This document shows, in pieces, positions 1 through 64,000 of a stretch of DNA of 64,000 nucleotides. Numbering within the stretch: position 1 is the first letter of the stretch; each line of letters starts with the position of its first letter. Below the pieces are notes generated by a model. That model had not been told where the DNA came from, did no database searches, and saw nothing but the letters and a program-made list of their open reading frames with translations. Position numbers and translations under genes: made by a program. This DNA is from Kiloniella spongiae (lineage in GTDB: Bacteria > Pseudomonadota > Alphaproteobacteria > Kiloniellales > Kiloniellaceae): NCBI RefSeq assembly GCF_001026905.1, contig NZ_LAQL01000004.1:124001-188000 (forward strand), given 5' to 3'.

Positions 1-1
1 T

Positions 2-2533
2 AATTTTGGGCGCGTAACGTCCTTTCTGTATATCGCCATCATTGCCCTTTTGTTTGGTGCCTTCATCACGGCCGTTTACAAGCTTGAAAATTACGCCACA
101 ACACAACAAGAAAAATCCTTTAACGACCAACAACTTCTTCAAACACAAATCACGAAAAGAGCGCTACAAAACGCCATAGATAATGTTCAGCGATTTGCAA
201 TTGACTTGGCAATGGATGACAAACAACCCACGTTTATCGGTTCATTGAATAAAGAGAAAATTACACAAGACCTCGCTAAATCCATGGTTTTTAATCCGGC
301 AATTATTGGCGTGAGCTTTTACGATAAAAATCAGGTTGAACAGTTTTCAAGCATTCAGAATTCTCCTAACCAACATGTTTTGACAACCAAATTGAAAGAA
401 TGGGTTTCTCAAAACTGGATCGCCCTGAATTCATCAGAAATTGATTTAATTGTTCCCTCTTTTCATGTCGATGAAAAAACACAATTTTTTGCCATACTTG
501 CTCCCCTTCGAAACACGAAAGGCTTTCAAGGTAGCGTGGTCACAGTTGTTGATTTGAATTATTTATCCAAAAAATACATCGCGCCGTTACGATCTGGTCA
601 ACATGGCGCGGGTTATATGATGAATGAAACCGGCGTCATTCTTTATGATCATGAAACAGAGATTATTGGCCGAAACGTCTATGATGGTTTGCACAAAGGT
701 AAGCCGGAAATCCAACGGGTTGATCAACGCCTGCTATCAGAAAACAGTGGAGAGGACGAATATCGTTTTTCAGTAACGCGTGCAGAAGAAAACAAACTCT
801 TTCGCAAATTAATCGCGTGGGACACAGCCTTTATTGACAACAAAAAATTCATTATTGCTCTTTCCGCACCGGATACAGAAATCGTTGGTCCCATCCAGGG
901 GCTGCGTCAGCAAGGCATCTTCCTTGCTATCTTTCTCTCTCTAGGCTTGGTCACTGTCACCATTCTTTTTTATCGCAATACAAACAAAACGCTTGTTCAG
1001 GCAACCCGCCGACTGGAAGAGGAAGTCGAGGTAAGAACTGCATCGTTAAACCAGATCGAACGTAGCTTTCGAGATACTGTTGAAAATGCAGGTATTGGGT
1101 TTTATCGTACGACACCGGATGGCAAGTTTTTAATGGCCAACCCATACCTCGTGCGTATGAACAATTGTAAAAGCGAAGAAGAGCTCATCCAGACAGCACA
1201 GTACAACGAAGAAAACTGGTACGTCGAAAAAGATCGCCGCAAAGAGTTTATGAGTCGTGTTGAAGAAAACGGAGTTGTTGAAGGCTTTGTCTCACAGATT
1301 AAGACATACAATGATCTTGAAGAAAAATGGATCAGCGAAACCGCACGAGCCATCAGGGATGCTCAGGGGCAGATCCTCTTTTACGAAGGGACTGCTCAGG
1401 ATGTAACCCACTTGATGCAATTAAAAGATGCGCATAAAAAAAGCGAAGCAAATCTAAAAGCCCACATCGCCGCAATGCCGGACCTTGGCATGATTTTTTC
1501 GCTTGATGGCGAGATTATTAATATTTATGGCGATCAGACGCTTTTGAGTTTGGATAAAGCCATTATGCTAGAGAAATCATTACATCAGATTATGTCCGAA
1601 CACCAAGCCAATGAGTGGCTTTCCTTTATTCATTCCACGGTTCGATCCGGACAGGTTCAGACCAAAGAATATCGCTTGAACATTAAATCTGAACCCAAAG
1701 TATTCGAAGCCCGTAGTGCGCTGATTAAAGATCTGGAAAATGCCCCTGACCGCGTCGTCATTCTTATCCGGGATATCACTCAGCACTATCAGGACAAACA
1801 GACAATGTTATCCGCAATGGAAAATGCTGATATTGCAAACCGATCCAAATCAGAATTCCTTGCCAACATGAGCCATGAATTACGCACGCCGCTCAACGCC
1901 ATTCTGGGCTATTCCGATATTATGCAACAAAGCCTTTTTGGCCCAATAGAAAACGCAAAATATCAGGAATATATAACTGATATCCACGCCAGTGGCCGCC
2001 ATCTGCTGGATATCATCAATGACATTCTGGATCTGTCAAAAATTGAGGCTGGTAGCTATAGCCTGGAAGAAGAGACCATTCGTTTTACCGTCCTCTTGGA
2101 AGAGACTGATCGCATTATCGGTGGATCAGGAAGTGCTAAAAACATCGACTATGTAAAAGGGCATATCGATGATATCACGCTCAGGATTGATGTAAGGGCA
2201 GTAAAACAGATCCTGATCAATATTCTATCCAATGCCTTCAAGTTCACCCCGAACGGTGGGTCTGTAACCTTATCCACCTCCACAACAGATTTTGGTCTGG
2301 ATATAATCGTGGAAGACACAGGTATTGGCATGGATCAAGCTGATTTACCCCGTATTCTAGAACCCTTTGTCCGCATAGGAACGTCGCTGACAACCGAAGC
2401 ATCCGGCACAGGAATAGGCTTGTCCTTGACCAAAAAACTTATTGAGTTTCATCAGGGCACATTGAGTATTGAAAGCACGTTAAGCCAAGGCACAAAGGTG
2501 ACCATTTCACTGCCAAAGGAACGACTTGTTTAA
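2..2533 (+). CDS. Membrane-bound hybrid-less sensor histidine kinase, 5' end outside window
   Basis: The reading frame is open from base 2 with no stop, so the gene starts upstream of the window. Counting from a TTG codon at base 50, it shows the end of a first membrane helix, an extracytoplasmic sensor region (about residues 25-285, Cache-like by position), a second helix near 288-308, a coiled linker, two PAS-like regions (about 340-455 and 465-580), a HisKA domain with the phospho-acceptor in FLANMSHELRTPLNA (His about 609), and a HATPase domain with the N box (NILSNAFKF), DTGIGM and GTGIGLSL. There is no receiver domain, so a separate response regulator is expected; none lies nearby. The ligand is unknown. 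It is convergent with the ExbD operon. Confidence 0.9.
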   Translation, partial: NFGRVTSFLYIAIIALLFGAFITAVYKLENYATTQQEKSFNDQQLLQTQITKRALQNAIDNVQRFAIDLAMDDKQPTFIGSLNKEKITQDLAKSMVFNPAIIGVSFYDKNQVEQFSSIQNSPNQHVLTTKLKEWVSQNWIALNSSEIDLIVPSFHVDEKTQFFAILAPLRNTKGFQGSVVTVVDLNYLSKKYIAPLRSGQHGAGYMMNETGVILYDHETEIIGRNVYDGLHKGKPEIQRVDQRLLSENSGEDEYRFSVTRAEENKLFRKLIAWDTAFIDNKKFIIALSAPDTEIVGPIQGLRQQGIFLAIFLSLGLVTVTILFYRNTNKTLVQATRRLEEEVEVRTASLNQIERSFRDTVENAGIGFYRTTPDGKFLMANPYLVRMNNCKSEEELIQTAQYNEENWYVEKDRRKEFMSRVEENGVVEGFVSQIKTYNDLEEKWISETARAIRDAQGQILFYEGTAQDVTHLMQLKDAHKKSEANLKAHIAAMPDLGMIFSLDGEIINIYGDQTLLSLDKAIMLEKSLHQIMSEHQANEWLSFIHSTVRSGQVQTKEYRLNIKSEPKVFEARSALIKDLENAPDRVVILIRDITQHYQDKQTMLSAMENADIANRSKSEFLANMSHELRTPLNAILGYSDIMQQSLFGPIENAKYQEYITDIHASGRHLLDIINDILDLSKIEAGSYSLEEETIRFTVLLEETDRIIGGSGSAKNIDYVKGHIDDITLRIDVRAVKQILINILSNAFKFTPNGGSVTLSTSTTDFGLDIIVEDTGIGMDQADLPRILEPFVRIGTSLTTEASGTGIGLSLTKKLIEFHQGTLSIESTLSQGTKVTISLPKERLV

Positions 2534-2545
2534 CAATGAAAGCTT

Positions 2546-2959
2546 TCAGCCGCCTTGAATTGTAATCAAATCCTGATTCTCAATACCTAAGGCCTTAAGC
2601 TTAATCAACAAAGCAAACAGTTTTCCCGCATCTGTTTTTTCGTCTGCCCGTATCGTGAAGGTACCACTCGTACGCAGAATATTCTGCTTCTCGGCCTCTA
2701 CGACGTTCATAAACTCAGATGCAGCAAATATCTGTCCCAAATAATAGATCTCAAAATCCCGAGAAATGGAAAGGCTTGCAAGATCACCGTGGAACTCTGC
2801 TTCTATAGAAGATTTTGGTAACACAATCGCAGCCTGTTCTTTCGGCTGTATCCGTCCCACCACCATAAAGAAAATCAACATCAAAAAAACAATATTAATC
2901 AAGGGCAACATTGTTTCAACGACAGGTTCCTGTCCTGATTTTTGCGAAGGAACGCGCAA
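2546..2959 (-). CDS. ExbD/TolR-family protein, second copy, transmembrane Asp replaced by Asn
   Basis: A 137-residue ExbD/TolR protein: short cytoplasmic N-terminus, one membrane helix (about residues 17-38) and a periplasmic domain. In this family a single Asp early in the helix carries protons; here the motif reads PLINIVFLMLIFFM, with Asn22 where the neighbouring copy has Asp20. The AAT codon was read directly. It is the last gene of an exbB-exbD-exbD operon, 4 bases after the preceding copy, so co-expression is near certain. It may form a mixed ExbD dimer inside the ExbB ring with only one protonatable side chain. That role is inference; a TolR-like role is less likely because no tol genes are present. 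Confidence 0.85.
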   Translation of the reverse strand: MRVPSQKSGQEPVVETMLPLINIVFLMLIFFMVVGRIQPKEQAAIVLPKSSIEAEFHGDLASLSISRDFEIYYLGQIFAASEFMNVVEAEKQNILRTSGTFTIRADEKTDAGKLFALLIKLKALGIENQDLITIQGG

Positions 2960-2963
2960 TTTT

Positions 2964-3404
2964 TTATTCCTCTGTCCCGGATAGATCCTGAGTATTATCT
3001 TGACCTTGATTCGAACCGGGCATCAGAACAGTGTCGTTCAGTCCACTCAACGCCAAGGCATCCATCGCCGCGATAACGTCCTGCAGCTTAGTTCCTGCTC
3101 TGGGTGTCAGCGTCACAAGAGACAAAGTATCGCCCTGTTCCTGCTGACGAACTATGCGGCCGATCTCGTTACAATCATAGAAGATTTCATCAAGAAAACA
3201 TTTACCATTTGCGCCGACGTCAATTTTAACAACAGGGCGCTCAGATACAGCCCCCTTGCCCCCTGTTGCCGGTTTCAACGACAACAATCTCGGCATATCA
3301 AAGGATGTCGCCACCATAAAAAAGATCAACAAAATGAAAACGACATCGATCAAGGGTGTCAGGCCGATTTGCGGCGTTGTATTTCCCTGTCTCTTCACCT
3401 GCAT
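2964..3404 (-). CDS. exbD: Biopolymer transport protein ExbD, canonical copy
   Basis: A 146-residue ExbD/TolR protein with the helix motif LTPLIDVVFILLIFFMV, in which Asp20 is the expected proton-carrying residue. A single membrane helix is followed by a periplasmic domain and an acidic, Gln-rich tail. With ExbB it would use the proton motive force to energise a TonB protein for uptake through outer-membrane receptors. It lies 6 bases after exbB and 4 bases before a second ExbD copy. No tonB or receptor gene is in the window, so the partner must be encoded elsewhere. The Fur-type palindrome upstream of exbB would control all three genes. Confidence 0.9.
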   Translation of the reverse strand: MQVKRQGNTTPQIGLTPLIDVVFILLIFFMVATSFDMPRLLSLKPATGGKGAVSERPVVKIDVGANGKCFLDEIFYDCNEIGRIVRQQEQGDTLSLVTLTPRAGTKLQDVIAAMDALALSGLNDTVLMPGSNQGQDNTQDLSGTEE

Positions 3405-3410
3405 TGTTTA

Positions 3411-4085
3411 TTATTCCGCAGCTTTAGGGCTAACCAAACCCTGATGAAGCCCTTCTCCACGATTGAGATACAGATGCTCGGTAAGGCTATTTACTTTTTC
3501 GACAACACTTGTCAGTTGCTGGTAAGCCGCAGATTTTAAAAGCGCATGAAGCACCATGGCTGGCATCGCGACAACCAAGCCCAAAGCGGTCGTCAGCAAT
3601 GCTTCCCAAATGCCACCTGATAAAAGGCTGGGATCAACATTGTTTCCTGCACTTTCCAATGCCTGAAAAGCCGAAATCATGCCGATTACGGTGCCGAGTA
3701 ATCCCAAAAGTGGACTTAAAGCTGCAATCAGGGCAATAACACTCAAGCCGCTTTCCAGATTGGTCAAAAGCTTATCGCCCACCTTTTGTGCTTCATCATC
3801 CCAACGCTGTTCTTCATCGCGGTTGACGGCCAAACCTTTGTTAAGCGCGGCATAAAAGAGTTTCTGGCTCCATGGCGTGCCTTTATCTGCAAGCGATTTT
3901 GCTTCCAGTATTTTGCCACTGCGGACCAAATCCAGCGCTTTGAACAATTCTCTTTCGCACGAGAACCTAAGCCAGAGATACTGTAAAATCTTGGAAAGGA
4001 AGATTGTTAAAGTAAGAAAAGATAATCCTACAAGGCAATAGCCTACAATACCTGCTTTTTCGAGCATTTCATAGGTTTGCAGCAC
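3411..4085 (-). CDS. exbB: MotA/TolQ/ExbB proton channel protein ExbB
   Basis: A 224-residue inner-membrane protein of the MotA/TolQ/ExbB family. It has one N-terminal helix (about 13-37), a cytoplasmic loop, and two C-terminal helices holding the family signature LLGLLGTVIGMISAFQAL and the last helix around LLTTALGLVVAMPAMVL. ExbB forms the pentameric ring around ExbD helices and conducts protons. It is the first gene of a three-gene leftward operon. The start codon lies 26 bases from a perfect Fur-type palindrome, which suggests iron control. The length and iron-type promoter favour ExbB over TolQ. Confidence 0.88.
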   Translation of the reverse strand: MLQTYEMLEKAGIVGYCLVGLSFLTLTIFLSKILQYLWLRFSCERELFKALDLVRSGKILEAKSLADKGTPWSQKLFYAALNKGLAVNRDEEQRWDDEAQKVGDKLLTNLESGLSVIALIAALSPLLGLLGTVIGMISAFQALESAGNNVDPSLLSGGIWEALLTTALGLVVAMPAMVLHALLKSAAYQQLTSVVEKVNSLTEHLYLNRGEGLHQGLVSPKAAE

Positions 4086-4110
4086 AGTCAGATCCTTAAG
4101 AAGAAAATTA

Positions 4111-4125
4111 TGATAATGATTATCA
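4111..4125 (-). promoter_or_regulatory. Perfect Fur box upstream of exbB
   Basis: The 15-base sequence TGATAATGATTATCA fits the 7-1-7 Fur consensus TGATAAT-N-ATTATCA at every defined position. It lies 26 bases upstream of the exbB start, where a bound repressor would block transcription. Irr or another Fur-family regulator could use it instead, since several alphaproteobacteria have replaced Fur by Irr or RirA. Confidence 0.8.
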
Positions 4126-4208
4126 ATCTTATTTACTTCTTGAGATACAAAATCAAGTAAAAACTGGGGTGGAAACCTAAATCGTTAAATATGCACGAAG
4201 ATCAAAAA

Positions 4209-4697
4209 CTACAGAGTATAGGACTTCGAAAAGCGATCAACCAAAGTACCGTCCTTTAATGGAACCGCTTTTGTCGTTTTATAGGTCGTAAAGCCCATCT
4301 TTTCATAATACTGAAGCCCACTGCTATTATCGGCACGAATTGTTGCGTTGATCACTGAAAACCCATGGCGCACTAGATACGCACAGCTAACAGGAAACAA
4401 TGCTTTACCTACACCATAAACGCGAGGGTGTACCCTGGCAAAGGTTCCTATATCAGCCCAATCCTTGGGAAGCTCCGGGTGGTGTCCCAAAACCTGAAGT
4501 CCTGTAAGAGAACTGTCCTCGCCTTCACTCACATGGCAACAGATACAATGGTCTCCGGTTAAAAAGTAATGTTTGAACTGTTCAACGTCGAGGCTCTCTT
4601 CCATCGCTGTCGTGCCACCAATTCCAATGATTTCATTCAAGAGAATACAGAGCTCTTCTGCATCACCGTCCCGTGCCAGTCTTACTTTAATGCTCAC
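4209..4697 (-). CDS. GNAT-family N-acetyltransferase
   Basis: A 162-residue protein with the GNAT layout: N-terminal VRLARDGDAEELCILLNEII, a central strand region with IGTFARVHPRVYGVGKALF (an acetyl-CoA-binding motif A equivalent in which the usual Q/RxxGxG/A is loosened to V-Y-G-V-G-K) and the C-terminal ADNSSGLQYYEKMGF typical of motif B. It should transfer an acetyl group from acetyl-CoA to an amine; the substrate cannot be told. It stands alone between the exb operon and a divergent nucleotide pyrophosphohydrolase-like gene. Confidence 0.85.
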   Translation of the reverse strand: MSIKVRLARDGDAEELCILLNEIIGIGGTTAMEESLDVEQFKHYFLTGDHCICCHVSEGEDSSLTGLQVLGHHPELPKDWADIGTFARVHPRVYGVGKALFPVSCAYLVRHGFSVINATIRADNSSGLQYYEKMGFTTYKTTKAVPLKDGTLVDRFSKSYTL

Positions 4698-4800
4698 GCC
4701 ACTCCCCCTCTAAAATCATTATTCAATTACAAGCGCTATGCTATAAGGAACTTCAACCGATTTTATATCTTAATTTTTCACAAAATTTCTAACGAAAAGC

Positions 4801-5124
4801 ATGATTAAAAATACAGACGAAACGGCCCAGAATTTCCTGAAACTTTATCAGGCACATCAAAGCTGGAGCGAGGAAACCTTTGGCACAGAAAAAGGCCCCA
4901 TTGGCCCTCTCCGCCACTTGATCAACGAAGCACAGGAAGCAATCGAATGCCCGGATGATATCACCGAGTATGTGGATTGCCTGTTTCTGATTACCGACGC
5001 TGCAAGGCGTGCTGGCTTTAGCCTCGATGAACTGACCTCAGCAGGCTTTGATAAGCTGGAAGTCCTCAAAGACAGAAATTACAAACGCACACCGGAAGGC
5101 GAGCCTTCCTATCATGAAAAGTGA
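4801..5124 (+). CDS. MazG-like dATP/dGTP diphosphohydrolase-type protein
   Basis: A 107-residue all-alpha protein with the metal-binding pattern of the MazG/dUTPase superfamily: E-x2-E in NEAQEAIE followed by E-x2-D in ITEYVDCLFLITDAARRAG. The opening WSEETFGTEKGPIGPLRHL matches the DUF550 (dATP/dGTP diphosphohydrolase) branch often met in phages and scattered through proteobacteria. The likely role is cleaving nucleoside triphosphates to monophosphate and pyrophosphate with Mg2+. It is a single-gene unit, divergent from the GNAT gene. The ribosome site before ATG 4801 is weak. Confidence 0.8.
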   Translation: MIKNTDETAQNFLKLYQAHQSWSEETFGTEKGPIGPLRHLINEAQEAIECPDDITEYVDCLFLITDAARRAGFSLDELTSAGFDKLEVLKDRNYKRTPEGEPSYHEK

Positions 5125-5153
5125 TTTTCTGCGTTTAATTTATATGAGGTAAT

Positions 5154-5714
5154 TTAATCAGGCGGATCAAGAGTTAAAATATAACTCCCCAGATTATCAG
5201 AAATATCATCCTCTGTTTCGTGAGGGACCAAACCCACTTTAAAAATCAACTGTCGCGGCCATAGATCTGACATTGTAAAGCGTCCGATTAGCTCATCAAG
5301 GTTAATCCCCTGAAAAACAATCTGTTTATCATCTGACGCGCTTATCTTCTTTTCGAGATGAACAATGTTTGTAAACTCAACTTTCGAGCTTTCCAAAAGC
5401 TCTAGATCTGTGATCCCTTCCCGCACTGACCAATCTGTTTTCCCGACAACAGGAACAATATTCAGTATAACATCGGCTGTTATATTTCCCTCAAGATTAA
5501 CCACCACATCTATCTTTGCAGGTGCCGCATCATTGTGCAGATTATATCTTGTCAACTTTGGATAAGCACCAAGCCGCGCCACATCAGGATCATCCGATGC
5601 TATGGCATAATGAACGGATATCCCTTTAAGCTTTATGCCTTCAGCTGCGAAGGCAATAGGAACGTATGTCAGATAAAGTAGGAAACCCCATTTCAGTGCA
5701 CACTTTAAGTTCAT
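5154..5714 (-). CDS. Exported protein of unknown function
   Basis: A 186-residue protein not recognised as a named family. Residues 1-23 form a signal peptide with a probable cut after AFA. The mature part is rich in alternating hydrophobic strands (KIDVVVNLEGNITADVILNIVPVVG) and looks like an all-beta periplasmic domain, perhaps immunoglobulin-like. AAGGAG lies 11 bases before the ATG, which supports the start. The gene follows a possible small reading frame on the same strand and ends near a convergent MazG-like gene. No catalytic motif is visible. Confidence 0.7.
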   Translation of the reverse strand: MNLKCALKWGFLLYLTYVPIAFAAEGIKLKGISVHYAIASDDPDVARLGAYPKLTRYNLHNDAAPAKIDVVVNLEGNITADVILNIVPVVGKTDWSVREGITDLELLESSKVEFTNIVHLEKKISASDDKQIVFQGINLDELIGRFTMSDLWPRQLIFKVGLVPHETEDDISDNLGSYILTLDPPD

Positions 5715-5761
5715 TGGTAAATCCCGCTCCTTAAACTCTCTTTTGTTTGGAACCCAAGATA

Positions 5762-5938
5762 TTATCTACTTAGTGTTCTGTCGGAATTACCTTTAAATTG
5801 GTTCTTGAAAAGATCGTAAAACCTACCCGCCTCTTGAGACGAAGCTTCCTTTGTTTTCTCCAGCGTAATCTTCGATGGCCAGATATCTTGAAGCTGGCTA
5901 TTCACCTCACTACTCTCAATATGAGAACAGGTATCCAA
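5762..5938 (-). CDS. Possible small reading frame or gene remnant
   Basis: A 58-codon open frame starting at TTG, with AGAGG 11 bases before it, reads through LEKTKEASSQEAGRFYDLF, a hydrophilic helical composition that looks coded. No ATG is present and the frame is closed upstream by TGA. It may be a small protein expressed with the exported protein just downstream, or the tail of a lost gene. It overlaps the region upstream of the VOC gene on the other strand. No function is proposed. Confidence 0.3.
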   Translation of the reverse strand: MDTCSHIESSEVNSQLQDIWPSKITLEKTKEASSQEAGRFYDLFKNQFKGNSDRTLSR

Positions 5939-5970
5939 ATTATATTTAACCTCTTTTGGTGAAGGAAATC

Positions 5971-6420
5971 ATGAAAAATAGAGAATTTAAGGTACGGGCA
6001 TTGGGTGAAATTGCGATCCGGTGTCGCGACAAAAAAGCAATGACAAAGTTTTACGATGAGGTCATTGGCTTAGAACACCTCGCCGGAGACGTGGATGACC
6101 GGGTGACATTTTTCAAGATTGCAGAAGGGTTTGGCGGTCACACCAGTGTACTCGCCCTATTTCGTCCTGACGAAATCACCGGAACAGACACCAGTGAACA
6201 CCAATTACCCCAAACTGGCGCCGCATCATCGCTGCACCACATTGCCCTGTCATTGCCATATGAAGAACAACAAGCCGTAATGGACTGGTATGAACAGATC
6301 GGTCAGGATTACAGAGTTCAATTGTTCGACTGGATTGGATGGCGTGGAATTTTCACCCGCGACCCAGATGGAAACACAGTGGAGTTAGTGGCCTACGATC
6401 CTGAATGGTCAGCGACATGA
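5971..6420 (+). CDS. VOC-family (glyoxalase/dioxygenase fold) protein
   Basis: About 149 residues from ATG 5971, preceded by AAGGA at a good distance; a TTG 15 bases earlier is possible but less likely. The two beta-alpha-beta-beta-beta halves of the vicinal oxygen chelate fold are visible: LGEIAIRCRDKKAMTKFYDEVIGLEH at the start and the closing RDPDGNTVELVAY with a metal-ligand Glu. A His in SLHHIALSLP starts the second half. Family members include glyoxalase I, dioxygenases and antibiotic-binding proteins; the substrate here is not known. The gene borders the A+T-rich island that follows. Confidence 0.85.
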   Translation: MKNREFKVRALGEIAIRCRDKKAMTKFYDEVIGLEHLAGDVDDRVTFFKIAEGFGGHTSVLALFRPDEITGTDTSEHQLPQTGAASSLHHIALSLPYEEQQAVMDWYEQIGQDYRVQLFDWIGWRGIFTRDPDGNTVELVAYDPEWSAT

Positions 6421-6557
6421 TTGACAGAAATATATTTTCAATATGCTGCAAACCTATGCAGAAACATAGGACCAACTCAGTTTAATATTGAACAAAATAC
6501 TCCTAGACATTCCGAGAATTTTATTGAGAATATTCTCGCAAAAGATGTGAGGTGGTT

Positions 6558-7025
6558 ATGTTTAAGTTCTTTAAGAAAATTCCCAAATACTTCAGAACTA
6601 ATTTCGATTTTTTTAACGCTCGAACCCCCGAAGAAATTGAGGAAAAAAAGCTCAATAAAGAAAAAGAAAAAATCCAAAGAGATATTAATGACCTAGGTAT
6701 CCAAAAGATCATCAAACCAACAGTAATTGTTCTCGGAACTATTATGCTTGCGAGTTTGAATAACCTTCCCAATAGCAGTGACGAGTATTATCTTTATCAC
6801 GCATTTCTTTGGCTGATTGTTGGATCTCTTATCGGGCTGATGGCGGTAGGTCTTGCTCAAGCCACCATCCTCGAAAAGAAAAATAGTAACAGAGCTGTAT
6901 TCGCAATACCCTTTATGCTTCTTATAGGTATGGCTTTTTTTGATCTTCGTCTTTGTCGGATTTCCCCAGTTGCTCGACCATGGAAATACCATCTCCAAGC
7001 CGGAAAAAATAGAGCATACCGTTAG
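6558..7025 (+). CDS. Three-helix membrane protein of unknown function, probable frameshift near the end
   Basis: Read from ATG 6558, with GAGGTGG just upstream. A basic, charged N-terminus (about 60 residues, many Lys/Glu) is followed by three membrane helices (about 50-70, 80-105 and 115-130 of roughly 155). It is related to the next gene: both share NNL, a short spacer, then YYL(Y/F) leading into helix 2. After a run of seven T (6936-6942) the annotated frame turns into a basic, non-membrane tail. The frame shifted by one base instead continues a hydrophobic helix (FLIFVFVGFPQLL) and ends at 7029, which matches the end of the paralogue. An extra T, or a real frameshift, is therefore likely. 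No known domain. Confidence 0.6.
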   Translation: MFKFFKKIPKYFRTNFDFFNARTPEEIEEKKLNKEKEKIQRDINDLGIQKIIKPTVIVLGTIMLASLNNLPNSSDEYYLYHAFLWLIVGSLIGLMAVGLAQATILEKKNSNRAVFAIPFMLLIGMAFFDLRLCRISPVARPWKYHLQAGKNRAYR

Positions 7026-7032
7026 CTAATGT

Positions 7033-7497
7033 ATGCGTGATAGAAGAGGATCTACTTTGAATAGACGAATTAAACGCTCCACTTATGGTTTTATTGGTGA
7101 AAAACCCAAAAGGTCTAACAAAAGAGAAATTCAATGGAATGAAATCTCCAACTTCTTGAAATATTCTACAATAGGTTTTGGAGCTGCAATTACTCTTTGC
7201 TTTAATAATCTCGCGACTACTGCCACTCACTACTATCTCTTTAAAGCATACGTAGCGGGAATATTGTTTTGTGTATGTGGTTTTGGAGCTAGTGTAATCG
7301 GGGCCACGATCAAAGCAACTGATACAAAAGCAACTAAAATAATTACTTGGGTCGGGGTGATTACAATGCTTGTTGGGGCTACTTTGTTTTTGATTTTGAC
7401 TCTTGAAAACATCTCTCTTCATAGCAAAACAATAGAGAAGAAACTGCCTGCGATATCTTTCCATCACGCAGCCTCCCCTGACAGGACGCCGACATGA
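7033..7497 (+). CDS. Three-helix membrane protein, paralogue of the preceding gene
   Basis: A 154-residue protein with a basic N-terminus (about 45 residues) and three membrane helices (about 45-65, 75-102 and 110-130), then a short polar tail. It resembles the preceding gene over the helical part (NNLATTATHYYLFKAY against NNLPNSSDEYYLYHAF), so the two arose by tandem duplication and then diverged. Composition is A+T-rich compared with flanking genes. The stop codon overlaps the ATG of the next reading frame at 7494. Function is unknown; small multi-helix membrane proteins in islands can be toxins, effectors or sensors, but nothing here proves that. Confidence 0.6.
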   Translation: MRDRRGSTLNRRIKRSTYGFIGEKPKRSNKREIQWNEISNFLKYSTIGFGAAITLCFNNLATTATHYYLFKAYVAGILFCVCGFGASVIGATIKATDTKATKIITWVGVITMLVGATLFLILTLENISLHSKTIEKKLPAISFHHAASPDRTPT

Positions 7498-7673
7498 GCT
7501 TTAAAGGTTTTTGTAAATGTTCTGGAATTATAGCCATTTTTTGTTTTGTCATTCTCGTAGCAAATTCCATTTTTATGTTCGCTACAGTTTCTGGAGAAAA
7601 AAATGACTTTTTTTCTGGCTTGAAAATCAAAAAGAAGAAATTGAAGCTCTTCCAAACCTCGTTCTTGCTATAG
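7494..7673 (+). pseudogene. N-terminal part of a frameshifted membrane pentapeptide-repeat protein
   Basis: ATG 7494 overlaps the end of the preceding gene by 4 bases. The frame encodes one membrane helix (GIIAIFCFVILVANSIFMFA) and then runs into seven T at 7608-7614 and a stop at 7671. Adding one T at that run joins it to the frame of the pentapeptide-repeat protein, giving a coherent two-helix plus repeat protein. As written the two parts are separate. The break may be a sequencing error, a true mutation or slippage on the T run. Confidence 0.5.
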
Positions 7674-8479
7674 GTGCAATTTTTGTAGTTTTTGGATCTT
7701 GTTTTGCCGCATGGCGAACAATTATTAGCAACCAAGAACATCAGCTTGAGCTTAAAAAGCATGATGCTGAACTGTTCAATAAAGCATTTGAACAGTTGGG
7801 TAATAATAGCCCACATGTAAGAGTAGCTGCTCTTATACGATTGTGGAAGGGAGTGGAAGAAGGGAGATTTGAAAAGAGCTCCTTTTACCTCCTCCTTGAT
7901 CAATACATAGTTTCGATCAGTAGCCGCAGAGGAAATATTTCAGATAAAACAATAGATTTTGAAACGCGTGAAAAAAGGAAAGAGGCAAGAACTGAAACTC
8001 GCTCTATTCTTCAATTTTATAAAGAAGAAGTTAATAAAGAAAATCTTAATCGGAAACGAAACTGGGCTTACAGCAACCTTTCTGGCATGGATTTTAGAGG
8101 CATGGATCTTAGGGGAACAAACCTCGAAGGCTGTAATCTCAAAAACACTATTTTTGTTGCAGCAAAAATGAACGATACAAATTTGAGAAGAGCAAACCTT
8201 GAAGGTGCGAATATGAGTTGTGCAGATTTGGGTGAGGCATTTTTGAATAAAACAAATTTGAAAGAAACTGATTTCTCTTATGCAAATATTAGCAGGGCAA
8301 ACCTTACGAATTCTTATGTAGAAAATGCAAATTTTACCGGGGCAAGATTAGATAGAACTCTTCTGGATGGGATTCATAAATTCACCCAAGAACAGTTTGA
8401 TAGCATTAATGATGAGACAAAAACGCAAGTAAGAACCCCTGAACATATACACCTGACCGTCATAAAAAACAAACATTGA
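7607..8479 (+). CDS. Pentapeptide-repeat protein with N-terminal membrane helix
   Basis: This open frame has no usual start codon until a TTG at 7796, yet already encodes EIEALPNLVLAIGAIFVVFG, a second membrane helix, before that point. This suggests the true start is ATG 7494 in another frame. The part from 7796 contains a linker typical of the family (FNKAFEQLG...VRVAALIRLW), then about 20 pentapeptide repeats of the A(D/N)LxX kind (LRRANLEGANMSCADLGEAFL). Such repeats fold into a right-handed four-sided helix. Members with two membrane helices ahead of the repeats are common in bacterial accessory regions but have no settled function. The stop codon is followed in the same frame by an integrase relic. 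Confidence 0.65.
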   Translation, partial: LFFWLENQKEEIEALPNLVLAIGAIFVVFGSCFAAWRTIISNQEHQLELKKHDAELFNKAFEQLGNNSPHVRVAALIRLWKGVEEGRFEKSSFYLLLDQYIVSISSRRGNISDKTIDFETREKRKEARTETRSILQFYKEEVNKENLNRKRNWAYSNLSGMDFRGMDLRGTNLEGCNLKNTIFVAAKMNDTNLRRANLEGANMSCADLGEAFLNKTNLKETDFSYANISRANLTNSYVENANFTGARLDRTLLDGIHKFTQEQFDSINDETKTQVRTPEHIHLTVIKNKH

Positions 8480-8812
8480 GATGCCTGCGCTGTTCCCGAT
8501 TATTCTCATAAAATCACTCTGAAAGAATATGAGCTATCAAACTTTAGCAGCTGGATCCTGAAGATTAGAAGAAAAGCTTCTAAAGAATGCCCGAACCTCT
8601 TAAATCTCATCTTTCAGGATCTGCGCGACACCACGATAACAAATCTCGCCAGTGCCGGCAGCACCATTCCCCAGATCACTTCCGTCTCTGACCATTCAGA
8701 AAAATCTATTCTTGGCATCCTGAAACATTACCTAGCATTGAACGGTGATATGGCAGAGGCCGTAATCAAGAAGTTGATAGAGTTTCAAACCGAAGAACAG
8801 GAAGCGAAATAG
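8480..8812 (+). pseudogene. C-terminal relic of a phage-type tyrosine integrase
   Basis: The open frame after the pentapeptide gene carries the end of a tyrosine recombinase: IFQDLRDTTITNLASAG matches the HxLRDT box (here the His is Gln), followed by IPQITSVSDHSEKSI with the conserved His, and ILKHYLA with the catalytic Tyr. The N-terminal DNA-binding domain and first catalytic Arg box are missing and there is no start codon. It is therefore a dead remnant of an element that integrated here. It lies just outside the 3' end of tRNA-Arg(TCT), the usual position for integrases that use tRNA genes as attachment sites. Confidence 0.8.
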
Positions 8813-8959
8813 TTGGAAGAAATGTTGGAACTTTGTTGGAAGATACCCGAAAAATCTTGTTGGAAGATTTGTTGGAAGAAAATTTGGACATCTTTCAACA
8901 CCCCAAAGTTGGATTTTTTGTTGGAATAAAAGTTGGAAAAGATCAGGGCCTTGTTGGAA
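8812..8959 (+). repeat. Cluster of GTTGGAA direct repeats with about 12-base period
   Basis: Eight exact copies of GTTGGAA start at 8812, 8824, 8835, 8859, 8871, 8920, 8932 and 8953, with a variant GTTGGAT at 8908 and a weaker TTTGGAC at 8883. All are in the same orientation. Most spacings are 11-12 or 24-25 bases, close to one or two helical turns. The array begins in the stop codon of the integrase relic and ends 34 bases before tRNA-Arg. Integrase arm-binding sites or another protein-binding array would fit; this is inference. Confidence 0.75.
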
Positions 8960-8993
8960 TAAACCAGCAAGACCCTGTTTTCTTTAGTATTTT

Positions 8994-9070
8994 TGGCGCG
9001 TCCGGCAGGATTCGAACCTGCGACCTACTGATTAGAAGTCAGTTGCTCTATCCAGCTGAGCTACGGACGC
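8994..9070 (-). tRNA. tRNA-Arg (anticodon TCT)
   Basis: A full cloverleaf is present: acceptor stem GCGTCCG/CGGACGC, D arm AGCTCAGCTGGATAGAGC, anticodon loop CTTCTAA with TCT, T arm GCAGGTTCGAATCCTGC, discriminator G and an encoded CCA. The integrase relic lies on its 3' side. Confidence 0.97.
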
Positions 9071-9090
9071 TTTATTCTTTTGTCAGGTGA

Positions 9091-9396
9091 TTAGTGTGTC
9101 CAGCGACCGAGGCGGGTGGTACTGAAATTATCGCCATAACCTTTTGGCTTTAATTTCCGTTCCTTAGGCTCTTCAACGCTGTACATAACACCTTGACGTT
9201 GTGCATATGCAATCGCTTCTTCTTTACTGTCGAACCACATACGAAGCTGTCCGCGCGTATCACGAGAAGATGTCCAGCCCATAAGCGGTTCAATCTCGCG
9301 CACTGCGTCAGGTTCATATTCAACCAGCCAGCGTTTGGTGTTTGCACGACCAGACTGCATTGCGTTTTTCGGCGGCTGATAAATACGAACTTGCAT
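9091..9396 (-). CDS. NDUFS4-family (ETC complex I) subunit
   Basis: A 101-residue protein of the ETC_C1_NDUFS4 family, the bacterial counterpart of the mitochondrial 18 kDa accessory subunit of NADH:ubiquinone oxidoreductase. Family features are the opening VRIYQPPKNAMQSGRANTK, the central MGWTSSRDTRGQLRMWFDSKEEAIAYA and the closing YGDNFSTTRLGRWTH. The length is right for the bacterial form, which lacks the mitochondrial targeting part. It sits at the matrix/cytoplasmic arm of the complex. It is found in alphaproteobacteria and supports that assignment. It stands between two tRNA genes on the same strand. Confidence 0.92.
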   Translation of the reverse strand: MQVRIYQPPKNAMQSGRANTKRWLVEYEPDAVREIEPLMGWTSSRDTRGQLRMWFDSKEEAIAYAQRQGVMYSVEEPKERKLKPKGYGDNFSTTRLGRWTH

Positions 9397-9444
9397 GTTT
9401 ACCTCTAGTATCAGGTCTTCAAGAAACCAGCGATATAATCTTAG

Positions 9445-9521
<77 letters not shown>

Positions 9522-9731
9522 TTTCCACGGTCATCGTATAAGACAGAGTAACACGCAAGGCAACAATCTTTTTTTAAATCATTGTAATTTTCGCCTTAAA
9601 AGAGACAATGCGCTGAATAACTTAAGAAAGTCTTTACTCGCGATTGGTAAAGCAAGGCGGCTTAACAAGAGCCAAGAGGCCAAAGATTTTCCTAAAGAAC
9701 TCTTACAGATAATTAGGTTTTATAAGCAGTT

Positions 9732-10070
9732 ATGACAGACAATTCCCTCGGATCAGATCTTTGGATCATGGCACAGGTCAGACAGTCTAATCAGAACGGA
9801 ATCCCGGCCATGGTCATCCACAAAGGCGATCCAGACCGCGGGAGTTTATTGCTGAAGATCAATCTGCTGGGACCCGGCTGCCAGGTGTTGAGCCAAACAC
9901 GCGATATTGACGGCAATCTGGCCTGGCTTGCCGCGAACAAGGGCGAGTTGATGGACGATTATGCTGCTCACGAATATGTTGAGCGCGCTGTCAAACGCGA
10001 CCCCGACCTTTGGGTGGTAGAGTTCGAAGACAGAAACGGCGGAAACCCCTTTGGCGGAGAAATTCTCTAA
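9732..10070 (+). CDS. DUF1491 family protein
   Basis: A 112-residue protein matching the alphaproteobacterial DUF1491 family: a start region of the form [19 protein letters not shown], then [17 protein letters not shown] and a C-terminal [18 protein letters not shown]. The function is unknown. It is cytoplasmic, with no signal peptide or helix, and a single-gene unit. It ends just before a decayed tRNA copy and the convergent prfC gene. The family identification rests on motif recall. Confidence 0.8.
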
Positions 10071-10097
10071 CACCGGAAGTTTACGCCATCTTCTTTA

Positions 10098-10165
10098 AGT
10101 AAAGCTCATGAGATAGAACAACTAACTTCTAATCAGTAGGTAGCAGGTTCAGCCCCTACCGTTCT
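10098..10165 (+). pseudogene. Decayed copy of tRNA-Arg(TCT)
   Basis: The stretch from about 10112 to 10150 is nearly identical to tRNA-Arg(TCT) at 9070-8994, including the anticodon arm AACTTCTAATCAGTAGGT and the start of the T arm GCAGGTTC. The acceptor stem cannot form, the anticodon stem has an A-C mismatch and the T stem is broken, so it is not a working tRNA. It lies in inverted orientation about 1 kb from the intact gene, and its 3' end overlaps the last codons of prfC. Confidence 0.75.
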
Positions 10166-11733
10166 CTGGTCGCCGTAAAGTTGAGCTTGGGGTTATCTTC
10201 CTGAATACGCCCCATATCCCAGTGGTTACGTGCCATATATACCGGGCACCCGTCTCTGTCGTCCGCCAGAGAGCCTTTGTTGCGATCAAGGAAGTGTTTC
10301 ATCGCCGCCGCGTCATCCGAGGTCACCCAACGGGCAGTTACAAACGGTGCAGCTTCGAAACCAACATTGATGCCGTATTCCTGCTCTATCCGAGCCAAAA
10401 GGACTTCTAACTGTAGCTGTCCGACAACACCCACGATATAGCTGGCCCCGATGATCGGGCGGAAGACCTGTGTCACGCCCTCTTCGGCTAGACTTTCCAA
10501 AGCCTTGGAAAGATGTTTGGCTTTGAGCGGATCATCAAGACGTACACGTTGCAGAATTTCAGGGGCAAAACTTGGAATACCAGAGAAGCGAATATTTTCG
10601 CCCTCTGTCAAACTGTCACCAACCCGAAGCGTTCCATGGTTGGGAATACCGATAATATCCCCGGGCCATGCCTCTTCCGCCAGCTCTCTGTTCTGGGCAA
10701 AGAACATGATCGGGTTGTGAATACTCATGGATTTACCCGTTCCGATCTGGTGCAGTTTCATACCGCGTTTAAACCTGCCGGAACAAATACGCATAAAGGC
10801 AATACGGTCCCGGTGTTTCGGGTCCATATTTGCCTGTACCTTAAAGACAAAGCCGGTAACTTTGCTGTCGGAAGGTTCAACTTCTTTTGGTTCTGCGGGC
10901 TGCGTCGTTGGTGCCGGGGCAAATTGCAAGACAGCATCCAACAACTGCTTCACACCAAAGCTTTTTAAGGCAGATCCAAAATACACAGGCGTCAGATGCC
11001 CTTCGCGGTAGCTTTCCAGATCGAAAGCAGGATAACCATCCATAGCCAGATCAGCTTCTTCCAACAACGTATCGTACTGGTCGCTGGGAATAAGATTTGG
11101 TAGCTCATCCCCAAGAAGTTCAGCCTTTACCGGCGTGCCATAGCTATCTTCCCCAGTGAAAGGGATCATTTCTTCACGGACGAGATCATAACAACCTTTA
11201 AAAGTACCGCCACCACCGACAGGCCAAACCATCGGCACGGTATCAAGCGCGAGTGCCTCGGCAACTTCATCCAAAATTTCGAAAACTTCACGGCCTTCGC
11301 GGTCCATCTTGTTCACAAAGGTAATGATGGGAATATCACGCAGACGACAAACTTCGAAAAGCTTGCGCGTTTGAGCCTCAATACCTTTGGCCGCATCAAT
11401 CACCATGATCGCAGAATCAACCGCGGTCAGCGTACGATAGGTATCCTCACTGAAATCTTCATGGCCCGGTGTATCCAACAGATTGAAGGTCGCCCCTTCG
11501 TATTCAAAGGTCATAACCGAGGTCGTGACCGAAATACCACGGGCCTGTTCGATCTTCATCCAGTCAGAATGCGCACGTCTGTTTTCGCCCTTGGCCTTCA
11601 CCTGTCCCGCCATGCGAATAGCACCACCCAACAACAGTAACTTCTCTGTCAGCGTTGTTTTACCGGCATCCGGGTGCGAGATGATGGCAAATGTGCGGCG
11701 AGATTCAGCCTGTTTGGCAATTTCAGAAGACAT
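10156..11733 (-). CDS. prfC: Peptide chain release factor 3
   Basis: A 525-residue translational GTPase, the usual RF3 length. The G motifs are intact: ISHPDAGKTTLTEKLL (P loop), DTPGHEDFSEDT and VNKMDREGRE, followed by beta-barrel domains and a C-terminal region (NLFEA-type GFEAAPFVTARWV). RF3 recycles RF1 or RF2 from the ribosome after peptide release. There is no upstream partner in the same operon. The final codons lie inside a decayed tRNA-Arg copy, so the extreme C-terminus may have been reshaped by whatever brought that sequence, although the ending FTATRER is family-like. Confidence 0.97.
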   Translation of the reverse strand: MSSEIAKQAESRRTFAIISHPDAGKTTLTEKLLLLGGAIRMAGQVKAKGENRRAHSDWMKIEQARGISVTTSVMTFEYEGATFNLLDTPGHEDFSEDTYRTLTAVDSAIMVIDAAKGIEAQTRKLFEVCRLRDIPIITFVNKMDREGREVFEILDEVAEALALDTVPMVWPVGGGGTFKGCYDLVREEMIPFTGEDSYGTPVKAELLGDELPNLIPSDQYDTLLEEADLAMDGYPAFDLESYREGHLTPVYFGSALKSFGVKQLLDAVLQFAPAPTTQPAEPKEVEPSDSKVTGFVFKVQANMDPKHRDRIAFMRICSGRFKRGMKLHQIGTGKSMSIHNPIMFFAQNRELAEEAWPGDIIGIPNHGTLRVGDSLTEGENIRFSGIPSFAPEILQRVRLDDPLKAKHLSKALESLAEEGVTQVFRPIIGASYIVGVVGQLQLEVLLARIEQEYGINVGFEAAPFVTARWVTSDDAAAMKHFLDRNKGSLADDRDGCPVYMARNHWDMGRIQEDNPKLNFTATRER

Positions 11734-12184
11734 GATTTTATTCTATCACTATGTACTAAAGGCGTATGTACAAAAACTGTACTCAGTTCCAACAATATCC
11801 TGCTCAATTATAGTCGGCAGGTATCGAATTTTGGCAGACAATCCCGTTTATTCAATGAAACGTCAAGATCAAACCCCGTAAATTGATCAATTATCGCCTC
11901 TGGTAACGCATAAAAAACTGTTAACCGCATAAAAATCACCCCAGAAAACAAGCATAATACTTGATCACAAAAGCCCCCTAAATGTCACAACTTTGTGTAC
12001 AAAAAATTTAAAAAGAACGCCTAACCTAATGATAAAAAGACAAAAAGACACAAAACTTGGAATCCCTCCAAGCATTCAACCCCTAGTCGAAACCACGGTG
12101 TTTAATTGAAATTTAAGATACATAGCGCAATATATTAGACAGAGCAGGTGCTCGCCCTATATGGCACCCCGAAAGGAGGCCCCT
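11734..12184. other. Intergenic region between divergent prfC and a small secreted-protein gene
   Basis: About 450 A+T-rich bases between two divergent genes, so it should hold both promoters. No reading frame with coding character, tRNA or clear terminator was seen. A short imperfect palindrome CACAACTTTGTG occurs near 11987. AAAGGAGG just before 12185 is the ribosome site of the next gene. Confidence 0.5.
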
Positions 12185-12487
12185 ATGTTAAAGTACATCA
12201 CCCTTGCTGTGATCGCTTGTACGGGTTTCGTTACAACATTACCGGCTTACGCACAAAATCAGTGTGATAAGCGCGATAGCATTCTTGAAATGCTTTCTGA
12301 TCGGTATAGTGAAAAAACTCAAGCTGTTGGCGTTACCAATAAAGGCGGTTTAATCGAAGTACTCACCAATAAAGATGGTGCAACCTGGACCATTATTGTA
12401 ACCACACCACATGGTATCAGTTGTCTGGTTGCGGCTGGCGAAGGCTGGAAACAACTGGAAAAGGCAGCTTTGGAACCAAAAGTTTAA
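12185..12487 (+). CDS. Small exported protein of unknown function
   Basis: 100 residues from ATG 12185, chosen because AAAGGAGG precedes it; an ATG 24 bases earlier would put charged residues ahead of the signal peptide. Residues 1-23 are a signal peptide ending AYA. The mature protein has two Cys (in NQCDKRD and GISCLVAAGEGW) that could form a disulfide. It has a two-strand pattern around GGLIEVLTNKDGATWTIIVTTP, which resembles short PepSY-like or DUF-type periplasmic domains. No function is assigned. It is convergent with a DUF192 gene. Confidence 0.75.
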   Translation: MLKYITLAVIACTGFVTTLPAYAQNQCDKRDSILEMLSDRYSEKTQAVGVTNKGGLIEVLTNKDGATWTIIVTTPHGISCLVAAGEGWKQLEKAALEPKV

Positions 12488-12519
12488 AAAACAATAGTGC
12501 CTCATTTTTAAATATTGCA

Positions 12520-12993
12520 CTATTTCTGCAACAAACGATGCTGTGCAATATCACCAACCTTGATGCCAAGCCGGAATGCTGTTCCGGCGTTAAGTTCCAA
12601 TACCCCAATTACATTCTGATCTGAAGATATCGTTTTTGTCGAATGCGGGGTTGTATTTTCTTTTATATAAACGATTTTACCTTCTGAATTTAGAAACAAC
12701 ATATCCAAGGGGATATAAGTGTTTTTCATCCACATCATCACATTGTTCGGTTTATCATAAATAAAGATCATACCTGCGTTTTCTGCCATATCCTTGCGAT
12801 ACATAAGCCCCTGGGACCGCTCTTCATTGGATGATGCTATTTCTATATCAAACTTATGGGCTTTACCCGTCGCAGAGAAAATTGTCAGGGTGTCTTGTTC
12901 GAATAAGACCTGTGCAACACTGATACTTGTCGCAATAAAAATCATGCTACACACAAGGATGATCTTGGTTATGTATTTTCTGATAAATGCCAT
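12520..12993 (-). CDS. DUF192 family exported protein
   Basis: A DUF192 protein. The family core is clear: HKFDIEIASSNEERSQGLMYRKDM, then GMIFIYDKPNNVMMWMKNTYIPLDMLFL and VLELNAGTAFRLGIKVGD. I prefer ATG 12993 (157 residues), because it places an N-terminal signal or anchor helix (KIILVCSMIFIATSISVAQ) directly at the start; an ATG at 13053 is possible but lacks a ribosome site. The function of the family is not established. It forms a single-gene unit. Confidence 0.85.
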   Translation of the reverse strand: MAFIRKYITKIILVCSMIFIATSISVAQVLFEQDTLTIFSATGKAHKFDIEIASSNEERSQGLMYRKDMAENAGMIFIYDKPNNVMMWMKNTYIPLDMLFLNSEGKIVYIKENTTPHSTKTISSDQNVIGVLELNAGTAFRLGIKVGDIAQHRLLQK

Positions 12994-13292
12994 TAAAGTG
13001 TCGTAATTCCTATAAGTTACTGTTTTTTGTTCAAGGTTTACTTCAGCATTCATTTTTGTATTAAAAATTAAAAACTGACCCTATCATCAAAAACTCATCC
13101 GCGCGCCCTTCTCTAGAACGCTAATCGGTACATAAGCTTGAGACAACTGATAAATCTGCAGATAACATTACTTTGACTTTTAAGCAGAAAGATCTTGTCT
13201 TTACCACAATATCCTATGTTATTATTTATTTGAAATATCAATCTGTTGTCCCAGAGAAATTGATGGCAGAGAAACCGATGAGGAAGAAACCG

Positions 13293-14123
13293 ATGAGCCA
13301 CAAGAGTATCCTTGTTCACCTAGCCAATGACGATGAACACAAGACACGCTTGGATGTCGCGCTGCGCCTCGCCAAACAGAACGATGCCCATATATCGGCG
13401 CTCTTCATTACGACGCCAATTGGCATGCCTGTTGAAGTATATGGTCGCGGAGCCTCGGTTCAATATCTTCTGGATGCTACAAAATCTGCAGAAAACAGAG
13501 CTGACGAACTTGAAAAAGAGTTTAAAGACGTCTGTCATCGCGAAAATATTTCTCACAACTGGATTGTGGAAGAAGGTGATCACATTAGCCTTTTGGCCGA
13601 TCATGCACATGCCGCAGATATTATTATTGTCAGTCAGCCAACTTTTGAGCACTTTGAAGATCGTTTCAGAACCCGCCTTGTTGAAGAGATTACTCTTCTT
13701 AGCGGCCTACCTTGCCTTATGATTCCGCGTGGTTTTGACGCCTCCAAGGATGTGGGAAAACGCATTATGGTTGCCTGGAAAGGCACCAGAGAAGCCCTAC
13801 GGGCAGTGCGCGATAACTTAAGCGAGTTAAAGAAAGCCGAAAAAGTTTTCCTTCTGACAATTCAACCAGAGACCGACGACGCGCTTTCGTTGAGTGAAGT
13901 ACGCAATTACCTCAAACGACATAACATCGAGGCAGAAACGGTTAAAATAGCCCAAACTGAAAACTCTATCGGGCAAACCATCCAAGATGCTGCAACAGCA
14001 CAATCCTGTGATGTTATTGTCTGTGGTGCCTATGGGCATAGCCGCCTGAGAGAAATGCTCCTTGGCGGCGTGACAAAGCATCTGGTCAAAGAGGCAACAA
14101 TCCCGGTTATTATGTCTCATTAA
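13293..14123 (+). CDS. Tandem-domain universal stress protein
   Basis: 276 residues from ATG 13293 (AGGAAG upstream; earlier ATGs at 13263 and 13278 are less likely). Two UspA-like domains: the first opens MSHKSILVHLANDDEHKTRLDVALRLA, the second with RIMVAWKGTREALRAV and ends in VCGAYGHSRLREMLLGG, the G-2X-G-9X-G ATP-binding-type motif. The N-terminal domain lacks that motif. Tandem Usp proteins are induced by stress and may bind ATP. It is not linked to a transporter here. Confidence 0.9.
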   Translation: MSHKSILVHLANDDEHKTRLDVALRLAKQNDAHISALFITTPIGMPVEVYGRGASVQYLLDATKSAENRADELEKEFKDVCHRENISHNWIVEEGDHISLLADHAHAADIIIVSQPTFEHFEDRFRTRLVEEITLLSGLPCLMIPRGFDASKDVGKRIMVAWKGTREALRAVRDNLSELKKAEKVFLLTIQPETDDALSLSEVRNYLKRHNIEAETVKIAQTENSIGQTIQDAATAQSCDVIVCGAYGHSRLREMLLGGVTKHLVKEATIPVIMSH

Positions 14124-14215
14124 AGAAGACATGAACACTGAGATATGGGGGCTCGATTAGATCAACGCGTGAGTTAGATGCAGTGAGATAGATATCTCGG
14201 GGTTATATACCTAGT

Positions 14216-15283
14216 TTATTTTTTCAGATAACGATCTAAAGCCTCTATTATCTCGTTTGCCATTTGATTGTGTATATTTTCACGGCCAACCTTAATATCA
14301 GACACGCAAATTTCTACATTAGCCCCTTCTTCTTTCAAGATAAAGGCACCCTTTGGTTTACAGACACTAAACGCGCTGTGTTGGCTTGCGTTCTGTAGCA
14401 TTGAATAATGTGAGTTTGGTATCTTACTGGCGAGACTTGATGCATTAAGTGCACTTATGATTGTTTTTTGCGCGCCCAAGTTTATCACGCGGACAGGAAC
14501 ATCCACACTGCCCAGGCTTTGATCAGAAAAGCTCGTCGTCAATTCCGGATCAATGATAACAGCAGCTTTAATACGCGCATCCGTATGCTTTTTCTCTAAT
14601 CCGGTTAAATCAATTTTCCGCAGATCCACACCAAACTTCTTAAACCACGCACAATCCATCCCTCGATCAATCTCATCACACGAACGAATAAAGCTTTCCT
14701 TTTCAATACTAGCACCGGCAAGTGATAAAACAGATGTTCCTCCAAGAAAGAAGCCGACAGCACCTATTCTTTGGCGATCAATATACGCACTCCATTCAGA
14801 ATTATTTTCAAGTGCAGTTATGGCCGTTGAGATATCAATTGGGCGCCTCCACAATTCATCATTTGCAATTCTTGCATCTGCATATCCTAGAGAAGGCGCT
14901 CTAACGTCTGCTACGATAAACCCACTTTCCACGAGTTTAGCAGCAAGCCATGCACTCTGGTGTTGAGCCGATCTCATCCCACCATGAGAAAGCAACACAG
15001 TTGGAAAGTTACCCGAGACTATCTGAGCATTTTTTTGGGCCACAGTTCCTTCAAATACAGCATTGCCCCCAACAACAGTTGTTTTTTCGCTATCTCTAGC
15101 AGGATACCAAAGTGTTACGTTTAACGACGCCTCACGTTCTGGAGATTCTATAGCTAATGTGGTTACACCAACAACGACCTCATCAGCTTTCACCGAAAAG
15201 CCAGGTAAAGCGACAAATAAAACAGACAAAACGGATAGGGAAACAGAAACTGAGAACGGAATTCGCCGCAACTTGATCTCCAT
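14216..15283 (-). CDS. Dienelactone-hydrolase-like alpha/beta-hydrolase with missing nucleophile Ser
   Basis: About 355 residues from ATG 15283, with a signal peptide ending near SVKADE. The alpha/beta-hydrolase fold is visible in FPTVLLSHGGMRSAQHQSAWLA (oxyanion strand), the nucleophile elbow, IIDPELTTSF and a late HSAFSV. The elbow reads VGFFLGG where the family has G-x-S-x-GG: the nucleophile Ser is Phe (TTT, one base from TCT). The protein is thus probably inactive as an ester hydrolase or uses another mechanism. It resembles the exported predicted dienelactone hydrolase group. Single-gene unit. Confidence 0.75.
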   Translation of the reverse strand: MEIKLRRIPFSVSVSLSVLSVLFVALPGFSVKADEVVVGVTTLAIESPEREASLNVTLWYPARDSEKTTVVGGNAVFEGTVAQKNAQIVSGNFPTVLLSHGGMRSAQHQSAWLAAKLVESGFIVADVRAPSLGYADARIANDELWRRPIDISTAITALENNSEWSAYIDRQRIGAVGFFLGGTSVLSLAGASIEKESFIRSCDEIDRGMDCAWFKKFGVDLRKIDLTGLEKKHTDARIKAAVIIDPELTTSFSDQSLGSVDVPVRVINLGAQKTIISALNASSLASKIPNSHYSMLQNASQHSAFSVCKPKGAFILKEEGANVEICVSDIKVGRENIHNQMANEIIEALDRYLKK

Positions 15284-15523
15284 CAGAGAAATAAAACACA
15301 AACACGAGAAAAAGTTTCCCGTTATCGACTGATTACTTCAAAAACACCAGGCACTTCAATACAATTAATTGCGCTAATTTGCGGCATTACCTATTTGACT
15401 TTTTTTAATGACTTTAATGGAATTTTTCCACTCGGAATAAGAGTGTGAATAGGAACTTACCGTAATTCTATTAAATATTAGAGTTAGATGGAAGAGACCA
15501 TTTACGCCTCCACGCACAATACA

Positions 15524-15556
15524 AAAAAACGCTCCTTAAATCGGGAGCGTTTTTTG
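15524..15556 (-). terminator. Rho-independent terminator after nhaD
   Basis: Inverted repeat ACGCTCC / GGAGCGT with an 8-base loop, flanked on each side by a run of A or T. It lies 15 bases after the nhaD stop codon on the minus strand. Confidence 0.85.
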
Positions 15557-15570
15557 CCAAGATATATACT

Positions 15571-17028
15571 CTAGATAAAGAACATAAAGGTAAGCAATAC
15601 AAAGCACGGAATAAGGATAGCCCCGGACCACAGCATATAACCAAAGAAGCTCGGCATTGGGACACCACTTTCCTCTGCGATGGACCGCACCATAAAGTTA
15701 GGCGCATTACCAACATAGGTATTGGCCCCCATAAAGACCGCACCTGCTGAAATAGCCAACAATGTATTTGAAAGCTCTCCTGTAAGGGTCGCGACATCAC
15801 TTCCAGTTGTATTAAAGAACACGAGATAGGTCGGTGCGTTATCCAGGAAACTCGAGAGGATACCTGTGGCCCAGAAATACATGTAATTAACAGGCTCGCC
15901 CTCTGGGGTACTCACGGATTCAACAATAACACCCAAAGCACCTGATGTTCCTGCTTTCAGGATCGCGATGGCTGGAATAATGGTAATAAAAATGCCGATA
16001 AAAAGCTTACCCACTTCAAGGATCGGGAACCAATTAAAGCCATTATCCTTCCGGCTCTGATCATTCGTAAGTCTCAAAGACAAATAGGCAAGGAACAGAA
16101 GCGCCGCATCTCGGGCAAGATTCTGTAATTCAACATGAACGTAATAAATGTCAAAAGAAATACCCGGCTTCCAGATCCCGGACATCAGAACGGCAGCAAC
16201 AACACCAAACAATAGCAAGAGATTGATTTTCCCATCCAAAGCAAAAGAGACATCATCAGTAGGGCCTGAGGTCTCTGACGCAGCAACGATTGGACCTTCT
16301 TTGTTATAAAGGAAGCTATCAAGTGCAAAATAGACCAACAGAAGAACAATAGACAAAAACAACATTGGCAAGAACATGTGAACTGTCGGCCAGAAGAAAT
16401 CTACACCTTTGAGGAACCCTAGAAACAGCGGAGGATCCCCAAGCGGTGTCAATGAACCGCCAATATTTGCCACGAGAAAAATAAAAAATACAACCGTGTG
16501 TGTCTTGTGCTTTCTGTGTTCCATCGCCCTTATTAAAGGACGGATCAACAGCATCGCTGCCCCTGTCGTCCCCATGAAACTTGCCAAGGCTGTACCGATA
16601 AGCAGGATAATGGTGTTTAAGGCCGGTGTACCCGTTAGCTTTCCACGTACTCGAACACCGCCCGCGACAGTAAACAAACTGAAGAGTAAAATAATAAAAG
16701 GGAAGTATTCTAATAACCCGACGTGAAGAGTTTCATAAAGAGCAAGTTCATAGCCAAAGAAAATGGTAAAGGGAACTAAGAAACTAACAGCCCAGAAACC
16801 GGAGATTTTCCCAAAATTTTTGTGCCAAAAATGAGGGGCAACAAGCGGAAATACCGCAATTGAAAGAAGCATGCAGGCAAAGGGAATAACCCAGATCAAA
16901 CCAAGATCTTTCCCCTCTAAATGAGGCGCCCCCGCACCAGCAGCTGCTGCAACAGTTGGAAACAACCCCGTAAGAACCACGAAAAGTCCAGATGCAGCAA
17001 TTTTACTGAACCAAGGTTTAACTTCCAT
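15571..17028 (-). CDS. NhaD-type Na+/H+ antiporter (ion transporter superfamily)
   Basis: A 485-residue membrane protein with about 12 helices. Family marks are IGGSLTPLGDPPLFLGFLKG and SSFLDNAPTYLVFFN, the two re-entrant motifs of the NhaD/arsenite permease branch. An N-terminal hydrophobic segment (residues 9-30) may be a cleaved signal. It exchanges Na+ or Li+ for protons across the inner membrane and contributes to salt and pH balance. A strong terminator follows, and no partner gene is in the unit. A function in anion transport is possible, since the superfamily is broad. Confidence 0.85.
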   Translation of the reverse strand: MEVKPWFSKIAASGLFVVLTGLFPTVAAAAGAGAPHLEGKDLGLIWVIPFACMLLSIAVFPLVAPHFWHKNFGKISGFWAVSFLVPFTIFFGYELALYETLHVGLLEYFPFIILLFSLFTVAGGVRVRGKLTGTPALNTIILLIGTALASFMGTTGAAMLLIRPLIRAMEHRKHKTHTVVFFIFLVANIGGSLTPLGDPPLFLGFLKGVDFFWPTVHMFLPMLFLSIVLLLVYFALDSFLYNKEGPIVAASETSGPTDDVSFALDGKINLLLLFGVVAAVLMSGIWKPGISFDIYYVHVELQNLARDAALLFLAYLSLRLTNDQSRKDNGFNWFPILEVGKLFIGIFITIIPAIAILKAGTSGALGVIVESVSTPEGEPVNYMYFWATGILSSFLDNAPTYLVFFNTTGSDVATLTGELSNTLLAISAGAVFMGANTYVGNAPNFMVRSIAEESGVPMPSFFGYMLWSGAILIPCFVLLTFMFFI

Positions 17029-17365
17029 ATTATCCCCACCCTGTACCTTTTATGTGCTTTTGAAGCTTTTCGTGTCTAAAAAATTCGACACATTGTAATT
17101 TTTATAGTGAACATTTTGTAAAGACATTGTACAAAAAAAACAAGCTTTGGCTCATGTTTATCTTATTCAACAGATTACAATTTATACCATCATGATCAGC
17201 ATATAAACGTATTGTGGTAAAACGACGCTCCTTCTTACTCGAACTAGTGTTTTGACTGTGTTTTATACAGATTGAACTTTACCTACCTCTCAAAAAGTTG
17301 TTGCTACAATCCTCTCTCTTATGATTTACCCAGTAAATTGATGACTAAAACTTGAAAGCACCGTG
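17029..17365. other. Intergenic region between nhaD and a small divergent gene
   Basis: About 335 A+T-rich bases between divergent genes. Three short related words, ACATTGTA (near 17091), ACATTTTGTA (near 17112) and ACATTGTAC (near 17126), lie in the nhaD leader and might be a regulator site. No gene or RNA was recognised. Confidence 0.4.
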
Positions 17366-17602
17366 ATGACCAAACCAACAAATATACCTGAAATTCAAAA
17401 CCGCCTTGAGATTTTGAGCCAAGAGCTTATGGCACTCATACAAGAATACCAGCTTGATGCTCAGGATCCTTTGGATGTCATTCCTGTTGCTCGCCAAAAA
17501 GTATCAAATAAAGATGATTACATTAGATTTCTGGAATTATCTTTAGAAGGACGACTATTGGGTGAAGCCGCCCAGCACCTTGAAGCTTCCTCTCCCGAAT
17601 AA
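17366..17602 (+). CDS. Small cytoplasmic protein of unknown function
   Basis: 78 residues from ATG 17366 (a GTG directly before it is an alternative). It is mostly helical, without Cys or membrane segment: a heptad-like first half (EIQNRLEILSQELMALIQEY) and an acidic C-terminus. I recognise no family. It is a monocistronic gene upstream of the XRE regulator but separated from it by about 270 A+T-rich bases. The lack of a clear ribosome site keeps confidence moderate. Confidence 0.55.
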   Translation: MTKPTNIPEIQNRLEILSQELMALIQEYQLDAQDPLDVIPVARQKVSNKDDYIRFLELSLEGRLLGEAAQHLEASSPE

Positions 17603-17868
17603 TAATGACAAAACATAGCAATAGACAAAATATTAAACATAATGAAAATCATTTATTTAGGAAATAATTCTTAGCTATTGAAAAATTAATTAGTAATTTA
17701 TTAAACAGAATGAGATAAAAACATTAGCATAAGACTGATTTACGATACTTATTTAGTTATTGCTTTCTAATAAATTAAATAACTATTGAAAAGATGCCGA
17801 ACTTTATTATAAAATAAGAACTTATTGGTTAGTATTCACAGGCGAGTACTTGGGGTGTAAAGAGCGGA

Positions 17869-18375
17869 ATGGTAGAAATACCATCGCAACCATCAAGGTT
17901 AAGCATGAGAAATAAAAAACCACTTCCCAAAAGAATTACAGGCGTTCCAAACGCGGTAGATGTTCACGTCGGTCAACGATTAAGATTACGGCGCACCCTG
18001 CTTGGTTTAAGCCAGGAAAAACTGGGTGAAGCACTCGGTCTAACCTTTCAACAGGTGCAAAAATATGAGCGCGGCACCAATCGTATCGGGGCAAGCCGCT
18101 TGTATGATTTGGCACGCGTACTGGATATTGATATTGGCTACTTCTTTGACGAGATGACCGATGAAGTCTCTCATCGCTCCCCCGGGCAGATCAGAGGCAT
18201 GGCAGAAGAAGGGGAAGAACTTCCCTTTCAAAAGGATCCAATGGCCAGGCGGGAAACGTTGGAGCTGGTCAGAGCGTACTACAAAATAGAAGAAACAACT
18301 GTTCGCAAGCGACTGTTAGAAATGGCAAAAACATTAGGTAATGTTCCTAATGACCAATTTGATTCTTCTGACTAA
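17869..18375 (+). CDS. XRE-family transcriptional regulator
   Basis: Up to 168 residues; ATG 17905 (AAGG upstream) is an equally good start. A helix-turn-helix of the Cro/CI type spans about residues 34-88: GQRLRLRRTLLGLSQEKLGEALGLTFQQVQKYERGTNRI, a highly conserved alphaproteobacterial version. The C-terminal half is charged and helical. The regulon is unknown. It is the only gene before the MHYT histidine kinase, 180 bases away on the same strand, and the two could be related in function. Confidence 0.88.
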   Translation: MVEIPSQPSRLSMRNKKPLPKRITGVPNAVDVHVGQRLRLRRTLLGLSQEKLGEALGLTFQQVQKYERGTNRIGASRLYDLARVLDIDIGYFFDEMTDEVSHRSPGQIRGMAEEGEELPFQKDPMARRETLELVRAYYKIEETTVRKRLLEMAKTLGNVPNDQFDSSD

Positions 18376-18517
18376 TTTACAATAGCAGTTAATACCAAGT
18401 TCAATAAGCTTTGAAAATTACCTGCTGAAGACAGTTTTCAGCTTATTAACAAAATCGTATGTAGATTTATTGTAATGTCCCCAACGTGTAAAAACTTGGC
18501 TATTCCCAGCTATAGTT

Positions 18518-18540
18518 CGAAAGTTTTCATTAAACTTTCG
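18518..18540 (+). promoter_or_regulatory. Perfect inverted repeat before the MHYT kinase start
   Basis: CGAAAGTTT and AAACTTTCG (9-base arms) separated by 5 bases, ending 13 bases before the GTG/ATG start. No ribosome site lies between the repeat and the start. It may be an operator or an mRNA hairpin; no T run follows it. Confidence 0.6.
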
Positions 18541-18553
18541 TTGTTAAAATTAA

Positions 18554-20545
18554 GTGATGTATCTAGACACTTATTTCTCATCGTTCGTTGATTTTCCAGG
18601 CGATGCGCTTCCATTTATTGGAGTTTTCCGCTTCGACCTTGTTGTACTCTCTATCGCAATAGCAATATTCGGTGGCTGGGCAGGAATGATGTGCTTAGCC
18701 CGCGCAGAAAAACTCACTGCCAATGACCAAGGCAGTGGCGCACTCTGGAAAGTAACAGGAGGGCTCGCTTTTGGAGGCTCGATCTGGGGGATGCATTTCA
18801 TCGGCATGCTGGCATTTTCGCTTCCCTGCGGGATCTCCTATGACTTCCTAACCACCTTTATTTCAATCATCCCTGCAATCCTAGCCAGTTTGACCGCTCT
18901 ATTTGTAGTTAGCCAGCAAAGTTACAATCTTCACTTACGACTTGTGATTGGTGCCGTTTTGATGGGCGCTGGTATTGGAACCATGCATTATGTCGGCATG
19001 GCGGCAATGCGGCTGCCCGCTATTTTGTTCTACGATCCGCATTATGTGGTTCTGTCCGTCGTAGCCGCCGTGATTCTGTCCTATATTTCTCTTGCCGTCG
19101 TTGAATACGGGCAACGCCAAACGTCCTATCGGCGCGTACAACAAATAATTGCCGCGACAACTCTAGGCCTTGCAGTAGCATCAATGCACTATATTGCCAT
19201 GCAAGCAGCAATTTTTTATCCAATACTGGAAGATATAGGTCCATCCGGAGGACTGGCCGATGTTGTTCTCGCAGTCTTTGTCAGCCTCGGCACATTAGTC
19301 TTGGCTGGCGGTGTTGCGACAGCAGCGTTTGCCGCTCGCCTGAAAGAAAGTGTCCGAAACCTGGCCAATGAAGCCCGTCAACGCACAGCTGCCGAAAGAG
19401 ACGCACGTGCTGGCCAAGCGAGGTTACAGGCAATTTTCGATACCGCAGTCGAAGCAATTATCGTAATCGACAAGCAGGGAACAATTCGCCAATGGAGTAA
19501 AAACAGTCATCGAATTTTTGGATATACAACACAGGAAATGCTGGGTCAGAACATTGCAAAGATTACTAATGGCATTAGTCCCAAAGAACACCGCAGCTTT
19601 ATCCAACGCTTCGAGGAATCCCGTCAGGCACGCGTCATCGGTATTGGCCGCGAAGTTAGCGGGCGACACAAAGACGGGGCCATCATTCCTTTGGAATTAT
19701 CTGTAGGAGAAACCAAAGTTGATGATGAAATCCTCTATACAGGTATTCTACGTGACGTTTCGCAACGTAAAAAAATAGAACGTGAGTTACGGGAAGCAAC
19801 ACGCGCCAAAGAAGCTAATGAAATGAAGGCTAATTTCTTGGCCCACATGAGCCACGAAATGAGAACGCCTTTAAACGCCATCCTTGGGTTTTCCGATATT
19901 ATGCGGGCACAAACCTTTGGGCCACTCAACGAAACTTATGTCGGATATTCAGAAGATATTTTTTCATCCGGCAATCATCTTCTCAACATTGTAGATGCGC
20001 TTCTAGAACTTTCAAAGATCGAGCAAAATGAGCAAAACCTAGAATTAACGGATATTGCTTTACCAACATTAATTTCAGATGCAACTAGCACAATTCAGGA
20101 AACTGCAAAGAAAAAGAGCCAGACAATTTCCGTGCTGATAGACAATGATTTACCTAAAACCATAAATACGGATAGAGGCAAATTGTATCAGATTTTGATC
20201 AACCTTGCCTCTAACGCTGTACAATATACACCTGACCAAGGACGCATTACCATTCGCGCTTGGCCAAGTGATGGCCATGTTAAGGTTGTTATAGAAGATA
20301 ACGGAATTGGTATGACCCAAGAAGAAGTCAACCTAGCCGTCAAACCTTTTGGTCAGGTAAAAAATGCATTTACCTCTGATTTGTCTGGAACTGGGCTTGG
20401 CTTACCTATCGCTCATGCCTTTGTCGAACAAATCAGAGGAGAACTAAAAATCATCAGCCGAAAGGATAATGGCACTAAAATAACAGTCACTCTGCCAATA
20501 TCTCTCGAAAAAGAATTGACCAACGAACAAGTCGCTACAGGATAA
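18554..20545 (+). CDS. MHYT-domain sensor histidine kinase
   Basis: 663 residues from GTG 18554, or one fewer from ATG 18557. The first 250 residues form seven membrane helices with the MHYT signature three times: WGMHFIGMLAF, GTMHYVGMAAM and ASMHYIAMQAA; the His and Met residues are proposed to bind copper and sense a diatomic gas or redox state. A PAS domain (about 285-400), a HisKA domain with FLAHMSHEMRTPLNA and a HATPase domain (NLASNAVQYTP, DNGIGM, GTGLGLPIAHAF) follow. No receiver or cognate regulator is adjacent. The HisKA/HATPase part resembles the kinase at the window start. Confidence 0.93.
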   Translation: MMYLDTYFSSFVDFPGDALPFIGVFRFDLVVLSIAIAIFGGWAGMMCLARAEKLTANDQGSGALWKVTGGLAFGGSIWGMHFIGMLAFSLPCGISYDFLTTFISIIPAILASLTALFVVSQQSYNLHLRLVIGAVLMGAGIGTMHYVGMAAMRLPAILFYDPHYVVLSVVAAVILSYISLAVVEYGQRQTSYRRVQQIIAATTLGLAVASMHYIAMQAAIFYPILEDIGPSGGLADVVLAVFVSLGTLVLAGGVATAAFAARLKESVRNLANEARQRTAAERDARAGQARLQAIFDTAVEAIIVIDKQGTIRQWSKNSHRIFGYTTQEMLGQNIAKITNGISPKEHRSFIQRFEESRQARVIGIGREVSGRHKDGAIIPLELSVGETKVDDEILYTGILRDVSQRKKIERELREATRAKEANEMKANFLAHMSHEMRTPLNAILGFSDIMRAQTFGPLNETYVGYSEDIFSSGNHLLNIVDALLELSKIEQNEQNLELTDIALPTLISDATSTIQETAKKKSQTISVLIDNDLPKTINTDRGKLYQILINLASNAVQYTPDQGRITIRAWPSDGHVKVVIEDNGIGMTQEEVNLAVKPFGQVKNAFTSDLSGTGLGLPIAHAFVEQIRGELKIISRKDNGTKITVTLPISLEKELTNEQVATG

Positions 20546-20697
20546 ATTCATTGCTGTTCCCTACCATGCATCAAGTAGCCCCTCCAGAGCCAGGGCATAC
20601 TCGCCAATTGTCGCGTGGTTAAAAGCAGAAAAAAGGCCAAATGATTACTTCTTACCTAAGTTCAACAAAAAAATAATGCGATAAGTTCAGTATAAAA

Positions 20698-20823
20698 TTA
20701 TTGGGCCATAACCTGAAAAGCTGTCAACCAACCATAAGAAAGCACGAACAGGAAAAAACCGAAACTACCAAATGCTACCAAGCTACTCAGTAAAAAATCC
20801 AACATATTTGTTTCGTCTTGCAT
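20698..20823 (-). CDS. 41-residue small membrane protein
   Basis: ATG 20823 is preceded by AAGGAG at ideal spacing. The frame encodes a short polar N-terminus (MQDETNM), one hydrophobic helix of about 25 residues (LVAFGSFGFFLFVLSYGWLT) and a stop at 20698. It is too short for automatic gene finders. No similar family is recalled. The ribosome site plus the clean membrane segment make it a likely real small protein. It stands alone, between the MHYT kinase and the phosphotransferase pair. Confidence 0.65.
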   Translation of the reverse strand: MQDETNMLDFLLSSLVAFGSFGFFLFVLSYGWLTAFQVMAQ

Positions 20824-20996
20824 ATCAGGCTCCTTAGCTCAAATCGTGTAAGAACAATATAGGAACATTTATGCATCAAGATCGTAATTCAGTCAAGAAC
20901 AAAAAGAGAACAAAATAATTACCTCTTCAAGACAATCAAATAAATTTTTTTATTTTCAATATGTTAAAAAAACTTATTAACGTACAATTTTCATAT

Positions 20997-21311
20997 TCAC
21001 TCAGGCGATTCCAATAAGGACACATAACGTACAAGGCTATGCGGACTTACCTTTCTCAAACAGCTTTCATTCTCGCTCATAAGCTGGCGGTAAAGCTTTT
21101 CATCAGCGTCAAATTTTTGATTTCTGATGCCCTCTTTAATCTGGTTAACATCGCCTTTGTGAAGGATTGTATTTTCGGTCTCTTTTGCTGCAAATGATGA
21201 CGCAATCCATTTAATACGTTTGATCGCCTTTAGATCATCACCAGATTTCTGCTCGCATGAGGAAAGCAGATCTTGTGCTTGTTTATTGAGTATCTCAACA
21301 TATTTACGCAC
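20997..21311 (-). CDS. Small protein coupled to an APH-type kinase, DUF6285-like
   Basis: About 104 residues from GTG 21311, which overlaps the stop of the upstream kinase (TGTGCGTAA) and follows a GAGGGGGAGGGGG ribosome site, so the pair is translationally coupled. It is helical and charged, with no catalytic motif. In many proteobacteria phosphotransferases of this type are followed by a small DUF6285 protein; size, position and a pattern around GDVNQIKEGIRN fit, but the similarity is weak. Function unknown. Confidence 0.55.
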   Translation of the reverse strand: MRKYVEILNKQAQDLLSSCEQKSGDDLKAIKRIKWIASSFAAKETENTILHKGDVNQIKEGIRNQKFDADEKLYRQLMSENESCLRKVSPHSLVRYVSLLESPE

Positions 21312-22419
21312 AAGCGTCCCCCTCCCCCTCATACGAGGCGAAGCTCGTCGGTGGTGTTAATTCCAATAACATTCGTTCGATCTCCAAGGGACGCACGAGA
21401 CCTGTAAGTCCCAGTTCCAAATCTTTTTCACCATCAATAAAGTTGCGGTCCCCCTGTTGAATCGCAATAACAAGCCACCTTAGGTGTGACATCACCTCCC
21501 AGAAAAGTACTCGACTTTCATCAACGTCTTTATCTGCCACTGAACGATATCCCTTATAGAAGCTTGCTCTGGTTGAAATCCCTCCTGCTGGTGTGTCTTC
21601 CATTCCGTATCGCCAACATTTTGCACAAAACCATCCCAAATCACTATAAGGATCCCCCCAACCAGAGAATTCCCAATCCAATAGTCCAGACAAGCCGTCT
21701 GATGTTGCCAAGTAATTCGCTGTTCTGAAATCTCCGTGAGTCAGGGTTGGAATAGATGATGTCATATCTTCCAATCGGGACAGGCACCACCGCATTGCCC
21801 ATTCCGCCGGTAAATTGGCTTCACCCCGATTATCAAAGAACTCTTGATATGACTTTATTTTTTGGCGAGTAAGCTCTGTAGAAGATGAGGTATTAATATT
21901 GTCAGTATCTTGTGGTTTAATAGTATGGATTTTCGCAAGCTCGACACCGAGTTCATAGCCCAGTTTCTCCCCAATATTCAACTGACGAATTTGGTCGAAA
22001 TCAGTCGTCCCCGGCAAATGTTCCAAAAGAATAAAAGGCTTGCCTATGATGTTCAAATCTTCACAAAGACAGAGAGGTTCAGGAACTCTTACCTCTGCCT
22101 GCCAAGCCATGGACAAATACTCGAACTCTTGTTTTTTTAATAAGCTACCCGGGATTCTTGTCTTGGCATCCGTCCGTAGAACAACGCAAATCTGTTCGCC
22201 CGCAACAGAACGTAGATCCATTTTCCAGTTTTCCTGAATGGCACCTCCGGACATTGTGAACAGCTTTTCAATGCGAAGCTCTTGACGTCCAAGCACCTTG
22301 CTCACAAATTGAGCTAATGTCGCGTTTGTTTTTGTAATGCTTTTTGTATTGCCAGGGGCCAGAAGCACAGCTTGTCCTTTTATGATGAAGTAGATGTTCC
22401 TATATCCGGGGTAACTCAT
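21304..22419 (-). CDS. Aminoglycoside-phosphotransferase-family kinase (ACAD10/11-like)
   Basis: About 371 residues from ATG 22419; the frame is open further upstream, but that would overlap the divergent dsbA-like gene. The protein-kinase-like fold shows FTMSGGAIQENWKMDL (nucleotide loop), LTHGDFRTANYL (catalytic HGD...N) and GLLDWEFSGWGDPYSDLGWF (metal-binding DWE). It is closest in style to the ACAD10/11 and YcbJ-type kinases, which are thought to phosphorylate hydroxyacyl-CoA or other small molecules, rather than drug-resistance enzymes. It is coupled to a small downstream gene. Confidence 0.85.
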   Translation of the reverse strand: MSYPGYRNIYFIIKGQAVLLAPGNTKSITKTNATLAQFVSKVLGRQELRIEKLFTMSGGAIQENWKMDLRSVAGEQICVVLRTDAKTRIPGSLLKKQEFEYLSMAWQAEVRVPEPLCLCEDLNIIGKPFILLEHLPGTTDFDQIRQLNIGEKLGYELGVELAKIHTIKPQDTDNINTSSSTELTRQKIKSYQEFFDNRGEANLPAEWAMRWCLSRLEDMTSSIPTLTHGDFRTANYLATSDGLSGLLDWEFSGWGDPYSDLGWFCAKCWRYGMEDTPAGGISTRASFYKGYRSVADKDVDESRVLFWEVMSHLRWLVIAIQQGDRNFIDGEKDLELGLTGLVRPLEIERMLLELTPPTSFASYEGEGDACA

Positions 22420-22494
22420 AACAAATAGATCTATACCAACAAAGTCAGAAACAGACCGAGACTTTTCAAAACACGCTATAAGGCCAATATCACC

Positions 22495-23145
22495 ATGAGC
22501 AAAACACCTATTGAAATCGATGTATATTCCGACCCCATCTGTCCTTGGTGTTACATTGGCTATAAACGCTTTCAAAAAGCCAAAGAGCTGCGTCCGGATT
22601 TTGATGTAAAAATTCGCTGGCTATCTTTTCAGTTAAACCCGGATATGCCGCCAGAAGGGATGGATCGCCAAACCTATCTGGATACAAAATTTGGAGGACG
22701 CGCCAACGCAACACAGTTTTACAGTCAAATCGCTGCGGCCGGAAAATCTGAAGGGATCGACTTTAAATTTGATGACATCCAAAAAACACCAAACACTGTC
22801 GAAGCACATCGTCTTTCTCTTTTTGCCGCAACACAGGGAAAGCAAGATGAGCTTATGGAACGTCTGTTTGAAAGCTACTTTTTGGAAGGCAAAAACATTG
22901 GTGAACGTGACGTACTCATAAATATTGCTACCGAAGCCGGTCTTGAAGGAGCAGACGAATATCTGGACAGTGCCCAGGGTCACGAAGATGTTTTATACAC
23001 AGATCAGAACGCACGTAATCTCGGTTTGACGGGTGTCCCCTGTTTTATCGTCAATCGCCAACACATCCTTCCCGGCGCCCAAAGCCCGGATACCTTGGCT
23101 CAAATGCTGGACATCGGTCATCAGCAGTTAATTGAAAACAGTTAA
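22495..23145 (+). CDS. DsbA-family FrnE-type oxidoreductase
   Basis: 216 residues of thioredoxin fold with helical insertion. The active site is SDPICPWCYIGYKRF (CPWC) near residue 18, and the cis-Pro loop is GLTGVPCFIVNRQ near 178, with an extra Cys. There is no signal peptide, so it is cytoplasmic, as is usual for the FrnE/2-hydroxychromene-2-carboxylate-isomerase-like branch. FrnE proteins act as disulfide oxidoreductases in stress tolerance. It is divergent from the kinase gene and convergent with the TRAP operon. Confidence 0.92.
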   Translation: MSKTPIEIDVYSDPICPWCYIGYKRFQKAKELRPDFDVKIRWLSFQLNPDMPPEGMDRQTYLDTKFGGRANATQFYSQIAAAGKSEGIDFKFDDIQKTPNTVEAHRLSLFAATQGKQDELMERLFESYFLEGKNIGERDVLINIATEAGLEGADEYLDSAQGHEDVLYTDQNARNLGLTGVPCFIVNRQHILPGAQSPDTLAQMLDIGHQQLIENS

Positions 23146-23153
23146 AGATCTAA

Positions 23154-24431
23154 TTAGAATTTATCACCATAAGGTATGTACATCGCTAACCCTGGAACAA
23201 ACCAAAGTAGAACCGCCGTCCCCAGCATAATTAGGACAAAGGGCCAAACACCCTGAATAACTTCAGACAGTTTGGCTTTTCCAACAGCCTGGACAACAAA
23301 AAGGTTCATGCCCACTGGCGGCGTTATCAAGGCGCATTCGATCATGATCACAAAGAGAATGCCGAACCAGATTGGATGAATTCCCATCGGCGCCAGTGAC
23401 TCGAATAAAACCGGCATCATGATCAGCAGCATGCTCAATGATTCCAAAAACAACCCCATGACCAACAAGACGATACAAATCACCAATGTGAAAAGCCATG
23501 GTTCTGAAAAAGCCGTCGCCACAAAAGTCGTCACATCTTGTGGAATTTGATAGATCGTAATCGATTTTCCAAACAAAGCCGCGGCGGCAACAATAAGAAG
23601 AACAGTTACTGTCGTCTTCATGGCGGCCATGGCTGCAGTATGAATATCTGCAAATGTATTTTTTCTCTTCGCAAGCACAATCGCCATAGATAAAAAGAAC
23701 CCGACACCCGCGGCTTCACTCGGCGTAAAGAGACCACCATAAATGCCGCCAACAACGACAAAAGCGATGAAAGCAACAGGAAGAGCAGCTATTGTCGAAG
23801 AAAAACGTTCTTCTGGTGTGGCTTTTTCAGATCTGGCGTAATTTTTATTAAAGCGGGCAAAGCAAAAACTGTAGAAAATAAACATCCCGGCAAGGAAGAT
23901 ACCCGGGCCAATTCCCGCAAGAAACAGATTAGGTATCGATGCCTCGGTTATAACTCCATAAATGATCATGGGGATTGAAGGCGGAATAAGAATACCTAGC
24001 GTCCCACCAGCAGCAACCAAGCCAAGAACAAAGAATTTGGGGTATCCCCTTTTTGTCATTTCCACGATAACAACAGTTCCAACTGTTGCCGCTGTTGCGA
24101 CAGAAGATCCTGAAATTGCAGCAAAAAGAGCGCAGGTGAGAACAGTTGCAATAGCCAGTCCGCCGGGCCAATGACCTACCCAGGATTGAACAGCTCGAAA
24201 CAAGTCAGAGCCAACGCCGCCAACCAGCAGGATATGCGACATCAAAAGGAATAGAGGTACAGCCAGCAATTCAAAGCTATCGACACCAGAAATCATAAAC
24301 TGGCTGACCATGATCATAGGCAAGCCTTTAAGCCACAGCAAAATAGCCCCAAGGGATGCCATTGCGATGGCAACGGGAACTCTTAATAACAACAGGCCAA
24401 TAAGGGAAAGAAGTATAAGGATGGTTTCCAT
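23154..24431 (-). CDS. dctM: TRAP transporter large permease, DctM family
   Basis: A 425-residue inner-membrane protein with about 12 helices, the normal length for DctM. Family motifs include AVPLFLLMSHILLVGGVGSDLF, GSSVATAATVGTVVIVEMTKRGY, ILIPPSIPMIIYGVITEASI and TPPVGMNLFVVQAV. It is the Na+-driven transport subunit of a tripartite ATP-independent periplasmic transporter. It lies 9 bases after dctQ and is the last gene of the dctP-dctQ-dctM operon. The substrate is probably an organic acid, set by DctP. Confidence 0.95.
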   Translation of the reverse strand: METILILLSLIGLLLLRVPVAIAMASLGAILLWLKGLPMIMVSQFMISGVDSFELLAVPLFLLMSHILLVGGVGSDLFRAVQSWVGHWPGGLAIATVLTCALFAAISGSSVATAATVGTVVIVEMTKRGYPKFFVLGLVAAGGTLGILIPPSIPMIIYGVITEASIPNLFLAGIGPGIFLAGMFIFYSFCFARFNKNYARSEKATPEERFSSTIAALPVAFIAFVVVGGIYGGLFTPSEAAGVGFFLSMAIVLAKRKNTFADIHTAAMAAMKTTVTVLLIVAAAALFGKSITIYQIPQDVTTFVATAFSEPWLFTLVICIVLLVMGLFLESLSMLLIMMPVLFESLAPMGIHPIWFGILFVIMIECALITPPVGMNLFVVQAVGKAKLSEVIQGVWPFVLIMLGTAVLLWFVPGLAMYIPYGDKF

Positions 24432-24440
24432 GATATGGCC

Positions 24441-24962
24441 TTAGTGCGCTTGATCTAATTCGCTCAGGGTTTCTTCTGTTCCTATGCAAGTTTTATAAAA
24501 CTCTGACAAACACTGAAGAAATAAAAGAAGTAACCCTATGGGAAGTGATATTTGAATAACCCACATAGGGATTGCCAGAACACTATCCGTCGTCGCAGAT
24601 GTTTTGAGTGAATAGCCAATATCTTTGAAACTATTAGCTATGGTTAAGATACAAAACAGTGCCGTAAGGATAATGGCAAAGAGATCCAAGGTTTTACGAA
24701 GCGTCGCATTAATATTGTCACCAATGATATCAACAATAATGAGGCTTCTTTTTTGAAGCGCAAAAGCAATTCCAAGATATACACACCAAATTTGTGCGAT
24801 TTGAGAAAACTCTTCTGACCACTTTGTCGGCATTCCCAATTTACGCATGACAACTTCGTACGTAATAAAAAAACCAATCAGAAAAAAAAGCCATGCAGCA
24901 ACGACACCGGCTGAACCAGTTATTTTATCGATCGTTTTCGAAAAGCGATTCAAGAGTTTCAT
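24441..24962 (-). CDS. dctQ: TRAP transporter small permease, DctQ family
   Basis: A 173-residue protein with four membrane helices and the DctQ pattern: VVAAWLFFLIGFFITYEVVMRK then WSEEFSQIAQIWCVYLGIAFALQKRS, and helices 3 and 4 around ILTALFCILTIANSF and VIQISLPIGLLLLFLQC. It pairs with DctM in the membrane. The gene lies between dctP and dctM. It is 93 bases after dctP, and that gap holds a strong hairpin, whereas dctM follows after only 9 bases. This suggests dctP is expressed at a higher level than dctQM. Confidence 0.93.
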   Translation of the reverse strand: MKLLNRFSKTIDKITGSAGVVAAWLFFLIGFFITYEVVMRKLGMPTKWSEEFSQIAQIWCVYLGIAFALQKRSLIIVDIIGDNINATLRKTLDLFAIILTALFCILTIANSFKDIGYSLKTSATTDSVLAIPMWVIQISLPIGLLLLFLQCLSEFYKTCIGTEETLSELDQAH

Positions 24963-25002
24963 AAAATTACTAAATCAATTTCATTGAAGTGTACCACCAT
25001 AC

Positions 25003-25032
25003 GTGAGGGAAATATAATTTCATCTCCCTCAC
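25003..25032 (-). other. Intercistronic hairpin between dctP and dctQ
   Basis: Perfect 8-base inverted repeat GTGAGGGA / TCCCTCAC with a 14-base loop, in the 93-base gap downstream of dctP. No long T run follows on the minus strand, so it looks like an mRNA-stabilising or partial attenuating structure rather than a full terminator. Confidence 0.6.
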
Positions 25033-25055
25033 ACTGATCAATCAGTTATTTTGAA

Positions 25056-26045
25056 CTAAAGCTTACCAGCCGCGTCGACAATTGCCTGACCTTCGTCCCC
25101 GGCACGCTCGATATAGGCATCAACAACAGAAGACGTTGCTTTTTTCCACTCGCCCCTTTGTTCATCTGTCAATTCAACAATATTGATTTTATCAGCCAGA
25201 TATTTACGCGCTTCAGCTTCTTTGTTTGCGATAGAAGTCCTCAGCTCTTGCTCTACACGCTTTCCTGCTTTCGTGATAATTGCTTGTTCTTTGCCTGATA
25301 AGCCATTCCAAACGTCATTGTTGATAACAACGATAAATTCAATATCAGCATGATTGGTCAGAGTAAGATGATCCATGACCTCGTACAGCTTTCTTGATTG
25401 AACTGCTGTTATACCAGTCATACCAGCGTCAACCGTGCCGTTTTGGTAAGCTAGGAACTGTTTTGAACCTGACATAATCGTCGGAGCAGCATCAAGGGCT
25501 TCAATAGTGTCTGAAATCGTGGCACCAAATGATCGTATTTTTTTACCCCTGGCATCTGCAGGGACAACAATCGGCTTGCCGCCCTTTGTCAGGATGATCG
25601 CCCCGCCAAATGCCTGGTACCACAAAGGTTTTGCACCTGTTTTTTCGATTGCGGGGTCAAGAATTTGACGTATTGTACTTCCGGGCGCAGCTGCAGCGGC
25701 GACCTTATCACTGCTATCAAACAAAAACGGTACATAAAAAGCATCAACGGCAGGAACTGTTCCCACAAAACGAGTCAATGACGCAATACCCATTTCAATA
25801 GCCCCAGAGGCAACAGCTTGCGGAACTTCTTTGTCTTTAAATAGCTGTGCGGAAGGGAAAATTTCGATTTTCAAATCGCCGTTTGATTCTTTTTCAACTT
25901 CCTCTTTAAAGCTGGAAATATTCTGCCCCAGTGGGTGCTTCAAAGGAAGTTGTAGTGTTAATCGTAGTGTTGTTTCTGCATAGGCTGTACTTGCTATTGT
26001 TGAAAAAACAGCGCCGGCCAGTAAACCACATAAAGCTTTTTTCAT
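25056..26045 (-). CDS. dctP: TRAP transporter substrate-binding protein, DctP family
   Basis: A 329-residue exported protein. The signal peptide is residues 1-23 (cut after AYA). The DctP pattern is clear: LRLTLQLPLKHPLGQNISSFKEEVEKES, IEIFPSAQLFKDKEVPQAVASGAIEMG, and the ligand-contact region KKIRSFGATISDTIEALDAAP ending in an Arg expected to bind a carboxylate, then MSGSKQFLAYQNGTVDAGMTG. It captures the substrate in the periplasm and delivers it to DctQM. AGGGGG is present just before the ATG. The ligand is probably an organic acid but is not determined. Confidence 0.94.
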   Translation of the reverse strand: MKKALCGLLAGAVFSTIASTAYAETTLRLTLQLPLKHPLGQNISSFKEEVEKESNGDLKIEIFPSAQLFKDKEVPQAVASGAIEMGIASLTRFVGTVPAVDAFYVPFLFDSSDKVAAAAAPGSTIRQILDPAIEKTGAKPLWYQAFGGAIILTKGGKPIVVPADARGKKIRSFGATISDTIEALDAAPTIMSGSKQFLAYQNGTVDAGMTGITAVQSRKLYEVMDHLTLTNHADIEFIVVINNDVWNGLSGKEQAIITKAGKRVEQELRTSIANKEAEARKYLADKINIVELTDEQRGEWKKATSSVVDAYIERAGDEGQAIVDAAGKL

Positions 26046-26295
26046 AAGATTACCCCCTAAGTATTTGTTATTTTTTTGACCTTCGCGGATTTAGAATTGG
26101 ACATCCGCAACCATTGTGTGATGATTATTGAATAATAGAGAATTCAACTTAAATCAATTGATTTGAGAATAAGACGCAATAATAATACTTTAATCAGGGG
26201 CAAATTTGTTCATTCCAACATTTCTCTATCTTTAAAATATTTGATAATTTCTGAATAACTTATTGATAGAAGATCATAACAAAGGATATTCGAAA

Positions 26296-27018
26296 ATGCA
26301 GATAGCAATTATATCAGATATCCATGGAAACCTTCTGGCATTAGAGACAGTTCTTGAAGACATAAAGCGTCGTAAGCCTGACCTTACTCTAAACCTTGGA
26401 GATTGTGTGTCTGGCCCCTTTTGGCCGAAAGAAGCTTATGATCTTCTCAAAGAATTAGACTTACCAACTGTGCGGGGTAACCATGATCGGTGGCTCGTCG
26501 AACGAAATGCTGCAGAGATCAATTCGGGTTATAACTTTGCCTGTGAAGTTCTATCAGGATTTGAAAAGCAGAAACTTGGCAACCTCCCTTCCCGCCTTCA
26601 TCTGGATGAAGATATCTTCGCGTTTCACGGCACACCCGACAGCGATACAAAATACCTGCTCGAAGACAAGATCGATGGACGTCTGGCATTAGCCCGCAGC
26701 GAAGATGTTCACAGACGCATAGGTCAGGATCATCAGGCCAGCTTGTACCTGTGTGGTCATAGTCATTTAGCCCACGTCGCAATGGGCCCAAACAGAAGTA
26801 CTATTATAAACCCCGGCAGTGTCGGATGCCCTAGATACACCGATACAGACAATCCCCTGGAAGCCGAGAATGGGATCGCGCTTGCCCACTACGCCATTGC
26901 GACAAAGACAGAGCAGCGTTGGTCTGTAGAGCTAATTGCCCTTGATTATGATTGGCCAAAAGTTGCTCAACAGGCTGAGCTAAACGGTTATGCAAGCTGG
27001 GCACGGGTTTTTACCTAG
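26296..27018 (+). CDS. Metallophosphoesterase of the YfcE/MJ0936-like family
   Basis: About 240 residues from ATG 26296 (AAAGGA upstream; an earlier start at 26263 is unlikely). The calcineurin-like metal sites are visible: IISDIHGNLLALE (D-x-H), LNLGDCVSGPFW (GD), VRGNHDRWLVE (GNHD), YLCGHSHLAHVA (GHSH) and the closing INPGSVGCPRY. It should hydrolyse a phosphodiester or phosphomonoester with two metal ions; the substrate is unknown. Single-gene unit, with about 250 bases of A+T-rich sequence upstream toward the TRAP operon. Confidence 0.92.
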   Translation: MQIAIISDIHGNLLALETVLEDIKRRKPDLTLNLGDCVSGPFWPKEAYDLLKELDLPTVRGNHDRWLVERNAAEINSGYNFACEVLSGFEKQKLGNLPSRLHLDEDIFAFHGTPDSDTKYLLEDKIDGRLALARSEDVHRRIGQDHQASLYLCGHSHLAHVAMGPNRSTIINPGSVGCPRYTDTDNPLEAENGIALAHYAIATKTEQRWSVELIALDYDWPKVAQQAELNGYASWARVFT

Positions 27019-27087
27019 TATTATCATTTATTTCTGTAAAACAAATTGAGACTCATGGGGGCCACCCCCTTACCTGAGGCATAAAGT

Positions 27088-28335
27088 TTGAATAAAGTAT
27101 TTAAAGTTCCTCTCTACATAGCTGGGTTTTTGCTCTCAATTCCCGTTATTTTTTTTCTTATTCTAACGTGGTCTCAACGCCCTTATCACGCACCTACTTT
27201 TTATGCACGAATGACTGTGGATATGAAGGTTGATAGTTACCCTGTTCATATGGAGCGAATTATCACCTGTAAAACAGTTCCTATGGGAGGGAATGATCTT
27301 TCTCAAATGTTTAAGCGAGTTTCTAGCCAGTATGTCAGCTATCCTCGTGCTTTTGGGAGTTACTTGCCCGATAACGCCGCTGTAATGATGTGGACACCCT
27401 ATGAGTGTGATCGCGAAGAATATCAGGATGATAATGGTTTAACAAAGCTAAGGGCAAAACAGCTCCATCCTGATTACGTCCCGCGTATTGGCTGGACGCC
27501 AGATACTGCGACAATGCAAACATTGGAACTGTATATTGACAGAGATTCATTCAAATCAAATACAGCCAGAGTAACGGATCTGAAATTTCACGTAGAACTG
27601 GTTGATGAAGATGTTGCTGAAAAGGAAATGGCTGAGCCTGATGATTTTCAGTGGTTTAGTGGCAATATCTACACTGATGGTGACTGGAAAGATTATAAAA
27701 AAGTTCGGTATAAATCCTACTACGCTTTAGTGCTAAAAGAGAACCAATGGCGTGGCTACAATCCTATTATTGATGCAGAGTTGGATAGTTATACATATCC
27801 CCAAATGGTTGAACGCCGCCCAGAACTTGGGGGGCAGCAACCGCGACACCTGCTGTCTAATCTATTTGACGCCAAAGGCAGAGGAATAATGTATGGGTAC
27901 CGCGCAAATGGAGTGCTTTATTCTGCTCTTGCGGGTGGGTTTCCCAAGATTGGACATGGGATAACATCAAATCTAGAAAACCGTATTGAACACCTTTTTC
28001 CTGAGGGTAAAGCATTAAGAGTTCAAAGGAGCGGTGTGTGGGATCGCTTTATTATGCATAGGCAAGGTCCTCGTTTCGTCGATGGTAAGAGAGTTATTAA
28101 TAATTCAAATTTATTAGATAATGCTATTCCACCCATGGAAATTATATTTCTTCGTGATGATGTTGTTATTTCTCCAAAATCTGGTTACCTCCAAAACCAA
28201 AAACTACATCCAAGTCTTTATTTATATGATCCAAAAACAAAAGAAATCTTCCTGATCGAAGTTGCTGCGTTTTCTATATACCCTGCTGTTGAACACCCCT
28301 TGTTTCAACAGGCTGAAACAAGAGGAGTTCAGTAA
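27088..28335 (+). CDS. Membrane-anchored protein of unknown function
   Basis: A 415-residue protein starting at TTG 27088 with TGAGG upstream; a start at the first ATG would remove the membrane helix. Residues 8-29 (PLYIAGFLLSIPVIFFLILTW) form one N-terminal anchor, and the rest is soluble and Tyr- and Pro-rich with a low Cys count (in IITCKTVP and YECDREEY). I recognise no family and no catalytic signature. Composition is less G+C-rich than its neighbours. It may be an envelope protein acquired by transfer; that is inference. Confidence 0.65.
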   Translation: MNKVFKVPLYIAGFLLSIPVIFFLILTWSQRPYHAPTFYARMTVDMKVDSYPVHMERIITCKTVPMGGNDLSQMFKRVSSQYVSYPRAFGSYLPDNAAVMMWTPYECDREEYQDDNGLTKLRAKQLHPDYVPRIGWTPDTATMQTLELYIDRDSFKSNTARVTDLKFHVELVDEDVAEKEMAEPDDFQWFSGNIYTDGDWKDYKKVRYKSYYALVLKENQWRGYNPIIDAELDSYTYPQMVERRPELGGQQPRHLLSNLFDAKGRGIMYGYRANGVLYSALAGGFPKIGHGITSNLENRIEHLFPEGKALRVQRSGVWDRFIMHRQGPRFVDGKRVINNSNLLDNAIPPMEIIFLRDDVVISPKSGYLQNQKLHPSLYLYDPKTKEIFLIEVAAFSIYPAVEHPLFQQAETRGVQ

Positions 28336-28393
28336 TGACATCCCCAATGATAGACTATGCTTTGATATCAGCCCATGTGTATGAAAGCGCGCT

Positions 28394-31300
28394 TTACTTT
28401 GACTTCGCCAATTTAACCAATTCTTCCATCATCATCTTAACCCCCTTCAGGCGGCTTCCTGCGTCATCCCAGGCGCGGCGATATACCAACTTGTGATCCG
28501 GACGGATTTTAACAGTGCCGACCTGTTCCTGAATAAACATGATAAGTGCAGATGGATTTTCAAAGGTATCATTTCTAAAGGAAACCACGGCGCCTTTGGG
28601 GCCTGCGTCAACCTTTTCGACACCGCTTTGTTTACAAAGTCCTTTGATCAACATGACTTGCAGCAGGTTTTCCACTTCCTCCGGCAAATCACCGAAACGG
28701 TCAATAAGCTCAGCTGCAAAGCCATCAATCTCTGAGCGCTCTGTCAAAGAAGATAAACGTCGATAAAGCCCCAGACGCACATTCAGATCAGCAACATAAC
28801 GGTCCGGGATTAACACGGACGTTCCAATATTGATCTGCGGTGACCAAGTCTGATCTTCTTCACTGTTCACTTCATCGCTACGCAAGGTTGCAACGGCTTC
28901 TTCCAACATCTGTTGATAGAGTTCAACACCAACTTCTTTGATATGGCCGGACTGTTCATCGCCAACAAGGTTCCCTGCCCCGCGAATATCCATATCGTGG
29001 CTGGCAAGGTTAAAGCCAGCGCCAAGGCTATCAAGCGTTTGCATAACCTCTAGACGACGCTCGGCGGTTTTACTCAACAGCTTGCCAACAGGGAGGGTCA
29101 GATAGCAATAGCCCCGGATTTTGGAGCGCCCGATACGTCCTCTGATTTGATAGAGTTGAGCAAGACCAAACATATCAGCGCGATGCACCAGCATTGTATT
29201 GGCACTTGGGATATCCAGCCCGGACTCAATAATACTCGTCGACAGCAAGACATCATATTGGTGATCACAGAAAGCGGTCATGACATCTTCCAGATCACGA
29301 GCAGCCAACTGACCATGAGCAACACAGATCTTCACTTCCGGCACGAGTTTTTCGAGGCGTTCTTTAAGCTCTCTCAAATCAGACAGTCGCGGGCATACAT
29401 AGAATGTCTGACCACCGCGGTAATGTTCCCTGAGAATAGCTTCACGTACGATGACCGGATCAAAGGGGAGAACAAATGTACGTACAGCCAAACGATCAAC
29501 CGGCGGTGTAGCAATCAGGCTCATTTCCTTAACACCGGACATAGCCATCTGTAGTGTCCGTGGTATCGGTGTTGCGGTAAGTGTCAACACATGAACATCA
29601 GAACGAAGCTCTTTCAGACGCTCTTTCTGTTTAACACCAAAGTGCTGTTCTTCATCGACAATCAACAAACCAAGGTCAGAGAATTTCATATTTTTAGCAA
29701 AGACAGCATGGGTCCCCACCACAATCTCGACCGTCCCCTCGGCCAGACCTTTTTTTGTTTCCGTCTGCTCTTTACCGGTTGCCAGGCGAGATAGCTGTCC
29801 AATGCGTACAGGCAAGCCTTTAAAACGTTCGACAAAGTTATTGTAGTGCTGACGGGCAAGTAGCGTTGTTGGCACAACAACGGCCACCTGTTTGCCGCTC
29901 ATAACGGCCACAAAAGCCGCTCTTAGCGCAACTTCAGTTTTCCCAAAGCCTACATCACCACATACAAGACGGTCCATCGGACGTCCTGATCTCAAGTCTT
30001 CAAAAACATCCGCAATGGCATTAAGCTGATCTTCTGTTTCCGGGTAAGGAAAACGGGCGGCAAACTCGTCATACAACCCTTCCGGTACATCAATTGTTTC
30101 TGCTTTACGCAGAAGACGGTTCGCAGCAATGCCGATAAGCTGATGTGCTATTTCCCGAATGCGTTCTTTTACGCGCGCTTTTTTAGCCTGCCATGCCGCG
30201 CCGCCCAAACGATCCAGTTCCGCGCCACAATCTTCCGAGCCATACCGGGAAAGAATTTCGATATTCTCTACAGGGACAAAAAGCTTGTCGCCACCACTAT
30301 AAACAACCTTGAGGCAATCATGAGGTGCACCACCGACATCAACCGTTTCAAGCCCAATATACTGTCCGATCCCGTGTTCCATATGAACGACAAAATCTTT
30401 ATCCTGAAGCGATGAAACTTCTTTTAAGAAGTTATCTGATTTACGGCGCCGTTTCTGTGCACGAGCAAGACGTTCACCAAGAATATCCTGCTCGGTAATA
30501 AAAGCCACATTTGGTGTGATCACACCGCGTTCCAGCCCCAGCGTCAAGAACTGCACTTGCTTACGCATGGTTTTCTTGTGAATTTTCCAATCTTTCAGAA
30601 CATCGGTATTGGCCAAGCCGTGTTCATGAAACATAGAAATCAGTCGATCGCGAGATCCATCACTAAAACCGGTAACGATAATTTTTTTACCGTTCGTCTG
30701 TTGAAGGCGAATATACTCGCTGACCTCGTCAAAGACATTGACGTCTTCACGATTTCTGGCTTCAGAAAAATCTTTACCCTGCTTGCCTTCAACCTCAATC
30801 AGGTTTTCAAGATGATCAGGTAACGTAAAGCCCGAAAATTGTGTGACTGGCCTTTTGGATAGTATTGCATCCCAATCTTCAACAGACAGAAACAAGCGCT
30901 GCATTGGAACTGGTTTGTAAACCCAGCCACCTTCCGCCGTATTTTCCATTGTCTGTCGTGCTTGGAAGAAATCAGTGATGGACTCGATCCGGGCATCTCG
31001 TGCTTCCGCCGCCTGACCATCCAGTGTCACAACGGCGGTTGGTAAATAATCAAACAGTGTTTCCAGATCGCCATAAAAAAGCGGTAACCAGTGCTCCATA
31101 CCAGGATACTGTCGCCCTTCGGATATGGCTTCGTAGAGAGGATCATCCTTGGCAACGGCACCAAAAGTTTCGCGATAGCCTTTTCGGAAAGATTCAATTG
31201 TTTTTTCATCAAGAATTGCTTCGCCGACAGGTTTAAGCTCCAGACTTTGGGCATCACCAATTGTTCTTTGTGTCAGTGGATCAAAATACCTTAGCGTATC

Positions 31301-31876
31301 AAGCTCATCCCCAAAGAAATCCAGGCGCAGGGGAAATTCTTCACCGGGAGGATAAACATCAACAATACCACCGCGAATTGCGTATTCACCGGCTTCACTT
31401 ACCGTTTCCGAACGCAAATATCCATTGGTAGAAAAGAACTTTAACAGATCTTCGTTTTTAATCTCCACGCCGGATTTGGCCACAAGAGTTCTGTTTTTAA
31501 AAAGCTCTCTTGGCGGTATTTTCTGAAGTGAAGCAGAAATTGTCGTCAGAACAAGACGGCCTGATTTAGGCACAGGCGTTGCCAGTAACTTTGCAAAAGC
31601 ATTAATACGCGCGGCCAAAATGTCTTTGTGGGGGCTCACCCGATCATAAGGTAAGCAATCCCAGGCAGGGATTTCAATAATCTCTATATCCGGCGCAAAG
31701 AACCCAACAAGTTCAGCCAGAACAGCCAGACGGTTATCATCAAGCGCAATATGCAAAACAGGTTGCGGCGCTAACTCGACAACAAGCTCCGCAAGAAGCT
31801 GAGCATCATAACCTTCGGGTGCTGATGAAATCTGATAATGATCGGCGGCTTGAAGTCGGGTCGCGAGTGTTTTCAC
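28394..31876 (-). CDS. mfd: Transcription-repair coupling factor
   Basis: 1160 residues, the normal length. In order: UvrB-like UvrA-binding region (residues 1-380), RNA-polymerase-interaction domain (DKDFVVHMEHGIGQYIGLE, about 500-560), RecG-like translocase with CGDVGFGKTEVALRAA (Walker A) and LIVDEEQHFGVKQKERL (DEEQ), helicase motifs through GRIGRSKIRGYCYL, and a C-terminal TRCF domain. It displaces stalled RNA polymerase and recruits UvrABC. It precedes sdhE and recG in opposite orientation to recG, a neighbourhood common in alphaproteobacteria. Its partner uvrA lies at 45 kb. Confidence 0.98.
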   Translation of the reverse strand: MKTLATRLQAADHYQISSAPEGYDAQLLAELVVELAPQPVLHIALDDNRLAVLAELVGFFAPDIEIIEIPAWDCLPYDRVSPHKDILAARINAFAKLLATPVPKSGRLVLTTISASLQKIPPRELFKNRTLVAKSGVEIKNEDLLKFFSTNGYLRSETVSEAGEYAIRGGIVDVYPPGEEFPLRLDFFGDELDTLRYFDPLTQRTIGDAQSLELKPVGEAILDEKTIESFRKGYRETFGAVAKDDPLYEAISEGRQYPGMEHWLPLFYGDLETLFDYLPTAVVTLDGQAAEARDARIESITDFFQARQTMENTAEGGWVYKPVPMQRLFLSVEDWDAILSKRPVTQFSGFTLPDHLENLIEVEGKQGKDFSEARNREDVNVFDEVSEYIRLQQTNGKKIIVTGFSDGSRDRLISMFHEHGLANTDVLKDWKIHKKTMRKQVQFLTLGLERGVITPNVAFITEQDILGERLARAQKRRRKSDNFLKEVSSLQDKDFVVHMEHGIGQYIGLETVDVGGAPHDCLKVVYSGGDKLFVPVENIEILSRYGSEDCGAELDRLGGAAWQAKKARVKERIREIAHQLIGIAANRLLRKAETIDVPEGLYDEFAARFPYPETEDQLNAIADVFEDLRSGRPMDRLVCGDVGFGKTEVALRAAFVAVMSGKQVAVVVPTTLLARQHYNNFVERFKGLPVRIGQLSRLATGKEQTETKKGLAEGTVEIVVGTHAVFAKNMKFSDLGLLIVDEEQHFGVKQKERLKELRSDVHVLTLTATPIPRTLQMAMSGVKEMSLIATPPVDRLAVRTFVLPFDPVIVREAILREHYRGGQTFYVCPRLSDLRELKERLEKLVPEVKICVAHGQLAARDLEDVMTAFCDHQYDVLLSTSIIESGLDIPSANTMLVHRADMFGLAQLYQIRGRIGRSKIRGYCYLTLPVGKLLSKTAERRLEVMQTLDSLGAGFNLASHDMDIRGAGNLVGDEQSGHIKEVGVELYQQMLEEAVATLRSDEVNSEEDQTWSPQINIGTSVLIPDRYVADLNVRLGLYRRLSSLTERSEIDGFAAELIDRFGDLPEEVENLLQVMLIKGLCKQSGVEKVDAGPKGAVVSFRNDTFENPSALIMFIQEQVGTVKIRPDHKLVYRRAWDDAGSRLKGVKMMMEELVKLAKSK

Positions 31877-31940
31877 AGTTACAATTCTTTATATTAATCG
31901 TCGTTTTGAATATCAGCTATAGCCAAATATAATAAGGCCG

Positions 31941-32234
31941 TTATCGTTTATTCGGGGTGTATTTAAAGCTCAGTAAAGCATCAAGAACTTTGTTATGCAT
32001 ATCTTCCGTTGGTGCCGAATTGCCAATAATCCAGTCGTAGAGAACGGGATCAGGAATTTCAAGAACGCGTTCAAACAGGTCCAGCTCTGTCACGTCCATA
32101 TTACCGACGTTCTGGTCAGCAAAGGTTCCAATAATGAGATCAGCTTCCTGTGTTCCGCGATGCCAGCTTCTGAATCTAAGCTGTTTTCGCCTTTTGTTTA
32201 ATTCAGCGTTGGCTGCTGTACCCATAAACCTCAT
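31941..32234 (-). CDS. sdhE: Succinate dehydrogenase assembly factor SdhE
   Basis: A 97-residue protein of the SdhE/Sdh5 (YgfY, DUF339) family. The RGxxE motif that contacts the flavin site of SdhA appears in SWHRGTQEADLIIGTF. The C-terminal part (VLEIPDPVLYDWIIGNSAP) fits the family. It promotes covalent attachment of FAD to SdhA. Its place between mfd and recG is common in alphaproteobacteria. An alternative ATG lies 9 bases inside the frame. Confidence 0.92.
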   Translation of the reverse strand: MRFMGTAANAELNKRRKQLRFRSWHRGTQEADLIIGTFADQNVGNMDVTELDLFERVLEIPDPVLYDWIIGNSAPTEDMHNKVLDALLSFKYTPNKR

Positions 32235-32348
32235 CCGTCATTGAATTTAATACGCTTGTTCGTTTCGCTTGCACATTAAGCTATGATATAGGAAACATTA
32301 CTAGAACATTTAATAAACATCCGATTTAATTTCTGCAAGTTAAAGCCC

Positions 32349-34430
32349 GTGCGTCCAGAGATTCTCTTTCCACTATTTACTCCTGTCTCAACTCTTCAAG
32401 GTGTTGGGCCTCGCTTAAGCACACTTTATGAAAAGCTGGCAGGAGGGCGTGTGCTTGATCTTTGTTGGCATTTACCTGTGGGGTTGGTTGATCGTCGCTA
32501 CTCCCCAACCATTGCTGATGCTATCTCTGATCGCGTTGCCACACTCAAAGTCACGGTATCCCGACATATCCCTTCCCCCAATCGTCGCAGTCCCTATCGG
32601 GTTATCTGCCATGATCTCACGGGCGAGATGACATTGATATTCTTCCATGCACGTGGTGACTATATTATGAAGCTACTTCCTGTGGGGGAAGATCGCATCA
32701 TAAGTGGCAAGCTGGAACGCTTCGGGGATGTCCTGCAAATGGCACATCCGGACCACATGGTCCCCCCAAACGAAGAAGAAGATGTAAAAACAGTAGAGCC
32801 AGTTTATCCCTTAAGTGCAGGCGTAACTCTCAAGCCACTCTCAAAAGCCATTAAAGCTTCCCTTGCTTTGGCTCCAGTTGTACCGGAATGGCTCGACAGC
32901 TCTCTAAAAGAGCAGGAAAGCTGGCTTGATTGGCATAGTTGCCTTCAAAAAGTTCATCACCCCCAATCCGAAGATGAACTGACAGCCTTTTCCCCCTATC
33001 GAAAACGATTGGCCTATGATGAGCTTTTGGCAAACCAGCTTGCCATTTCCCTTGTCCGTGAACAGCAGACAGCAGCAAAAGGGCGCATAATTAAAGGCGA
33101 CGGGTCTCTGCGGGGAAAAATGCTCGACATCCTGCCCTTTACGCTGACGGGATCACAAGACCAATCCATCAGAGAAGTTATTGCTGATATGGAAAGCTCT
33201 AACCGCATGCTCCGATTGGTGCAAGGTGATGTGGGAAGTGGTAAAACAGCCGTTGCGCTTTTCCCAATGTTGGCAGCAATAGAAAGCGGTTTTCAAGCTG
33301 CATTGATGGCCCCGACAGAGATCTTGGCTCGTCAACACTATAAGACCTTACAACCCTTTGCTGAAAAGCTTGGCATTTCTGTTGTGATCCTAACAGGTCG
33401 CGATAAAGGCAAAGCGCGCAAAGCCATTCTGGAAAGTATCGCCGACGGCTCAACGCAAATGGTCATTGGCACACATGCCCTTTTTCAGGATGAAATAGAC
33501 TTTTCCGACCTGGCTTTGGCCGTGATTGATGAACAGCACCGATTTGGTGTGCACCAACGTCTTTCGCTTGCGCGAAAAGGGGCTGGTGTTGATATGCTGG
33601 TAATGACGGCCACTCCTATTCCCCGAACGCTCATGTTGACAGCTTATGGTGACATGGCGGTATCTCGCCTGACTGAAAAGCCAGCTGGACGACAACCCGT
33701 TGACACCCGCACAGTATCCGTTGAACGGATTAATGATGTTATTAACGGTGTTGCGCGATCCTTGGATCAGGAAACAAAGGTCTATTGGGTTTGCCCATTA
33801 GTTGAAGATTCAGACAAATCTGACCTTGCCGCTGCAGAAGAAAGATACCGCGAACTAAGCGAACGATTTGGCGACCGTGTAGGTTTAGTTCATGGCCGCA
33901 TGAAGGGCGCTGAAAAAAACGCCGTCATGGAAAAATTCTCCAAGGGAAATGTAGATCTGCTTATTGCAACAACCGTGATCGAGGTTGGCGTTGACGTTCC
34001 CCAAGCAACCATTATGGTGATTGAGCATGCAGAACGCTTCGGTCTGGCACAGCTCCATCAGCTTCGGGGGAGAATTGGACGTGGTAGTGAGAAATCAACC
34101 TGTATTCTGATGTATCAAGGACCACTGGGCGAAACCAGCAAAGCCCGTCTTAAAATCATGCGGGATAGTGATGATGGTTTTGTTATTGCCGAAGAAGATT
34201 TACGCTTGCGCGGCGCTGGTGAAGTCTTGGGAACTCGACAAAGCGGATTACCCGAATTCAAAGTTGCCGATCTGGCCTGTCATGGTGAATTACTGGCAAC
34301 AGCACGAAATGATGCCAAACTGATCATGGATAAAGATCCAACACTGCAAACTCCTAGAGGGGAAGCTCTCCGCACACTGCTGTATCTTTTCGAAAGAGAT
34401 ACAGCAGTTAAATACCTTAAGTCCGGTTAG
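32349..34430 (+). CDS. recG: ATP-dependent DNA helicase RecG
   Basis: 693 residues from GTG 32349. The N-terminal wedge (OB fold, about 50-150), Walker A in LVQGDVGSGKTAVALFPML, the DEAH-type box LAVIDEQHRFGVHQRLSL and the C-terminal helicase region ending in GAGEVLGTRQSGLPEFKVADL are all present. RecG remodels stalled replication forks and branched DNA. It starts about 115 bases from sdhE in the opposite direction and is convergent with the DUF502 gene 10 bases away, with no terminator visible between. Confidence 0.98.
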   Translation: MRPEILFPLFTPVSTLQGVGPRLSTLYEKLAGGRVLDLCWHLPVGLVDRRYSPTIADAISDRVATLKVTVSRHIPSPNRRSPYRVICHDLTGEMTLIFFHARGDYIMKLLPVGEDRIISGKLERFGDVLQMAHPDHMVPPNEEEDVKTVEPVYPLSAGVTLKPLSKAIKASLALAPVVPEWLDSSLKEQESWLDWHSCLQKVHHPQSEDELTAFSPYRKRLAYDELLANQLAISLVREQQTAAKGRIIKGDGSLRGKMLDILPFTLTGSQDQSIREVIADMESSNRMLRLVQGDVGSGKTAVALFPMLAAIESGFQAALMAPTEILARQHYKTLQPFAEKLGISVVILTGRDKGKARKAILESIADGSTQMVIGTHALFQDEIDFSDLALAVIDEQHRFGVHQRLSLARKGAGVDMLVMTATPIPRTLMLTAYGDMAVSRLTEKPAGRQPVDTRTVSVERINDVINGVARSLDQETKVYWVCPLVEDSDKSDLAAAEERYRELSERFGDRVGLVHGRMKGAEKNAVMEKFSKGNVDLLIATTVIEVGVDVPQATIMVIEHAERFGLAQLHQLRGRIGRGSEKSTCILMYQGPLGETSKARLKIMRDSDDGFVIAEEDLRLRGAGEVLGTRQSGLPEFKVADLACHGELLATARNDAKLIMDKDPTLQTPRGEALRTLLYLFERDTAVKYLKSG

Positions 34431-34440
34431 TAATTATGGC

Positions 34441-35886
34441 TTAAGAAGCCGCCTTTTGAGACTCTACGTCTTTATCGCTTTTATCCGTTTTTGCATCAGA
34501 GATTGTTGGTTGTTCGATCAGTTTTTCCTGCTCTTCATCTGGAGCTTGATATTCAGGCGTAACGATCCCCCCAGAAACAACCATCTTGATTCCCTCTTCG
34601 ACGCTCATTGTCAGCATTCTTGTTTCCTTACGAGGAACAAAAAGCAAGAATCCGGAAGTTGGATTTGGTGTTGTCGGCAAAAAGATATTAATTGATTCGT
34701 CCTGAGATATATCTTTGATTAACCGGTTCGAATCCCCCGTATAAAAACCTAGGGCCCACGACCCGGGCCTCGGGTATTGAAACAAAACTACCTCACGAAA
34801 CGCATTAGAATGATTTTGAAATATCGTCTCAATAATCTGTTTCACAGCCCCATAAACGGTTCGAATAACAGGCATTTGATCCAACAGACGCTCGCTAATT
34901 CGCAAAAGCGTTTTACCGACAATACCGGCCGTCAGGAAACCGATAAGTGTCAAGGTGACAAAGATAAAGAAAAGGCCCAACCCCGGTAATGCAAAAGGCA
35001 AATAGGTTTCAGGATTCCATTTTTGAGGAATATAAGGGCGTACCCAATCATCAATAAAAATAATAATTTCCCACGCCAACCAGAAAGTCAGTCCTATCGG
35101 GGCAGTAACCAGCATACCCCCAAAAAAGTAGTTCCTCAATTTCGTCAAAAGGCTAGGTTTGTGATGTGCAGAGTTCTCTTCTGATGCTTTTTTTTCTTTT
35201 TCTTCCTGAGTAAGTTTTTTTATTTCTGAAGGCGATAAAATCCCTCCGGAAATAACAAGCTTGATCCCCTCCTCCACGGTCATGTCCAGATGATGAACAT
35301 CCTGTTTGGGAATAAAAAGCAAGAAGCCTGTTGTCGGATTTGGTGTTGCAGGCACAAAAACATTAATGACAGTATCATCTGTCAAACTCTGTACTTCACC
35401 CTTCGTGCGCCCGGTAATAAAACCAACAGCCCAAGATCCACGGTGAGGGTATTCAACAAGAACAACTTCATTAAAAGCGGTAGAATTTTTAGAAAGAACA
35501 GTTTCAAAAACCTGATGCGTCCAACTGTAAACACTGCGCACAACAGGAAGCTTTTTAACAACGGCTTCACTTGCGCGCTTCAGTAACCGACCAATGTACC
35601 CAGCTGTTAAAAAGCCTATCAGAGTTAATCCGACAACAATAACAACGAGTCCAAGACCTGGCACCCCGAACGGAAGGTAATTTTCAGGATTCCATTTAAG
35701 AGGAATAAGTGGGGTAACTTGGCTATCCACAAAAGTAATGGCTTTCCATGCAAGCCATAAAGTTATGGTAACAGGCGCTGTAATCAAGACCCCGGCAAGA
35801 AGATAGTTACTAAGTCGCTGCGCGAACGATTGCTTCGACTTGTGAGTAGCTTTCAAGCCTTTATCTTTCATAAAATCAGGTTCCAT
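34441..35886 (-). CDS. Double DUF502 membrane protein (tandem fusion)
   Basis: 481 residues formed by two similar DUF502 domains (about 20-220 and 245-445). Each begins with LLAGVLITAPVTITLWLAWK or the equivalent YFFGGMLVTAPIGLTFWLAW, has two membrane helices, a GFLTAG motif and an ENYLPFG/ETYLPFA-GLG segment, and ends in ATPNPTTGFLLFIPK or TTPNPTSGFLLFVPR followed by VEEGIK. Family members are normally about 200-230 residues with one domain, so this is a tandem duplication or fusion. The domains are clearly diverged, so it is old. The function of DUF502 is unknown. It is convergent with recG, near which DUF502 genes often occur. Confidence 0.85.
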   Translation of the reverse strand: MEPDFMKDKGLKATHKSKQSFAQRLSNYLLAGVLITAPVTITLWLAWKAITFVDSQVTPLIPLKWNPENYLPFGVPGLGLVVIVVGLTLIGFLTAGYIGRLLKRASEAVVKKLPVVRSVYSWTHQVFETVLSKNSTAFNEVVLVEYPHRGSWAVGFITGRTKGEVQSLTDDTVINVFVPATPNPTTGFLLFIPKQDVHHLDMTVEEGIKLVISGGILSPSEIKKLTQEEKEKKASEENSAHHKPSLLTKLRNYFFGGMLVTAPIGLTFWLAWEIIIFIDDWVRPYIPQKWNPETYLPFALPGLGLFFIFVTLTLIGFLTAGIVGKTLLRISERLLDQMPVIRTVYGAVKQIIETIFQNHSNAFREVVLFQYPRPGSWALGFYTGDSNRLIKDISQDESINIFLPTTPNPTSGFLLFVPRKETRMLTMSVEEGIKMVVSGGIVTPEYQAPDEEQEKLIEQPTISDAKTDKSDKDVESQKAAS

Positions 35887-36018
35887 TTAACAACTGTTCA
35901 AGACACTAAGACAAATGTGTTGTGTCTTGCACCTAAACATTGCTGTTAAAGCTGCTATTTTCAAGGAGGAAATTGGAAAGCTGTGACAAATTGAAGAAGA
36001 ATATAAATCACTGTTATA

Positions 36019-36106
36019 TGGTGCGGCAAAGAGGACTTGAACCTCCACTCCCATAAAGGGAACTAGCACCTGAAGCTAGCGCGTCTACCAATTCCGCCAT
36101 TGCCGC
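36019..36106 (-). tRNA. tRNA-Leu (anticodon CAG)
   Basis: Long-variable-arm tRNA: acceptor GCGGCAA/TTGCCGC, anticodon arm CTAGCTTCAGGTGCTAG with CAG, T arm GGAGGTTCAAGTCCTCT, discriminator A and encoded CCA. The Leu class is supported by the extended variable arm. Confidence 0.96.
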
Positions 36107-36231
36107 ATCGTCATCAAAGCTCTCTTTCTCAAACATATTATGTGCTGCAAAGAGCAAATAATTTTGATAATCAAAATTGTTGAAGAACACAGAAGAGCAA
36201 GAGTATTTTTTGAGCAACAACATTCCAATTT

Positions 36232-36319
36232 TGGTGCGGTCGAGAGGACTTGAACCTCCACGGGCTATTAGCCCATAACGACCTCAACGTTACGCGTCTA
36301 CCAATTCCGCCACGACCGC
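36232..36319 (-). tRNA. tRNA-Leu (anticodon GAG)
   Basis: Long-variable-arm tRNA with acceptor GCGGTCG/CGACCGC, anticodon arm TAACGTTGAGGTCGTTA (anticodon GAG), variable arm ATGGGCTAATAGCCCGT, T arm GGAGGTTCAAGTCCTCT and encoded CCA. It forms a pair with the CAG isoacceptor 125 bases downstream. Confidence 0.96.
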
Positions 36320-36857
36320 ATCGCTGTTGCTGATGGGGATATATACTGATCCTCTCAGAAAGGGCAAACGAAAAATTTCAAAAAATGAAATTTGTTGTGG
36401 ATAAATCAAAAGCCTTTCTTTTTTACGCTTCATTAGCGGTTTTCATTCTAGGTATGAAAGTTATTCTCTCTAAAATATTCAAAGAATCAACGAACTATAA
36501 ATTCGGATATTCAGAGCCATGCCCACAATGCCATCATCCTCACCTTCGCTCATGATTTCAGCACTATCGATAATAACGATTTGTTAAATATCGTTAATTT
36601 TTGATCCGTCAACCATCGCTTTGGACACAGAAACATCACAACCATCTGGGTATTTGTTTTGATATGTTCTGAGAAACACTTCGGAACGAGACGTTGGCCA
36701 TACCGTGCCTGTTCATGGTAACCCCCATTTGGCCGTCCCCCTGTTTTGTTCCGGAGTGTTTTCTATTCCAATTTTCTATTTTTCCAGACATTTCGATTTT
36801 ACACTGATCAGAGCATTTATTTGCTATGATGCTACTCAATGGGGATAGCGAGGCTCA
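36320..36857. other. Gene-free stretch with a possible coding remnant
   Basis: About 540 bases without a convincing gene. On the minus strand, 36712-36584 is open for 42 codons without a start and reads as protein-like sequence (EVFLRTYQNKYPDGCDVSVS); a neighbouring frame upstream is also open. This may be the frameshifted tail of a lost gene. No RNA gene was recognised. Confidence 0.3.
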
Positions 36858-37217
36858 ATGTCTGATCAAAAAACAACCATCAACTTGAAAAACATTGCAT
36901 CTGAATTAGAAAAGCGAAAAACAGAAATATCTGATATTCGCGCTTCCAGTCAGCAATCAAGAGATGTTGTCGAACTGGACCAGAGCAAAGTCGGCAGGCT
37001 GTCACGGATGGATGCTCTCCAATCCCAAGCGATGTCTCTCGAATCTGAAAGGCGTCGACAGGTCGAGCTCAGTAAAATTGAGACAACACTGACACGACTA
37101 CAAAACAGGAACTACGGCTATTGTTTACGATGCGACGAAGAAATCCAGTTGAAGCGCCTGGAGCTTGATCCCACAGTCAGCCTCTGCATAGATTGCGCGA
37201 CAAAAAAACAGCAATGA
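36858..37217 (+). CDS. TraR/DksA-family zinc-finger protein
   Basis: A 119-residue protein with a helical N-terminal half (coiled-coil) and a C-terminal zinc finger: YCLRCDEEIQLKRLELDPTVSLCIDC gives C-x2-C and C-x2-C spaced 17 apart, with ER/K residues as in the DksA/TraR group. Members bind the secondary channel of RNA polymerase; whether this one carries the acidic tip residues of DksA is unclear, since the coiled-coil tip region is not obvious. It is shorter than DksA (about 150). Single gene. Confidence 0.85.
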   Translation: MSDQKTTINLKNIASELEKRKTEISDIRASSQQSRDVVELDQSKVGRLSRMDALQSQAMSLESERRRQVELSKIETTLTRLQNRNYGYCLRCDEEIQLKRLELDPTVSLCIDCATKKQQ

Positions 37218-37282
37218 CTAAATTCCGAACGATACTAGGGAAATTAATAGCTAAAAGCTGTTTGCATCAATATAAAATGTCC

Positions 37283-37326
37283 AAAAATAAAACACCCGGA
37301 ATCAATCTTTTGAGATCAAACCCGGG
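37283..37326 (-). terminator. Rho-independent terminator after the DUF3126 gene
   Basis: Inverted arms CCCGG / CCGGG extended by inner GATC-AATC pairing, followed on the minus strand by TTTTATTTTT. It lies about 70 bases after the stop codon of the DUF3126 gene. Confidence 0.55.
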
Positions 37327-37398
37327 CATCACTAAAACAAGCTTAAACATAATACAGAGCAAGCCATAAAATTCAGCGCTCTGAATTAAGTACTTATC

Positions 37399-37629
37399 TT
37401 ATTTTGGTAGATCGTCAGCTAAAATAGCCATATTAAAGGAATAGGAAAGTTCATCGTCTTCGTCATCTTTATATATGACGCCAATAAATTCACCACCAAG
37501 ACTAACCTCAATAGAATCTGCTTTTGTCGTCTTTCTATCGAGTGCAATTGCCTCATTCCCAAAAGTTTGACGCAAGTATTTTTCTACGCTGGTAATTTCG
37601 TTGTTATCCACGCTTCCGATCTCCGACAT
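37399..37629 (-). CDS. DUF3126 family protein
   Basis: A 76-residue cytoplasmic protein matching the alphaproteobacterial DUF3126 family: EKYLRQTFGNEAIALDRKT, then DSIEVSLGGEFIGVIYKDDEDDELSYSFNMAIL, a small beta-rich domain. Function unknown. Its restriction to alphaproteobacteria is recalled and supports the host assignment. It is a single-gene unit with a probable terminator downstream. Confidence 0.85.
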   Translation of the reverse strand: MSEIGSVDNNEITSVEKYLRQTFGNEAIALDRKTTKADSIEVSLGGEFIGVIYKDDEDDELSYSFNMAILADDLPK

Positions 37630-37753
37630 TAAATTTAAAGGACCTGATTAACGAAACATCTGGTGAACTAAAAGGTTTTTCTCCCTTTAAACCACCAAAA
37701 AATTCCCTATATATGTTAAGACTTACTTAATACGTCTGTGTCAGGATGCAAAT

Positions 37754-37954
37754 ATGAATATTAATGCGCCTTCTTTTCAAACCACTGTCAGGTTCTCAGA
37801 GCCTGCTGCTGCTATTGATATCAGCGTTGCTGAAAAAAATTCGCAAGCAGCTGTGGAAACAAAGCGTCCTGTTGAAAACAGCGAAGCATCTGCTGATTCA
37901 AAACAGTTTAACGGGGACAAAGATCGTGGCCAGAATCTAGACATACAGGTTTAA
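37754..37954 (+). CDS. Small hypothetical protein, disordered
   Basis: A 66-residue protein, rich in Ser, Asp, Glu and Lys, with no membrane segment; only the N-terminus (PSFQTTVRFSEPAAAIDIS) is moderately hydrophobic. It looks largely disordered. A CAGGA ribosome-like site precedes the ATG. No family is recognised. The gene is convergent with the M23 peptidase. Confidence 0.5.
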   Translation: MNINAPSFQTTVRFSEPAAAIDISVAEKNSQAAVETKRPVENSEASADSKQFNGDKDRGQNLDIQV

Positions 37955-37966
37955 GTATTAAAACTC

Positions 37967-38995
37967 TTACGGCAAAGTCTGTATTTTCTGTCTAGAATCA
38001 ATAACCTTCCATTGCCTATCTACAATTCTTTCCAGTGTAATTTTCCCTGTATACACACCTGATATCCATCCATCTTCAGGACGTTTTTTCCCTATATATT
38101 TAAAAAAAGATCCTTGGTTATTTTTTAAAATCACCTGATCTTTTGTTATGTCACCTTGCGAATTTTCATAACTAATTGTTAAACGATCAGCTATTTTAAG
38201 CCCTCGAATCTCCCCCCAGAACAAAAGAAATTCCGAATTATTCTTCACAGATATTCTTTGCTGCTCACTTTGAAATGCCAATAACTTAAGCACTGGCACC
38301 TGACCTGCAAAACCCGCGTCTATTATTCCTGAACTTTTATACTGAAAATTTCTTTTCCAAGGACTATCCCATAGAGATTCCATAGTTGTTTCAGTACAAC
38401 CAGACGGTTTCTTTCCAGTAAAGGGATCTCTCAACTCCTGATTATGCGAAACCTGAAAGTGCAGGTGTGGAAATTCTGTTTTCCCACTTAAGCCAATCGT
38501 ACCAATAACATCCCCTGCCTTCACCATATCACCAGGAGATACATTAATAGAGTTTTTCCGCAAATGCGCATAGGTGGTTTCCCAACCATTCTCATGTGTA
38601 ACGACAACGTTGTTACCAGCCTCACGCAGCGTAACACTTTCGTTTCCTTTTAAGATATAATCGCCCTCATTAGCATCGTTTCTTTTGCTTCGAACAATGC
38701 CATCTGCAACCGCTAAAACACGAACTCCCTTAAGATATAGATCATAGCTAAGCACCCTGAAATCAGTTCCTCTATGACGCTCATAGCTTAGCGTTCCACA
38801 GGCATAGTCGCGATGCCCTGAACCGGGCCATACATCAACATAATTCTGAATTGCACACTGAGAAGGAACAGAACAATCAACAGGACTTATAAACTGTGGC
38901 GAATTACTATCAGCCCCCGCCCTTGAGATTGCGAATAACCCAAGAAACACCCCTAAGCTGTACCCAACTACTCTATTCTTAACTTTCACGCTCAT
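37967..38995 (-). CDS. Exported M23-family metallopeptidase
   Basis: 342 residues with a signal peptide (about 1-28). The LytM/M23 active site is complete: HRGTDF gives H-x3-D and HLHFQVSHNQ gives the H-x-H motif, with THENGWETTYAHLRKN between. It should cleave peptidoglycan cross-links in the periplasm. The region after the catalytic domain (about 215-342) is beta-rich and unassigned. Its start overlaps the stop of the upstream nucleosidase gene by 4 bases, so the two are translationally coupled. No function link between the two is obvious. Confidence 0.88.
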   Translation of the reverse strand: MSVKVKNRVVGYSLGVFLGLFAISRAGADSNSPQFISPVDCSVPSQCAIQNYVDVWPGSGHRDYACGTLSYERHRGTDFRVLSYDLYLKGVRVLAVADGIVRSKRNDANEGDYILKGNESVTLREAGNNVVVTHENGWETTYAHLRKNSINVSPGDMVKAGDVIGTIGLSGKTEFPHLHFQVSHNQELRDPFTGKKPSGCTETTMESLWDSPWKRNFQYKSSGIIDAGFAGQVPVLKLLAFQSEQQRISVKNNSEFLLFWGEIRGLKIADRLTISYENSQGDITKDQVILKNNQGSFFKYIGKKRPEDGWISGVYTGKITLERIVDRQWKVIDSRQKIQTLP

Positions 38996-39756
38996 AGCAA
39001 ACGGATAATACGCCTCAGAACCAACGCAGCACCACCGGCAGTCTCTTCAAGGAATTTGATAAAGTCCATCGTGCTTTCTTCTCCCGCAAGATCGCTAAGC
39101 GATCGTATAATAACAAAAGGCACTTGATAGTGTTCTGCCACTTGCGCAATCGCTGCACCTTCCATCTCAACCGCTAGTCCCCCCAGTTCCTTGAACAACC
39201 TGTCTCTTGCAACTGTGCAGCCAATAAACTGATCACCTGTTAAAATAGTGCCAGACGTAACAACAGGCTTACGCGCCTCTCCGCCAGCTGCTTCAGCAGA
39301 AATCACCGGAAGCTCAAAATCTTCAAGCTCACTAAGTAGCTTACTTATAAGTTCAGAATCTGCATCGTAACCAAGTTTTTCAGTTGGCATATGGATCGGC
39401 AAATGCCCGGGCTGATAGGTTGTTAGCTTATCCGACACAATCATCCCGTAATCGTGCTGGATAAGCTTGGTTCCGATAATAACATCCCCGACGCCAAGGC
39501 TAGGATCAACACCACCGGCAACACCAGAAAAGAGCACTACACGGCAATTGAATTGCTCTATAAGCAAGGTTGTAACAACCGCCGCATTAACTTTCCCCAT
39601 GCCCGCTTCGACCAGCACAGTTTCAACACCATCAAGTTTGCCTTGAAGAAACGAAAAACCAGCAATCTGTTTTTCACTCGTTTTCTCAAAAGCAGATCCA
39701 AAATGCTCGATTTCATTTGGAATAGCGCAAATCAGACCAAGTGGTTTTTGGGACAC
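38992..39756 (-). CDS. mtnN: 5'-methylthioadenosine/S-adenosylhomocysteine nucleosidase
   Basis: A 254-residue protein of the MTA/SAH nucleosidase (PNP/UDP phosphorylase) family. Features are GLICAIPNEIEHFGSAF with the catalytic Glu region, VVLFSGVAGGVDPSLGVGDVIIG, GTILTGDQFIG and the closing LAVEMEGAAIAQVAEHY with RSLSDLAGEES, holding the general-acid Asp. It hydrolyses MTA and SAH to adenine and a thioribose in methionine salvage. It overlaps the peptidase gene by 4 bases. Two tRNA-Lys genes lie upstream. Confidence 0.9.
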   Translation of the reverse strand: MSQKPLGLICAIPNEIEHFGSAFEKTSEKQIAGFSFLQGKLDGVETVLVEAGMGKVNAAVVTTLLIEQFNCRVVLFSGVAGGVDPSLGVGDVIIGTKLIQHDYGMIVSDKLTTYQPGHLPIHMPTEKLGYDADSELISKLLSELEDFELPVISAEAAGGEARKPVVTSGTILTGDQFIGCTVARDRLFKELGGLAVEMEGAAIAQVAEHYQVPFVIIRSLSDLAGEESTMDFIKFLEETAGGAALVLRRIIRLL

Positions 39757-39850
39757 GATTTTTTCCTTTTAAACAGAAAGTATTTATCTGAAATAACTTT
39801 ATTAGACGGAGCATTAAAAACTTCAACATTTTAGCGTATTCCAAGACTAT

Positions 39851-39896
39851 TATTCCCAGAGAAAGCGAACAAGTATATTCCCAGAGGAAGTGAACA
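39851..39896. repeat. Two tandem 25-base-spaced repeats
   Basis: TATTCCCAGAGAAAGCGAACA (39851-39871) and TATTCCCAGAGGAAGTGAACA (39876-39896) differ at two positions and start 25 bases apart. They lie between mtnN and the tRNA-Lys terminator. No role is evident. Confidence 0.8.
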
Positions 39897-39923
39897 GAAA
39901 AAGTTGTGATGTTTTGGAAACAG

Positions 39924-39951
39924 AAAAACAAAACCCCGCCAAAAAGCGGGG
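39924..39951 (-). terminator. Terminator of the tRNA-Lys pair
   Basis: Stem CCCCGC / GCGGGG with loop CAAAAA, followed on the minus strand by TTTTGTTTTT. It lies directly downstream of the proximal tRNA-Lys. Confidence 0.85.
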
Positions 39952-39965
39952 TGTATTGTACAGAA

Positions 39966-40041
39966 TGGTGGGCCCTACAGGATTCGAACCTGTGACCTGC
40001 CGATTAAAAGTCGGACGCTCTACCAGCTGAGCTAAGGGCCC
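39966..40041 (-). tRNA. tRNA-Lys (anticodon TTT)
   Basis: Acceptor GGGCCCT/AGGGCCC, anticodon arm CGACTTTTAATCG with TTT, T arm ACAGGTTCGAATCCTGT, discriminator A and encoded CCA. It is identical to the copy 114 bases upstream on the same strand; the two are probably co-transcribed. Confidence 0.97.
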
Positions 40042-40079
40042 AATCTGTAATATATAAATCCAGAACAATCTGGGGAGAA

Positions 40080-40155
40080 TGGTGGGCCCTACAGGATTCG
40101 AACCTGTGACCTGCCGATTAAAAGTCGGACGCTCTACCAGCTGAGCTAAGGGCCC
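40080..40155 (-). tRNA. tRNA-Lys (anticodon TTT), identical second copy
   Basis: Sequence identical to the neighbouring tRNA-Lys, including encoded CCA. The duplication is recent or kept identical by gene conversion. The upstream member of the pair. Confidence 0.97.
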
Positions 40156-40307
40156 ATTCTCATTTGCTTATCGACATCAAAGTGTAATGCGGTAAGCGAG
40201 GCGGAAGATAGAACCACTTATTGATTCGGTCAACAGCCTTTTTGTCTTCAACCGTAAAAAAAGGAATATTTTTAAACCAAGAAAGAAAGATCGTGCTTAA
40301 AAGTCAG

Positions 40308-40826
40308 TTAATCCTTGGATTTACGCATAATTTCAAACTTCTCTTCCAGCTTCAATTTCGTCTCGGGGCTAACAAAAGAAGATATATCGCCACCGAGATA
40401 CCCAATTTCTTTTACAAATCGCGATGAAATAAACTGCTGTTTTTCAGAAGCCATTAAAAATACGGTTTCGATTTCAGCATCAAGCCGGGCATTCATACCC
40501 GTCATTTGGAACTCATATTCGAAATCAGAAACCGCACGCAAGCCACGAAGAATGACCCCCGCACCAACTTCACGTGCAAAGTTCACCAACAAATTGTCAA
40601 AGGGCAGAACTTCTATCTCAAAGCCCTTATCTCGCAAAGGTGCCGTATCATGCAGCACCATATTCACCCGTTCATCCGTATTGAACAACGGCCCCTTGCG
40701 GTCATTGCGCGCAACGGCAATGACCAACTTATCAACCACACGGCACCCACGGGTAATAATATCCATATGCCCCTTGGTGACCGGATCAAAAGTCCCGGGA
40801 TAAAGCCCAACGTGTTTTTTCGTCAT
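40308..40826 (-). CDS. coaD: Phosphopantetheine adenylyltransferase
   Basis: 172 residues, the usual size. The nucleotidyltransferase motif T-x-G-H is in YPGTFDPVTKGHMDI and the second motif is near ISSRFVKEI. The enzyme joins 4'-phosphopantetheine and ATP to dephospho-CoA, the fourth step of coenzyme A synthesis. It lies 32 bases after gyrA on the same strand, so co-transcription is likely; gyrA-coaD adjacency is typical in alphaproteobacteria. Confidence 0.97.
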   Translation of the reverse strand: MTKKHVGLYPGTFDPVTKGHMDIITRGCRVVDKLVIAVARNDRKGPLFNTDERVNMVLHDTAPLRDKGFEIEVLPFDNLLVNFAREVGAGVILRGLRAVSDFEYEFQMTGMNARLDAEIETVFLMASEKQQFISSRFVKEIGYLGGDISSFVSPETKLKLEEKFEIMRKSKD

Positions 40827-40858
40827 GCCCTAAACTCTTCTTCGTTAGGATACGGGGA

Positions 40859-43696
40859 TTACTCCCCGCCTTTTACGTCCTCAGATGCTTCTGGCTCAGA
40901 TGCTTCTGATGCAGCCTCAGCAGTTTCACTTTCTACTGCATCCGCAGCCTCAACACCTTCGCTTCCCTCAGTGCCTTCAAGGATATCATCTTCCTCGTCT
41001 TCACCATCATCAGCCAATCTGGATACAGAAACAATTTTCTCATCATCAGCAACGTTAAACAAATTAACACCACGTGTTGAGCGCCCTGCAATTCTGACAT
41101 CGTGCACTGGGCAGCGAATAAGCTTACCAGCATCCGTTACCAACATGATGTGGTCAGTCTCATCAATCGGGAATACGGAAATAACAGTCGTTGTTTTTCC
41201 TTTTGCTCTGGATAAATCCAGATTTCCAATTCCCTTACCACCACGGCTGGTCACACGGTATTCATAAGAAGATGACCGTTTGCCCAAACCATCCTGTGAG
41301 ATCGACAGAATGAACTGCTCACTCTCGGCCATACTATCAAGCTGCTCCTGAGACAGTGTTGTCTCAAGCGCTGATGGATCAAATTCGCCCTCTTCCGCGT
41401 TTTCACTACGACGTTTTGCATTCGCATACCGTAGATACTGTTCACGGGTATCAGAATCAGCATCCATGTGATTGATAATCGCCATGGAAATAACTGAATC
41501 ACCTTCAGCAAGCGAAATACCACGCACACCCGTCGAGGTACGCCCAGCAAAGACGCGAACACCATTCACCGGGAAGCGGATACATTTGCCACGTGCCGTG
41601 GATAGCATAATGTCGTCATGCTCAGTACAGGTCTGTACACCAATCAATCTGCTATTTTCATCTTCCAGCTTCATGGCAATTTTACCATTGGCCATAACGC
41701 GGGTAAAATCAGACAGCTTGTTACGACGGATACCACCAGTAGATGTCGCAAACATAACGTACATTTCTGACCATGCTTCCTCGTTCTCAGGAAGCGGCAT
41801 CATGGTGGAAATCGTCTCACCCTGTTGCAGCGGCAGCATATTCACCAACGCTTTCCCCCGTGATGTTGGTGTACCCGGAGGAAGGCGATAAACCTTCATC
41901 TTGTAAACCATGCCACGGGAAGAGAAGAAGAGAACAGGCGTATGGGTATTACAAACAAAGATCTGAGAGACAAAATCCTCGTCTCTTGTTGCCATACCTG
42001 AACGGCCCTTACCACCACGACGCTGCGCACGATACGTACTTAGCGGAACACGTTTAATGTACCCACTGTGGCTAACCGTCACCACCATGTCTTCTCGCTG
42101 GATGAGGTCTTCATCGTCATACCCGAACACGCCATCCAGAATTTCTGTCCGACGCGGCGTAGCGTATTTGGCCTTCATCTCGATGAGCTCTTCACGCAGG
42201 ATACCAAGAAGTTTTTCGCGAGAAGCGAGTATTTCGAGATAATAACGGATTTGATCCGCGATATCTTCCAACTCCTTGGCAATCTTATCCCGCTCAAGAC
42301 CGGTCAACCTCTGTAGACGTAGCTCCAGAATTGCTCTTGCCTGTGCTTCAGAAAGGAAATAATTGCCATCAGCATCAACATTACGCCCCGGTTCATCAAT
42401 CAATTTAATGAGCGGTTCTACATACTTAGCAGGCCACGCGCGGTTCATAAGCTGTTCACGTGCGATCACAGGATCAGAAGCGGCACGAATGAGCTCGATG
42501 ACCTCATCAATATTGGCAACCGCAATCGCCAAGCCAACCAATAGGTGCGCGCGATCACGTGCTTTATTCAACTCGAAAATTGTACGACGTGTAATCACTT
42601 CTTCGCGGAATGCGATAAATGCAGAAATAATTGATTTCAGATCCAACAGCTCTGGACGACCTGAATTCAACGCCAGCATGTTTGCCCCAAAGGACGTCTG
42701 TAACGGGCTATAGCGATAAAGCTGATTAAGAACAACTTCCGGCTCTACATCGCGACGCAGTTCGACAACTACGCGGACACCATGACGATCACTTTCGTCC
42801 CGAATATCTGTAATACCTTCGATTGTCTTATCACGGGCAATATCCGCGATCTTTTCAAGCATTCTGGCTTTGTTGACCTGAAAAGGAACCTCGGTAACAA
42901 CAATTGCCATCTTATCCTTGCGGATTTCCTGAACCTCGGCCTTGCCGCGCATAACAATTGAGCCACGACCTGTATGATAGGCATCGCGAATTGTTGTTCG
43001 ACCAAGAATAACACCACCTGTCGGGAAATCAGGCCCGGGGATAATCTCGTTCAGCTGATCAATTGATAGTTCCGGATCATCGACAAAGGCACAGCAGGCA
43101 TCCAAGACTTCACCAAGGTTATGCGGTGGAATGTTTGTTGCCATACCAACCGCAATACCACCGGCACCATTGACCAAAAGGTTTGGATAACGGGCAGGAA
43201 GAACAATCGGCTCTTTCGTGGATTCATCATAGTTGTCCTGGAAATCAACCGTATCGCGGTCGATATCTTCCAAAAGAGCTTCACTGGAAACGCGCTGCAA
43301 ACGAGATTCCGTATAACGCATCGCCGCAGGTGGATCGCCATCCATGGAACCAAAGTTACCCTGGCCATCAACCAGCGGCAGGCGCATAGAGAAGTCCTGC
43401 GCCATACGAACCATGGCATCGTAAATGGCCTGGTCACCATGCGGGTGATACTGACCCATCACGTCACCAACAATACGGGCAGACTTACGATAAGCTCTGT
43501 TCCAGTCGTAACCGGATTCCTTCATCGCGTAAAGGATGCGACGGTGCACCGGTTTAAGGCCGTCCCTGACGTCGGGAAGTGCACGAGACACGATCACGCT
43601 CATAGCGTAATCGAGGTACGATCGCTTCATTTCGTCTTCAATAGTTACCGGAAAAACATCCTGGTTATCGGATGATGTATCAGAGTTCGAAGTCAC
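40859..43696 (-). CDS. gyrA: DNA gyrase subunit A
   Basis: 945 residues from GTG 43696, which has AGGA upstream; a start 69 bases earlier lacks family support. The catalytic Tyr region ([10 protein letters not shown]), the quinolone region [18 protein letters not shown], the GyrA box [12 protein letters not shown], and six C-terminal beta-blade repeats are present. The extra C-terminal 55 residues are acidic and Ala/Glu-rich ([19 protein letters not shown]). Position 83 (Escherichia coli numbering) is Gln and position 87 is Asp. It introduces negative supercoils with GyrB; gyrB is not in the window. Confidence 0.98.
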
Positions 43697-43954
43697 GTAA
43701 TTATCCTGTTTCTGTTTAACAGAAATGCCCTCTAAAACCGTGAATGGCACAAGGCCGGAACACAAGTTATTTCAGGCGTAAAAAAAATCACATGAAATGT
43801 AACAAATTCATCGCGTAGCCACAACAAAATGTATGTAAAAAGAGAAGGAAAAATACCGTTCTACAGGATTGAATTTAAATAATTTTTTGACCCCAGCTTT
43901 AAATCGACAAATTCTACTATATTTTAATTTGTCAAGGGGCAAAATCTCGCCGTT

Positions 43955-44407
43955 TCATACGGCGCGGATCATGTCTACGTGCGGTATACCTGCGTCATCA
44001 TAAGGTTCTTCAGAAACCGTCACATAGCCAAGATTATTGTAGAACTTCTGTAAATGCTCCTGAGCTGAAATCTCAATTCTTTCAGCACCCAGCTGTTTGG
44101 CAATAAAGTCATGTGCCCGCTCCATTAACTCAACAGAGATCCCCCGTCCTCTGGCTGCCTTAGCAACCGCGACCCGACCAATCGTGTAACAGCTATCATC
44201 TTTAGGATCTTTCAGAATACGGAGAACACCAACAACAGTGTCTTCGTGGCCATAAGCTAGCACATGCCAGGCAACGCTATCCTGTCCATCCATATCCCTA
44301 TATAGAGATTCCTGCTCCAGAATAAAGACATCAGAACGAAGCTGTAAAACACGATAAAGCTGTTGTTTGGAAAGTTGCTCGAAATGTAAAAGATCAGTTT
44401 TGATCAT
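43955..44407 (-). CDS. elaA: ElaA-family GNAT acetyltransferase
   Basis: About 150 residues from ATG 44407 (an in-frame start 6 bases earlier is possible). The ElaA pattern is clear: QLYRVLQLRSDVFILEQE, YRDMDGQDS, GRVAVAKAARGRGISVELM (acetyl-CoA loop), ISAQEHLQKFYNNLGY and YDDAGIPHVDM. The substrate of ElaA is not established. It lies after ssb on the same strand with a terminator between, so it is probably a separate unit. Confidence 0.9.
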   Translation of the reverse strand: MIKTDLLHFEQLSKQQLYRVLQLRSDVFILEQESLYRDMDGQDSVAWHVLAYGHEDTVVGVLRILKDPKDDSCYTIGRVAVAKAARGRGISVELMERAHDFIAKQLGAERIEISAQEHLQKFYNNLGYVTVSEEPYDDAGIPHVDMIRAV

Positions 44408-44427
44408 GGCCAAAAACCTATTGTAAA

Positions 44428-44457
44428 AATAAAAAAGCGACCCAAAAGAGCCGCTTT
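44428..44457 (-). terminator. Terminator after ssb
   Basis: Stem AAGCGGC / GTCGCTT (one G-U pair) followed on the minus strand by TTTTTT, between the ssb stop and the elaA start. Confidence 0.75.
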
Positions 44458-44479
44458 AATACATTGCATTCTAACTAGC

Positions 44480-45007
44480 TTAGAACGGGATCTCGTCGTC
44501 AAGGTCGTCAACGGGTGCACTGCCGCCTGTTGATCCGCCGCCAGAGGAGCCGCCACCAAAGCCGCCGCCGTATCCGCCGCCTGAGCTACCGCTGCCGCCA
44601 AAACCACCGGCATCACCACCGGAAGAATCGCCAAAGCCGCCACCCTGACCATCATTACGGCCATCAAGCATTGTCAATTCGCCGCGGAAGTTCTGAAGAA
44701 CGATCTCTGTGGTGTACTTTTCAACACCAGCGTTGTCGGTCCATTTACGGGTCTGCAACTGCCCTTCCAAATAAACTTTGGAACCTTTGCGCAAGAATTT
44801 CTCGGCAACATCGACCAGACGATCGTTAAAAATAACAACGCGGTGCCATTCGGTTTTATCCCGACGCTCACCCGAGGTACGATCTTTCCAACTTTCTGAT
44901 GTTGCTATGTTCAAATTAGCCACACGCTGTCCTGATTGCATGGAACGGATTTCCGGATCACGCCCCAAATTACCAACCAGAATCACCTTGTTAACACTAC
45001 CAGCCAT
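44480..45007 (-). CDS. ssb: Single-stranded DNA-binding protein
   Basis: 175 residues: OB fold (about 1-115, [20 protein letters not shown] ... [19 protein letters not shown]), a Gly/Ser-rich linker and the acidic tip DLDDEIPF that recruits partner proteins. It coats single-stranded DNA in replication, repair and recombination. It is divergent from uvrA, the classical neighbour in proteobacteria, so the shared 240-base region may carry a common SOS-type control. Confidence 0.98.
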
Positions 45008-45247
45008 GGCTTCGTCCCTATGATTTACTTTAGAATCTAAAAAAATTGATCTGGAACCCTATCAGTCGGGCTGCTCAGAGCCAACGTCTAATAGAAGATC
45101 GATCTCTTTTCTGCAAGATCTTCGCATTTCTCCGGAGAACTTTCAGCAAAATATTCATCCTATTTTATAAAAAAGGATGCATTTTGTTCACTGTTCGTCC
45201 ATATATATTCCGACGAGAACATTTGTAAAACATTTACAGGCGATAAA

Positions 45248-48088
45248 ATGAGTTCAATACAGGAATCCCGCACTATTTCCGTACGTGGCGCGAGAGAACA
45301 TAACCTGAAAAACGTCAGTGTTGATTTACCCAGAAACGAACTCGTTGTTATCACTGGCCTCAGCGGGTCCGGCAAATCTTCTCTCGCCTTTGACACGATT
45401 TACGCCGAGGGGCAACGACGCTATGTCGAATCCCTCTCGGCCTATGCCCGCCAGTTCCTTGAGCTTATGCAAAAGCCCGATGTGGATTCTATCGAAGGAT
45501 TATCCCCAGCAATTTCAATTGAACAAAAAACAACGTCAAAAAATCCGCGCTCTACTGTTGGTACCGTTACAGAGATCTATGATTACCTGCGCCTTCTCTT
45601 TGCGCGGGTTGGTATCCCCTACTCACCAGCAACCGGCCTTCCCATCCAAAGTCAATCTGTCAGCCAAATGGTTGATAAAGTCATGGAGATGGAAAGTGGT
45701 ACCCGCCTCTATCTGCTTGCGCCAATTGTACGGGGCCGCAAAGGCGAATACCGTAAAGAGCTTGCCGATCTGCAAGTCAAAGGTTTTCAGCGCGTAAAGG
45801 TCGACGGAGAACTCTACGAAATCGGCGACGTCCCCGCACTGGATAAAAAGAAAAAACACGACATCGAAGTTGTTGTTGATCGTGTCGTGGTAAAGGGCGA
45901 CATAAAAACGCGTTTGGCTGATAGTCTGGAAACAGCGTTGGGTCTTGCCGACGGCATTGCTTTTGCGGAAAACGCCAAGACAGGTGAACAGACAATCTTT
46001 TCAGCTCGCTATGCCTGCCCGGTATCCGGTTTTACCATTGACGAGATCGAACCCAGACTGTTTTCTTTTAACAATCCCTTTGGTGCCTGTCCGGCCTGTG
46101 ACGGGTTGGGAAAAACCCTTATCTTTGACGGTGATTTGATTGTTCCGGATCAACGCGTTTCCCTCAAAGAGGGCGCCATTACCCCTTGGGCGAATTCAAC
46201 ATCTAAATACTATTTGCAAACCCTGAAAAGCCTCGCTGAGCATTATGACTTTCCACTGGATATTACTTGGAATGAACTACCAGAAAAAATCAAAGCACTT
46301 CTTTTGAACGGTTCTGGTAAAGATGTCATCGAAATGACCTACACCGACGGCAACCGCAGTTACCAGACCAAGAAACCTTTCGAGGGCATCATTCCCAACA
46401 TGGAAAGACGTTTTCGGGAAACTGATAGTGATTGGGTTCGCGAAGAGTTGTCAAAATACCAAACAAAAAAACCGTGTCAGACATGTGATGGACACCGCCT
46501 GAAACCAGAAGCATTGGCTGTTAAAATTGGAAAAAAACACGTTGGTGAAATTGCCCAACTTTCTATTGCCGAAGCCGAGAAATGGTTCAATGAAATCCCA
46601 GAAATTCTCAGCGACAAGGAAAATGAAATCGCAGTCAGAATTCTCAAGGAAATCAATGAACGGCTTTATTTCCTTGTAAACGTCGGCCTCGACTATCTGA
46701 CCCTTTCCAGATCTTCAGCAACGCTGTCAGGCGGTGAAAGCCAACGTATTCGACTGGCATCGCAAATTGGCTCGGGCCTTACGGGTGTTCTTTATGTTCT
46801 GGATGAACCCTCGATTGGTTTGCACCAGCGGGATAATGCCCGGTTGCTAGAGACCCTGCGTCGCCTGCGGGATCTTGGCAATACTGTGGTCGTTGTTGAA
46901 CATGATGAGGATGCCATTCGAACTGCGGATTATCTTGTGGATATGGGACCACGAGCCGGAAAACATGGCGGACAGGTTGTTGCCTGTGGAACGCCGGATG
47001 AAGTGATGGCAACAGAGGCAAGTTTAACGGCCAAGTATCTTACTGGTGAAGTCTCGATCACACTCCCTGAAAAACGCCGCAAAGGTCATAAAGGGCAAAA
47101 AATTAAAGTCCTCAAGGCAAACGAAAATAACCTGCAAAATGTATCGATTGACGTTCCGCTTGGGACTTTTACTTGCATCACAGGCGTTTCCGGTAGTGGT
47201 AAATCAACACTCATCCTTGAGACGTTATATAAAGCCGTTTCGCGAAAGTTACATAATGCCAAAGGACAGCCTGGAAGCCACGATACAATAGAAGGTCTAG
47301 AGTTTATCGATAAGGTGATTGATATTGACCAATCCCCTATTGGTCGAACACCTCGATCAAACCCTGCGACTTACACAGGCGCGTTCTCTCCGATCAGAGA
47401 CTGGTTTGCCGGATTACCCGAAGCCAAAACCCGCGGTTACAAACCCGGACGCTTCTCTTTCAATGTAAAGGGTGGACGCTGTGAAGCCTGTCAGGGCGAC
47501 GGTGTCATCAAGATTGAAATGCACTTCCTGCCCGATGTTTATGTCGAATGTGACGTCTGTAAGGGCAAGCGATATAATCGTGAGACGCTTGAGATCCTCT
47601 ACAAAGGAAAATCAATTTCAGATGTTTTACATATGAATGTTGATGATGGCCTGGAATTCTTTAAGGCGGTTCCATCTATCCGTAACAAATTAGAAACCTT
47701 GCAAAGAGTTGGACTGGGATATGTTCAAGTCGGGCAAGCTGCGACCACACTTTCCGGTGGGGAAGCACAGCGCGTTAAATTGGCCAAGGAGCTTTCCAGA
47801 CGGGCAACAGGGAAAACGCTCTACATACTCGACGAACCAACTACCGGCCTCCACTTTGATGATGTAAAGAAGTTGCTGGAGGTCCTTCAGTCCCTCGTAG
47901 ATCAAGGAAACACAATCCTCTGTATTGAACACAACCTTGAAGTCATCAAAATCGCCGACTGGATTATCGATATGGGACCGGAAGGTGGTGATAAAGGTGG
48001 ACGTGTTGTTGCCACCGGAACACCAGAAACTGTCGCCAAGACAAAAGGCAGTTATACAGGTGAATATTTAAAACCTTATCTGAAGTAA
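45248..48088 (+). CDS. uvrA: Excinuclease ABC subunit A
   Basis: 946 residues, normal length. Two ABC ATPase modules: Walker A in [18 protein letters not shown] and [18 protein letters not shown], signature motifs [12 protein letters not shown] and [12 protein letters not shown], and zinc fingers ([24 protein letters not shown]). It scans DNA for lesions and loads UvrB in nucleotide excision repair; it also meets Mfd (at 28 kb). It is divergent from ssb and ends at a strong terminator. Confidence 0.98.
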
Positions 48089-48091
48089 CAA

Positions 48092-48127
48092 AAAAGGCCG
48101 GATGGAAAGTAATCTATCCGGCCTTTT
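48092..48127. terminator. Bidirectional terminator between uvrA and the cyclase gene
   Basis: Perfect stem AAAAGGCCGGAT / ATCCGGCCTTTT (12 bases) with a 12-base loop. The A and T ends let it act on both strands. It lies directly after the uvrA stop and before the convergent gene's stop. Confidence 0.92.
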
Positions 48128-48153
48128 CCAATCAAACCTGATTTGATCAGTGA

Positions 48154-49386
48154 TTAATCATCTAGCGTAAAGATCTCACGTACTTCTTCGATCCCGCGCA
48201 AGGTATGCTCGCCCATTGGCATGCATTTCCGCCCGACGATTTCAGCAAACTCCTTACTCATCAGAATGCGCTTACCAAGCTCTTTGGTCAGCGCCTCCAA
48301 TCTAGCGACCTCGTTAACTGCTGGTCCAACCGTTGTGAACTGAAGTCGATCAGGCAAACCGATGTTGCCAAACATGACGTTCCCCACATGCAAACCAAGA
48401 CCAAACGTGGCTTCGCATTTGCCATTATCACAGGCGCAGGCATTCAATTCCTTAATACGTTCAACAGCATCATAGGCGGCCTTTACGGCCATTTCTCCGG
48501 TCTCGGCTTGTGTTTTATCCTCAGTGAACGGGAAAATTCCCAGAACCGCATCACCGATCAATAAAAGAACATCACCCCCATTATCAATAATGGCCCCTGC
48601 TGTACTTTCAAAATACCCGTTTAGCAGATCCAGATAGTCTTCTTCCGGCATCATATCTGCCAGTGCGGTTGAGTTCCTGAGATCACTATACCAGATGACC
48701 GCGTGGATCTTTTCACCATCCCCACGCTGAATTTGACCTTTAAGAACCCGTTGCCCCGCATTACGACCGAGGTATGTCGTTGAGATATTGTGGGCGATTT
48801 GCGAGGTGATAATCACTTTACAGGCAACAGCCAGACGGTTTTGAACACGAATAAGCGATTTTATGTCCGTATCACTCAAGCCTGCTTTAATATCGCTCGA
48901 CCAGGTGCCCAAGATCCCTCTGCCATCTGTATCACCCAGAGATTCTTGATCAAAATGGATCGCGTAACATAAAACATCCGTATAGCCATCGTCACGAAGA
49001 TCTTCCATTAACTTGAAATCATGGATAGCACCTTCGCCAACTAACCGGCGCCTCAGCAGGCCGATCTCTTTACTCAGCATAAAATAAAACGGGCTTCTGC
49101 GCCATTCTTCAGAGCCGGAACTTTCATGTGACATGCCGACAGTTTTGACGCCGTTGCCAAGTTCCCAAGTCAACCCCATCGCACTATACAAAGGATGCAG
49201 CGTACGAAAAGCGATATACCCGCGAGCAATAGGTAACCCCGCAGACCTCAGCCTTAGACAGCACCCTTCAAATAACTCTTCAATCGTCGTATCCCGAAGT
49301 GCTTGCGCCATCACCCAATCAACTACAGAGCCGATCAAGCTGTCTTCATCGCCACCACGTCTAACGCGATCATCTATTCGTTGCAT
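48154..49386 (-). CDS. Class III adenylate/guanylate cyclase-like protein
   Basis: 410 residues without membrane segment. An N-terminal region of about 200 residues (unassigned, perhaps a sensor) precedes a class III catalytic domain: VIWYSDLRNSTALADMMPEE and GGDVLLLIGDAVLGIFPF hold the two metal-binding Asp, and VGPAVNEVARLE the catalytic Asn and Arg. The purine-specifying Lys and Asp are replaced by Leu and Gln, so the substrate is uncertain. It stands alone, convergent with uvrA. Soluble cyclases with this kind of N-terminus are common in alphaproteobacteria. Confidence 0.85.
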   Translation of the reverse strand: MQRIDDRVRRGGDEDSLIGSVVDWVMAQALRDTTIEELFEGCCLRLRSAGLPIARGYIAFRTLHPLYSAMGLTWELGNGVKTVGMSHESSGSEEWRRSPFYFMLSKEIGLLRRRLVGEGAIHDFKLMEDLRDDGYTDVLCYAIHFDQESLGDTDGRGILGTWSSDIKAGLSDTDIKSLIRVQNRLAVACKVIITSQIAHNISTTYLGRNAGQRVLKGQIQRGDGEKIHAVIWYSDLRNSTALADMMPEEDYLDLLNGYFESTAGAIIDNGGDVLLLIGDAVLGIFPFTEDKTQAETGEMAVKAAYDAVERIKELNACACDNGKCEATFGLGLHVGNVMFGNIGLPDRLQFTTVGPAVNEVARLEALTKELGKRILMSKEFAEIVGRKCMPMGEHTLRGIEEVREIFTLDD

Positions 49387-49536
49387 AAAATAAAGAGCTC
49401 CGGTTTATTATGTTATTATAGGGAATGAGACAGAAAATATATTTATTTAAAACATATGGGTGCAAAGCAGCTTTTTAGTAGATATAACACAAAAAATTTT
49501 ATTATTGCAGACGCAATGAATAGTAAAGAGACAATC

Positions 49537-50898
49537 ATGAGCAAGAGTGACCTAAAAGAGATCCATGTCGTTGGCGGTGGTATGGCCGGAACGGAAGCAA
49601 CCTGGCAGATCGCACAGGCTGGCGTTCCCGTAATACTTCATGAAATGCGTCCGGTTCGGAAAACAGAGGCTCATCAAGGCGAAGGCCTTGCCGAATTGGT
49701 CTGTTCCAATTCTTTCCGGTCTGATGATTATGAGAATAATGCCGTTGGTCTGTTGCACGAAGAAATGCGCAGAATGGACTCACTCATCATGTCCTGCGCA
49801 GCAAAGCACATGGTACCTGCCGGCGGTGCACTGGCTGTCGACAGAAACGATTTTTCTGATGAAGTCACCAAGCGATTGGAAGATCACCCTCTTGTAACCA
49901 TCAAGCGAGAAGAAGTTTCAGCACTTCCGCCAGAAGAATGGGATTCCGTCATTGTCGCCACAGGTCCTTTGACATCAGAAAGCATGAGCGAAGTCATTGC
50001 CTCTATCACAGGGGAAGAATACCTCGCATTTTTTGATGCTATTGCACCGATTGTTTACAAAGATTCGATCAACTTTGACAAAGCCTGGTTCCAGTCCAGA
50101 TACGACAAGGTTGGCCCCGGTGGTGACGGTGCCGACTACATCAACTGCCCAATGAATAAAGAACAATACGAAGCCTTTATTCAGGCATTGATAGACAGCG
50201 ACAAAACAGATTTCAAAGAATGGGAAGAGAACACTCCCTATTTCGAAGGCTGCTTACCAATCGAAGTTATGGCAAGTCGAGGTGTCGAGACGTTGCGCTT
50301 TGGTCCCATGAAGCCTGTTGGTTTGACAAACCCACACGGTGATGAGGAGCCCTATGCTGTAGTTCAACTCCGTCAGGATAATAAACTAGGCACCATTTAT
50401 AATATCGTCGGCTTCCAGACTAAAATGAAATACGGCGCACAAATGGAAATCATCCGTGCAATTCCTGGCCTTGAAGAAGCTGAATTTGCCCGTCTTGGCG
50501 GCCTTCACCGTAACACTTTCTTGAAATCACCTAAGTTGCTTGATCATTCGCTTCGCATGAAGCCAATGCCTCGTCTCAGGTTTGCAGGACAGATTACAGG
50601 TGTTGAAGGATATGTGGAATCAGCTGCGTCAGGCCTGATGGCCGGACGTTTTGCAGCAGCGGAACGTTTAGGCAAAGATCTACCTGCGCCCCCGATTACC
50701 ACTGCACACGGCGCGCTGATCAATCACGTCACAGGCGGCGCAGATGCAAAAACATTCCAGCCTATGAATGTAAACTTTGGTATTTTCCCGAATATCCCGA
50801 AAGGACCGGGTAAAAAGCTTAAGAAAAAAGATCGTAAACCACTCTATTCAAAACGAGCGCTCGAAGATTTGAAAACGTGGCTGGACGAAAACCAATAA
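49537..50898 (+). CDS. trmFO: Methylenetetrahydrofolate--tRNA-(uracil-5-)-methyltransferase TrmFO
   Basis: About 453 residues from ATG 49537 (upstream ATG at 49516 and 49456 are less likely). The FAD-binding opening [20 protein letters not shown], the CSNSFRSDD segment, GGLHRNTFL and [17 protein letters not shown] identify TrmFO/Gid. It makes 5-methyluridine at position 54 of tRNA using folate and FAD. A terminator follows directly. It is not linked to topA here. A long convergent NDUFAF6-like gene lies next to it. Confidence 0.95.
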
Positions 50899-50924
50899 TA
50901 TTGGGAAACCGGTTACTCAGTTTA

Positions 50925-50952
50925 AAAGGTCGCTCCAGTGGGCGACCTTTTT
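50925..50952. terminator. Bidirectional terminator between trmFO and the NDUFAF6-like gene
   Basis: Stem AAAGGTCGC / GCGACCTTT with loop TCCAGTGG, followed by TTATTT on the plus strand. It ends at the stop codon of the convergent gene. Confidence 0.85.
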
Positions 50953-50954
50953 AT

Positions 50955-51824
50955 TTAATACCGAGAACAAATATTGGCCCACATAAGCTTCCATGTCGTA
51001 GAAGCTTTGGGATGATGGAGTACGGCATCAAAAGGATCGTAACTATTGCTCTCAAGCCTTTTGACATACTGATCAGCCAAAGCACCAAGTAACAAAGGGG
51101 ATTTAGCCAATTTGGGTATGTTATCCGAAAAACTTCGCGCCCTGCTCAAGTGTATTTTGATCTGCTCAGTCAAGGCCTTAGAAATCAAACACAACTCCGG
51201 TGATGATTTCAACTCGAAAAGTGTTGAAGTGTTAAGCCCATACTGGTTCATAAGATCTTGAGGCAAATAAACTCTTTTTTTCGCAGCATAAAAAGGCGTT
51301 GCCCGAATAATACCAAGTATTCCCCAAGCCAGCCCCATAGATTGGCAAGCCTGCCCTAATGCTTCTGTGGCGCTTTCATCCGCATTTTCTTTGTCATACG
51401 TAATATCGGTTGCCAAACTCAATAGAGCAGAAGACGTTCTCACCACATATCCCTCAAGAGCATCAAGGTTTTGCGGGACAGCATCTTCAAGATCAAACTC
51501 TCTGGCATTAATAAACTCATCAAGTTTTTCACGCTGCAGTCCGTGATCTTTGACAGCCTTTGCTAATGCTTCAACAACCAGATGTTTACGTGGGTTACCT
51601 TCGAAAATACCTTCAATCGCTTCACGCCACCATTGCAACCTTATCATTCCAGTTAAGGGCTCACTGACGACCTCGGCTGTTTTAGCTACTTCCTGATTGA
51701 AGGCATAAAGGGCAAAGAGATTTTCCCGCGCCCTATCTTTTGCAAAAAGACAGGTCAGGTAACGATCATAATCGTTCTTCTTAATGTCTCCACCGCAATA
51801 GGAAAGGCCAGTATCATTCGACAT
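50955..51824 (-). CDS. NDUFAF6-like squalene/phytoene synthase family protein
   Basis: 289 residues of the squalene/phytoene synthase fold, closest in pattern to NDUFAF6: DRYLTCLFAKDRARENLFALYAFNQEVAKTAEVV and GMIRLQWWREAIEGI. In true synthases two DxxxD motifs bind diphosphate; here the corresponding regions (ALYAFNQEVAK and QACQSMGLAWGIL) lack them, as in NDUFAF6, so no prenyl transfer is expected. NDUFAF6 assists an early step of complex I assembly. It follows an NDUFAF3-like gene after 23 bases, and that pairing with SecF is strong context evidence. Confidence 0.85.
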   Translation of the reverse strand: MSNDTGLSYCGGDIKKNDYDRYLTCLFAKDRARENLFALYAFNQEVAKTAEVVSEPLTGMIRLQWWREAIEGIFEGNPRKHLVVEALAKAVKDHGLQREKLDEFINAREFDLEDAVPQNLDALEGYVVRTSSALLSLATDITYDKENADESATEALGQACQSMGLAWGILGIIRATPFYAAKKRVYLPQDLMNQYGLNTSTLFELKSSPELCLISKALTEQIKIHLSRARSFSDNIPKLAKSPLLLGALADQYVKRLESNSYDPFDAVLHHPKASTTWKLMWANICSRY

Positions 51825-51847
51825 GTGGTTCGTGCCCGCGGAAAATT

Positions 51848-52225
51848 TTACTCAACTGCAATCAAAGCAGCGGCAACATTACGCCCTTCAGAAAGAAGTA
51901 CATTATAGGTACGACAGGCAGCACCTGTATCCATCGCATCCACAACCAGCCCTTTTCCCTTCAGACTATTCCGGAAAGTCGGCGTGATAAATTCACCTTT
52001 GGTACCGCACCCAATAATCAACACCTCAATCTCATTTGCTTTTTCGACCAGCGGATTGAGAGTTTCCAAAGACATATCGGAGAAGTTCTGAACGGACCAG
52101 GATTCTGTCAAATCTGGCAGTACCAGAATAGAACCTTCATGGTAATAGTCAGACACCATGAACCGACCATTACCATATTTTTCAATAACCTGTTTTCCTT
52201 CTGGAATTTTAAGCGATACTTCCAT
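51848..52225 (-). CDS. NDUFAF3-like (Mth938-domain, DUF498) protein
   Basis: A 125-residue protein of the Mth938-domain family to which the mitochondrial complex I assembly factor NDUFAF3 belongs: GRFMVSDYYHEGSILVLPD, VLIIGCGTKGEFITPTFRN and the closing YNVLLSEGRNVAAALIAV. It lies 12 bases after secF and 23 before the NDUFAF6-like gene on the same strand. Its position beside secDF is a known arrangement in alphaproteobacteria. It likely takes part in forming complex I rather than in protein export, although a shared membrane step is conceivable. Confidence 0.88.
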   Translation of the reverse strand: MEVSLKIPEGKQVIEKYGNGRFMVSDYYHEGSILVLPDLTESWSVQNFSDMSLETLNPLVEKANEIEVLIIGCGTKGEFITPTFRNSLKGKGLVVDAMDTGAACRTYNVLLSEGRNVAAALIAVE

Positions 52226-52237
52226 GAAGGTTAACTC

Positions 52238-53215
52238 CTAACTGGCTTTGTCGTTTTCCTGAACGAGTTCAATCTTCTGACCATTCTCATCCACAAGTCC
52301 TTCTTCCTCTTCTTCAGGAATAGAAGGTCTGACGTTTGTAGCAAAGAGTAACGGAACGGCAAGTCCGACAGAAGAATAGGTACCAATAGTAACACCCCAG
52401 ATAAGACCAAGGCTCAAACCTCTGATAACTTCGCCACCAAACACAAAGAGAGCGATAAGAGCAAGAAGTGTCGTAACAGATGTCAGGATCGTCCGGGAAA
52501 GCGTTCTGTTAATCGACATGTTCAGTACGTCGATAACTTCCATCTTTTTATAACGGCGCAATTCATCGCGTACCCGATCAAAAATAACAACCGTATCGTT
52601 GATGGAATACCCCGCAATCGTCAATACAGCGGCCAGTGTCGCCAGATTGAATTCGTACTGGGTCAGAGCAAAGAAACCGATTGTCGTGATAATATCGTGT
52701 GTCAATGCCATCAACGCAGCGACCGAGAACTGCCACTCGAACCGGAACCAGATGTAGAAAGCGATACCCAGCAAGGCAAAAAGCGTTGCCAGTGCTCCGT
52801 CTTCTTTGAGTTCTGCACCAACCTTTGGACCAACAAACTCGACACGGCGATACTCTTCAACGGCGCTGCCCAGCTCATCCTTGACCAATTGAATGGCTTT
52901 CATCTGTTCTTTTTCATCACCATCCTGCTTTTGGATGTTGATCAGAACATCTGTTGGTGCTCCGAATTCCTGAAGACTAATTTCGCCCAGACCAAGTGAT
53001 CCGATACGGGATCTTAAGGAAGACAAGTCAGCAGGTTCCGATGTTCTGATTTCAATCAGAATACCGCCACGGAAATCCACCCCAAAGTTCAATCCACGGG
53101 TCGCGACTAACACCAACGACAATGCAATCATGAGTACAGAGAAAGCCATGAATAGCTTTCTTTTGCCCATAAAGTTGATGTTAGGATCTGTCGGAAGCTT
53201 TTTAATTAACGCCAT
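52238..53215 (-). CDS. secF: Protein translocase subunit SecF
   Basis: 325 residues, six membrane helices. Family motifs are ATRGLNFGVDFRGGILIEI, GYSINDTVVIFDRVRDELRR and the region TILTSVTTLLALIALFVFGG. Together with SecD it uses the proton gradient to pull exported proteins through the SecYEG channel. It lies 15 bases after secD in the same operon. Confidence 0.97.
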   Translation of the reverse strand: MALIKKLPTDPNINFMGKRKLFMAFSVLMIALSLVLVATRGLNFGVDFRGGILIEIRTSEPADLSSLRSRIGSLGLGEISLQEFGAPTDVLINIQKQDGDEKEQMKAIQLVKDELGSAVEEYRRVEFVGPKVGAELKEDGALATLFALLGIAFYIWFRFEWQFSVAALMALTHDIITTIGFFALTQYEFNLATLAAVLTIAGYSINDTVVIFDRVRDELRRYKKMEVIDVLNMSINRTLSRTILTSVTTLLALIALFVFGGEVIRGLSLGLIWGVTIGTYSSVGLAVPLLFATNVRPSIPEEEEEGLVDENGQKIELVQENDKAS

Positions 53216-53230
53216 GATTTCAGCCTCCCC

Positions 53231-54799
53231 TTATATACCAAGTGACTGCGGTCGGCGACGGCGCAACCAAGTAACAATAAGCAATCGTGTAAACATAATC
53301 GCTGTGAACATAGATGTAATAATTCCAATGGTCAGTGTTACGGCAAAACCTTTGATGGGTCCTGTACCGAACTGGAACAATAAAACAGCCGCAATAAGCG
53401 TTGTAATGTTTGAATCCAAAATCGTTGCTATCGCACGTTTATAACCAGCATCAACCGCCATAACCGGCCCACGGCCGTTTCGTATTTCTTCGCGAATGCG
53501 TTCAAAAATAAGAACATTTGCATCCACAGCCATACCGATCGTCAGAACGATCCCGGCAATCCCTGGTAAAGTAAGTGTTGCCTGAAAAAGCGAGAGTACG
53601 GCAACAATAAGTATCAGGTTCGCGACCAATGCAAAGTTCGCCATGATGCCAAATAAGCCGTAGGAAGATCCCATAAAGATCAGCACCAGCACTAAACCGA
53701 TGATACTAGCAACCTTACCTGCATTGACAGAATCTTCACCAAGCCCGGCACCGACGGTGCGTTCTTCTAGAATATCAAGCGGTGCAGGTAACGCACCAGC
53801 TCTGAGTAGAACAGCAAGTTCTTCTGCAGATTGCGGCGTAAAGTTGCCCGAAATAATACCATTACCCGTTAAAATTGGAGACCTGATAACTGGAGCCGAA
53901 ATAACTTTACCATCCAGAACAATGGCGAAAGGACGATTAACATTTTCCTGTGTTACTCGTGCAAATCTTTGTGCGCCAGTCGTATCGAATGTAAATGAAA
54001 TAACAGGTTGAGCATCTTGAAAAGTTGACTGCGCATCGATCAGATTCTCACCACTCACCATAACCCGCTTTTTGATCACATAGCGTTGTGGCTGACCACT
54101 AGCCTGAGTTTCCTGCGACAACATAATCTGCGATCCGACAGGCGCTTTTCCTGAATAAGGATCGGCGTTTTGATCAACCAAATGGAATGTCAACTTTGCG
54201 GTTTTACCGATCAGACGTTTAATTTCATCTGGATCTTTAACCCCCGGCACCTGAATAAGGATACGGCTTTCCCCCTGTCTTTGCAGGCTGATTTCCTTTG
54301 TCCCTGTTTCATCCAATCTTTTGCGTAAAACTTCAATAGATTGGTTGATCACAGCAATCCGACGCTCACGTAGGACTAAATCGCTGTATTCAGAAATAAC
54401 CTTGGCGCCATCGGTCGAAATCAAAAGCCCCGGATTATTTTCAAAGATCATCTGGCGTACACGGGAAACCATTTCTTCACTTGCGTCACGAAGCGTAAAT
54501 GTTGCCGCTTTACCCTCAACCCGAAGGTTTTGGTAGCCAATGCGATCAGTACGCAGATTTACCCGAATACCTTCAACCAGATTGGTAAGCTGCTCTTCTT
54601 CAACAGCTTCCAGATCAACTTCAAGCAATAGGTAAGATCCACCTTGGAGATCTAACCCCAGGTTAATCTGATCACTCGCGACCCAATCAGGGAACGTTTC
54701 AAGAGTTTGTTCTTTGAACAAGTTCGGCATGGCATAAAAAATACCGAGAACAAGAACACCAATAACTGCAAAAATCTGCCACTTGGAAAACTGAACCAT
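53231..54799 (-). CDS. secD: Protein translocase subunit SecD
   Basis: 522 residues, with six membrane helices and a large periplasmic domain P1 between helix 1 and 2. Features are GLDLQGGSYLLLEVD, RIAVINQSIEVLRKRLDETGT, and GIVLTIGMAVDANVLIFERIREE with the conserved Asp-containing DANV. It works with SecF and YajC. It is the second gene of the yajC-secD-secF-NDUFAF3-NDUFAF6 unit; a strong hairpin lies in the gap to yajC. Confidence 0.98.
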   Translation of the reverse strand: MVQFSKWQIFAVIGVLVLGIFYAMPNLFKEQTLETFPDWVASDQINLGLDLQGGSYLLLEVDLEAVEEEQLTNLVEGIRVNLRTDRIGYQNLRVEGKAATFTLRDASEEMVSRVRQMIFENNPGLLISTDGAKVISEYSDLVLRERRIAVINQSIEVLRKRLDETGTKEISLQRQGESRILIQVPGVKDPDEIKRLIGKTAKLTFHLVDQNADPYSGKAPVGSQIMLSQETQASGQPQRYVIKKRVMVSGENLIDAQSTFQDAQPVISFTFDTTGAQRFARVTQENVNRPFAIVLDGKVISAPVIRSPILTGNGIISGNFTPQSAEELAVLLRAGALPAPLDILEERTVGAGLGEDSVNAGKVASIIGLVLVLIFMGSSYGLFGIMANFALVANLILIVAVLSLFQATLTLPGIAGIVLTIGMAVDANVLIFERIREEIRNGRGPVMAVDAGYKRAIATILDSNITTLIAAVLLFQFGTGPIKGFAVTLTIGIITSMFTAIMFTRLLIVTWLRRRRPQSLGI

Positions 54800-54834
54800 A
54801 ACGGGCCGTATTATCTGTTAATATATGAAATAAA

Positions 54835-54862
54835 CCTGCTCTGGATATAGGGCCAGAGCAGG
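54835..54862 (-). other. Strong hairpin between yajC and secD
   Basis: Perfect 10-base stem CCTGCTCTGG / CCAGAGCAGG with an 8-base loop in the 126-base gap downstream of yajC. On the minus strand it is followed by TTTATTTCATA, a weak T tract. It may be a partial terminator that lowers secDF expression compared with yajC. Confidence 0.7.
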
Positions 54863-54925
54863 TAAAAACCACCTCTAAAGATGCTTTTCTAAAAACTTTC
54901 CTCTAAACGGAAAGTACAAAAGAAA

Positions 54926-55303
54926 TCAATCTTTAGATTTTTTGTCTTTTTTATCTTTGTCATCGTTAGCCGACTTATCAGCAGGTTCCGTCTTGCTGAC
55001 AACGCTGGCAATCGTGCTCTGAATAACAGTGATACGAACGTTTTCAGCAATATCCAGCTGAACTTCGCCACCGTCTTTAACTTTTGCAACGGTACCGATA
55101 ACACCACCAGCAGTAACAACTTTGTCGCCGCGACGAATAGCTTCGATCATCGCTTTTTGCTGTTTCATCTTCTTGCTTTGCGGGCGAATGATCAGGAAGT
55201 AAAATACCGCAAAGATCAAAACGAGTGGAAACAGTGTCGCAAACAATTCATTTGGCGAACCAGCGCCACCAGCTGCCTGAGCATAGGCTGTGGAAATCAA
55301 CAT
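54926..55303 (-). CDS. yajC: Preprotein translocase subunit YajC
   Basis: 125 residues from ATG 55303, preceded by GGAGAG (the frame is open further upstream without support). One membrane helix (about 24-42: LVLIFAVFYFLIIRPQSKKM) is followed by the YajC domain RRGDKVVTAGGVIGTVAKV and a Lys/Asp-rich tail. It is the accessory subunit of SecDF. The gene heads the secDF operon and is divergent from the DUF815 gene. Confidence 0.95.
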   Translation of the reverse strand: MLISTAYAQAAGGAGSPNELFATLFPLVLIFAVFYFLIIRPQSKKMKQQKAMIEAIRRGDKVVTAGGVIGTVAKVKDGGEVQLDIAENVRITVIQSTIASVVSKTEPADKSANDDKDKKDKKSKD

Positions 55304-55514
55304 TAATCTCTCCAGAACAAAAGAACTTGGAATCGGTTGCCAAGCAACCCCCAAAAAAAATTACTCGCGGACTATAACTGTCTGGTCCGGAAATGCAAAC
55401 GAACAGAAAAACAAAGAAAGCATCACGGAATGACAGAGGATTTGACTGACTTGGGCACGCCCGTTAGGGTTCGCCAAATGATTGATTGACAGGCTTTGCG
55501 CCGGAGCTAGATAA

Positions 55515-56387
55515 ATGACTGATTTTAAAGACTTATACCCTGTATTGGAACGTATTGCTTCGGCACTGGAAAAACTATCACCACAAGCGCAAAATGTACC
55601 AGATCTTTCCCAGGCAGATGCCTATGTATGGCAGACTGATCCTGATGTACTGGAAGCCGTTGAAGAGGTGAATCGGGTTGATTTTGACCTTCTCAAAGGA
55701 ATTGATCGCCAAAGAGAATCACTTTTGAACAACACCCTGCGTTTTGTCGAGGGGTATCCTGCAAACAATGCCTTGTTATGGGGTGCAAGAGGTACCGGGA
55801 AAAGTTCGATTGTCAAAGCCGTACATGACAAGGTGAATTCACTCGCAAAAGAGAATAAATTTAACAAAGTAACACTTGTTGAAATTCATCGTGAAGATAT
55901 CCCTTCCCTTCCTCGGCTTTTAAAAGTTCTAAAGACCTCCGAACGCCCTTGCATCCTCTTCTGTGATGACCTGAGCTTTGACACTCAAGACGATACCTAC
56001 AAATCACTCAAGGCTGTTCTTGAAGGTGGCATTGAAGGTCGCCCGAAGAACGTACTTTTTTATGCAACATCAAACCGTCGGCATCTAATGGCGCGTGATA
56101 TGATCGAAAATGAAAGGTCATCGGCAATCCATACTTCTGAAGCAACAGAAGAGAATGTCAGCCTGTCTGATCGTTTTGGCTTGTGGCTTGGTTTCCATAA
56201 CTGTGATCAGGATACCTTCTTTGCCATGATCGAAGGTTACGTGGAAAAATACGATATTAAAATTGATCGTGACGCCCTACATGCCGAAGCTCGTGAATGG
56301 TCTGTTACTCGTGGATCACGTTCTGGTCGTGTTGCATGGCAATTTATTCAAGATCTCGCCGGACGGATGTCTATCAAGATTCCATAA
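55515..56387 (+). CDS. DUF815 AAA-type ATPase
   Basis: A 290-residue protein of the DUF815 (PF05673) family. Walker A is in ALLWGARGTGKSSIVKAV, Walker B CILFCDDLSF, and the sensor region NVLFYATSNRRHL. The N-terminal 75 residues (DADVLEAVEEVNRVDFDLL-like) are the family's helical part. The function of the family is unknown. It is divergent from yajC. Such genes often sit beside yajC-secDF in alphaproteobacteria, as here. Confidence 0.9.
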   Translation: MTDFKDLYPVLERIASALEKLSPQAQNVPDLSQADAYVWQTDPDVLEAVEEVNRVDFDLLKGIDRQRESLLNNTLRFVEGYPANNALLWGARGTGKSSIVKAVHDKVNSLAKENKFNKVTLVEIHREDIPSLPRLLKVLKTSERPCILFCDDLSFDTQDDTYKSLKAVLEGGIEGRPKNVLFYATSNRRHLMARDMIENERSSAIHTSEATEENVSLSDRFGLWLGFHNCDQDTFFAMIEGYVEKYDIKIDRDALHAEAREWSVTRGSRSGRVAWQFIQDLAGRMSIKIP

Positions 56388-56397
56388 GCCTCACAAA

Positions 56398-56431
56398 CAC
56401 CGTTCTTTATAACAGGCACCGTTCTTTATAA
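56398..56431. repeat. Short tandem repeat CACCGTTCTTTATAA
   Basis: The 15-base sequence occurs twice (56398-56412 and 56417-56431), 19 bases apart, in the gap between two convergent genes. No role is evident; each is A+T-rich and not a hairpin. Confidence 0.8.
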
Positions 56432-56457
56432 GTGATACTTAAAAAATTACCCGCAAG

Positions 56458-57666
56458 CTAGTTTGTTAGTAATTTCTTTGGATTAACGGCTTCTGATCCT
56501 TTGCGAATTTCAAAATGAAGTTGGGGTTTGGAAACATTCCCGGTACTGCCCACCTTGGCAATATTCTGCCCCCTCTTCACCCGTTGGCCACGGCCAACCA
56601 AGAGTTGATCTGTATGGGCATAGGCTGTCACCCATCCATCAGAGTGTTTGATCAACAACATTTGCCCAAAGCCTTTTAGTTCGCTCCCGGCATAAACAAC
56701 AACACCGTTTTCAGCAGCTTTCACAGGTGTCCCCCTGCGCGCGGCAATGTTGATACCATCATTGTGTATTCCGCCTTCCTTTGCGCCAAAGGAAGAGATC
56801 ACCTTCCCCTTTACTGGCCGTAAGAAATTACTGAATGAACGTGGCAAGGGTTTTGGAACAGGCCCGGTAAAGTTCTTCGGGCTGACTGGAATAACGCTGC
56901 GAGTTGGTGTTTTTACCGGTAATTTCTGAGCATTTTTAGCAGCAATATTCGGCCTGTTTGTCGCAGGAGTAACGCTTGCTGAACGAACGGCATTATTCTG
57001 CCGTAACGCAGGTAAGTTCAAACGTTGCCCGATATAGAGTGCATAGGGTGGATTAATTTTATTCAATTTTACCAATGCCGTGGTTTCAACACCATAGCGA
57101 CGGGATATGCTGTAGAGTGTATCCCCGGCAATCACCACATGTTCTTTCGAAACTGGTAACTTGATATTCTGCCCAACCAATAACTTATACGGCGGGGAAA
57201 GCCTGTTCAGGATAATAAGTTCGCGAATAGATACCCGCCTTTTACGGGCAATGGAATAGACCGTATCACCACGGTTTACAGTGTACTCGGTAGTTGAAAC
57301 CTGTGCCAAGTTACTCGAAGACTGCGGAGCAACTCTCGCTTGTTGCAGAGTAACTGTCGCTGTATTGCTTTTCCTGCCCTGCCTTCTTGGGTTTCTTTTT
57401 GGCAACGGGATATTTTCAGGAAGCAACGCTGGAATGGCAACACCAGCAACCCGACCAGTTGTTTGCCCCGCGCTTGAAGGGCGCGGTGGGGGTGTTGGTT
57501 TCCTCTTTGGCAAGATAGAAGATGGATAATTATAAACGGTTTGGGTTGTCGTCGTTTTTTTTGTCGTTGTCGGAAAGGACGATGGATTGATCGTGCACCC
57601 GTTCAGCCCTGCGCATAACAGTAAAAAGACTAGTTTTAGAGTTGGTAGGCTGGTCCGATTAAACAT
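56458..57666 (-). CDS. nlpD: NlpD-like lipoprotein with two LysM domains and an inactive M23 domain
   Basis: About 402 residues from ATG 57666. It begins with a lipoprotein signal (LLLCAGLNGC, lipobox LNGC). Two LysM domains follow (YTVNRGDTVYSIARKRRVSI and HVVIAGDTLYSISRRYGVE, about 125-220), a linker, and a C-terminal LytM/M23 domain. The catalytic H-x3-D is replaced (NDGIN) and the H-x-H is QLH, so it is not a peptidase. As with Escherichia coli NlpD, it probably activates an amidase for cell separation. It lies after surE-pcm, as in the surE-pcm-nlpD cluster. Confidence 0.93.
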   Translation of the reverse strand: MFNRTSLPTLKLVFLLLCAGLNGCTINPSSFPTTTKKTTTTQTVYNYPSSILPKRKPTPPPRPSSAGQTTGRVAGVAIPALLPENIPLPKRNPRRQGRKSNTATVTLQQARVAPQSSSNLAQVSTTEYTVNRGDTVYSIARKRRVSIRELIILNRLSPPYKLLVGQNIKLPVSKEHVVIAGDTLYSISRRYGVETTALVKLNKINPPYALYIGQRLNLPALRQNNAVRSASVTPATNRPNIAAKNAQKLPVKTPTRSVIPVSPKNFTGPVPKPLPRSFSNFLRPVKGKVISSFGAKEGGIHNDGINIAARRGTPVKAAENGVVVYAGSELKGFGQMLLIKHSDGWVTAYAHTDQLLVGRGQRVKRGQNIAKVGSTGNVSKPQLHFEIRKGSEAVNPKKLLTN

Positions 57667-57713
57667 CAAATTAGTTACGAGCGTATTCCTGTACTACAAA
57701 TCGTCAAAGCCAA

Positions 57714-58355
57714 TCAGTTATTTTTTGGCATCCCGTGAACAAGAGGAACAAAACGAACCCCGCCAAGGTTTTCTTGATCAAATCCGTTTTCGGTCCGCGT
57801 AATCCTGATTAATTCCTGATTATTCCCCTGTGAACCCAACGGTAAAACAAGAATACCACCAATTGCCAGTTGCTCAAGCAAAGCTTCCGGAATTTCCTTT
57901 GGTGCAGCTGTGATAATTATGCGCTCAAACGGTGCTTGTTCCTTCCACCCCTTGTAACCATCCCCCAACTTTGTGGTCACATTGTGAAGACGCAGATTTG
58001 TAAAACGCTCTTCAGCCTCGCTCAAAAGCTCTCGATATCGTTCTATTGTATAGACCCGCCGACATAGCCGCGAAAGAATCGAAGCCTGATATCCTGACCC
58101 TGTGCCAACCTCAAGCACTTTCATTCTTTTGGTCACTGAAAGCGCCTGGGTCATCATCGCAACAACCTGCGGCTGGCTCAGTGTTTGCCCCCTGCCAATT
58201 GGGAGCGCCATGTTTTCATAGGATTGATCTTGAAAAGGTCCCGGGACAAATGCTTCTCTTGGAATACGTTCAATCGCAGACAAAACACCTGTATCAGAAA
58301 TACCGCCGCGCCTTAATTCCATAATTAGTCTGATTTTGCGTGCTTCCAGACTCAT
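57714..58355 (-). CDS. pcm: Protein-L-isoaspartate O-methyltransferase
   Basis: A 213-residue class I methyltransferase. The isoaspartyl-specific motif LPIGRGQTLSQPQVVAMM is followed by the S-adenosylmethionine loop VLEVGTGSGYQASILSRL and the late IITAAPKEIPEALLEQL. It transfers a methyl group to isoaspartate in aged proteins to start their repair. The start overlaps the surE stop by 4 bases (58352-58355), so the two are coupled. nlpD lies downstream. Confidence 0.96.
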   Translation of the reverse strand: MSLEARKIRLIMELRRGGISDTGVLSAIERIPREAFVPGPFQDQSYENMALPIGRGQTLSQPQVVAMMTQALSVTKRMKVLEVGTGSGYQASILSRLCRRVYTIERYRELLSEAEERFTNLRLHNVTTKLGDGYKGWKEQAPFERIIITAAPKEIPEALLEQLAIGGILVLPLGSQGNNQELIRITRTENGFDQENLGGVRFVPLVHGMPKNN

Positions 58356-59140
58356 GGGAACAAAGGTCCCATTTTTATCAGCAGCTCTTTATCGGTCAGA
58401 TCATACTTTAACGGCGTGATCGTAATATATCCTTCGGCAATTGCCGTCAGATCCGCATTGGGAACAGATGTGTGATGGCTGACAAATTGTCCAACCCACA
58501 AATAAGGTCGACCGCTGGGATCATTTCCTTCCACGACCGTTGTTCCTTCGTCGCGATGCCCCTGAGCACAAACCTTAATACCTTTGACTTTCTCAACGGG
58601 AATCCCTGGGAAATTCACATTGAACAGCAAGTTTCCAGGTTCGTCCCACGTCGCAAGTTTTGTGATAACTTCCGGACCAAATTTGGCAACAGTATCCCAA
58701 TGGAACAGGCTTTCGTCCTGATCGTCGGGCCTTAAGCTAAGGGCAATGGATCTTGCACCAAGAATTGCGCCTTCCATAGCTGCTGCCACAGTGCCTGAAT
58801 AGATAACATCTTCCCCAAGATTCGCCCCTACATTTACACCTGACAGCACAATGTCAGGCACCTGATCAGCCATCAGGTATTTCATGGCCATCAGAACACA
58901 GTCTGTTGGTGTACCATCAATGGAATAGCGTTTGTCATCAAGCTTGCGTTCCCGCAAAGGACGGCGCAGCGTCAGTGAATGGCTGGTCGCCGATTGTTCA
59001 GATTCAGGCGCAACTATCCAGACATCATCGGATAATTGGTGGGCTATTTCCTCTAGAACAGATAAACCTTTGGCGTGGATACCGTCATCATTTGATAACA
59101 GTATCCGCGCGTTGCCAAGATTCTGTAAGGTCTTAGTCAT
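58352..59140 (-). CDS. surE: 5'-nucleotidase/polyphosphatase SurE
   Basis: 262 residues. The SurE signature [20 protein letters not shown] holds the Asp-Asp metal pair, and [19 protein letters not shown] the second conserved loop. It removes phosphate from 5'- and 3'-nucleotides and is linked to stationary-phase survival. It overlaps the stop of serS by 8 bases and the start of pcm by 4 bases, a tight serS-surE-pcm unit. Confidence 0.97.
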
Positions 59141-60410
59141 TCAGGAGGATACTTTCTTTACCCCCCATATATGGTCTGAGCACCTCGGGAACAATAATAG
59201 AGCCATCAGCTTGCTGATAGTTTTCCATAACCGCAATCAAACAACGTCCAACAGCAACACCAGAGCCATTCAAGGTATGCACAAAAGCAGGCTTCTTCGT
59301 TTCCGTAGATCTGAAACGTCCGTTCATCCGGCGTGCCTGGAAATCACCACAAGTAGAACAGCTGGAAATTTCGCGATACGCATCCTGACCGGGCAACCAA
59401 ACCTCGATATCATAGGTTTTACGCGCACCAAACCCCATATCACCCGTACAAAGAACAACAACGCGATAATGCAGCCCGAGTTTTTTCAAAACGTCTTCTG
59501 CACAGCTTGTCATACGTTCCAGTTCATCATCGGATTTATCCGGATGAACAACAGAAACCATCTCTACCTTATCAAACTGGTGTTGACGAAGCATACCGCG
59601 CGTATCACGTCCCGCAGAGCCAGCTTCCGAACGGAAACAAGGCGTCAAAGCAGTCATGCGCTTTGGTAACTCGTCTTCCTTGAGGATTTCGCCAGCAACC
59701 GTATTTGTCAACGGAACTTCGGCTGTAGGAATAAGCCAAAAGCCATTTTCAGTTCTGAAAGAGTCTTCTGCGAATTTAGGTAGCTGGCTTGTACCGTACA
59801 TTACATGATCGCGCACGAGAACCGGCGGAATTACTTCTGTATAGCCGTGTTCATCTATGTGCAGATCAATCATAAACTGTGACAAAGCACGGTAAAGACG
59901 GGCCACACTTCCTTTGAGAACAACAAATCTCGATCCTGAAAGCTTAGCTGCCAGTTCAAAATCCATTTCGCCAGATTCTTCGCCCAATTCAAAATGCTGT
60001 TTTGCGTCAAAGCTCAGTTCAGGCTTGTCACCAACAGTGCGCACAAGAACATTATCGTTCTCATCTTCACCAACTGGTATGTCATCTTTAGGACGGTTGG
60101 GAATACCAGCCAGGATCGTTTTAATCTGGTTTCCCAGATCTGATTCGACCGTCTCTTTTTCAGACATGCCTTCTTTGATGCCTGCAACCTCAGCCATTAG
60201 ATCCGAAGCATCTTCGCCATTGCGTTTCGCAATACCAATCTGTTTTGATGCTTCATTACGGCGCGCTTGCATATCTTGCAACTCTGCCTGTAACGCGCGA
60301 TGCTGTTTGTCTAGCTCTAGAATTTGAGCAGACATTAGTTCCATATTACGGCGCTTAAGCCCCTCGTCAAAAACTTCAGGGGTTTCGCGGATCAACTTTA
60401 GGTCATACAT
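59133..60410 (-). CDS. serS: Seryl-tRNA synthetase
   Basis: About 425 residues from ATG 60410, chosen because [21 protein letters not shown] is the family start. The N-terminal long coiled-coil arm (about 30-100) and class II motifs follow: [20 protein letters not shown] (motif 2) and [18 protein letters not shown] with the closing [11 protein letters not shown] (motif 3). It charges tRNA-Ser. It lies about 150 bases after tatC. Confidence 0.98.
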
Positions 60411-60558
60411 AGGTATCTCTGTCCTTGTACTGAGAGAGACAAAATTCAATTAAAACGATGTGCTTATCAACAGGGTATAGTCAACTCTGAAATAAGCAAA
60501 ATCTCGATGTTAAGGGCCTTAAACGATCCCGGATTAGAAACATTGTTAGCGGAGAAAC

Positions 60559-61383
60559 TTAGTCAGACGTCACGTCCGTCGAATCTGCATTTTCCGAATC
60601 TGCATTTTCTTCTGCGGCGCGTTTGCGTTCCACCATTTTGGCCATAAAGATCGACACTTCGTAGAGAAGTACAATCGGAATAGCCAATGCCAACTGACTC
60701 AATGGGTCCGGCGGCGTAAAGATTGCCGCAACGATAAAGACACCAACAATCGCATATTTACGCTTTTCAGCCATCCCTTTGGACGATGCAATACCAACCT
60801 TTGCCAAGAGTGTCATCAAAACAGGTAGCTGAAAACAGAGACCAAAAGCAAAAATCAACTTCATCATCAGTGAGAAGTATTCGTTAACCTTGGCTTCTAA
60901 CTCAATAGCAATGGAGTTTTCTGTACCTTCAACCTGAAACGCGAGGAAAAATTCTGCAGCAAGTGGGAAGATGACAAAGTAAACCAAAGCTCCACCGATA
61001 AAAAACAAGATTGGTGACGCAATCAAGAACGGCGCAAAGGCTGACTTTTCGTTTTTGTAAAGGCCTGGGGCAACAAACAACCAGATCTGTGACAGGAAGA
61101 TTGGACAGCTGATAAAAGCCCCAAAGAAGAAAGCCACTTTCACATAGGTGAAAAAGACTTCTGTAAGATCAGTAAAAATCAACCTCTGCTGACGTTCACT
61201 GACCGCGTTTTCTCGCATTACATCAGCCAAAGGGGCCGCGAGGTATTCAAAAAGCTGTTCGGCAAAAGCGAAGCAGGCCAAAAAAGCGACCAACAGAGTA
61301 ACAACACTCCACAATAGTCGCCTTCTAAGTTCAATCAGATGCTCCAGTAATGGCATCTTCTGTTCTTCGGTTGTATCACTCAC
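60559..61383 (-). CDS. tatC: Sec-independent translocase protein TatC
   Basis: 274 residues with six membrane helices. Family motifs are PLLEHLIELRRRLLWSV at the start and a conserved cytoplasmic Glu in QEQRR-type loops; FLSQIWLFVAPGLYKNEK marks the second loop. The C-terminal tail is acidic. It is the twin-arginine receptor that binds signal peptides and recruits TatA. It starts 3 bases after the tatB stop, as part of tatABC. Confidence 0.98.
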   Translation of the reverse strand: MSDTTEEQKMPLLEHLIELRRRLLWSVVTLLVAFLACFAFAEQLFEYLAAPLADVMRENAVSERQQRLIFTDLTEVFFTYVKVAFFFGAFISCPIFLSQIWLFVAPGLYKNEKSAFAPFLIASPILFFIGGALVYFVIFPLAAEFFLAFQVEGTENSIAIELEAKVNEYFSLMMKLIFAFGLCFQLPVLMTLLAKVGIASSKGMAEKRKYAIVGVFIVAAIFTPPDPLSQLALAIPIVLLYEVSIFMAKMVERKRAAEENADSENADSTDVTSD

Positions 61384-61386
61384 TGC

Positions 61387-61860
61387 TTAGCTGCTTTTTG
61401 AAGAAGTTGTATTATCTACCTGAACGGCCTCAGATTGAACCTTTTCAGGGACACTCTTTGGGGCACTTACAGATTCTGTTGTTGTCGAAGGCGTATCCGC
61501 AAGCGGCTTTTGAACAGAAGCAAAGGGATTATGATCCTCTTTGTCTTCTTTTGTTATCGCTTCGACCCCATCTTTGACTTCCTGCGATGTTTTGGTCAGC
61601 GCCTGTGTGGGATCAATAACATCTTCAACCGTCTTACGAATTGATTCGCTATTGGCCCCTTCCAGCGCTTTTCGCGCGTCCTGAAGATCAGATTCACGAA
61701 TAACCTCATCAACACCGGATTGGAATTCCCGGGCAAGTCCCTTTGCCTTACGTACCCATTTAGAGACAGTACGAAGGGTATTTGGCAGCTCTTTAGGCCC
61801 CATGATCAAAAGGGTAAGAACTGCAACGACCATCATTTCCGACCAACCGATGTCGAACAT
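61387..61860 (-). CDS. tatB: Twin-arginine translocase subunit TatB
   Basis: 157 residues: N-terminal helix MFDIGWSEMMVVAVLTLLIMGPKELP, then an amphipathic helix (RTVSKWVRKAKGLAREF) and a long acidic, Ser/Thr-rich tail. It binds TatC and the twin-arginine signal. The Pro-Lys-Glu-Leu-Pro turn after the helix is typical. tatA lies about 70 bases upstream. Confidence 0.95.
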   Translation of the reverse strand: MFDIGWSEMMVVAVLTLLIMGPKELPNTLRTVSKWVRKAKGLAREFQSGVDEVIRESDLQDARKALEGANSESIRKTVEDVIDPTQALTKTSQEVKDGVEAITKEDKEDHNPFASVQKPLADTPSTTTESVSAPKSVPEKVQSEAVQVDNTTSSKSS

Positions 61861-61929
61861 TGGCTACTGCTCCCTAGGAATTACGGATCCCTGAATATAA
61901 ATCAAACCCAGTCCTGAATAAGAACTGAC

Positions 61930-62139
61930 TTATGCTTTATCTTTGTCTTCAGAGATTGTTTTGCTTTCTTCCTGATCAGAAGCAGCTGTGTCTTTATTCT
62001 CTTCTTTGAGGCCCTTTTTAAAGGCTTTAATGCCTGAACCTGCATCGCCCATAAGCTTGCTGAGCTTTCCGCCTCCACCAAAGAGAACCAAAACAACAAC
62101 TAAAACAATCAGCCAATGCCAAATGCTGAACGCACCCAT
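61930..62139 (-). CDS. tatA: Twin-arginine translocase subunit TatA
   Basis: 69 residues from ATG 62139, which has AAGGAGAG just before it; an upstream start at 62208 is not supported. One helix ([15 protein letters not shown]), the FGGGG turn and the amphipathic helix [20 protein letters not shown] identify TatA, followed by an acidic tail. It forms the Tat pore. Confidence 0.97.
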
Positions 62140-62254
62140 TACTCTCTCCTTAGAGACAATTACCTTTAATCTGTAAGGGACTATGGCAAAAAGAAAAGGC
62201 GCAAGCAACGATTCATACGTTAGAGCGCAGAGTGTTTTGCCTACGGTGTGTTTT

Positions 62255-63316
62255 TCAATCAGGTGTCTTAGCAGAAAAGACGAAGGTCAAGCGTTTGTCC
62301 AATTCAAGAACGCAGGCATTACCCACGACTGGAATAGTGTGACTATCCAAGCGAGCTTTCACATAAAGATCATCTGCTAACTCATTGGAAATCTTAAAAT
62401 CTACAAGGTTTGATTTTCCAAGCATACGCGACTTCAGAACACTGGCCTCAACACCTGTTCCATTCACTTTTTCGCCCAGAACAATGCCTTCATGTCGCAC
62501 CAGCACATCTACGGCGGTTCCATGTCGAAGATTGGGAACCTCAAGCGCACCAAAGGGTGTAGCAACGTGTCCGTCATTACAAATCCCTTTAAACTCATTC
62601 ACTTCACCAAAAAAATGCGCGACAAAAGCATTTTCCGGATCACTATAGAGCTCGTTAGGAGGGGCAAATTGAACAATCTGCCCCTTGTTCATGATGGCAA
62701 CGCGGTCCCCCATAAACATAGCCTCTTCCGGATCGTGGGTTACCATCAGAGTTGCAATATTATTTTCTTTGAGAACCCTGAGCGTTTCTTCTCGCACCTG
62801 ATTTCTAAGCCTGACATCCAGACCGGAAAAAGGCTCGTCCAATAAAACAAGCTTGGGACGCGGGGCGATTGCTCTGGCCAAGGCAACCCGTTGTTGTTGC
62901 CCACCAGATAGTGTATGCGGATAAGAATGGAGATAATCCACCATCCCGACTTGTTCCAAGGTCTCTAGAACTCGTGCTTTTCGTTCCTGAGCAGAAAGGT
63001 GCTTTAGGCCAAACTCAATGTTTTTAGATACATCTAAATGAGGGAAAAGAGCATAATCCTGAAAAACCAGACCAACACTTCTTTTTTCAGGCGGTAAATC
63101 GGCTTTATCATTTGCGACAACGGTTTTACCCATTGTGATTTTTCCAGCTTGGAGAGGTTCCAGCCCCGCAGCCAATCGTAAGATTGTCGTCTTACCACAC
63201 CCAGACGGTCCCAGCAGGCAAACGAATTCCCCAGCATCAATCGCCAGATTAACATTGTTCACTGCTGCTAGGGTGCCAAAGTTATGGCTAACATTCTCTA
63301 AACAGAGGGCCGACAT
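62255..63316 (-). CDS. ABC transporter ATP-binding protein, FbpC/CysA-like, without partner genes
   Basis: About 353 residues from ATG 63316 (the frame is open upstream without support). Walker [20 protein letters not shown], signature [17 protein letters not shown], Walker [14 protein letters not shown] and the switch His in THDPEEAM are intact. A C-terminal regulatory TOBE-like domain (about 250-350) follows. The pattern [19 protein letters not shown] and [12 protein letters not shown] fit the FbpC iron-uptake group, so the product may power ferric-iron import. No permease or binding-protein gene lies nearby. It is inserted between scpB and tatA. Confidence 0.85.
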
Positions 63317-63450
63317 ATAGTAACCGTCTAAATTTGCATACAATCTTTGCAGCAACCTCGCAGAACTGCAGTTAAAAATCAATATCAACTAGCATCTTAA
63401 TCCAAAATGTCGCAGTAAGTTGATTGATTTTTTTGTTTTACAGGGAATAT

Positions 63451-64000
63451 TTATACAGGAAGTGAAGATTGTTCACTTTCTTCATTCGCCAAATCTTCAC
63501 CAAACCCACTGCTCAGGCAGTCATCGTTATCTTCATCGCTACTTGTTTCCAGATCAACACCGTCGCCAGATACCGATAATAGATCACCATGATCGCCAAG
63601 GGCTGTAATTGCAGGTCTAGCGTCAAGTAACCCAGCAACTTTCAATTCATCAAACCCAGGAAGATCATCCAGGCTTTCCAGCGCAAAGTTATCCAAAAAA
63701 TCCTGACTGGTTGCCCAAGTCACAGGACGTCCCGGTGTCCGCCGCCTACCTTTTGGCTTGACCCAACCGATTTCCAAAAGCGTATCCAAAGTTCCTTTGG
63801 ATAAACTAACACCACGGATCTCCTCAATTTCGGCCCGCGTTACTGGCTGGTGATACGCAATGATTGCCAGTGTCTCGACACCTGCCCGCGTCAATTGTTT
63901 CGACTGGCTCTGTTCAACCCGTAGCAAAGGCGCCATATCAGGCGCTGTACGGAACGCCCATTTATCTTCAACTTTAATAAGGTTAACGCCACGGTTTTCA
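63451..64000 (-). CDS. scpB: Segregation and condensation protein B, 5' end outside window
   Basis: The frame continues to the window end without a stop or start, so the N-terminus is missing. Two winged-helix regions are visible (VNLIKVEDKWAFRTAPDMA, ETLAIIAYHQPVTRAEIEEIRGV, LDTLLEIGWVKPKGRRRTPGRP), all typical of ScpB, and the C-terminus is acidic. It links SMC with ScpA in the condensin-like complex for chromosome segregation. Its position ahead of the tat genes is common in alphaproteobacteria. Confidence 0.95.
   Translation of the reverse strand, partial: ENRGVNLIKVEDKWAFRTAPDMAPLLRVEQSQSKQLTRAGVETLAIIAYHQPVTRAEIEEIRGVSLSKGTLDTLLEIGWVKPKGRRRTPGRPVTWATSQDFLDNFALESLDDLPGFDELKVAGLLDARPAITALGDHGDLLSVSGDGVDLETSSDEDNDDCLSSGFGEDLANEESEQSSLPV

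Follow-up and report, generated by a model that had tools for sequence, protein, structure and literature searches.

The window, a stretch of 64,000 nucleotides from Kiloniella spongiae, carries three neighbouring genes on its minus strand: an exbB followed by two exbD genes, exbD1 and exbD2 (Table 1). The translated ExbB has the threonine motifs GLLGTVIG and ALLTTALG, and both ExbD proteins score above the membership cut-off of family PF02472 (25.4 bits). The TTG start of exbD2 lies four bases past the exbD1 stop, and the equivalent place in the orthologue L008 is occupied by ATG. The transmembrane Asp that carries protons in the PF02472 family is present in ExbD1 and absent from ExbD2, which has Asn22 in its place; the sequence-only reading had named Asp20 in the first copy and Asn22 (AAT) in the second, and both can be read directly from the window. 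Profiles built from 39 first copies and from 39 second copies both matched E. coli ExbD (6tyi; E values of 2e-17 and 3e-19), with the Asp or Asn site aligned to Asp25 of 6tyi each time. On this sequence comparison ExbD2 is classed as an ExbD homologue and filed outside the proton-carrying ExbDs.

Table 1. Positions of the exb genes and of the codons discussed in the text, counted from the first letter of the window.
Feature	Position	Strand	Remarks
exbB (MotA/TolQ/ExbB family)	3411..4085	-	GTG start; PF01618, 106 bits
exbD1, first ExbD, Asp kept	2964..3404	-	PF02472, 72.1 bits
exbD2, second ExbD, Asn replaces Asp	2546..2959	-	PF02472, 53.3 bits; TTG start
Asp20 codon GAT of exbD1	3345..3347	-	aligned with E. 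coli ExbD Asp25; motif PLIDVVF
Asn22 codon AAT of exbD2	2894..2896	-	aligned with E. coli ExbD Asp25; motif PLINIVF
Thr16 codon of exbD1	3357..3359	-	position -4 from Asp
Glu15 codon of exbD2	2915..2917	-	position -7 from Asn

A Ton motor is recognised by an exbB adjoining an exbD and by the pore threonine motifs, and the window has both. No tolA-like or other tol gene, the mark of a Tol motor, adjoins the set in the reading frames that were read, and no tonB lies within the operon. A sensor histidine kinase gene faces the exbB-exbD1-exbD2 set from the opposite side. The window also holds, at 7796-8479 on the plus strand, a frame with what we take to be pentapeptide-like repeats.

Two further species of the genus have exbD2 orthologues whose proteins are 84% and 79% identical to that of the window. 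These were checked for Asp at this site and were found to have Asn instead, encoded by AAC in one and AAT in the other. The residue is therefore not a base error unique to this assembly, as the sequence-only reading had allowed it might be. The ratio of dN to dS for exbD2 between the window and these two relatives was about 0.10 and 0.16.

We used several searches to find how widespread such pairs are. The whole ExbD2 protein of the window was used as query against 61 genomes of the order, 32 of which gave a match. The other queries start just past the Asn, making the selection of loci blind to the residue itself. They covered the class (289 genomes, of which 30 returned loci and 40 fetched by place were read, so that these counts give no per-genome frequency), at least 80 named loci (sought with the peptide VFLLLIFF), the class to which an Alloalcanivorax genome belongs (185 genomes), and the phylum that includes L137 (60 genomes), L137 being a metagenome bin whose record is titled Gemmatimonadetes. 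Two exbD genes were counted as an adjacent pair when they scored over 35 and their sites lay within 800 bases on the same strand.

The 260 loci contained 140 distinct pairs, of which 107 were Asp/Asn, 22 Asp/Asp, nine Asn/Asp and two Asp/Ser. None of the 140 was without any Asp, and all 118 pairs with a non-Asp copy had Asp in the neighbouring copy. ExbDs that were unpaired in the stretch fetched, which was short and may have left a partner outside it or one too distant for the profile, had Asp in 91 of 92 cases; the lone Asn copy, L071, lies next to a partner truncated at a contig end, and this was the only row dropped. By source, with overlaps between the sources, the loci up to L048, mainly from the search with the window's ExbD2, gave 32 Asp/Asn pairs; the class search gave 37 Asp/Asn and 10 Asp/Asp; the named loci at least 32 Asp/Asn, four Asp/Asp, one Asn/Asp and one Asp/Ser; the class of the Alloalcanivorax genome 11 Asp/Asn and one Asp/Ser; and the L137 phylum nine Asn/Asp and eight Asp/Asp. 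The expectation that the second copy always has Asn thus holds for operons of the window's type but not for every operon with two ExbDs, 22 of the 140 pairs and the Sphingobium operon discussed below having Asp in both copies.

The pattern, which the sequence-only reading had proposed to check in related alphaproteobacteria, was found there, in Rhodobacterales, Rhodospirillales, Hyphomicrobiales and Kordiimonadales, but its carriers extend beyond them to the Gammaproteobacteria (Oceanospirillales, Chromatiales, Salinisphaerales, Woeseiales, Cellvibrionales, Arenicellales and a Shewanella). Two further Asp/Asn operons, outside the count of 140, lie on plasmids of Phaeobacter inhibens (L319) and Leisingera caerulea (L320), inside siderophore- or B12-like uptake loci, and the annotated Phaeobacter and Leisingera plasmid records label both proteins 'biopolymer transporter ExbD'. 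A plasmid search with the window protein gave no match. Six genomes of other phyla gave only Asp at the site: none of 20 matches in Bacteroidota, Nitrospira, Planctomycetota, a deltaproteobacterium, Acidobacteria and Poribacteria was an Asn-type copy, a result that with one genome each carries little weight for any single phylum. Ser replaces Asn in the second copy at L091 and L204, which belong to one genome, and at L221.

The Asn is strongly conserved. Clustering of second copies at 60% identity gave 74 clusters with an Asn representative and one with Ser; no cluster mixed Asn with Asp and one mixed Asn with Ser. Ranked by conservation across the 75 representatives, the Asn column (74 Asn, 1 Ser) shares third place among 121 columns, and of the ten top-ranking columns of ExbD2 nine are at the transmembrane helix or next to it. 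The Asn copies in pairs use AAC in 77 cases and AAT in 39. We looked for a compensating charge in the second-copy helix and rejected the idea, as none of 109 second copies has an ionisable residue between -4 and +13, the site itself aside. The genes of the Asp/Asn pairs, with starts chosen by rule, are 30 bases or less apart in 104 of 107 cases and overlap in 42. The ExbB beside Asp/Asn-type pairs keeps the GxxGT threonine in 105 of 108 cases; its second threonine motif matches the search pattern in 79 of the 108, and the other 29 did not resolve with that pattern. As far as tested, the channel wall beside these pairs looks ordinary.

The two copies also differ consistently in two features near this site. 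Of the 107 Asp/Asn pairs, 103 have a Thr at -4 in the first copy and two have it in the second, while an acidic residue at -8 to -6 is found in four first copies and 100 second copies. The full Thr/acid split holds in 66 of the 75 pairs at 60% identity, and the window pair obeys it. Among 91 unpaired ExbDs, 62 have the acid, 58 the Thr and 39 both, and of the 22 Asp/Asp pairs, 17 have Thr and acid together in the first copy and 14 in the second. The nine reversed Asn/Asp pairs have no split, acid and Thr being present in both copies of all nine. Judged by these positions, ExbD1 and ExbD2 jointly hold features that many single ExbDs carry in one chain. This division, together with the constant neighbourhood, is our main argument for a proposed obligate heterodimer. 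An obligate partnership fits the pairing, although pairing does not prove a 1:1 dimer, and an Asn copy beside an Asp copy agrees with the mixed ExbD dimer, protonatable at a single side chain, that the sequence-only reading had proposed. The further suggestion of that reading, that such a motor might be directional or regulated, gained no support.

Many bacteria seem, from these pairs, to build the axle of a Ton motor from two proteins, one of which keeps the proton-carrying acid. For the window we consider it probable, at roughly 0.6, that exbB-exbD1-exbD2 encodes a Ton-type 5:2 motor, ExbB5-ExbD1-ExbD2, with a heterodimeric axle and a single proton carrier. The exbB product would form the pentameric wall and the Asp of ExbD1 would take up and release protons, while the Asn of ExbD2, with the shape of a protonated, neutral Asp, would hold one site permanently in the 'H' state. 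MotB D22N is called protonation-mimetic (PMC9389320). With one site fixed as neutral, an Asp/Asn axle can neither swap protonation between its sites nor carry two charges. The motor would switch back and forth between full neutrality and a charge on the ExbD1 site only, and would power a TonB. If such an axle turns, geometry would make it move about 72 degrees per proton, or five protons per turn, rather than one per 36 degrees.

The E. coli and Serratia ExbB-ExbD motor (PDB 6tyi, 7ajq) resembles this arrangement in its families (PF01618, PF02472), in the position of the Asp and in the link to Ton, a tonB following 92 of the 107 Asp/Asn pairs. It differs in having one ExbD and two Asps per axle, and the rotary models described for MotAB, ExbBD and TolQR use both, swapping protonation between them at one proton per 36 degrees (PMC9389320, PMC12905483, PMC12215075). 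The two Asps are described as facing different ways in most of the solved Ton and Tol structures, one towards an ExbB or TolQ Thr and the other towards the cytoplasmic cavity (PMC12905483). Whether exchange in 5:2 motors passes through a doubly protonated or a doubly charged state is stated to be not known (PMC9389320). A working Asp/Asn motor, if true, would discriminate between these models. The pairs make it testable whether 5:2 motors must have two proton sites, and offer a natural route to asking if the gear ratio is an evolved trait. Points against a single-carrier heterodimer are the reversed pairs without a split, two Asp rows inside the Asn group of the large tree described below, the inactivity ascribed to E. 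coli ExbD D25N (though there both chains carry Asn), the small numbers in the comparison of the genus given below, and the lack of a tonB in the window operon.

The best surviving alternative, which we nevertheless think improbable, is that two homodimers share one ExbB, ExbD1-ExbD1 being the working form and ExbD2-ExbD2 a proton-dead brake, spare pool or regulator. The order of the genes hints at joint production of the two proteins, and the E. coli ExbD mutant D25N is called inactive (PMC11658791), a result that concerns a dimer with two Asn. However, a dead homodimer explains neither the division of Thr and acid between the copies nor their constant neighbourhood. A little less probable again is a mixture of homodimers and heterodimers whose ratio tunes the motor like a gear, with ExbD2 lowering proton use. 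That first copies retain the Asp agrees with this, as do a third exbD of the ExbD2 kind, but bearing Asp, beside the operon in G003 and a second ExbD2-like match nearby in G005. Against it, the acid seen in 62 of the 91 unpaired ExbDs is missing from first copies, a hint that these do not act alone. We rate as quite unlikely the idea that ExbD2 is a periplasmic adaptor outside the axle, its transmembrane Asp being free to change. The periplasmic domain of ExbD2 does match that of ExbD, but a freed site should drift to many residues, and the conservation at and beside the helix, the Asn column included, is the reverse of this. That the Asn is a sequencing error, or ExbD2 a spare copy in decay, can be dismissed: no point was found in its favour, and the 107 Asp/Asn pairs, the switch between AAT and AAC with Asn kept, and the low dN/dS reject it.

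Tandem exbD operons are already known. The tonB1-exbB1-exbD1-exbD2 operon of Sphingobium is described as having two exbD genes in tandem and as resisting disruption, but unlike the window's set it has Asp in both ExbD copies (PMC8599685). The operons with two exbB genes that we met in this survey likewise have a tandem exbD pair, but with Asp in both copies. AglRQS of Myxococcus combines one MotA-like with two MotB-like proteins, and whether these form hetero- or homodimers is stated to be unknown; unlike our pairs, both MotB-like proteins are described as having the Asp (PMC9389320). The TPH-vWA force transducers encoded beside tolQ homologues are mostly encoded as heterologous gene pairs, whose products are predicted to lie together inside a TolQ-like pentamer, but they have one Asp per monomer and are not ExbD (PMC12204202). 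Among the matches listed from the open-licence literature, in the excerpts available, we found no report of natural Asp/Asn ExbD pairs, which does not establish that none is in print; the excerpts of PMC12864828, PMC13367063, PMC5903867, PMC4030992, PMC10734418 and PMC8986121 held nothing helpful on the question.

To ask how often the Asn arose we made a large quick tree of 111 rows, with the Asp/Asn letter masked, and a focused quick tree of 50 rows. In the large tree the proteobacterial second copies cluster, weakly (SH-aLRT 85), and include two Asp rows, the second copy of L075 and the third exbD of L041. The Asn is therefore, on these trees, not absolutely required. In the L137 phylum, first copies with Asn group with Asp copies from the same phylum, and in the focused tree that phylum lies on one side of a branch supported at 99, while the corresponding value for the proteobacterial Asn copies is 98. 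A focused tree constrained to unite all Asn copies is 12.9 log units worse, a borderline result (AU p 0.052), and a single clade of all Asn and Ser copies is not rejected in the large tree (AU p 0.157). We favour, without regarding it as proven, a second origin of Asn in the reversed pairs. Within the L137 phylum the first exbD has Asn in L236-L245 and Asp in L246-L253, and the second copy has Asp in both groups. More tentatively, and at somewhat less than even odds, the pairs may represent a natural family of one-site rotary motors with at least two origins in opposite gene order, acting in some genomes as the only Ton motor, stepping 72 degrees at half the proton cost and never doubly charged.

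The genome of the window itself has five matches to PF02472. One is a TolR-like copy with Asp on contig C12, in a tolQ-tolR-tolA-like set named by resemblance, and two are the window pair. The other two form a pair on contig C2 with the same pattern, Asp then Asn, followed by a tonB and surrounded by fecI/fecR-type, TonB-receptor, FecCD and binding-protein genes, a neighbourhood of siderophore- or B12-type uptake like that of the plasmid pairs. The genome has two tonB genes, the second lying in a haem locus that holds HemS, a TonB receptor and an ABC importer and has no exbB or exbD.

Comparison of nine genomes of the genus suggests which TonB the window's set may serve. A haem-locus tonB is present in six of them: the window's own genome (G000), G042, G043, G045, G047 and G048. 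In G042 and G048 an exbB and one Asp-bearing exbD are part of the haem locus itself, and in G043, where part of the locus was covered, an exbB and a single Asp exbD lie within 3 kb of the related tonB. In G000, G045 and G047 the haem locus is without exbB-exbD (L283:4939-11973, L317 and L318, in contrast to L315 and L316), HemS being absent from the gene list of G047. The window's set is found in these three genomes only. With three genomes against three the association gives a Fisher p of 0.10, and the species are related. It seems, though this is suggestive only, that an Asp/Asn set took over the same job from an Asp-only set within the genus. Most likely, we infer, the window's set serves the haem-locus TonB encoded on another contig and replaced an older set with a single ExbD; in G000 and G045 a further Asp/Asn set is present and could also serve it. 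In five of the nine genomes (G000, G044, G045, G047 and G049) Asp/Asn sets provide the only non-Tol ExbDs: the window's set alone in G047, and the set of the C2 kind alone in G044 and G049. G046, which is 77% complete, has one Tol-like copy only.

A few loci depart from the common arrangement. A single frame of 287 residues (L061:991-1854) was considered as a natural fusion of ExbD1 and ExbD2 and rejected: the end of its first part is not ExbD-like, and the second helix would land on the wrong side. It is likely an assembly frameshift. The second exbD of L075 (G169), which has Asp at the site and yet groups with the Asn copies, is possibly a reversion to Asp or an early branch. The third exbD of L041 (10623-11060, minus strand, in G003) lies upstream of exbB and combines an ExbD2-like body with the first-copy motif LTPLID, and in G005, which has the same genus code, the second ExbD2-like match is about 1.8 kb from its ExbD2. 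An extra ExbD2-like exbD of this kind could let one motor pick an Asp or an Asn partner.
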